From a virus, in the IMG/VR virus record IMGVR_UViG_3300006332_000028, positions 1 to 24,817 of that record: a stretch of 24,817 nucleotides of DNA. One strand, written 5' to 3'. Shown piece after piece: positions 1 to 24,817 of the stretch (position 1 is the stretch's first letter; every line of letters begins with the position of its first letter). Position numbers and translations under genes: made by a program. The notes beneath the pieces were generated by a model. It did no database searches and was not told where the DNA came from. It saw only the letters and a list, made by a program, of their open reading frames with translations.

Positions 1-2
1 TA

Positions 3-383
3 CAAAGCACTTGGAATAGTGGTGGTGATCCGCAAATGGTGATGGTCGGGGCACATGTAAAGACAGTTATATCAGGTTTCTCAGGTATAGCTGCGAACAG
101 GTATCTTGCTCCGAGCGAAGGTCCAACAGTGATCGTAGGGGCTGCTGATGTTTATGTGAGTGACTTCGGTTCTGTTTCAATCGTACCTAATAGATTCTCA
201 AGATCAAGAGATGCTTATGTTCTTGATCCTGAGTTAGCAGCTGTAGCAACACTGCGACCTATTCAGGAAGTAAAACTGGCTAAGACTGGCGATGCTGAGA
301 AAAGCATGCTGCTCTTTGAAGGTGGATTAGAAGTTAGAAACGAAAAAGGTTTAGGAGCTGCTTACGATTTAAGCACTTCTTAA
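3..383 (+). CDS. Major capsid protein, SU10-like (C-terminal part, 5' end outside window)
   Basis: The reading frame is open from the first bases of the window, so only about the last 126 residues are present. They would form the end of an HK97-fold coat protein that builds the icosahedral head. The recognisable part is the C-terminal stretch with RDAYVLDPELAAVATLRP, followed by a lysine-rich connector and the ending GLEVRNEKGLGAAYDLSTS. This resembles the end of the SU10 (DUF5309-type) capsid family: a basic loop, an ordered beta strand and a last strand rich in Gly and Glu. A strong hairpin follows the stop codon, and the head-completion and adaptor genes come next, as expected for a capsid gene. 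An ATG at 36 is internal and is not the real start. The family call rests on recalled similarity; the exact subfamily is less certain. Confidence 0.8.
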   Translation, partial: QSTWNSGGDPQMVMVGAHVKTVISGFSGIAANRYLAPSEGPTVIVGAADVYVSDFGSVSIVPNRFSRSRDAYVLDPELAAVATLRPIQEVKLAKTGDAEKSMLLFEGGLEVRNEKGLGAAYDLSTS

Positions 384-403
384 TCGAGTAAAAAGTAAAG
401 TGA

Positions 404-425
404 AGGAGAGGGGCAACCCTCTCCT
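404..425 (+). terminator. GNRA-loop hairpin after the capsid gene
   Basis: A perfect 9-bp stem (AGGAGAGGG with CCCTCTCCT) closes a GCAA tetraloop 20 bases after the capsid stop codon. It is followed only by GATCTTTAG, so the U-tract is weak. It is probably a partial terminator or an mRNA 3'-end stabiliser that lets the capsid message accumulate above the downstream tail genes. That role is inferred from position. Confidence 0.6.
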
Positions 426-468
426 GATCTTTAGAAAATGATAAAATAATGTATAGAAAAACATATAT

Positions 469-801
469 ATGGTTATGAAAAGAATAATTGATAAAGATTT
501 AGCTACAAGTACAACAACTAATTTTCAATATGAAGAATCAAGTAGCGGTAGAGAAAGTGATGATTCAATCGTCATACAAACAGTACAAGATGTTTCGTCA
601 ATAATTAAACATAACAAGATACAAGCAAATGAAATAGACAAGCATCAAAAATATGGGGAATGGAGCAAAGTAGCTTCTATTCCTATGAGTATTTATTACG
701 AACTAAAGAAAAAAGGAATTACTAACGATCAAGCTGCAATGAAAAAGTGGCTTAATGATCCAGACAATAAATATTTTAAAACAAGAGGCGGTAGGATTTA
801 A
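469..801 (+). CDS. Conserved phage head-proximal protein of unknown function
   Basis: A 110-aa protein between the capsid and adaptor genes. The first half is polar and low in complexity (Ser/Thr/Glu-rich, probably flexible). The second half looks folded, with SKVASIPMSIYYELKKKGI and then KKWLNDPDNKYFKTRGGRI. I recall similar C-termini in proteins directly downstream of capsid genes in other marine phages, which suggests a small head-completion or decoration-type protein, but no function is established. There is no clear Shine-Dalgarno sequence before either ATG (469 or 475), so the start is uncertain by two residues. The stop overlaps the next start as TAATG, implying translational coupling to the adaptor gene. 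Confidence 0.7.
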   Translation: MVMKRIIDKDLATSTTTNFQYEESSSGRESDDSIVIQTVQDVSSIIKHNKIQANEIDKHQKYGEWSKVASIPMSIYYELKKKGITNDQAAMKKWLNDPDNKYFKTRGGRI

Positions 802-1418
802 TGGCAATTACTACTTATAGTGAATTACAAAGTAGCGTTGGAGATTGGTTAAATCGTTCAGATTTATCTTCAGTGATACCAGATTTTATTACTTTAGCTG
901 AAGCTCAGTTTAATCGTTCTATTAGACATAGAAAAATGGTAACCAGATCAACAGCAACTATATCTGAAAGATATAGTGCTACACCTACTGACTGGATGCA
1001 GACAGTAGCTTTAAATCTACAGACTGATCCAATAGAGCCACTTGAATATATTACACAAGAACAAATTAATGAAAAAAGACATGCTTCTAGTGCATCAGGT
1101 AGACCAAAATATTTTACGATGGTAGGAACTGAGTTTGAAGTATATCCATCTCCAGATGCGAGCTATACAGCAGAAGTTGTTTATTACGGAAAAGTAGAAG
1201 CTTTATCAGATAGCAATACAAGTAATTGGCTTTTATCTTTATCACCAGATATTTATTTATATGGAGCGCTTATTCAAAGCGCACCATATTTACAGAATGA
1301 TGAAAGACTAGGAACATTTTTTGGTCTTTACGAAAAAGCCATTGCTGATATGAACATCAGCAATGAAAGATCACAAGGACAAGTATCAATGCGAATGGCT
1401 TTTAAGCCTTTGCAATAA
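801..1418 (+). CDS. Head-tail adaptor protein, SU10 adaptor-like
   Basis: A 205-aa protein that probably forms the dodecameric ring beneath the portal and joins head to tail. It opens with the helical pattern TYSELQSSVGDWLNRSDL and then IPDFITLAEAQFNRSIRHRK, typical of phage adaptor proteins (P22 gp4 and SU10-type). A beta-rich middle (FTMVGTEFEVYPSP, then AEVVYYGKVEAL) and a closing helical region (NWLLSLSPDIYLYGALIQSAPYLQ, given here from memory of the same fold; shorter blocks are NWLLSLSPDIYLYGAL and APYLQNDERL) follow. Length and order fit the family. It sits in the usual place after the capsid gene, with TAATG overlaps on both sides. Confidence 0.82.
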   Translation: MAITTYSELQSSVGDWLNRSDLSSVIPDFITLAEAQFNRSIRHRKMVTRSTATISERYSATPTDWMQTVALNLQTDPIEPLEYITQEQINEKRHASSASGRPKYFTMVGTEFEVYPSPDASYTAEVVYYGKVEALSDSNTSNWLLSLSPDIYLYGALIQSAPYLQNDERLGTFFGLYEKAIADMNISNERSQGQVSMRMAFKPLQ

Positions 1419-1699
1419 TGCTGTCCTTTATACAGCCTGGAACAGTAAAAGTAAGTACCACAGACCATCGTGGTTTTACACCAGAAGAAATAGCGGAAAG
1501 AACAGTACACCAGATTTTAAACATAGCTGACACTGCCGATCCAAAAATAAAAGAACAAGCTAGAGCATTTAAGACACGCATCTTTCATATTATTGTTCAT
1601 TCAATGAAAGAAGCGATTGTAAATGACAAAACAACTTTAGCTAATAAATTAAGAGAACAAGGTCATAAAGATATGGCTTTAATTTTGGAGAGATTATAA
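1418..1699 (+). CDS. Conserved small phage protein in the head-tail joining region
   Basis: A 93-aa protein mostly predicted to be helical. Its conserved-looking core has the pattern DHRGFTPEEIAERTVHQIL, followed by DPKIKEQARAFK and a closing helix LANKLREQGHKDMALILERL. I recall small proteins with the GFTPEE motif in the structural modules of many podoviruses, but none with an assigned job. It starts at the last base of the adaptor stop codon (TAATG) and its stop is directly followed by the next ATG, so it is translated as part of the late operon. No membrane segment or signal peptide is visible. A part in head completion is possible from position only. Confidence 0.72.
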   Translation: MLSFIQPGTVKVSTTDHRGFTPEEIAERTVHQILNIADTADPKIKEQARAFKTRIFHIIVHSMKEAIVNDKTTLANKLREQGHKDMALILERL

Positions 1700-2131
1700 A
1701 TGGCAATATCACAAGCAATGTGTACCAGCTTTAAAAAAGAACTGTTAGAAGGCGTACACAATTTTAAAAACTCAGGTGGCAGCACCTTTCAAATTGCTTT
1801 GTATACATCTAGTGCAAGTCTTGGAGCTGCTACTACAGCATATACTACAAGCAATGAAGTTTCTGGAACTGGATATACAGCAAAAGGAAACACACTCACT
1901 AGAGTTGATCCAACAACAAGTTCAACTACCGCTTTGACAGATTTTTCAGATACTTCTTGGTCAACAGCGACAATAACCGCACGAGGAGCTATGATTTTTA
2001 ATGATAGTGCTTCTGGTGATCCAGCAGTAGCTATTTTAGATTTTGGTGGAGATAAGACTTCGACAGCTGGTACATTTTCAATAGCTTTTCCAACAGCAGA
2101 TGCTTCAAATGCAATTATCAGGATAGCTTAA
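1700..2131 (+). CDS. Conserved beta-rich virion protein
   Basis: A 143-aa Ser/Thr/Ala-rich protein beginning MAISQAMCTSFKKELLEGVH. It continues with alternating strands (FQIALYTSSASLGAATTAY, then EVSGTGYTAKGNTLTRV) and ends with a strand pair around AVAILDFGGDKTS and FSIAFPTADASNAIIRIA. I know this family as a frequent member of marine phage tail and fibre modules, where it is usually called a structural or hypothetical protein. No catalytic motif is seen. It starts immediately after the preceding stop codon and is followed after 4 bases by the repeat-built protein, so the two may form parts of the same appendage. Virion location is likely; the exact role is unknown. Confidence 0.72.
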   Translation: MAISQAMCTSFKKELLEGVHNFKNSGGSTFQIALYTSSASLGAATTAYTTSNEVSGTGYTAKGNTLTRVDPTTSSTTALTDFSDTSWSTATITARGAMIFNDSASGDPAVAILDFGGDKTSTAGTFSIAFPTADASNAIIRIA

Positions 2132-2135
2132 CAAA

Positions 2136-2891
2136 ATGGCTGATACCAAAGTTGCATATCAAGGCTGGAACTCATCTAATATATATTTTGGAGAGCTAAC
2201 TTATGGTGATGCTGAACAAGCAATCACTGGCCTTACTTCAGCTTTAGGATCAGTAACAATCAGTGCAGGAGCAAGTGTTTCTGTAACGGGATTAGCTGGC
2301 ACAACTTCATTAGGTAGTGTTAGCGTTTCAGCAAATGCCGATGTATCTGCAACAGGTAATGTTGGCACAGGCGGATTAGGAAGTATTACAGCTACAGGTA
2401 CAGCTCTTGTATCTCCTACTGGTAATGTTGGTACAAGTGCTTTAGGTAGCGTAACTATTTCTGCTGATGCAAATACCAGTGTAACTGGTAATGCATCAAC
2501 TGGAAGTATTGGATCTGTAACAGCAATAGGAGGAGCCATTATTTCTCCTACTGGAATCAGCATTACTGGTTCATTAGGATCAGTTGTAATATCAACTGCA
2601 AGTACCATTTCAGTAACAGGTGTTTCATCTACTGGCTCGCTTGGTAGTGTTACAACAACTGGAAACTCATCAATTACATTAGAAGGTTTAGCAATGACAG
2701 GCTCCATTGGTAAACCTCTTATATGGGGTAAAGAATCAGATGCTTCAACTTCTTGGAGTGAATCTTCTGAAGCGTCAACAACCTGGACCAAACAAGATAG
2801 CGTATCAACAACTTATAGCGAACAAGGAGAGGCTGATACTACATGGACAGAACAATCTGCTGCATCGACAACATGGAAAGAAGCAGCTTAA
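2136..2891 (+). CDS. Repeat-built fibre-like virion protein
   Basis: A 251-aa protein built almost entirely of two exact-period repeats. Residues 1-36 are a lead-in. Residues 37-190 are seven 22-residue units without any insertion or deletion, with consensus [LI]GSVT-x6-SVTG-x4-TGS. A short linker (IGKPLIWGKES) leads to residues 202-251, five 10-residue units of the form xASTTWTExx that each carry one Trp or Tyr. Such regular Gly/Val/Ser/Thr patterns suggest a beta-solenoid or trimeric fibre shaft. The aromatic repeats may stack at the tip or provide a binding surface. No enzyme motif is present. The position between a virion protein and the S74 tail fibre supports a fibre or fibre-adaptor role. 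The function is inferred. Confidence 0.7.
   Translation: MADTKVAYQGWNSSNIYFGELTYGDAEQAITGLTSALGSVTISAGASVSVTGLAGTTSLGSVSVSANADVSATGNVGTGGLGSITATGTALVSPTGNVGTSALGSVTISADANTSVTGNASTGSIGSVTAIGGAIISPTGISITGSLGSVVISTASTISVTGVSSTGSLGSVTTTGNSSITLEGLAMTGSIGKPLIWGKESDASTSWSESSEASTTWTKQDSVSTTYSEQGEADTTWTEQSAASTTWKEAA
2244..2705 (+). repeat. Seven 66-bp coding repeats (22 residues each)
   Basis: Counting from residue 37 of the repeat-built protein, seven consecutive 22-residue units begin with LGSV, LGSI or IGSV and keep perfect register. The DNA copies are diverged from each other, so this is an old or functionally constrained protein repeat, not a recent slippage product. Confidence 0.75.
2739..2888 (+). 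repeat. Five 30-bp coding repeats (10 residues each) with periodic Trp/Tyr
   Basis: The last 50 residues before the stop divide into five 10-residue units (for example EASTTWTKQD and EADTTWTEQS), each with one aromatic residue at the same place. The period is exact. The array runs to within one codon of the stop, so it forms the C-terminus of the protein. Confidence 0.75.
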
Positions 2892-2905
2892 TAGAGGAAT
2901 AGAAT

Positions 2906-4501
2906 ATGCCATCAAGTTATAACAATGATCTTAGAATTGAAGAACAAGCTACTGGTGAGAATAGTGGTGACTGGGGAACTAAACTCTCAGCCAGCATAAA
3001 TCAAATTTCGAGCGCTCTTAGCTATGGCTCAGAAGCCATAGCAGATGCTTCAACACATACTATCACAATGGCTGATGGAACTGCCGATGAAGCCAGAAGT
3101 CTGTATTTAAAATGCACAGGAGGAGGTCAAGCTTGTACTGTTACTCTAGCTCCAAATACTGTTAGTAAAGTTTGGGTTATTGAAAATGCAACAAGTTACA
3201 CGCTTACTTTTTCTCAAGGATCAGGAGCTAATGTCGCTGTTTTGGCAGGTCAAGTAAAAGTAATAGCAACGGATGGAGGTGGCTCTGGAGCGGTTGTTTA
3301 TGATGCACTTCAAGATTTAGCTGTTCCAGATTTATTTGTAGACGATGATTTAAAACTACAATCAGATTCAGCAGTATTATCATTTGGTGCTGATGGCGAT
3401 ACCACATTAACTCATACAGATGGAACTGGTCTAACTTTAAACTCTACTAATAAAATTTGTTTTAATGATGCTAGTCAATTTATACAAGGATCTTCTGCAA
3501 CAGTTTTATCATTAGGAGCAACTGACGAAATAGATTTAACTGCAACAGCAGTTGATCTTAATGGAACACTAGATGTTTCTGGAACGACAACACTAGGCGA
3601 TACTTTAACTGTTAATGCAGGAGCAGTTTTTAATGAAGCATCAGCCGATGTAGATTTTAGAATTGAAAGTAATGGTGATGCTAATTGTTTCTTTGTTAAT
3701 GGTGGTACTGATGATGTTGGTATAGGTGAAGATACACCATTGGCTAAACTCCATGTTAAAACTGGTGAGAGCTCAATCGGTACTCTAAATGCTTCAGCAA
3801 ATACTTTATGTTTAGAAGGTAGCACTCATGCAGGGCTAACTATAGCTTCTGCTACTAATGCCAACTCAATGATTGCATTTGGAGATTCGGGCGATGCAGA
3901 TATAGGTTTTATCAACTACGATCATAATACAGATGCACTTATGTTTAATGTTAATGCAGCAGAAAGGATGCGTGTCACTTCTGCTGGAGATGTTGGAATA
4001 GGATGCACTCCCTCTGCTACGGGATGGGGCAGTGCCGCTAGAGTTTTACAAATTGCTGGAACTCAACCTTTATTTTCTTTAAAGGAAACTGATGTTACAG
4101 ATAAAGAATTTCAATTTGCTAGTAGTGGAGGAGCAATTTATTTTTATGATTGTGATGCTGCTGCTACTAGGATGCTTATTAACACTAATGGAGTAATTGA
4201 TGGTGATTTTAATGATACTTCTGATATAGCTCTTAAAGAAAATATAAAAGAGCTACCTTCTAGTTTAGATGTCGTTAATAAATTAAATCCAGTTTCTTTT
4301 GATTGGAAAGAAGATCAAAGGCCATCAAAAGGTTTTATTGCACAAGAGGTAGAAGCAGTTGATTCAACTTTGGCAGGTGGTGAAGAAGGATCAAAATCAA
4401 TTAAGACTTCTGCAATAGTTGCTGTTTTAACTAAGGCTGTTCAAGAGTTAGCTGAAGAAGTAGAAAGTTTAAAAAATAATAAATGTAAATGTGAGGAGTA
4501 G
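2906..4501 (+). CDS. Tail fibre with C-terminal S74 intramolecular chaperone
   Basis: A 531-aa receptor-binding fibre or spike. The N-terminus (RIEEQATGENSGDWGTKL) resembles an attachment domain I recall from cyanophage and other marine phage tail proteins. A beta-rich region follows, and from about residue 130 to 430 a shaft of repeating strand patterns (LDVSGTTTLGDTLTVNAGA; AERMRVTSAGDVGIG). The last 95 residues match the peptidase S74 chaperone: SDIALKENIKELPSSLDVV with the self-cleavage Ser439 and Lys444, then NPVSFDW, GFIAQEVEAVD and a coiled-coil end. In this family the domain trimerises the fibre and then cuts itself off. The C-terminus NNKCKCEE carries two Cys. It lies 14 bases after the repeat-built protein. 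Target receptor unknown. Confidence 0.85.
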   Translation: MPSSYNNDLRIEEQATGENSGDWGTKLSASINQISSALSYGSEAIADASTHTITMADGTADEARSLYLKCTGGGQACTVTLAPNTVSKVWVIENATSYTLTFSQGSGANVAVLAGQVKVIATDGGGSGAVVYDALQDLAVPDLFVDDDLKLQSDSAVLSFGADGDTTLTHTDGTGLTLNSTNKICFNDASQFIQGSSATVLSLGATDEIDLTATAVDLNGTLDVSGTTTLGDTLTVNAGAVFNEASADVDFRIESNGDANCFFVNGGTDDVGIGEDTPLAKLHVKTGESSIGTLNASANTLCLEGSTHAGLTIASATNANSMIAFGDSGDADIGFINYDHNTDALMFNVNAAERMRVTSAGDVGIGCTPSATGWGSAARVLQIAGTQPLFSLKETDVTDKEFQFASSGGAIYFYDCDAAATRMLINTNGVIDGDFNDTSDIALKENIKELPSSLDVVNKLNPVSFDWKEDQRPSKGFIAQEVEAVDSTLAGGEEGSKSIKTSAIVAVLTKAVQELAEEVESLKNNKCKCEE

Positions 4502-4504
4502 ATA

Positions 4505-4852
4505 GTGGCTATAAATTATACATGGGATGTTTCAAGAGTTGATGTTTACCCTACTAAGGAAGGAAAAGATGATGTAGTGCATAACATACATTGGAGAATA
4601 ATAGGAGCAGACGATTCGAATAATGATTCTGATGGCAATGCACAAAGATCTTCAGTTTATGGAACTCAAGTAATAGATACTTCAGACTTATCAAATTTTA
4701 CAGCTTTTGCAGATCTTAATTCTACAATCGTTCAGGGATGGGTAGAGGATGCTTTAGGAGAGTCTACAGTTAATGAGTTAAAGCAGACAATAGATAATGA
4801 AATATCAGAAAAGGTAAATCCAACTTCAGAAACTAAAACAATAGGAGAATAA
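4505..4852 (+). CDS. Conserved small protein downstream of the tail fibre
   Basis: A 115-aa protein starting at GTG, preceded by GAGGAG 6-10 bases upstream, which supports this start. It reads AINYTWDVSRVDVYPTKEG, then a beta-rich IHWRIIGADD region and a helical C-terminus (QGWVEDALGESTVNELKQ). I recall proteins with the same YTW..VD.YPT opening next to tail-fibre genes in many marine phages. They may be accessory fibre or assembly proteins, but no function is proven. It is separated from the fibre gene by 3 bases and from the next gene by 2. Confidence 0.72.
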   Translation: MAINYTWDVSRVDVYPTKEGKDDVVHNIHWRIIGADDSNNDSDGNAQRSSVYGTQVIDTSDLSNFTAFADLNSTIVQGWVEDALGESTVNELKQTIDNEISEKVNPTSETKTIGE

Positions 4853-4854
4853 TA

Positions 4855-5082
4855 ATGGCTAACAAAGAAAGCATAGTTAATATTAACGGAACTGAGTATA
4901 AAGAATCTGAGTTTAACGATGAGCAAAAATATTTACTCGCTCAAGTAAGAGATTTAGAAGTACAGCTTAATACATTAAAAATGCAATCAGATCAAAGACA
5001 GGCTGCATATAACTTATTTACCGATCAACTTATTGCATCAGTCAATACTGATGCAAAATCTAAAATAGAGGTAGTCAAATAA
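4855..5082 (+). CDS. Small helical protein, DUF6447-like
   Basis: A 75-aa protein with a short N-terminal strand unit (VNINGTEYKESEFNDEQK) and one long amphipathic helix or coiled coil (LAQVRDLEVQLNTLKMQSDQ). The INGTEY..E....E arrangement resembles small phage proteins of the DUF6447 type, whose function is unknown. The start follows GGAGAATA by a few bases. It lies between the fibre accessory gene and the lysis genes. No membrane segment is present. Confidence 0.68.
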   Translation: MANKESIVNINGTEYKESEFNDEQKYLLAQVRDLEVQLNTLKMQSDQRQAAYNLFTDQLIASVNTDAKSKIEVVK

Positions 5083-5084
5083 AA

Positions 5085-5246
5085 ATGGAACATGAAACAG
5101 AAATTGCTTTAGACATTATTAGTGTCTCAACAGCATTTGGTGCGCTATTGGGAATCCTCCCACCTCTAGCTGCTTTATTTACAATTCTTTGGACAGGTAT
5201 AAGAATTTGGGAGACAGAAACAATTAAGGGAATAACTGGTAGATGA
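5085..5246 (+). CDS. Small single-span membrane protein, possible holin or pinholin
   Basis: A 53-aa protein reading MEHETEIALDIISVSTAFGA at the N-terminus, then a hydrophobic stretch from about residue 17 to 42 (LLGILPPLAALFTILWTGI) and a short charged tail ending in TGR. Its stop overlaps the next start as ATGA. A tiny membrane protein directly before a holin-like gene and a lysozyme is probably part of the lysis cassette. It could act as a holin or pinholin, or as an antiholin of the following protein. I have seen similar short proteins in marine phages with a conserved PP in the membrane span. The role is inferred from size and position. Confidence 0.7.
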   Translation: MEHETEIALDIISVSTAFGALLGILPPLAALFTILWTGIRIWETETIKGITGR

Positions 5247-5638
5247 ACATATTTGGAAGTGTTGTCAATGCGGTTTCAAGTGTTGGTAAACAATATTTAG
5301 AAAATAAAGCACAAAAAAATAAACTTACAGCAGATTTACAAAAAGCTAAAGTAGATGCTCAAATAAGGCGTTTAGAAAATGAACAAAACATAGAAGCAGA
5401 TTACGACTTAGAAGCTTTAAGACAAACTCAATATTCGTGGAAAGATGAAGTTGCTTTAATTGTTATTTTATTACCTTTCATTGGTTCTTTTTTACCTCAA
5501 ACACAAGAATATGTTGCCATTGGATGGCAACATCTTCAGCAACACGCTCCTGATTGGTACACCTATGCTTTCTTAGGAGCTATTGGTGCTTCAATGGGCA
5601 TTAGATGGGCAGTAACATCATTTGGAAAAAATAAATGA
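5243..5638 (+). CDS. Holin-like membrane protein with coiled-coil N-terminus
   Basis: A 131-aa protein. Residues 1-65 are charged and helical (NKAQKNKLTADLQKAKVDAQ and so on). Two hydrophobic segments follow, one around EVALIVILLPFIGSFL and one around TYAFLGAIGASMGIRWAV. The SWKDE motif before the first span and the PDWY motif before the last resemble the three-span holin family linked to gene-transfer-agent release (GTA_holin_3TM). The proposed role is to permeabilise the inner membrane so that the lysozyme can reach the wall. It overlaps by 4 bases both the small membrane protein before it and the lysozyme after it, which supports a lysis cassette. Confidence 0.72.
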   Translation: MNIFGSVVNAVSSVGKQYLENKAQKNKLTADLQKAKVDAQIRRLENEQNIEADYDLEALRQTQYSWKDEVALIVILLPFIGSFLPQTQEYVAIGWQHLQQHAPDWYTYAFLGAIGASMGIRWAVTSFGKNK

Positions 5639-6084
5639 GTAACCTAAAAGATTTTGAAGATTTAACAAAAATGTTAATGAGACATGAAGGTGTTGAATCT
5701 CATGTTTATCAATGTTCAGCAGGAAAAGAAACAATAGGTGTTGGTAGAAATATTAGCTCTAATGGAGGTATTGGTTTATCTGAAGATGAGATTGTTTTTT
5801 TATTAGTCAATGACATCAGTAGATGTAAGGAAGAATTGAAAAATAATTTTGATTGGTTTGAAGATCTAAATACAGCGAGACAACATGCAATGATAGATAT
5901 TGTTTTTAATTTAGGCATAACTCGTTTATTGAAATTTAAAAAAGCTTTAGCTTTTATGGCAGAAGAAGATTATTTCAATGCTTCCGAAGAATTTTTAGAT
6001 TCACGATGGGCTACACAAGTTGGGCATCGAGCAGAGGAATTAGCTGAGATGATTCACACTGGAGAGTATATATCATGCCATTAG
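5635..6084 (+). CDS. GH24 lysozyme (endolysin)
   Basis: A 149-aa muramidase of the T4/P22 lysozyme family that cuts peptidoglycan glycan strands for host lysis. The catalytic Glu18 is in MRHEG. Nine residues on, where T4 has Asp20, there is Cys27, and Thr33 follows in ETIGVG. This keeps the E-8-(D/C)-5-T spacing known for active members; a Cys at this place is reported to be tolerated in T4 lysozyme. The rest fits the helical lobe (ARQHAMIDIVFNLGI, then FLDSRWATQVGHRAEELAEM). There is no signal or SAR segment at the N-terminus, so export would depend on the holin. It overlaps its upstream neighbour by 4 bases and the nozzle gene by 10. Confidence 0.88.
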   Translation: MSNLKDFEDLTKMLMRHEGVESHVYQCSAGKETIGVGRNISSNGGIGLSEDEIVFLLVNDISRCKEELKNNFDWFEDLNTARQHAMIDIVFNLGITRLLKFKKALAFMAEEDYFNASEEFLDSRWATQVGHRAEELAEMIHTGEYISCH

Positions 6085-7556
6085 TACCATTAAAAATTCC
6101 ACCTGGAGTTTCTAAACAAGGAACCGATTATCAAAATGCCAATCGTTGGAACTCATCTAGTTTAGTTAGGTGGGCAGAGAATACTATGAGGCCAGTCGGC
6201 GGATGGAGAGAAAGAACATCGGCAATGACTGGTATTTGTAGAAAAATTTTAACTTGGATTGATAACAGTGGTGTTAGACAAACAGCAGCAGGAACACAAA
6301 GTAAGTTATATGCTGTCACTCAAGCTAATACGCTTGCTGATATTACGCCAGGATCTTTTACTTCTGGTGCAGCAGATAGTGTTACAAATTTAGGCTTTGG
6401 TGGTCTTACTTATGGTTTATCTACTTGGGGAACCGAAAGACCTGATCAGGGAACTTATACTCCAGTTACAACTTGGTCTTTAGACACCTGGGGCCAATAC
6501 CTAATGGGCTGTTCAACTGCTGATGGTAAAATTTATCAGTGGCAATTAGACAGCAGCACTCCAACAGTAGCAGCAGTCGTTACCAATGCTCCGACTTCTT
6601 GTCAGGCAGTTTTTATTTCAGAAGAAAGATTTGTTTTTGCCCTTAGCCCAGCTGGAATAAAAAACAAATTACAATGGTCCGATCAAGAAGCAGAAACCAC
6701 ATGGACACCTGCATCAAGTAATCAAGCTGGAAGTTTTATTTTATCAACACCAGGCAGTTTACTATCAGGACATCGTTTAAGAGGTGAGTCATTATTTTTA
6801 ACTGATGTTGATGCTCATGTTGGTAGATATATTGGACCTCCTTTGGTTTATGGATTTCAACAAGTAGGAACTGGTTGCGGTGCAATTAGTGCTAACAGTT
6901 GTGCAGTTGCAAATGGAAGCGCCTATTGGATGGGCTTAAAAGGTTTCTATTTTTATAATGGTCGAGTACAAGATATTGCTTGTGAAGTTTCTGATTATGT
7001 CTTTAATGATATGAATCAAGGTCAAAGATCAAAAACCTATGCTTTTTACAACCAACACTTTGATGAGGTTTGGTGGTTTTATCCGTCTGCAAACTCAACT
7101 GAAAATGACAGGTATGTCAGTCTTAATATTAAAGAAGGGCATTGGTCTATTGGTGAATTGGGAAGAACAGCGGCACATGGCATTGGTGCTTTCATTTATC
7201 CAAACATGGTCGGTACTGATTCTAAAGTTTATGAACATGAAGTTGGTATTATTGAAAATGATAGTTACCCTGTTTTTGCTGAATCAGGACCGCTACAGAT
7301 CGGAAATGGTGACAGATTAATGTCGGTTGATGAATTAATCCCCGATGAGAAAACACAAGGTGATGTGACAGCAACCTTTAAAACAAAATTATACCCTAAT
7401 GGAGATGAAACCAGTCATGGACCATATTCGTTAGCCAATCCTACTTCAGTTAGATTACAAGGTAGGCAAGTAGAAGTAAGGATAGATCAAAGTAAGGATA
7501 CTGATTGGAGAGTAGGTGTGATGCGTTTTAATGCTAAAGCAGGTAGTAAACGATGA
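6075..7556 (+). CDS. Tail nozzle / packaged-DNA stabilisation protein, P22 gp10-like
   Basis: A 493-aa protein that would form the tube below the adaptor ring and plug packaged DNA. The opening MPLVPLKIPPGVSKQGTDYQ with NRWNSSSLVRW is typical of this family. A beta-propeller-like body follows, with repeated aromatic strands (LYAVTQANTLADITPG, then KLQWSDQEAETTWTPAS), a YWMGLKGFYFYNGRVQDI block and a VWWFYPS block. The ending DTDWRVGVMRFNAKAGSKR is also familiar from such proteins. The length is close to that of P22 gp10 and T7 gp12. The gene starts inside the lysozyme end (10-base overlap) and overlaps the next gene by 4 bases. Confidence 0.75.
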   Translation: MPLVPLKIPPGVSKQGTDYQNANRWNSSSLVRWAENTMRPVGGWRERTSAMTGICRKILTWIDNSGVRQTAAGTQSKLYAVTQANTLADITPGSFTSGAADSVTNLGFGGLTYGLSTWGTERPDQGTYTPVTTWSLDTWGQYLMGCSTADGKIYQWQLDSSTPTVAAVVTNAPTSCQAVFISEERFVFALSPAGIKNKLQWSDQEAETTWTPASSNQAGSFILSTPGSLLSGHRLRGESLFLTDVDAHVGRYIGPPLVYGFQQVGTGCGAISANSCAVANGSAYWMGLKGFYFYNGRVQDIACEVSDYVFNDMNQGQRSKTYAFYNQHFDEVWWFYPSANSTENDRYVSLNIKEGHWSIGELGRTAAHGIGAFIYPNMVGTDSKVYEHEVGIIENDSYPVFAESGPLQIGNGDRLMSVDELIPDEKTQGDVTATFKTKLYPNGDETSHGPYSLANPTSVRLQGRQVEVRIDQSKDTDWRVGVMRFNAKAGSKR

Positions 7557-7759
7557 GATTACCTAATGCTCCAAGTAATTATGATCCTGTATATGAATCA
7601 GAAAAAAATAATATACTGGAAAAAAGTGATCAACAAAATTTTAAACGATTATCAGATGTAGAGATTGGTTCAGCAAGATTAATTATTGAATCACCTAATG
7701 GTACTCGTTACAAAATAGTTGTTGATAATTCAGGTAATTTATCTGCGAGTAGCGTCTGA
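7553..7759 (+). CDS. Small conserved tail-module protein
   Basis: A 68-aa protein. The N-terminal half is polar with a short helix (YESEKNNILEKSDQQNFKR). The C-terminal half is a compact strand unit (GSARLIIESPNGTRYKIVVD, then SGNLSASSV). I recall short proteins ending in a similar SPNGTRY motif after nozzle genes in marine podoviruses. The role is unknown; a small virion or assembly protein is likely from position. It starts by an ATGA overlap with the nozzle gene and its final base is shared with the next ATG. Confidence 0.65.
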   Translation: MRLPNAPSNYDPVYESEKNNILEKSDQQNFKRLSDVEIGSARLIIESPNGTRYKIVVDNSGNLSASSV

Positions 7760-8154
7760 TGGAAAATGTTATAGCGATAAATACAGCAGCTTCTATTATG
7801 GGTCCTTATCGAAAAAATATCGAAAAGGCGATAAAATATGGTAGAGAAACACACACATATAGCGATGTAGTTTCAGCAGTAGAAAATCAAAGTCTACAAT
7901 TCTGGCCTGGAGAGAACTCAAGTTTTTTAATAACTGAGTTGATCCAATATCCACAAAAAAAGAGTTTACATATTTTTTTAAGTGCTGGTGAATTACCAAC
8001 ACTTAAAAAAATGATAGGTTCAGTTGAATTATTTGCTAAAGAATTAAAATGCGATCACATAACTATTTGTGGTCGTCATGGATGGAAAAAAATAGGCAAA
8101 GATTATGGCTATAAAGAAGAATGGAGTTATTTGTATAAGGAGTTAGAAAAATGA
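7759..8154 (+). CDS. GNAT-fold-like internal virion protein candidate
   Basis: A 131-aa protein. The core reads LITELIQYPQKKSLHIFLSAGE, i.e. LITELIQYPQ then KKSLHIFLSAGE, followed by a helix (LKKMIGSVELFAKELKCDHI) and TICGRHGWKKIGKDYGYKEE. This order of strands and helices, ending in a (R/H)xGWxKxxKxxGY motif, is like the second half of GNAT acetyltransferases, in a form that phages use near their ejection proteins (T7 gp13 is a known example of such a fold). No full acetyl-CoA loop (Q/RxxGxG/A) is seen, so enzyme activity is doubtful. It overlaps the next gene by 4 bases. A structural or assembly role before the internal proteins is inferred. Confidence 0.6.
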   Translation: MENVIAINTAASIMGPYRKNIEKAIKYGRETHTYSDVVSAVENQSLQFWPGENSSFLITELIQYPQKKSLHIFLSAGELPTLKKMIGSVELFAKELKCDHITICGRHGWKKIGKDYGYKEEWSYLYKELEK

Positions 8155-8828
8155 GTGTAGGAGCAGGACAAGCACAAACACCAAATTTAATGACAACTAA
8201 TCGAGTTGCCCCACCAGGAAGCTATGCTCCTTATATGCCTACTGTAACTGATCTTAACCCAGCAGTTGAACCAGAAATCTATGCTCCTTTTCAAAGTAGT
8301 TATTATGGCAGTCCTCAAGAGCAGATGTACGGATCGCCAATGACACCTCAACAACCTTATGCTGGTTATTATGAAAATTATAGATTGCCTGGTCCAACAT
8401 ACGGAGCAGGTTCAGGAGGAGGTAAAGGTGGTGCACAAATGACGACACCAACAGAAGTTAATCCATATTCGGATGTAGCTCAAAATCAAGTTAATCCTCA
8501 AGGGGATTATGGTCCTTCAAGGGATGTTCAAACTGGAAAGGTTACATTTGGTAGAACGGCTGATGGGCAAAATATTTATATTGATCCAAACACAGGATCA
8601 GCAGTCATGCCTTCAGATCCAGGCTATGGTCAATACAGTGTTGATGCTTCTGGTAATCAGGTTTATACACCTACTATGTACAATCAAGGACCAGATTCAC
8701 TAGGAGGTGGAGCTTTTAGAGATACTTTACTTGATCCTATATTTAATCAACCAGCACCAGTCGTTCCTCCATTAGCTCAACAACAGCAAGAGATAGACGA
8801 CTTTAGAAGAAGAGAAAGAGAATTTTAA
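8151..8828 (+). CDS. Pro/Gln/Tyr/Gly-rich low-complexity virion protein
   Basis: A 225-aa protein of unusual composition. It has many PY, YG and PQQ patterns (YGSPMTPQQPYAGYYENY), a Gly block (GAGSGGGKGG) and a C-terminal Gln run before a charged end (QQQQEIDDFRRREREF). No enzyme motif or membrane span is visible, and much of it is probably disordered. A short ordered patch, GKVTFGRTADGQNIYIDPNT, may fold. It lies at the start of the run of internal-virion proteins, so it may be packaged in the head and ejected, or act as a flexible tail component. I do not recognise a family. Start supported by an ATGA overlap with the upstream gene. Confidence 0.6.
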   Translation: MSVGAGQAQTPNLMTTNRVAPPGSYAPYMPTVTDLNPAVEPEIYAPFQSSYYGSPQEQMYGSPMTPQQPYAGYYENYRLPGPTYGAGSGGGKGGAQMTTPTEVNPYSDVAQNQVNPQGDYGPSRDVQTGKVTFGRTADGQNIYIDPNTGSAVMPSDPGYGQYSVDASGNQVYTPTMYNQGPDSLGGGAFRDTLLDPIFNQPAPVVPPLAQQQQEIDDFRRREREF

Positions 8829-8843
8829 TTAAGAGGTATTATT

Positions 8844-9647
8844 ATGAGTTTTGGAACTAGCAGTAGTAGAACAGATTATGATCCTGGTTTAACAGCAGAT
8901 CTTAGATCAGTTTTTCAAGAAGGTAAAAAACTATACGATCAACCTTATCAACCATATCCTTATGCAAGGGTAGCTCCTTTAAGTCCATTTGAATTGGAAG
9001 GCCAAGGTCGTGTTGTTGATGCAGCTAGAGCTGGTCTTGGACAAAGACAAGTAGCCGATGCTACCTCTACAGCTAGAGGTCTTTCTGGATACAATATGTC
9101 TGATGTAGATAGCTTTATGAACCCATATACTCAACAAGTTATCGATCCTGTTTTAAGGGATATTGAACAATCAAGAGCAATGCAACAGCAAGCCAATGCT
9201 TCAAGAGCATTGGCTGCTGGAGCTTTTGGAGGTGATCGACAGGGTTTAGTCGATGCTGAAACCAATAGGTTAGCAATGCAACAGGCTGGTGATATTTCAG
9301 GTAGATTAAGACAACAAGGATTTCGTGATGCACAGGATGCTTCATTATCTTCTGCTGGTGTTCGAGGAAGAGCTGCAAATTTATTAGCTGGGCTTGGGGA
9401 ACAACAAAGAGGAATGACTTATGATGATGCTCGAATGTTATCAGGCGTTGGAAGAGAACAAAGAGGCTTTGGACAATCATTGTTAGACGATGTTTATGGA
9501 CGATTTGCTGAAAGAAGAGACTATCCAATTCGTATGTTACAAGTGCTTGGCAGTGCTGCTGGATTATTACCTGATCCAAGACAACAAACAAGTAAGAGAT
9601 TTGATTTTAACATCGGAGGTTCCGATGATCCGTGGTTTATACCCTAG
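8844..9647 (+). CDS. Internal virion (ejection) protein, small helical type
   Basis: A 267-aa Ala/Gln/Arg-rich helical protein with a good ribosome site (AGAGG) 9 bases before the ATG. The block SFMNPYTQQVIDPVLRDIEQ followed by ASRALAAGAFGGDRQGLVDA is a pattern I recall from a widespread family in marine and other podoviruses, placed among internal or ejection proteins. Long helices continue to about residue 230 (GREQRGFGQSLLDDVYGRF), and the tail is Pro/Gly-rich. In such phages these proteins sit inside the head and enter the cell ahead of the DNA to build a channel. The exact role is not shown by the sequence. It is followed by two larger proteins of the same kind. Confidence 0.68.
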   Translation: MSFGTSSSRTDYDPGLTADLRSVFQEGKKLYDQPYQPYPYARVAPLSPFELEGQGRVVDAARAGLGQRQVADATSTARGLSGYNMSDVDSFMNPYTQQVIDPVLRDIEQSRAMQQQANASRALAAGAFGGDRQGLVDAETNRLAMQQAGDISGRLRQQGFRDAQDASLSSAGVRGRAANLLAGLGEQQRGMTYDDARMLSGVGREQRGFGQSLLDDVYGRFAERRDYPIRMLQVLGSAAGLLPDPRQQTSKRFDFNIGGSDDPWFIP

Positions 9648-9684
9648 TGGAAGAAAAAATAATGAGCATTGAGGAGCAGTTATA

Positions 9685-11031
9685 ATGGCAAATGGATTAA
9701 ATAATAACCAAGATTTGTTAAGATCCTTAGATGATCTACAAAGAACTTTTGGTGCTCCAATACCAGAAGTTGATTTTATACAACCCCCTGTAGAAGCTGC
9801 ACCTGTTAATCAAAATCAAAATATTTTGATGCAAGGTTTAGAAGCATTAGCAGGAGGAGCAGGAGGGGTTTTAGGTAATCTTGGAAGAATTACAGGTGTT
9901 CTGCCTACTAGAGGGCAACAACAAAGAGAGCAACAACGACAAAATATTGATGCTTTCATTGCTCAAGAATTAACACCTGATCAACAAATTATTTTTAATG
10001 CTTTATCACCAGAAATGCAACAACAATATGTAACTACTAAGCTTACTGGTGCACCACAAGAGAATTTGGGTACTCAAAATGCAATGTTTGAAAAATGGAA
10101 AGATATGCCAGAAGGCGAACTTAAGGATCTGTATGGATCATTACTTTTTGGAGGATCTGGAGACACAGCAACTATAAAGAATTGGAAGTTTCTTAGTGAG
10201 CTAGATAGCGAAGAAGAAAGAGAAAGATTTTTAGCACTTGAAAATTTAAGTCCACAAGTTGCATATGATATAGCAAAATCAAAAACAGAAGGTGCACAAG
10301 GATTAACCCGTGGCGTTGGTCCTCTTACACCAGGGCAAGAAAAAATAGATACAACCTTTGGCGCTGGCGCACAACAAATGCAGCAGGATTTGTTGTTAAA
10401 TATGTCTAATCTAAGTTTATTAACTAATGCTGTAGATGAGCTAGAAAATGCAGAAAAAAATAATATGAATTTTTCAGGTATAGATGTTGGAATTGTAGGT
10501 CAAACTGGATTCCTACCTATATTAAATCCAGCAGCAGTAGATATGCAAGAAAGAATAGCAGGTTTTGTTTATCAAAGTTTAAAAGCTACTTTAGGAGCGC
10601 AGTTTACAGAAGGCGAAAGCAAAGCTTATGTAAGTGTTACATTTAATCCGTTTTTAGATGAAAAGGTAAATGCTCGTAGATTAAAAAGAGCGATTGATTT
10701 ACAAAAAGGTTATGCAAGAGATTCACAACAGAAATTAGACTACTTTGCTCAGAATCAAACTTTAAGAGGTTATCAAGGTACAGAAATAACAAAAGAAAGT
10801 GTTTTTGATGATCTTAATAACAAAGTTATTGGTGATTTTATTAATAGTGATTATCAAGGTTTATCAGGAGATCAACTGAATAAAGCAAGAGCATACGATT
10901 ACGGCAACACATTAATTGACTTAACGAAAGAAGAGTTGAGAGAAAAATTTGGCAATACTGAAACAACAGACTGGCAAAAAGATGTTATAGCAGAGTATAT
11001 ACAAAACAACTTAGAAAAATTTAGCAATTAA
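9685..11031 (+). CDS. Internal virion (ejection) protein
   Basis: A 448-aa protein preceded by GAGGAG 8-10 bases before its ATG. The N-terminal 130 residues are Gln/Pro-rich with a Gly-rich stretch (ALAGGAGGVLGNLGRITGVL) that could interact with a membrane. The rest is mostly helical. A recognisable block, YQSLKATLGAQFTEGESKAY followed by NPFLDEKVNARRLKRAI, occurs in many phage internal or injected proteins. The C-terminus is charged and helical. It lies between two other putative ejection proteins, with 10 bases to the next. No lytic transglycosylase motif (ES...GxxQ) is seen, so wall digestion is not its job. The role as an ejectosome part is inferred from family resemblance and position. 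Confidence 0.65.
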   Translation: MANGLNNNQDLLRSLDDLQRTFGAPIPEVDFIQPPVEAAPVNQNQNILMQGLEALAGGAGGVLGNLGRITGVLPTRGQQQREQQRQNIDAFIAQELTPDQQIIFNALSPEMQQQYVTTKLTGAPQENLGTQNAMFEKWKDMPEGELKDLYGSLLFGGSGDTATIKNWKFLSELDSEEERERFLALENLSPQVAYDIAKSKTEGAQGLTRGVGPLTPGQEKIDTTFGAGAQQMQQDLLLNMSNLSLLTNAVDELENAEKNNMNFSGIDVGIVGQTGFLPILNPAAVDMQERIAGFVYQSLKATLGAQFTEGESKAYVSVTFNPFLDEKVNARRLKRAIDLQKGYARDSQQKLDYFAQNQTLRGYQGTEITKESVFDDLNNKVIGDFINSDYQGLSGDQLNKARAYDYGNTLIDLTKEELREKFGNTETTDWQKDVIAEYIQNNLEKFSN

Positions 11032-11040
11032 AGGTACAGC

Positions 11041-12624
11041 ATGGCAAGAACATTAGAAGAATTTGACAATTTGTTCAATGATTCTGTAGAAACAGCAGAT
11101 GAAAAAAGGATCAGAGAATCTAGGGAATATTGGAAGCAAACAGCTTCAAATATTCCTGGTAGCGTGGCCCAATTAGGTCGTGATATTGTTTACCCGATAG
11201 CTCATCCAATAGAAACTGCTAAATCGCTTTTAGATTTAGGTAGTGGCGTAATACAGTTGGCTGTTCCTGGAGAACAGCCAAATGAAGCTGTAGCAAAGGC
11301 CGTAGGAGAATATTTTGCAGATCGCTATGGATCTATGGATAGCTTCAAACAATCTTTTAAAGATGATCCAGCTGGGGTACTAGCCGATGTATCAGCGGTC
11401 TTAACAGGTGGTGGCTTTTTAGGAATAAAAGGATCAGCAGCTTTAGGATCGACAAGCCAAATAGGTCAAGCAGCACAATCAGCAGGTCGGTTATTAGATC
11501 CAATAACCCCTGTAACTGCTACTGCAACAGCAATTCCAAGAGCTATATCTTCTGTTGGTCCTGCTGCCTTTGGAAAGCTTTCAGGAACAAGTCCAGAAAC
11601 AGTAAGAGCTGCTTTAGCAGCCTCAAGAGAGGGCGGGCTTGCAAAACAAACTTTTTTAGATAATTTAAGAGGAAATGTTAGCGAAGCAGAGATTGTACCT
11701 AGAGCTAGAGGCGCATTAGATCAAATTGCTACAGATTTGACTGACTATTACAAAAGTGGAACTTCTGAAGTGTTGTCATCTACAGCTAAAGTTGATTTTG
11801 ATGAAATTGCAAAAATTACTAAAGACATAGAAAAAGCAAATGCAGTAGGCACAGGCGGAACAGCTACAACATTAACAGCACAAGGACAAAGAAAGTTAAA
11901 AGTTATTGAAAAAATTATCGAAGAATTTAGAAAAGATCCTAGCACTCATAATATGGCTGGATTAGATGCTATGAAAAAAAGAATTGATAATGAATATCCA
12001 ACTGGTGTAAATCCTGATAAAAGTGCAGAAAGGGTAGTAGCCACAGCAAGAAAAGCTGTTAATGATATACTTATTGAATTAGATCCAAAATATGCTGAAG
12101 TTATGCAAGCTTACCAACGCGGTATTGAGATGCAAAAAGGATTAGAAAAAGACTTAGCTCTAGGACCTAGAAAATCTACAGCAGCAGCATTATCTAAATT
12201 AAGCTCCACTTTAAAAGAAGGTCCAGGCAGGGAAGTAGCTCTTGATCAGTTAAGAACACTAAACCCTGATTTAATACCTGCTTTGGCTGGTCAGCAATTA
12301 TCTCGTATTGCACCAGCAGCTTTAGCAGGAGTTGCAGGACCTATGGCAATAGGTTTGTCAGCAGGAGAAATTTTACAAAAAGGTGTTGAGGCAGGTAAAA
12401 AAATAGGAGGATTAAGTGCCTTTCTTACAGCAACATCACCTAAATTTGTTGGTGAAGCATCCAATATTATTGGCACTACACAAAGATTAATGAATCCAAT
12501 AACTAGAAATTACGCTCCAATAGCTAGAGCAAGTCGTTTAGCTGGTTCTATTGAAGAAGAGATTGCAAATGAAAGAGAAAGAGAACGACTATTAAATCAA
12601 GCACAACAATTATTATCCCAATAA
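11041..12624 (+). CDS. Large internal virion (ejection) protein with amphipathic segments
   Basis: A 527-aa protein beginning MARTLEEFDNLFNDSVETAD. It contains Ala/Gly-rich amphipathic segments (VLADVSAVLTGGGFLGIKGS and, near residue 425, LAGVAGPMAIGLSAGEI) between long helices (TLTAQGQRKLKVIEKIIEEF). This mix is typical of podovirus proteins that leave the head and insert into the host envelope. It ends with a helical, Glu/Arg/Gln-rich tail. AAAGG precedes the ATG. No enzymatic motif was found. It is the last large late gene and is followed only by very small ORFs. The functional call is by composition, size and position. Confidence 0.65.
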   Translation: MARTLEEFDNLFNDSVETADEKRIRESREYWKQTASNIPGSVAQLGRDIVYPIAHPIETAKSLLDLGSGVIQLAVPGEQPNEAVAKAVGEYFADRYGSMDSFKQSFKDDPAGVLADVSAVLTGGGFLGIKGSAALGSTSQIGQAAQSAGRLLDPITPVTATATAIPRAISSVGPAAFGKLSGTSPETVRAALAASREGGLAKQTFLDNLRGNVSEAEIVPRARGALDQIATDLTDYYKSGTSEVLSSTAKVDFDEIAKITKDIEKANAVGTGGTATTLTAQGQRKLKVIEKIIEEFRKDPSTHNMAGLDAMKKRIDNEYPTGVNPDKSAERVVATARKAVNDILIELDPKYAEVMQAYQRGIEMQKGLEKDLALGPRKSTAAALSKLSSTLKEGPGREVALDQLRTLNPDLIPALAGQQLSRIAPAALAGVAGPMAIGLSAGEILQKGVEAGKKIGGLSAFLTATSPKFVGEASNIIGTTQRLMNPITRNYAPIARASRLAGSIEEEIANERERERLLNQAQQLLSQ

Positions 12625-12636
12625 AGGAAAGAAATT

Positions 12637-12843
12637 ATGCCCAAAAAAAGAAATACAGCTAAAACTAAAGCAATGATGGAATTTCAAAAGAAAAGAAATT
12701 TAATGGGTACACAGTTTACAGAATCGGAAGCACGCCCCTTTAGTCAACTGACAGAAAAAGAAGTTACAAGAATTATTGCTAAAGCGTTAGGTCCACAAGC
12801 CTCAGAAAGAGAAGTTTACAGATTAAGACAAATTTTCAAATAA
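12637..12843 (+). CDS. Small basic protein at the end of the late operon
   Basis: A 68-aa protein with a strongly basic start (PKKRNTAKTKAMMEFQKKRN) and a helical C-terminal half (LTEKEVTRIIAKALGPQA, then EVYRLRQIFK). AAAGGAAAG precedes the ATG at good spacing. It lies 12 bases after the last ejection protein. A nucleic-acid-binding or head-packaged role is possible from its charge; no family is recognised. Confidence 0.6.
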   Translation: MPKKRNTAKTKAMMEFQKKRNLMGTQFTESEARPFSQLTEKEVTRIIAKALGPQASEREVYRLRQIFK

Positions 12844-12855
12844 AGGAGAGAAATT

Positions 12856-12966
12856 ATGCCAAAAGTAGGAAACATTAAATTCCCATATACAAAGGCTGGA
12901 AAAAGAGTAGCAGCAAGCCAAAAAGCGAATAACAAAGCTGCTAAAAGCAGAAAGAAATATAGCTAA
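12856..12966 (+). CDS. Very small basic protein (36 aa)
   Basis: The ATG is preceded by AAAGGAGAG at ideal spacing. The peptide begins MPKVGNIKFPYTKAGKRVAA and ends in a Lys/Arg-rich tail (SRKKYS). I have seen short proteins with the opening MP.VG...FPYT.AG in many marine phages, always near the ends of structural modules. Its function is unknown; the high charge suggests nucleic acid or virion binding. It lies 12 bases after the previous small basic gene and shares the same type of ribosome site, so both are probably made together. Confidence 0.7.
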   Translation: MPKVGNIKFPYTKAGKRVAASQKANNKAAKSRKKYS

Positions 12967-12974
12967 ACACTTTA

Positions 12975-13289
12975 ATGGTAAATAAGATTTCAGAAGCCAG
13001 TGAGATTCAGATACCTTTAAAGAATCTAATAGGTATTGTTCTAGTAGCTGTAGTAGGTACTACAAGCTACTTTAGTATTTTAGAACGAATTAATAATCTG
13101 GAAAACGAAATCACCAATATCTCGGTGACTGTTTTGGGTAATGAAACCTGGATTGATGAGTGGGAGACGAGTGGGATACTTCCTCTTGATCGTATACAAA
13201 ATATGCAGATAGCCTTATTAGAAGAACAAATGAAAGGCCATGAAGAACTAATAGATAAAGTCTTACCTAGAGGCGTACCGAATCAATAA
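12975..13289 (+). CDS. Membrane-anchored coiled-coil protein
   Basis: A 104-aa protein. Residues 1-17 are cytoplasmic-like, a hydrophobic span follows (LIGIVLVAVVGTTSYFSI, about residues 18-36), and then a coiled coil (ERINNLENEITNISVTVLG) and a second helical part after a Trp-rich turn (TWIDEWETSGILPL). The last helix carries MQIALLEEQMKGHEELID. This layout would place the coiled coil in the periplasm. It could be an i-spanin-like or superinfection-related protein, but there is no lipoprotein partner nearby and it is far from the lysozyme. There is no obvious ribosome site. It is the last gene before the attachment region. Confidence 0.6.
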   Translation: MVNKISEASEIQIPLKNLIGIVLVAVVGTTSYFSILERINNLENEITNISVTVLGNETWIDEWETSGILPLDRIQNMQIALLEEQMKGHEELIDKVLPRGVPNQ

Positions 13290-13311
13290 GAAGAACTTTG
13301 GGCGAATTAGT

Positions 13312-13319
13312 GGTATAAT
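13312..13319 (+). promoter_or_regulatory. Extended -10 promoter candidate
   Basis: TGGTATAAT (TGn plus a perfect -10 hexamer, hexamer at 13314-13319) follows the end of the last late gene. No convincing -35 is present at 15-18 bases upstream, but extended -10 promoters can work without one. A transcript from here would start near 13326 and run into the hairpins of the attP region, toward int. Confidence 0.35.
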
Positions 13320-13346
13320 AACCCTTAACGACCTTCGGGTTAATAG

Positions 13347-13366
13347 CCCGAAATGTCTATTTCGGG
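13347..13366 (+). other. 8-bp hairpin overlapping the left arm repeat
   Basis: CCCGAAAT and ATTTCGGG form a perfect 8-bp stem around GTCT. There is no U-tract directly after it; the first T-run is at 13385-13389, about 20 bases on. The right side of the stem is the first TTCGGGGG of the arm repeat. It could be a weak terminator for the late transcript or part of a DNA-binding site. Confidence 0.4.
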
Positions 13367-13389
13367 GGTAAATTCGGGGGTAGATTTTT
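13361..13389 (+). repeat. Left arm-type integrase-binding repeat
   Basis: The 29 bases consist of TTCGGGGGTAAA followed by TTCGGGGGTAGA and five T. The same 29 bases occur at 13610-13638 with one difference (A to G at position 11). Two tandem 12-base units on each side of the core, in the same orientation, are the expected layout of arm-type sites bound by the N-terminal domain of a lambda-family integrase. The binding role is inferred. Confidence 0.6.
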
Positions 13390-13447
13390 CATTATTCCCC
13401 TCAATTCCTGTAATTCTAGTATTTCTCGTAAATAAATACCTCCACCA

Positions 13448-13460
13448 AATCATATAGTTA
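13448..13460 (+). promoter_or_regulatory. Possible IHF-binding site
   Basis: AATCATATAGTTA matches the IHF consensus WATCAANNNNTTR at all but one position. It lies between the left arm repeat and the core, where DNA bending is needed in lambda-type attP sites. In AT-rich DNA such matches occur by chance, so this is a weak call. Confidence 0.3.
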
Positions 13461-13496
13461 TAACTCCAGTAATTCATATAATCGTATTTGTGAAAA

Positions 13497-13541
13497 CTCA
13501 TAACCCGAAGGTCGATGGTTCAAATCCATCCCCCGCTACCA
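13497..13541 (+). other. attP core: 3' half of a tRNA-fMet gene
   Basis: The 45 bases read as the 3' half of initiator tRNA: anticodon loop CTCATAA, 3' anticodon stem CCCGA, variable region AGGTC, T-stem GATGG, T-loop TTCAAAT, T-stem CCATC, acceptor CCCCGCT, A and CCA. They match the E. coli tRNA-fMet pattern closely over the anticodon and variable part. The 5' half of the tRNA and the 5' side of the anticodon stem are absent, so this is not a tRNA gene. Integration would restore the host gene. The crossover is probably in or near the anticodon loop. Confidence 0.82.
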
Positions 13542-13575
13542 ACTTAAGTAACTGAATCTCTTATGTTTTTAGGCA

Positions 13576-13603
13576 TTTATAAGCAGTTTTGACTGCTTAT
13601 AAA
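13576..13603. other. 12-bp perfect hairpin between core and right arm
   Basis: TTTATAAGCAGT and ACTGCTTATAAA pair perfectly around TTTG. There is no T-run after the stem, so a simple terminator is unlikely in the + direction. It could be a site for an excision factor, a terminator carried over with host DNA downstream of the tRNA, or an RNA processing structure in the int leader. Confidence 0.5.
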
Positions 13604-13609
13604 TTGGAG

Positions 13610-13638
13610 TTCGGGGGTAGATTCGGGGGTAGATTTTT
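13610..13638 (+). repeat. Right arm-type integrase-binding repeat
   Basis: This is the second copy of the 29-base unit at 13361-13389, differing at one base, again made of two TTCGGGGGTAGA units followed by TTTTT. It lies 69 bases after the core, on the integrase side, in the same orientation as the left copy. Confidence 0.6.
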
Positions 13639-13695
13639 GACTTTTACTTTTATTTTGGTAATCTCTAATGACATACATTATTTCGTGGGGAAGTT

Positions 13696-14901
13696 ATGTC
13701 AATCGTATTTAACAATAAACCTATTAAAGTAACTAAACATGGCAATACTCGCTATGAACTTATTATTAAAAGAAAGCTTTTAGGATTAAATCATAGAAGC
13801 TACCATAAGACTCTAAGAGAGGCTAAAGCGAAACGACAAGAGATACAGGATTCCTTTAATACTAAACAGTATGCTCCAGACAACAAAAGGACCTTTGCAG
13901 ATGCTATAGACTGGATTAAAAAGAATCCAAATGAACTAAATAAGCTCATTAAATTTAAAAAGAAAGGCCAAAATAACCAAGAAACAATAGAGAACTATTT
14001 TAGTTGCTGGAAAAACTTATCAAAATATAAGTGGAAAAGTATCAAAATACAGAATTTAACATCCAAATTGATACATGAGACTTTGCTAGAGTTTGGAAAA
14101 ACAAAAGGATGGGGTAAAAGATCTAAACGATTTGTTCCTATAGAAAACACTAAAACATATCACCATTATTTATTATGGCTTCATCATTTATTTGAAATAG
14201 CTACAGAACAAAAGTGGATTGGCTACAATCCAATAAAAAAACTGCAAGATAGCAAAATAACATGGAATTTCAAAAGAAAAAGGCTACCTACGGAACAAGA
14301 AATTAAAAGTATACTGACAGCTATCAGAAAAATTGCAGAAGCAAGACCTGATAATCCTGTTTGGGATTATTTTCCATTATTTTTAAGGATAGTTATTGAG
14401 CTTGGACCTAGAAAAGGGGAGCTTCATGCTTTAGAAAAAAGCGATATAACTATTTTAGATGAAAATATTGAATCTCATAGAAAAGCTTTGAGCATGGGAA
14501 AAGGCATTAAAATAACTTTTAGTAGATCTGGCGTTGATAAGGAAAGATTAAAAAATGATGATGAAAAAAGAGTTACTTTTTTACCAAAAGAATTATCACA
14601 AGAAGTTATAGATTTAATGAACAAGTATCCTAAAGATAAAAAATTATTTCCTAAGCATTGTGGTGCAAGTTGGGATCCCGCTCAATATCTTGATCATGCT
14701 AGAAAAGTAGCTGGTATTAAACCAGATGAAAACAAAGAAAATATTACTTTTCATAGCTTCAGGCATTTAAAGGCTACATTATTTGCAGAACAGGGTAAAA
14801 CACATTATGAGTTAATGGCTGCTTTAGGATGGAAGAGCATACAAACAACTACGACTTATGTAAAAACTAGCGAAGAATTAATTTTAAATGCTCTAAGCTG
14901 A
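13696..14901 (+). CDS. int: Tyrosine-recombinase integrase
   Basis: A 401-aa integrase that would recombine attP with host tRNA-fMet. The N-terminal 55 residues (beta strands then the helix KTLREAKAKRQEIQDSF) look like the arm-binding domain of phage integrases. A core-binding SAM-like helical domain spans about residues 65-190. The catalytic domain carries Arg239 (LGPRKGELHALEKSD), His353 and Arg356 (HSFRH), Trp379 in place of the second His (LGWKSIQTT) and the nucleophile Tyr388 (TTTTYVKT). Trp at that position is an accepted variant. The start is supported by GGGGAAG 4-10 bases upstream. Its end overlaps the opposite-strand excisionase-like gene by 9 bases. It lies next to attP, as usual. 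Confidence 0.93.
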   Translation: MSIVFNNKPIKVTKHGNTRYELIIKRKLLGLNHRSYHKTLREAKAKRQEIQDSFNTKQYAPDNKRTFADAIDWIKKNPNELNKLIKFKKKGQNNQETIENYFSCWKNLSKYKWKSIKIQNLTSKLIHETLLEFGKTKGWGKRSKRFVPIENTKTYHHYLLWLHHLFEIATEQKWIGYNPIKKLQDSKITWNFKRKRLPTEQEIKSILTAIRKIAEARPDNPVWDYFPLFLRIVIELGPRKGELHALEKSDITILDENIESHRKALSMGKGIKITFSRSGVDKERLKNDDEKRVTFLPKELSQEVIDLMNKYPKDKKLFPKHCGASWDPAQYLDHARKVAGIKPDENKENITFHSFRHLKATLFAEQGKTHYELMAALGWKSIQTTTTYVKTSEELILNALS

Positions 14902-15117
14902 TTCTTCGATTCCTAGCCATTTATAATATCTACTAGGGCTAACTAAAATGATAGGTCTTACTGACTTATCATTTGATACTCTTTTTTCTAATATTGCATC
15001 TTCTAGTCCGTTAACATGCCTTCTTGATATTTCTGCTCTTAAAGATTCTAAACTTGCATGAATATTAGGGTTTAGTGCATAAAACTTTTTAGTTGTCATC
15101 CAGTCATTATTTTCCAT
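14893..15117 (-). CDS. Excisionase-like winged-helix protein
   Basis: A 74-aa protein reading WMTTKKFYALNPNIHASLES at the N-terminus, then LRAEISRRHVNGLEDAILEK and ILVSPSRYYKWLGI. The order (W.T...F, then LR..I..R..NGL..A, then a closing strand pair and YY.WL) fits small winged-helix DNA-binding proteins of the excisionase/AlpA kind. It is the last gene of the leftward early operon and reaches 9 bases into int, tail to tail. A role as recombination directionality factor is likely from fold and place; a transcription regulator of the same fold is the alternative. Its start overlaps the previous stop as TAATG. Confidence 0.62.
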   Translation of the reverse strand: MENNDWMTTKKFYALNPNIHASLESLRAEISRRHVNGLEDAILEKRVSNDKSVRPIILVSPSRYYKWLGIEESA

Positions 15118-15323
15118 TAATCCTCCTCACATTGTCTTTTTAAATAAATTTCAAATGGAACTGCCTCCTTTTGAGAAGGAGGCTGTTCCTTTACTCCTAT
15201 AGATTCATTTCTATTTATTTCTGATTTTATAAATGAAATTTGCCCTCTAATGGATCTTAATTCACCATCTATACGATTGATGATATTTTGAATATTAGAT
15301 AATTTATCTTCAAACTCACTCAT
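15117..15323 (-). CDS. Small coiled-coil protein of the recombination operon
   Basis: A 68-aa protein from the ATG that overlaps the upstream stop codon (ATGAGTGA), which is preferred over an ATG 27 bases earlier inside the nuclease gene. It is a long helix with heptad-like hydrophobic spacing (FEDKLSNIQNIINRIDGEL, then IRGQISFIKSEINRNES) followed by a Pro-containing tail ending KRQCEED. It could be an accessory subunit of the nuclease or a dimerising regulator. No family is recognised. Genes on both sides overlap it, so it belongs to the same leftward transcript. Confidence 0.6.
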   Translation of the reverse strand: MSEFEDKLSNIQNIINRIDGELRSIRGQISFIKSEINRNESIGVKEQPPSQKEAVPFEIYLKRQCEED

Positions 15324-16398
15324 TAGCTCTAACTGACAATATTTCAGCATCTAAATCTGTTCTTAATTCTTTTAGATTTCTAGTATCATCAATATCCCAA
15401 TTATTTCTTGATAAGAAAGCGATCTCAGAAGATGTAAAACAATCGTTCCCTGTTTTTGAAGCAGGGCTATTAGTAAAAATTAAATCGCCTTTCTGATAAA
15501 CCATATCTCTGTCATTAATTAATTTGCCAGGAACTAACCCTGGAATAAACTGATGCTCAAAACATCCTTTTTGTTGATCCTTGATACTTAATAATTTCTT
15601 CTTTTTAAGGCATCCCCAGATGGCCTTATCACTAGTATTTTTAATATCTGGCTTAGAGAATCTACAATTACGACAATTCACGCTACCAGGCGTGAATTTG
15701 CCTGTATAAATACCTCTTTCTTCCTCGGTCATAAAGTTTTTAACCTGATAATCAGAAGCCCTATAAGCGCCTACAGGAGGCTCTTTTAAATTTAAAAGCC
15801 ATTGTGCCTTGTCTTTTAGTTTTTCATAGATTGTAGGCTCAAATTCGATGCTCTCTGAGTAGATTTCACTTGTATTCTTATTGTATACAACGACCAGTAT
15901 TTCATTACATATATTTAATTCGGTTTGCTCTTTCAAGGCCCCGCAGTAAAACATAATTTGACTATGATATTCAGGAGAGAATTTTTTATAACCTTCTCTA
16001 AGTAGCTTTTTGAATCTTGTCTGGTTTGCAGTTTTACACTCCCACAAATGTAAACCGCTACTTGTTTTTGTATTTAACAATCCATCAATGTGATATTGCA
16101 GATGACCACCGAAAAAACTAGAGCCGATCTGTTTTCCTTTTTCATGGGTTATCAAATCAACACCAGAAATCTTGTCTTTAAATATTTTTGCAACTTGCTC
16201 TTCTAAAATATGTCCAAGCTCAAATATTCTTTCTAATCTTGAATTATTGATAGGTGGAAAACACCATCTCCAATTTAAAAATAACTCTCTGGAACAGTGC
16301 TTGCCAATCTGCGAAGCGCCGAGGTAGTGTCTCCTCGAAAGGGGATTGGAATTATCATCAGACAGATTGACAAGCTGATCTATGGGTACTGTTTTCAT
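15316..16398 (-). CDS. PD-(D/E)XK (RecB/Cas4-like) nuclease
   Basis: A 360-aa nuclease, probably an exonuclease for phage recombination together with the neighbouring ATPase and ssDNA-binding protein. Active-site signs are LGHILEEQV (about 61-69), HIDG with Asp105, WECK with Glu120 and Lys122, and HSQIMFYC with Gln147, the RecB-family order. Cys35 lies before the nuclease core, and Cys242, 245, 263 and 279 lie after it. This placement resembles the Cys clusters of Cas4/AddB-type nucleases that hold Fe-S, though the spacing also fits a zinc site. The last ~80 residues are extra and unknown. The ATG is 3 bases after the upstream stop and has no clear ribosome site. Confidence 0.78.
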   Translation of the reverse strand: MKTVPIDQLVNLSDDNSNPLSRRHYLGASQIGKHCSRELFLNWRWCFPPINNSRLERIFELGHILEEQVAKIFKDKISGVDLITHEKGKQIGSSFFGGHLQYHIDGLLNTKTSSGLHLWECKTANQTRFKKLLREGYKKFSPEYHSQIMFYCGALKEQTELNICNEILVVVYNKNTSEIYSESIEFEPTIYEKLKDKAQWLLNLKEPPVGAYRASDYQVKNFMTEEERGIYTGKFTPGSVNCRNCRFSKPDIKNTSDKAIWGCLKKKKLLSIKDQQKGCFEHQFIPGLVPGKLINDRDMVYQKGDLIFTNSPASKTGNDCFTSSEIAFLSRNNWDIDDTRNLKELRTDLDAEILSVRANE

Positions 16399-16401
16399 TC
16401 T

Positions 16402-16893
16402 TTAGTCGTCATCATGTAAAAAAGATGGAACATCACCACTGGCTGTTTCTTTCTCTATTGCTTCATCCAATGTTTCTTTTTTAGGTGGTAAGAACAACTG
16501 AACATCGTTTGTAGGTGGTCTTGATTGATAAGCAGCTTTTGTCTTAACTTTAACCTTGCCCATTTTTCCAACCAGTTTACTTAACAGCTCTTCAGATATT
16601 TCTTCTCCTACTGGTACTGCTTCTTGAAAACAGACGAATGCTCTCGATAATTTTCCGAGAGCAATATCATCTTGTTCTCCGTTACGAAAAATAGATAGCC
16701 AGGATGTGATATCAGCATTTTGTTCTGGTTCTTTTAGTGCTAATAGAATAGTGGTTCCAGTTTCCTTACTAATTATCTTAGTTCTCTCAACTATTACTTT
16801 ATAAGTGCCAGGTTTAAGTATCTTAGGTGGTGGAAACTCCCCAGGATTAAGCTCTATTTCTCGTTCAGGTACAGGTATAAATTTAGGCAACAT
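16402..16893 (-). CDS. Single-strand DNA-binding protein, DUF669-like
   Basis: A 163-aa protein with an N-terminal beta-barrel-like region (LKPGTYKVIVERTKIISKET, then LLALKEP, ITSWLSIFR) and a Pro-rich linker. It ends in an acidic tip (PSFLHDDD), the usual feature by which SSB proteins bind partners. DUF669 proteins commonly sit next to Sak4-like ATPases in phages, as here, and are believed to coat ssDNA. AAGGAG lies 7 bases before the start. It overlaps the ATPase gene by 11 bases and is followed after 3 bases by the nuclease gene. The family call rests on pattern and context. Confidence 0.7.
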   Translation of the reverse strand: MLPKFIPVPEREIELNPGEFPPPKILKPGTYKVIVERTKIISKETGTTILLALKEPEQNADITSWLSIFRNGEQDDIALGKLSRAFVCFQEAVPVGEEISEELLSKLVGKMGKVKVKTKAAYQSRPPTNDVQLFLPPKKETLDEAIEKETASGDVPSFLHDDD

Positions 16894-17671
16894 GTTTTTT
16901 CTCCTTTTTGACTACTTTTGATTGTGAATAAGCTTTTTTAAATGCGTTATAACTAAGTGGAATCTGATGACGATTGTTCTCATCGGTCAATGGTCGTCTC
17001 GATTTAGCTTCGAAACTCGTTGAACCGCTGGTGTGTAATATTCGACTATCGCTTCCTACTGCGATAGTCTTTTTATTAAACCCCTCTCCCCTTTGAATGG
17101 TCCTTGTATCGAAATTTGCAAATAGCAAAAAGTCACTCCACTCTTTGACTAGACTTGATGCCTTTTGATGTAGCTTTAACGAAATGAAAGAGTAGGGTTC
17201 TAACATAGGATCATTTTTTGTGGTGTTTTGTGTATGACAGATCAAGCAGATCATCATGTTATTCTTTTCTACCAATTGATCTAACAGCCCTAAGAATTTT
17301 CTTAACTCACTAAGGCTATGGCTATAGCCTTTGCCAAAGGGAATATCAGAAATATCCTCTACTGGTTCTCTTTTGTTGAATTGCTGTACGATTGATTTAT
17401 GAATTAATGCTTCGAGGAAATCAAGACTATCAATGACTAAAGTTTTAAATTTATCTTCTTTTTTATCTAGCAACTCATGAATAACATCTAAAACTTCACT
17501 ATAATTAAATAAATTCTGAACACGATTAACATCCAAATGGTTTGTACCTTTCTCTAAATCTAAAAATAAAGGCTTTGGCATTTGGCTTGCAAAGGTACTC
17601 TTGCCAACCCCGTTCGTTCCTGAAAGAACGATGCGGGGTGGCTTCTCTTGTAATCCTTTAGTTACTTTCAT
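16883..17671 (-). CDS. Sak4-like RecA-fold recombination ATPase (AAA_24)
   Basis: A 262-aa ATPase with Walker A GTNGVGKST (residues 18-26), a Walker B-like strand TLVIDSLDF (Asp80) and a sensor-type ICLICHTQ with His145. The size, the immediate N-terminal P-loop and the C-terminal strand-rich end match phage AAA_24 / Sak4 single-strand annealing ATPases, which act with an SSB. AGGAG precedes the ATG by 6 bases. The gene overlaps both neighbours (14 bases with the upstream small ORF, 11 with the SSB-like gene). It probably supports recombination-dependent replication or repair of phage DNA. The distinction between annealing and recombinase activity cannot be made from the sequence. Confidence 0.82.
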   Translation of the reverse strand: MKVTKGLQEKPPRIVLSGTNGVGKSTFASQMPKPLFLDLEKGTNHLDVNRVQNLFNYSEVLDVIHELLDKKEDKFKTLVIDSLDFLEALIHKSIVQQFNKREPVEDISDIPFGKGYSHSLSELRKFLGLLDQLVEKNNMMICLICHTQNTTKNDPMLEPYSFISLKLHQKASSLVKEWSDFLLFANFDTRTIQRGEGFNKKTIAVGSDSRILHTSGSTSFEAKSRRPLTDENNRHQIPLSYNAFKKAYSQSKVVKKEKKHVA

Positions 17672-17858
17672 TTTCTTCTCCTATGATTAATATTGATGCT
17701 TCTAAATCTAAATAAAGATCCCTATGTTCATATTTATAGGTCAATAATTTTCGAGGAGATTTTAAAACCCACTTTTTTTCAAAAGGGAAGGCTTGAGGAC
17801 CAATAACATTAATTTGCTGTTTAGCTAACCTGCTTATTGCTTCTTGATAATCACTCAT
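17658..17858 (-). CDS. Small protein, first gene of the leftward operon
   Basis: A 66-aa protein starting with a helix (SDYQEAISRLAKQQINVIG) and continuing with basic and aromatic residues (PFEKKWVLKSPRKLLTYKYE), then an acidic end (IIGEENESN). No family is recognised. Its ATG sits two bases after a T8 run that ends a terminator-shaped hairpin, and there is no free Shine-Dalgarno sequence; only the GGGG inside the hairpin could serve. The gene overlaps the ATPase gene by 14 bases. It may have a regulatory or leader-type function for the recombination operon, but that is a guess from its place. Confidence 0.55.
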   Translation of the reverse strand: MSDYQEAISRLAKQQINVIGPQAFPFEKKWVLKSPRKLLTYKYEHRDLYLDLEASILIIGEENESN

Positions 17859-17859
17859 T

Positions 17860-17894
17860 AAAAAAAACCCCGAATTAATGACTTAATTCGAGGT
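17860..17894 (-). terminator. Strong intrinsic terminator / attenuator against a start codon
   Basis: On the - strand, ACCTCGAATTAA and TTAATTCGGGGT pair as a 12-bp stem (one G-U pair) around GTCA, followed by eight T. The G-U pair becomes a C-A mismatch in the + direction and there is no T-run there, so the terminator works leftward. It would end the repressor transcript. The next ATG follows the T-run by only one base, so the same structure lies in the leader of the recombination operon. Confidence 0.85.
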
Positions 17895-17900
17895 TATTAA

Positions 17901-17906
17901 ATTATA
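17901..17906 (-). promoter_or_regulatory. Candidate -10 of the leftward early promoter
   Basis: The - strand has GATAATATAAT, with TATAAT at 17906-17901. A perfect TTGACA at 17919-17914 is too close (7 bases) to pair with it; with a 17-base spacer TTGACA would need a -10 at TAACCT. If the TATAAT is used, transcription would start at about 17894, the first base of the terminator stem. Near-direct repeats ACTTGTC and ACTTGAC upstream (17913-17934) could be an operator. Confidence 0.35.
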
Positions 17907-17963
17907 TTATCTATGTCAAGTAAAAGTAGACAAGTATTTTAAAACATTACGATAGGCTATAAT

Positions 17964-19280
17964 TTAAAAGGAATTATTATTAGATTTCCTTAACTTTAAT
18001 AAAAAATCTACGACATTGTTTTCCTCTTTTGCTATTTTTTGGTCTATTCCTTTTCTTACTAAATAGCTATGTAGCCCATTTTTATTGGCTGGATTGGAAA
18101 TACTGGTCATTAGAGCAATTAAGTCAGTCGTCTTTTTGTAAGGCACTATAGCAGAACCTATCATTTCCCTATAAAGATTGATCTTTTCTTGAATCGTTTT
18201 ATCTGTTGAGCTAATAAAATCTAAATATTCTTTAATATTCATTTTGTCTGACCAATGATATTGCATTATGCTGTTTTTTGGCTGAATCAAATCTAAGAAA
18301 TTCCATTGGCTACGCATATAAGAAATATAATCATTCTGTAGAGTTTCTAAGTGATTGCCTATAAATGATAAATGTATATCGCGACCATATTTTATAATGT
18401 TTATGATACCTAGCCGATCTCTAATACCAATCTTTGTGTTGACATAAGGAAAAGTATAAAATCCTCGACTGTAATCAATTATTTCAGCCCTAACATCATT
18501 ATTCATTGCAGCATGAAATTTATCCTCTTCAGTATAATCTTTGAAGATATTTGAGAAAGCATCAGAATAATATATTCGTCTTTGTAATTCTTCATTACCC
18601 TGATTAATAATATAGTTTGGAGTAGATATGTTATCTATTAAATTTCTGTATTGCTTTGTTAAAAACTTATGTACTGAGTTTGGAGCAACACTGGTTTTTT
18701 TAAATTGACCATCAATGGCGTTAAACACTGACAGTTGATAACAGTCATGTTCATGCAGTTTTGCTTTTAATTTAGATGTTAACTGACTAGATTTAAGTGC
18801 TGTAAAGTGGAAGTTACAATTTGCCGTTACTAGATCAAAAAAACAACCTTCTTTTTTTGCAAATTCTTTAGCATATTGGGTTAAATAATTAGGTATTTTT
18901 GTAATACTTTGGATCTCTTTATATTTATAAAAGTAAAATACATCATTTAAAGTTATAAAGAAGAAGTCGCCACATAAGTGTTGGACTTGGCTCCCAATAC
19001 CCTTTTCAGTATAATTTTGGTGTATGATCTTCCTTCGTTCAGAACAATAGAGAGTGTCTATTTCGGATTCATACCTTGTTGGATTGTGCATGTAATTTCT
19101 TTGTAAATATTTTTTTGTTTCTGGACAAACATAAAATGATAAATTACAGAGCTTTTGAATAGTTTTTTCTTTAGGAACTAAATAATCTGGCTTAATGCCT
19201 TTTTCATTGGATATTAAAAAATCATTGATGCTATTGCTTATAAAATCCTGTAGATCTTTACCCTGATGTCTTAGATTCAT
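17964..19280 (-). CDS. Unrecognised 438-aa protein co-directional with the repressor (lysogenic cargo candidate)
   Basis: I do not recognise this protein. It is 438 aa, rich in Asn, Ile, Lys, Tyr and Phe, with no obvious membrane span, signal peptide, P-loop or nuclease motif. All seven Cys (45, 52, 79, 103, 146, 155, 180) lie in the first 180 residues, together with several His, so a metal- or disulphide-containing N-terminal part is possible. The last ~250 residues have none and look mostly helical. The start has AGGAGC 6 bases upstream and lies 25 bases after the repressor stop, on the same strand, and a terminator follows. That makes it likely to be expressed from the repressor promoter in a lysogen, as exclusion or defence genes often are. 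Its function is not shown by sequence. Confidence 0.75.
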   Translation of the reverse strand: MNLRHQGKDLQDFISNSINDFLISNEKGIKPDYLVPKEKTIQKLCNLSFYVCPETKKYLQRNYMHNPTRYESEIDTLYCSERRKIIHQNYTEKGIGSQVQHLCGDFFFITLNDVFYFYKYKEIQSITKIPNYLTQYAKEFAKKEGCFFDLVTANCNFHFTALKSSQLTSKLKAKLHEHDCYQLSVFNAIDGQFKKTSVAPNSVHKFLTKQYRNLIDNISTPNYIINQGNEELQRRIYYSDAFSNIFKDYTEEDKFHAAMNNDVRAEIIDYSRGFYTFPYVNTKIGIRDRLGIINIIKYGRDIHLSFIGNHLETLQNDYISYMRSQWNFLDLIQPKNSIMQYHWSDKMNIKEYLDFISSTDKTIQEKINLYREMIGSAIVPYKKTTDLIALMTSISNPANKNGLHSYLVRKGIDQKIAKEENNVVDFLLKLRKSNNNSF

Positions 19281-19305
19281 CTTTGCTCCTAAATACCGCT
19301 ATTAT

Positions 19306-19746
19306 TTATTTATTTTTTCTTTTTGGCTTACTACCCTCAACATGGCTGTCAATCAGATTAGCTATACTCTCTTTTATAGAGGGATCTAGCATTTTTAACT
19401 TATTGGCAATCAAGAACTCCTCGCTCTCAGGTTCGGGCAAGAAATCGCGGCCTGTCAATAGCCAGACAGGATCAGCTTCATAAAATGAAGCGATATGCCT
19501 TATCAATGAAAGGCGAGGTAATTGCTCGCCACTCTCCCAGGCAGCTACAGTGCTATGAGAAATTTCAGTCTTAAAGCTATCGACTTCTTTAGCTTTAGCC
19601 AGTCTTTTTTGCTCTTTCTGTAAATGCTCAGTCAGCATAGCAGCTAAGTCACGAACACTTGGGCCTTTAGCAGATTTCCCATCTTTTTCGTACTCTAAAT
19701 TCTGACGCATCAGTTTAAGCCGTTGTGAGATTTTATCTCTAGTCAT
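19306..19746 (-). CDS. CI-like XRE-family repressor
   Basis: A 146-aa protein with an XRE-type helix-turn-helix: a first helix (ISQRLKLMRQNLEYEK), VRDLAAMLTEHLQ as the second, and the recognition helix in ISHSTVAAWESGEQLPRLS (about 62-80), then LIRHIASFYEADPVWLLTG, the usual closing helix. About 25 charged residues (QKEQKRLAKAKEVDSF) are inserted inside the helix-turn-helix unit. The C-terminal part is short, helical and basic; there is no LexA/CI-type autoprotease domain, so induction by RecA-driven cleavage is not expected. AGGGG lies 10 bases before the ATG. It faces the Cro-like gene across a 205-base control region and probably keeps lysogeny. Confidence 0.82.
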   Translation of the reverse strand: MTRDKISQRLKLMRQNLEYEKDGKSAKGPSVRDLAAMLTEHLQKEQKRLAKAKEVDSFKTEISHSTVAAWESGEQLPRLSLIRHIASFYEADPVWLLTGRDFLPEPESEEFLIANKLKMLDPSIKESIANLIDSHVEGSKPKRKNK

Positions 19747-19782
19747 AATATATAACCCCTATATTAATTGTATTTTATTCCA

Positions 19783-19800
19783 GTTACTCCTGTTACTCCT
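19783..19800. repeat. Tandem 9-bp repeat upstream of the repressor
   Basis: GTTACTCCT occurs twice head to tail, about 37 bases upstream of the repressor start. On the repressor strand it reads AGGAGTAAC twice. It could be an operator or part of the repressor leader; there is no ATG at a useful distance to make it a ribosome site. Confidence 0.45.
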
Positions 19801-19804
19801 GAAA

Positions 19805-19922
19805 ACAATACTAATTTAAATAAACCATGTCAACTATTAGTTTACAAAATAACTTTTACAATACATTTGCAATTTGATCTAGGTTTCGATACCTTTAAGG
19901 TTATTGTAAGGTTAAACAATAC
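19805..19922. promoter_or_regulatory. Candidate operator set: three ACAATAC copies in the divergent region
   Basis: ACAATAC occurs at 19805-19811, 19858-19864 and 19916-19922, with A or T on both sides. An inverted TATTGT at 19902-19907 faces the third copy across 8 bases, giving a palindrome TATTGT-N8-ACAATA. Three same-direction copies in the 205 bases between repressor and Cro are plausible binding sites for one or both of these proteins. Confidence 0.45.
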
Positions 19923-19932
19923 AAAGTATAGG
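19904..19932 (+). promoter_or_regulatory. Candidate rightward early promoter (PR-like)
   Basis: TTGTAA (19904-19909) and TATAGG (19927-19932) are separated by 17 bases; each matches its consensus at 4 of 6 positions. The third ACAATAC lies inside the spacer, so a protein bound there would block the promoter. The Cro-like start codon is 20 bases downstream with AGGAG in front of it. Confidence 0.45.
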
Positions 19933-19951
19933 AAAGCTAATAGGAGCAACA

Positions 19952-20137
19952 ATGACACCTGAACATATCTGGAAAGAAATTAAAGTTTCAAGCCTAGCGA
20001 AACAGATTGGCATTAGTAGAAAGAGCATTTATGCCTGGAAGGAAAGGAAGAAGATTCCCGCAGAAAGAGTGTTAGAGGTAGTTAAACACTACCCAAATCT
20101 TAAAAAATCTGATTTGCGACCTGATTTATGGGATTAA
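19952..20137 (+). CDS. Cro-like small helix-turn-helix protein
   Basis: A 61-aa protein with one helix-turn-helix (SSLAKQIGISRKSIYAWKER, about residues 13-32) and the ending VLEVVKHYPNLKKSDLRPDL. This ending (a helix, then K..LRPD.W) is typical of Cro-like or YdaS-type phage regulators. TAGGAGC precedes the ATG at good spacing. It is the first gene of the rightward early operon, facing the repressor, and overlaps the primase gene by 10 bases. It probably represses the repressor promoter and helps choose lytic growth. Confidence 0.78.
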   Translation: MTPEHIWKEIKVSSLAKQIGISRKSIYAWKERKKIPAERVLEVVKHYPNLKKSDLRPDLWD

Positions 20138-21894
20138 AAATATTAAGCAATCCTGTTAATAAGCAGGAGATTCTAGAATCTTTACTAGAATTGTCAACGG
20201 AACACGATATCCATTTAATACCATGTGGTGCTAACAAAAGACCATTAGTTTCTTGGAAAAAGTATATTGATCGAAAACCAGACTCTAAAATTATTCACAA
20301 TTGGTTCATACAGTACCCAAATGCTTATTGGGGTGCTTTAACAGGCAAGAATTTTGGAGTAATTGACTTAGACACTTATAAAAACGATCAGCTTGAGATA
20401 TGGGCAGAAGAACATCTTCCTTTTACCCCATTACGAGTCAAAACTCGTAATGGAGGCTGTCACCTTTATTATCAGTTTCAGAATTTAGATGTCTCGGTTA
20501 AGGCATCTACAAAAGGGTTAGATATTAGAAATAAAAATGGTTTTGTGATCATTGTAGGGGAGGGCTATCAGTTTCAATGGCTCGATAATAAAAGTTTTCA
20601 TTTGTTTAGTGATTTACCAAGTCTTTCACATAAACACCTTAGTTTAATTGAAAAACAGTTTTATAACGGCCAGGATAAAACAGAAAACAATGTCATATCA
20701 ATGCCAGTCAATGAGAGTTGGCATACCCATGTGTTAAAGACGATTGCTAGGTGGGTAGCAGAAGGGCGTACTGATAATCAGATATTAAAAGATTGTACGA
20801 TATTCACACAAACTGGCTACTCGCATCAACAAACGATAGAAGAAGTCAGAAAAATGATTGCTGGAGCCAGGGAGAAAGATTTTGGTAGTTCTGAAGATGA
20901 AGAACCCATCAAAGCTTTGACCATTGCAAATGCTTTTAAGATGGAACAAGAAAAACCAACTGAGTTTATTGGTGAGGGCTTTATTGCTGCTGGGTTTCGT
21001 TTATTTGTGATTGGCCCTCCTAAAGTGGGCAAATCACAATTTATTTTAGAGGCTCTAACATCTTGTGCTTATGGTGGTAAGTGGCTCGATATGCAATGGG
21101 ATAGACCTCATAAAGTGCTTTGGTTACAAGCAGAAATACGAGGCTCTTATGTTGGTACAAGACTTAAACCTATGTACGATAATTTAGAAGAAGAAAAACA
21201 ACAACTATTAGACAACAACTTCTTTTGGACAGATAGAGGCGATATTGATTTAAACAATTTTAATATTAAAAGGCTTAAAAGATTATTACAAAAGATTAAA
21301 CCTAGTCTAGTCGCAATTGATCCTTTTGCTAATTATTTTGATGGAGACTCAGAAAGCGATAATAGCCAAGTTACTAAATTTTTTAAAAAACTTAATAACC
21401 TTTTCTCTTATAAGGAATTAGGCTTTGTACCTCCAGCCCTTGTGCTAGTACACCACACAAGGAAGCTTGGAGCTTCAAGTGCCGATTTTGAAGCAATTAG
21501 AGGCGCTTCTGCATTCCAGGGTTGGTATGATTCTGGCTTGCTAATGATAGATGAAGAAGATCATGTAAGGGTTAAATTCCAATTAAGGAATGGGGCTTGG
21601 CCTAACGATAAGCTCATAAAGTTAGATCCTAATAGCATGCAATTTGTACCTTACGATCAAAATTACCAAGTAGTGAATGAAGTAATCAAAGAATTAGCTT
21701 TTTTAAATTCAACAATAGGAATCTTCGATTTAAATAATTTGATTGTTCAGCATGGAGAAAATATAAATGCTGATTCATGCAAAGAAATAAGACACCAAAT
21801 TTTGGCTCATCCACATATAGAAAAAATAGGCGATAGACGATCAACGAAATTGAAAATAAAACCTAAATTTAAAAAGAGATGGGAGGATAGATAG
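20128..21894 (+). CDS. Bifunctional primase-polymerase / RepA-type helicase fusion
   Basis: A 588-aa replication protein. Residues about 20-160 are a prim-pol (archaeo-eukaryotic primase) domain, with the metal-binding DLD at 80-82 (FGVIDLDTYK), GGCHLYY with His112, and GLDIRNKNGFVIIVG (130-144). Residues 280-490 are a RecA-fold ATPase of the AAA_25/RepA type, with Walker A GPPKVGKS (296-303), Walker B LVAIDPF (Asp398) and LVHHTRK (His442-443). The last ~80 residues look like a small winged-helix domain. It probably primes and unwinds DNA at the phage origin, relying on the host polymerase, since no DNA polymerase is in the window. Its start lies inside the end of the Cro-like gene. No ribosome site is seen, so translation is probably coupled. 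Confidence 0.88.
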   Translation: MGLKILSNPVNKQEILESLLELSTEHDIHLIPCGANKRPLVSWKKYIDRKPDSKIIHNWFIQYPNAYWGALTGKNFGVIDLDTYKNDQLEIWAEEHLPFTPLRVKTRNGGCHLYYQFQNLDVSVKASTKGLDIRNKNGFVIIVGEGYQFQWLDNKSFHLFSDLPSLSHKHLSLIEKQFYNGQDKTENNVISMPVNESWHTHVLKTIARWVAEGRTDNQILKDCTIFTQTGYSHQQTIEEVRKMIAGAREKDFGSSEDEEPIKALTIANAFKMEQEKPTEFIGEGFIAAGFRLFVIGPPKVGKSQFILEALTSCAYGGKWLDMQWDRPHKVLWLQAEIRGSYVGTRLKPMYDNLEEEKQQLLDNNFFWTDRGDIDLNNFNIKRLKRLLQKIKPSLVAIDPFANYFDGDSESDNSQVTKFFKKLNNLFSYKELGFVPPALVLVHHTRKLGASSADFEAIRGASAFQGWYDSGLLMIDEEDHVRVKFQLRNGAWPNDKLIKLDPNSMQFVPYDQNYQVVNEVIKELAFLNSTIGIFDLNNLIVQHGENINADSCKEIRHQILAHPHIEKIGDRRSTKLKIKPKFKKRWEDR

Positions 21895-21906
21895 TGACTA
21901 TGGTAA

Positions 21907-21959
21907 GGATTAGGCTTGTGTTCGCTGTTCGCTAGAAGAGGCGATGCCAAGCCTAACCT
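21907..21959. other. Structured intergenic element after the primase gene
   Basis: TTAGGCTTG (21910-21918) and CAAGCCTAA (21948-21956) pair perfectly. With one bulged A the stem extends by GG/CC and A/T. Inside are two GTTCGCT copies in tandem and a GCGA that can pair with the TCGC of either. No T-run follows on either strand. It may be a structured RNA, a folded mRNA leader for the resolvase-like gene, or a DNA element such as an origin. Confidence 0.45.
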
Positions 21960-22000
21960 CCTAATTCCATATTGTCAATAGCTGTACAGAAATAATTAAC

Positions 22001-22429
22001 ATGTCTAGAAAATCATTACAAAAAGGTAAGAGGGCTGAACTAGAGGCTATCTCGTTATTAGAAAAATATTACCCTGAAAAGTTAAATCGTAATTTATTGC
22101 AAACCAGAGATTCTGGAGCAGATATTATAATAAAATCCGCAAGACTTTCAGTTGAAGTTAAGCGTTATAAATTAGGAAATTTGTACTCTTTTCGTTCCGA
22201 GTGGTGGACACAAGCTGTAAAGGCAGTTGAGGGAACGGAACTCATTCCACTTCTATTATATCGTTTCGATAGATCAGACTGGTTTTGTGTATTGCCTTTA
22301 GATGTATTCCTACAAAAACCGATCAAAGATTTCAATCTGCAATCATTAGGAGTCTTAACTGCTAATGAACTATTTGAACAACACTTTAAAACATTGTCGT
22401 TTTATAAAGATGGGAGCTTCGATTGGTAG
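22001..22429 (+). CDS. Holliday-junction-resolvase-like PD-(D/E)XK nuclease
   Basis: A 142-aa protein with the order expected of Hjc-type resolvases: KGKRAELEA with Glu13, then RDSGADIII with Asp41, and VEVKRYK with Glu52 and Lys54. The block EWWTQAVKAVEGTELIPLLL follows, then LYRFDRSDWFCVLPLDVF. Such small nucleases cut branched DNA before packaging, and phages often place them near replication genes, as here. It could also be a more general VRR/RecB-type nuclease. The start follows about 100 bases of structured non-coding DNA; no ribosome site is obvious. It ends 7 bases into the next gene. Confidence 0.72.
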   Translation: MSRKSLQKGKRAELEAISLLEKYYPEKLNRNLLQTRDSGADIIIKSARLSVEVKRYKLGNLYSFRSEWWTQAVKAVEGTELIPLLLYRFDRSDWFCVLPLDVFLQKPIKDFNLQSLGVLTANELFEQHFKTLSFYKDGSFDW

Positions 22430-22809
22430 ACATAACCTCTCCTGAGAAATACTTAAAGAAAAAATATAAGTCGTTATATCAAGCAAGGGCGAAGCAGGGG
22501 ATTGACTGGTCGATTAAGCCTCAGGATTTAATTGATATGTGGTATGAACAGAAAGGAATATGTTCAGTTACAGGCTTACATATGCAACACCAAACTTTTC
22601 AAGCTAAAAGAGATACAACAAAAGGTAAACCAGGTAAAAAAAATCTGTTCAATGTCTCTGTTGATAGGATAGATAACACTGTTGGTTATCATAAATATAA
22701 TCTAAGACTTGTTTGTTTCGGAGTCAATAAGCTTAAATCTGGCTTGACAGAAGCTGATTTCGTCTGGTGGATCAGAACAATTAACAAAGGATTAAAAGAT
22801 GAAGGATAA
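22423..22809 (+). CDS. HNH-type endonuclease-like protein (TTG start)
   Basis: A 128-aa protein starting at TTG, with GGGAG 6 bases upstream and no ATG in the first 37 codons. The HNH signs are ICSVTG (Cys47, Thr50, Gly51), SVDRIDN (Asp81-Arg82-Ile83-Asp84), GYHKYNLRLVC (Asn93, Cys98) and VNKLKSGL (Asn102). This pattern is that of small phage HNH proteins with a helper Cys pair. In many phages such a protein sits close to the terminase and takes part in packaging, and here the small terminase is about 0.8 kb downstream. A homing nuclease is the alternative, but its tight overlaps with both neighbours (7 and 11 bases) argue for a resident gene. Confidence 0.72.
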   Translation: MVDITSPEKYLKKKYKSLYQARAKQGIDWSIKPQDLIDMWYEQKGICSVTGLHMQHQTFQAKRDTTKGKPGKKNLFNVSVDRIDNTVGYHKYNLRLVCFGVNKLKSGLTEADFVWWIRTINKGLKDEG

Positions 22810-23032
22810 AGTATATAAACCACAACACTATCAAGGAAAAGGGGTCGAGTGTATAGACGCGATTAAAAGCGCTCTTAAATCAACACCACATGGCTTTGAG
22901 AGCTATTGCCGAGGAAATGTCATGAAATATATTTTTCGGTATAGGCAGAAGAATGGCGAAGAAGATTTACTAAAGGCACGAGTATATTTAGATTGGCTGA
23001 TTATAGAGGTAAGCGAACAAAATGGAGAATGA
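22799..23032 (+). CDS. DUF3310 family protein
   Basis: A 77-aa protein with PQHYQGKGVECIDAIKSAL, then GFESYCRGNVMKYIFRYRQK and GEEDLLKARVYLDWLI. These match the DUF3310 pattern (P.HY...G.E.ID.I....G....F..GN..KYI.R...K.G..DL.KA..YL..LI) over the full length. The family is common in phage early regions, and its biochemical role is not settled; nucleotide metabolism or regulation has been suggested. It starts inside the end of the HNH gene and overlaps the next small gene by 11 bases. Confidence 0.85.
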   Translation: MKDKVYKPQHYQGKGVECIDAIKSALKSTPHGFESYCRGNVMKYIFRYRQKNGEEDLLKARVYLDWLIIEVSEQNGE

Positions 23033-23159
23033 AGAAGTAAGCGTTGATAATGCTTATCGTCATAGGTGGATTTGGTATCACACGATCTTAGCTCTACTCC
23101 TTTTTTTGGCGAATATACAGTTATTAGCTTTAATAGTCGTAATCTCTATTAAATTATGA
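23022..23159 (+). CDS. Small single-span membrane protein (45 aa)
   Basis: The ATG at 23022 lies inside the end of the DUF3310 gene, with GAGGT about 11 bases upstream. The peptide begins MENEEVSVDNAYRHRWIWYH and continues as one hydrophobic helix (TILALLLFLANIQLLALIVV) to a short end SIKL. It would be an inner-membrane protein with the acidic N-terminus in the cytoplasm or periplasm. Small membrane proteins in the early region may affect superinfection or the host envelope, but nothing in the sequence decides this. Confidence 0.55.
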   Translation: MENEEVSVDNAYRHRWIWYHTILALLLFLANIQLLALIVVISIKL

Positions 23160-23227
23160 TTGTAAAGTTAAACCAAACATGTATAGTTAAACGAGAAGCC
23201 CAAAAAGGGGTGTACAAGGAACGATAA
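23156..23227 (+). CDS. Very short ORF (23 aa), possible leader peptide
   Basis: An ATGA overlap joins it to the end of the membrane protein gene. It encodes a basic peptide starting MIVKLNQTCIVKREAQKGVY. It ends 3 bases before the AGGAGG that precedes the ATT-start gene. It may be translated only to carry ribosomes to the next gene, or it may not be real. No family. Confidence 0.25.
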   Translation: MIVKLNQTCIVKREAQKGVYKER

Positions 23228-23230
23228 TAG

Positions 23231-23236
23231 AGGAGG
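23231..23236 (+). promoter_or_regulatory. Perfect Shine-Dalgarno sequence before an ATT codon
   Basis: AGGAGG, the full anti-anti-SD core, lies 7 bases before ATT at 23244. No ATG, GTG or TTG occurs in this frame between the stop at 23184 and the zinc-ribbon codons, so this site decides the unusual start. Confidence 0.75.
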
Positions 23237-23243
23237 TAGTACC

Positions 23244-23519
23244 ATTTGGTGTCCTAAATGCAAAGAGAGCAAATCGAAGGTTTTAGAGAGTCGACCAAAC
23301 GATAAGTTTAAAATCAAAAGGCGTAGAAAGTGCCTTCAATGTGATTTTATATTTTTCTCTATGGAAGAAATTTATATCGTTCAGAAAAAGAAAAAACCAA
23401 TTAAACAACAATATTATACCAATAGGTATAGTTATGAGTCGTCACTCTCTAAGAGTGAGACTCATAAAGACTCACTTAGTTATTCTGACTTGGAGAATTT
23501 AGGTATTGGAAGAAAATAA
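23244..23519 (+). CDS. NrdR-like zinc-ribbon protein with apparent ATT start
   Basis: The frame codes for 91 aa: (M)WCPKCKESKSKVLESRP, then KIKRRRKCLQCDFIFFSMEE. This is the zinc ribbon of the NrdR type: CxxC at 3-6, a conserved ESR-like stretch, an RRRxC and a second CxxC at 30-33. The ATP-cone of full NrdR is absent; residues 45-91 are a basic then Ser/Tyr-rich tail ending in ENLGIGRK. No ATG/GTG/TTG can start it without losing the ribbon, and AGGAGG lies 7 bases before ATT, so an ATT start is the best reading. It is likely to bind DNA or RNA and regulate phage genes or host ribonucleotide reductase genes. The small terminase follows 59 bases later. Confidence 0.72.
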   Translation: MWCPKCKESKSKVLESRPNDKFKIKRRRKCLQCDFIFFSMEEIYIVQKKKKPIKQQYYTNRYSYESSLSKSETHKDSLSYSDLENLGIGRK

Positions 23520-23578
23520 TTCTAAATTTATATTATGCTTAATCGTGTTTCTGATTGCCCTGTTGGTGGTTATTTAGT

Positions 23579-24073
23579 ATGGCAGGTCAACCGATTATAA
23601 GGAAGCAAATGGCGTTACTAGATAAGGCTGGTGAGTTCGCAATTTTTGAGTTCATAAGTCAGGGGGGTAACATAGCTCAATTAAAAAAGAAATTTGGTGT
23701 AGGTAATAGAGCCTTTTATAAGTGGCTAAAACTAGAACCAAATAGACATCAGAAGTATAAAGAAGCTCAGAAAGAAAAGGCGGATTTCTTGGCAGAGAGC
23801 TGTTTAGAAATTAGCGATAGTAGTGATCAATCAAATTACAATGCCAATCGATTGAAAATTGATACTCGTAAATGGATAGCAGGACAGCTTAACGAAAAAT
23901 GGAGCGACAAGAATAAAACCCCATTGGTAGCAATTAACATTGAAAATCAGCATTTGGAGGCTCTGAAAGAACTAAAAGACCTCATTGTAGAACCAGAAAA
24001 AATAGAATCTACATCGTTAAAGGGCTCTATTAATGGTATTAGCTCTGAAGATTATGAAGAAGAAAAGCTATAA
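23579..24073 (+). CDS. Small terminase subunit
   Basis: A 164-aa protein that would recognise phage DNA and start packaging. After a short lead (MAGQPIIRKQMALLDKAGEF) comes a helix-turn-helix (NIAQLKKKFGVGNRAFYKWL). Then follow the helical pair KYKEAQKEKADFLAESCLEI and NANRLKIDTRKWIAGQLNEK, a block that I recognise from Sf6 gp1-type small terminases (R...D.RKW...L). The C-terminus is acidic and flexible. The ATG at 23579 is preferred; a TTG 24 bases earlier in the same frame would add the unlikely PCWWLFS. The large subunit is expected next but is beyond the window. The end overlaps the next gene. Confidence 0.78.
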   Translation: MAGQPIIRKQMALLDKAGEFAIFEFISQGGNIAQLKKKFGVGNRAFYKWLKLEPNRHQKYKEAQKEKADFLAESCLEISDSSDQSNYNANRLKIDTRKWIAGQLNEKWSDKNKTPLVAINIENQHLEALKELKDLIVEPEKIESTSLKGSINGISSEDYEEEKL

Positions 24074-24305
24074 ATACCCTCTCTGCGTCGTTTTCTGGGA
24101 TGATGCTGTTGAGCACTCGGACAATTCAACAGCAGAACCATACCACCAGCCTGCCCAGCAGGTGACTGCTGGCTGGCTTTTAAAGAACGATAAAGAGGGA
24201 ATTTCATTAGCTTTTGAATATGCTGAGAATGAGCAGGGTGTTCGAGGAGAAGCCTTTATTCCGAGTGGTATGGTTACTAGATTAGAACTTATAGATCTGG
24301 ATTAG
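24033..24305 (+). CDS. Conserved small beta-rich protein near the terminase
   Basis: A 90-aa protein (or 83 aa from the ATG at 24054; AAGGG upstream slightly favours 24033). The core reads YPLCVVFWDDAVEH, then QQVTAGWLLKNDKEGISLAF and EAFIPSGMVTRLELI. I recall similar small proteins (a WxDA motif, a tVGWLl motif and an IPxGMV ending) beside terminase genes in other phages, where they have no known function. It overlaps the small terminase by 41 bases and ends 17 bases inside the opposing small gene. Confidence 0.65.
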   Translation: MVLALKIMKKKSYKYPLCVVFWDDAVEHSDNSTAEPYHQPAQQVTAGWLLKNDKEGISLAFEYAENEQGVRGEAFIPSGMVTRLELIDLD

Positions 24306-24465
24306 ATTCAGCTTCTTTTTTAGCTCTTTCTATTTCAACTTCTGATAGCTTGCTAGCAAAGCTGTGAGCGAGCTGTAAGGCTTGATTGCTCTTTTCTTCT
24401 GTTGGAGCTGATACAGCGAGTTTTAAAGCTTGTAGAAATGCCTGATAGTCGTCTTTTATCTTCAT
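24289..24465 (-). CDS. Small helical protein (58 aa) on the reverse strand
   Basis: The ATG at 24465 follows AAGGAG by 6 bases and is preferred to an upstream TTG that would lie on the ribosome site itself. The protein is one helical unit: KIKDDYQAFLQALKLAVSAP, then EEKSNQALQLAHSFASKLSE and a charged end. I have seen the same DY.AFL.AL.LAV.APTEE pattern in small proteins of marine phages, of unknown function. It is read from the opposite strand of its neighbours, one base after the next small gene, and ends inside the terminase-linked gene. Confidence 0.7.
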   Translation of the reverse strand: MKIKDDYQAFLQALKLAVSAPTEEKSNQALQLAHSFASKLSEVEIERAKKEAESNPDL

Positions 24466-24466
24466 T

Positions 24467-24610
24467 TTATTCTCCTTCAAATTTCCAACCTAAAACTTTG
24501 CAAAGTTTTTCGTAAGATTCTTGTCCACTTGATGACATTCTTTGATGCTCCCAACCCAAGTCATCTACCAAGTCTTTTATTAGTTCTAAATCTTTGTTTG
24601 TGATTTCCAT
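24467..24610 (-). CDS. Small protein (47 aa), first of a two-gene reverse operon
   Basis: The ATG at 24610 has GGAGGGG 5 bases upstream, a strong site. The peptide reads MEITNKDLELIKDLVDDLGW and later EHQRMSSSGQESYEKLCKVL, ending in GWKFEGE. It is a small helical protein of unknown function; similar sequences occur in marine phages as far as I recall. Its stop is one base from the next start, and its end contains the ribosome site of that gene, so the two are co-translated. Confidence 0.7.
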   Translation of the reverse strand: MEITNKDLELIKDLVDDLGWEHQRMSSSGQESYEKLCKVLGWKFEGE

Positions 24611-24633
24611 TTTTACCCCTCCGATATTAGTTA

Positions 24634-24639
24634 ATTATA
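24634..24639 (-). promoter_or_regulatory. Candidate -10 for the reverse small-gene pair
   Basis: On the - strand TATAAT is found at 24639-24634, about 24 bases before the start codon of the 47-aa gene, which leaves room for a short leader carrying GGAGGGG. No good -35 is visible in the AT-rich DNA upstream. Confidence 0.4.
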
Positions 24640-24743
24640 TACTAAGTTATTAATAAATTAATTTATATAGTCTCAGAGCATCCATTATTTTTAATCCTAA
24701 TAGTCTCAATAGTAAAATGTCTCTGATAACAGAATAGCAGTGA

Positions 24744-24798
24744 ATTGCTTACTTTTTGATTATTGGTATTGCAATAATCTATATATTTAGATTGCAAT
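24744..24798. repeat. ATTGC motifs at two-turn spacing
   Basis: ATTGC occurs at 24744, 24768 and 24791, i.e. with steps of 24 and 23 bases. The last two are full ATTGCAAT palindromes. The second lies inside a larger inverted repeat, GATTATTG and CAATAATC (24758-24779). No gene covers 24611-24817. A protein-binding array (regulatory or packaging related) is possible. Confidence 0.4.
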
Positions 24799-24817
24799 TT
24801 CTCATCTAGAGCCTGAA

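Follow-up and report, generated by a model that had tools for sequence, protein, structure and literature searches.

A conserved protein of an unrecognised family in the putative immunity cassette of a temperate phage: a candidate exclusion or switch factor

A temperate phage known from metagenomes only encodes, directly behind its repressor, a 438-aa protein that matches no recognised family. What is new here is a comparative result, namely that the gene for this protein is part of an exchangeable immunity cassette, replaced together with the repressor and cro genes while both flanks of the genome stay nearly the same.

The window, that is the whole stretch of DNA that was analysed, spans 24,817 bases and comes from a virus record assembled from metagenomic data (IMGVR_UViG_3300006332_000028). 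Its left part carries the virion genes and then the integrase. A leftward recombination operon contains, in this order, a Cas4-type exonuclease, a 163-aa ORF, a Sak4-like AAA protein (16883-17671, minus strand; PF13479, PHROG 124) and a 66-aa ORF (17658-17858, minus strand), the last being the first gene to be transcribed in that operon. Past it, still on the minus strand, lie the 438-aa gene (17964-19280) and the repressor gene. The plus strand encodes a divergent YdaS-type Cro, a Prim-Pol/RepA-like replication protein (20128-21894; PF09250, PF13481), a RusA-like resolvase and an HNH/endonuclease VII-like protein.

The 438-aa gene and its product

The ORF runs on the minus strand from an ATG at 19280 to a stop at 17964, and its 438 codons compare with a longest stop-free run by chance of 186 codons (200 shuffles of 19.8 kb with the same base composition). 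Relatives are encoded in two IMG/VR records only. In the first, IMGVR_UViG_3300020472_000565 (L002), a 95% identical protein is encoded in the corresponding position; synonymous changes affect 18 of 250 sites and non-synonymous changes 22 of 1061, a significant synonymous excess (dN/dS 0.29, Fisher p=1.3e-4), and the single indel between the two copies keeps the frame. In the second, IMGVR_UViG_3300030095_004992 (L006), a distant homologue of 418 aa with 29% identity (BLASTP E 6e-49) occupies the same place. The ORF length, the dN/dS against L002 and the positional homologue in L006 show that the gene encodes a real protein, one of a family under purifying selection.

The absence of any known motif, noted when the sequence was first read, persisted in sensitive profile searches (Pfam, PHROGs, NCBIfam, PADLOC), which gave no credible match. 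Likewise, no credible match emerged from the PDB or from phage and plasmid sequences, and none was obtained with defence families. IMG/VR scans with the 438-aa gene and its homologue, with the primase, Sak4 and repressor, and with two conserved motifs led to no records encoding the gene beyond these two, and GTDB scans found none; both kinds of scan seed on exact conserved peptides, so that remote homologues can be missed, and records very near the window may fall outside their reach. Marginal matches to DEPTOR (DEP domain, E 0.13) and to PHROG 10566, annotated as transcriptional regulator (E 0.02-0.16) and falling in the poorly conserved C-terminal part, were judged to be due to chance. A LuxR-type autoinducer domain, considered by eye, was rejected, as the Trp and Asp-Pro residues that mark such domains are not conserved here. 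The protein is most fittingly classed as a new family that occupies a position of a known type.

By hydropathy the product is soluble: no transmembrane segment is predicted (maximum 19-residue hydropathy 0.92), and there is no lipobox. It is basic (pI 8.9, with 9.25 for the L006 homologue) and lacks a Walker A motif. The best-conserved stretches are residues 30-60, 221-240 and 261-345, the last including IGI...LG...YG...H.S and ISYMR...LD.I...NS.MQY, and conservation is poor towards the C-terminus, where part of the sequence has no counterpart in the L006 homologue. The seven cysteines do crowd towards the N-terminus, as had been pointed out earlier, all within residues 45-180, but the pattern itself is not conserved. 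A conserved Cys cluster or metal site was ruled out, since C52 alone is invariant in the distant homologue. AlphaFold yielded no usable model (pLDDT 31 with one sequence, 32 with three), presumably because homologues are few. An Rfam search of the whole window found nothing, and inside the gene no striking repeat was evident on an inspection that was not a specific search for a BstA-type aba element.

Transcriptional signals around the repressor operon

The first gene of the operon encodes a 146-aa HTH repressor-like protein (19306-19746, minus strand), recognised by weak to moderate matches to HTH_3, HTH_19, HTH_31 and PHROG transcriptional repressor profiles. Its ORF ends at 19306, 25 nt before the 438-aa gene on the same strand. 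The latter has its own ribosome site, with AGGAG upstream of the ATG (sequence before the start: TTTAGGAGCAAAGATG), and AAGGAG precedes the ATG of the L006 homologue. On the other side the gene is closed by a terminator-like hairpin (17895-17866, minus strand) of 13 pairs followed by T8, with a folding energy of -15.5 kcal/mol (z -4.8) that none of 200 shuffles equalled; L006 has the hairpin too, with a single compensatory change of a G-C to an A-T pair. The operon position, the ribosome site and the terminator had been noted in the sequence-only reading, and each of them withstood the closer analysis.

Between the repressor and the 61-aa YdaS/Cro-type regulator (19952-20137, plus strand; PF15943 above cut-off) lies the divergent control region (19747-19951). 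A pattern scan, whose promoter matches in this region are no commoner than in shuffles, picked out TTGACA-17-TATTGT on the minus strand upstream of the repressor (19833-19805), where the TTGACA is shared by three phages in spite of the divergence of its surroundings in L006. This element is likely the repressor promoter, and the simplest reading of the signals would be a single transcript that extends from the repressor through the 438-aa gene to the predicted terminator.

In the same control region TACCTTTAAGGTTATTGTAA, upstream of Cro (19887-19905), is largely kept in L006 (TACCTTCAGGGTTATTGTAA) within diverged surroundings and is a candidate operator or promoter element. In addition, the hairpin that separates the 438-aa gene from the 66-aa ORF is overlapped by a TTGACA at matching places in the two phages (17860-17925 of the window, minus strand; 5758-5812 of L006). 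This TTGACA is followed 17 nt on by TAACCT in the window and TACCCT in L006, and the hairpin core AATTAAGTCATTAATT is identical in both. The hairpin region may be a terminator and the start region of the leftward operon at once, or an operator.

Exchange of the immunity cassette

Comparison of the same place in related phages, suggested with the first reading, gave the new result. L006 carries its diverged homologue behind its own repressor, swapped together with repressor and Cro. Specifically, the backbone genes are closely similar in the two phages (Prim-Pol 96%, Sak4 93%, exonuclease 93% and 163-aa ORF 90% aa identity), as against 64% for Cro, 38% for the repressor and 29% for the 438-aa protein, and synonymous sites in the cassette are near-saturated. 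Where Prim-Pol meets Cro (about 20130), DNA identity falls from mostly 82-100% to about 40-60%, and it rises again by the hairpin and the 66-aa ORF (about 17900). This ORF is not part of the cassette but lies close to its left end, and it shares 78% aa identity with its counterpart in L006. In other words, the segment from cro through the repressor to the 438-aa gene is homologous but deeply diverged on a shared backbone, so that the 438-aa gene belongs to an exchangeable (heteroimmunity) cassette. The three genes were swapped as a block, each version retaining a homologue of the 438-aa gene; the independent cassettes known to carry a gene of this type number two only.

The integrase is likewise exchanged (34% aa identity). 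Upstream of it, each phage has a sequence that resembles, by eye, the 3' portion of a tRNA gene, Met-like (CAT) in the window (13498-13541) and Leu-like (TAA) in L006 (about 10355-10298, minus strand), with no ARAGORN or Rfam call for either fragment. Presumably these fragments represent attP, and the two phages, with exchanged integrases and different tRNA-like fragments, would use different attachment sites. Beside the integrase, a 104-aa protein (window 12975-13289; counterpart in L006 at 10618-10932) contains a single stretch of strong hydrophobicity (maximum 19-residue hydropathy 2.17) and is possibly a second lysogeny gene or a membrane gene. Finally, the HNH protein and the next ORF, of 77 aa (window 22423-23032), are 80-94% identical to L006 in protein and only 75-85% in DNA, as compared with 95% DNA identity for Prim-Pol, which suggests another mosaic boundary.

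Possible functions of the 438-aa protein

The best explanation, which we hold tentatively and put a little short of an even chance, is that the 438-aa protein is a soluble one-protein superinfection-exclusion or abortive-infection factor made by the lysogen. The repressor's promoter would drive the gene in the lysogen, and the protein would attack an infecting phage in the cytoplasm, once the phage DNA has entered the cell. An exclusion activity is proposed from position, because the slot has positional precedents: exclusion systems made with the repressor are bstA of phage BTP1 (PMC8585504), genes 44/43 of CarolAnn (PMC6426606) and rexAB of lambda (PMC11077077), and in P. putida RexAB is found downstream of a CI-like repressor (PMC12894663).

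The closest likeness is to the Salmonella phage BTP1, where the abortive-infection gene bstA is a single gene directly behind the repressor, with its own terminator and a leftward operon beyond (PMC8585504). Order and strand, with Cro on the plus strand and repressor and bstA on the minus strand, equal those of the window phage. The likeness is one of layout: compared with a single BstA sequence, the 438-aa protein could not be related to it by sequence (hhalign probability 0.2%, BLASTP E 3.5), and BstA is a 307-aa protein with an N-terminal KilA-N-like domain that was not found here.

The orders repressor, gp44, gp43 in CarolAnn and cI, rexA, rexB in lambda place their second gene in the same slot. 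Like the RexA type (lambda RexA, CarolAnn gp44, P. putida RexApp), a group characterised in its wide sense by an RdgC-like two-domain fold, the 438-aa protein is soluble by hydropathy and encoded behind a repressor. Its length is closer to that of CarolAnn gp44 (370 aa) than to that of lambda RexA (279 aa), which binds DNA non-specifically (PMC11077077). Neither PF15969 nor the PADLOC RexA profile matched the protein or its two relatives, as against 327 and 364 bits for lambda RexA itself. Alignment by hhalign to RexA and gp44 gave no match either, with a method that also misses the relation of RexA to CarolAnn gp44, used as positive control. RexAB moreover includes a multi-pass membrane partner of the RexB type, and none follows the 438-aa gene: the next gene past the terminator is the 66-aa ORF, which is soluble (maximum 19-residue hydropathy 0.21). 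The protein differs also from membrane superinfection-exclusion proteins of the SieA, Imm and Sie2009 type in having neither their transmembrane segment nor a lipobox.

Several features would support exclusion. A conserved terminator structure separates the gene from the lytic recombination operon, and the gene is exchanged with the immunity genes when those for replication and recombination are not. A single gene with no membrane segment would suit a factor that works as BstA does, and the G+C content of 29.3% is the lowest among the listed window genes, with two small ORFs close to it. On the other side stands the lack of a match to any defence family. The sequence-only reading had called this a candidate exclusion or defence gene; the gene's operon position and its membership of the lysogeny module sustain that proposal, the defence-family searches do not, and 'candidate' is fair wording. 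In addition, it is common for the exclusion gene in the slot behind the repressor to give way to an unrelated one. Here, two repressors that differ greatly each have a homologue at their side, which would suit a partner of the repressor as well.

Such a partner, be it a sensor, a stabiliser or an anti-repressor, would set the lysis-lysogeny switch, much as ImmA does with ImmR and with a different chemistry. We rate this role as less likely than exclusion and as its strongest competitor; the observations made so far fit both. The repressor is small, at 146 aa, with HTH matches only and no peptidase or self-cleavage domain found by family profile searches. Deeply diverged as they are, the two cassettes both contain homologues of the repressor and of the 438-aa gene, and these two genes have diverged to a similar depth. 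A precedent for a repressor-partner tandem is ImmR/ImmA of ICEBs1 (PMC8960796), where a small HTH repressor lacking a cleavage domain is paired with a second protein, an arrangement matched here in position. The ImmA-type HExxH zinc-peptidase motif, however, is absent from the 438-aa protein and both relatives, as is any other peptidase motif from the protein itself, and no DNA- or ligand-binding domain is recognisable. Retention has been seen in just the two cassettes, and 438 aa would be a large size among known anti-repressors.

A lysogenic-conversion gene that alters host physiology, acting neither on phages nor on the switch, is improbable. Its place in the repressor operon would give expression in the lysogen, and accessory genes that prophages carry for a variety of roles are reported to be highly expressed in lysogens (PMC7067206). 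Nothing in profile and motif searches of the protein pointed to an enzyme, a transporter, a surface protein or secretion. Conversion genes, moreover, usually form cassettes of their own, whereas the gene considered here has a homologue that is exchanged along with the repressor. Least probable of all is an early lytic or DNA-metabolism protein lying beside the repressor by chance: replication and recombination genes do flank the cassette and have products whose pI the basic 438-aa protein resembles, but the conserved hairpin divides it from the recombination operon and strand from the replication operon, and it is exchanged with the repressor when those genes are not.

Conclusions

A wider proposal, more doubtful than the exclusion reading on its own, is that the 438-aa protein founds a new family of single-protein, repressor-linked factors for exclusion or for the switch. 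Such a protein would be folded differently from RexA and BstA, would coevolve with its repressor and would be swapped with it as a three-gene immunity cassette.

The slot behind the prophage repressor has already yielded several exclusion systems, among them rexAB, bstA and CarolAnn 43/44. In a phage group known from metagenomes only, the conserved, unrecognisable protein found there accompanies each of two highly dissimilar repressors, although the phages hardly differ elsewhere on their shared backbone. This makes it a well-defined candidate for a new protein of exclusion or of the switch. Moreover, two cassettes on one shared backbone offer a clean design for telling the dependence of the 438-aa protein on its own repressor from solo action.
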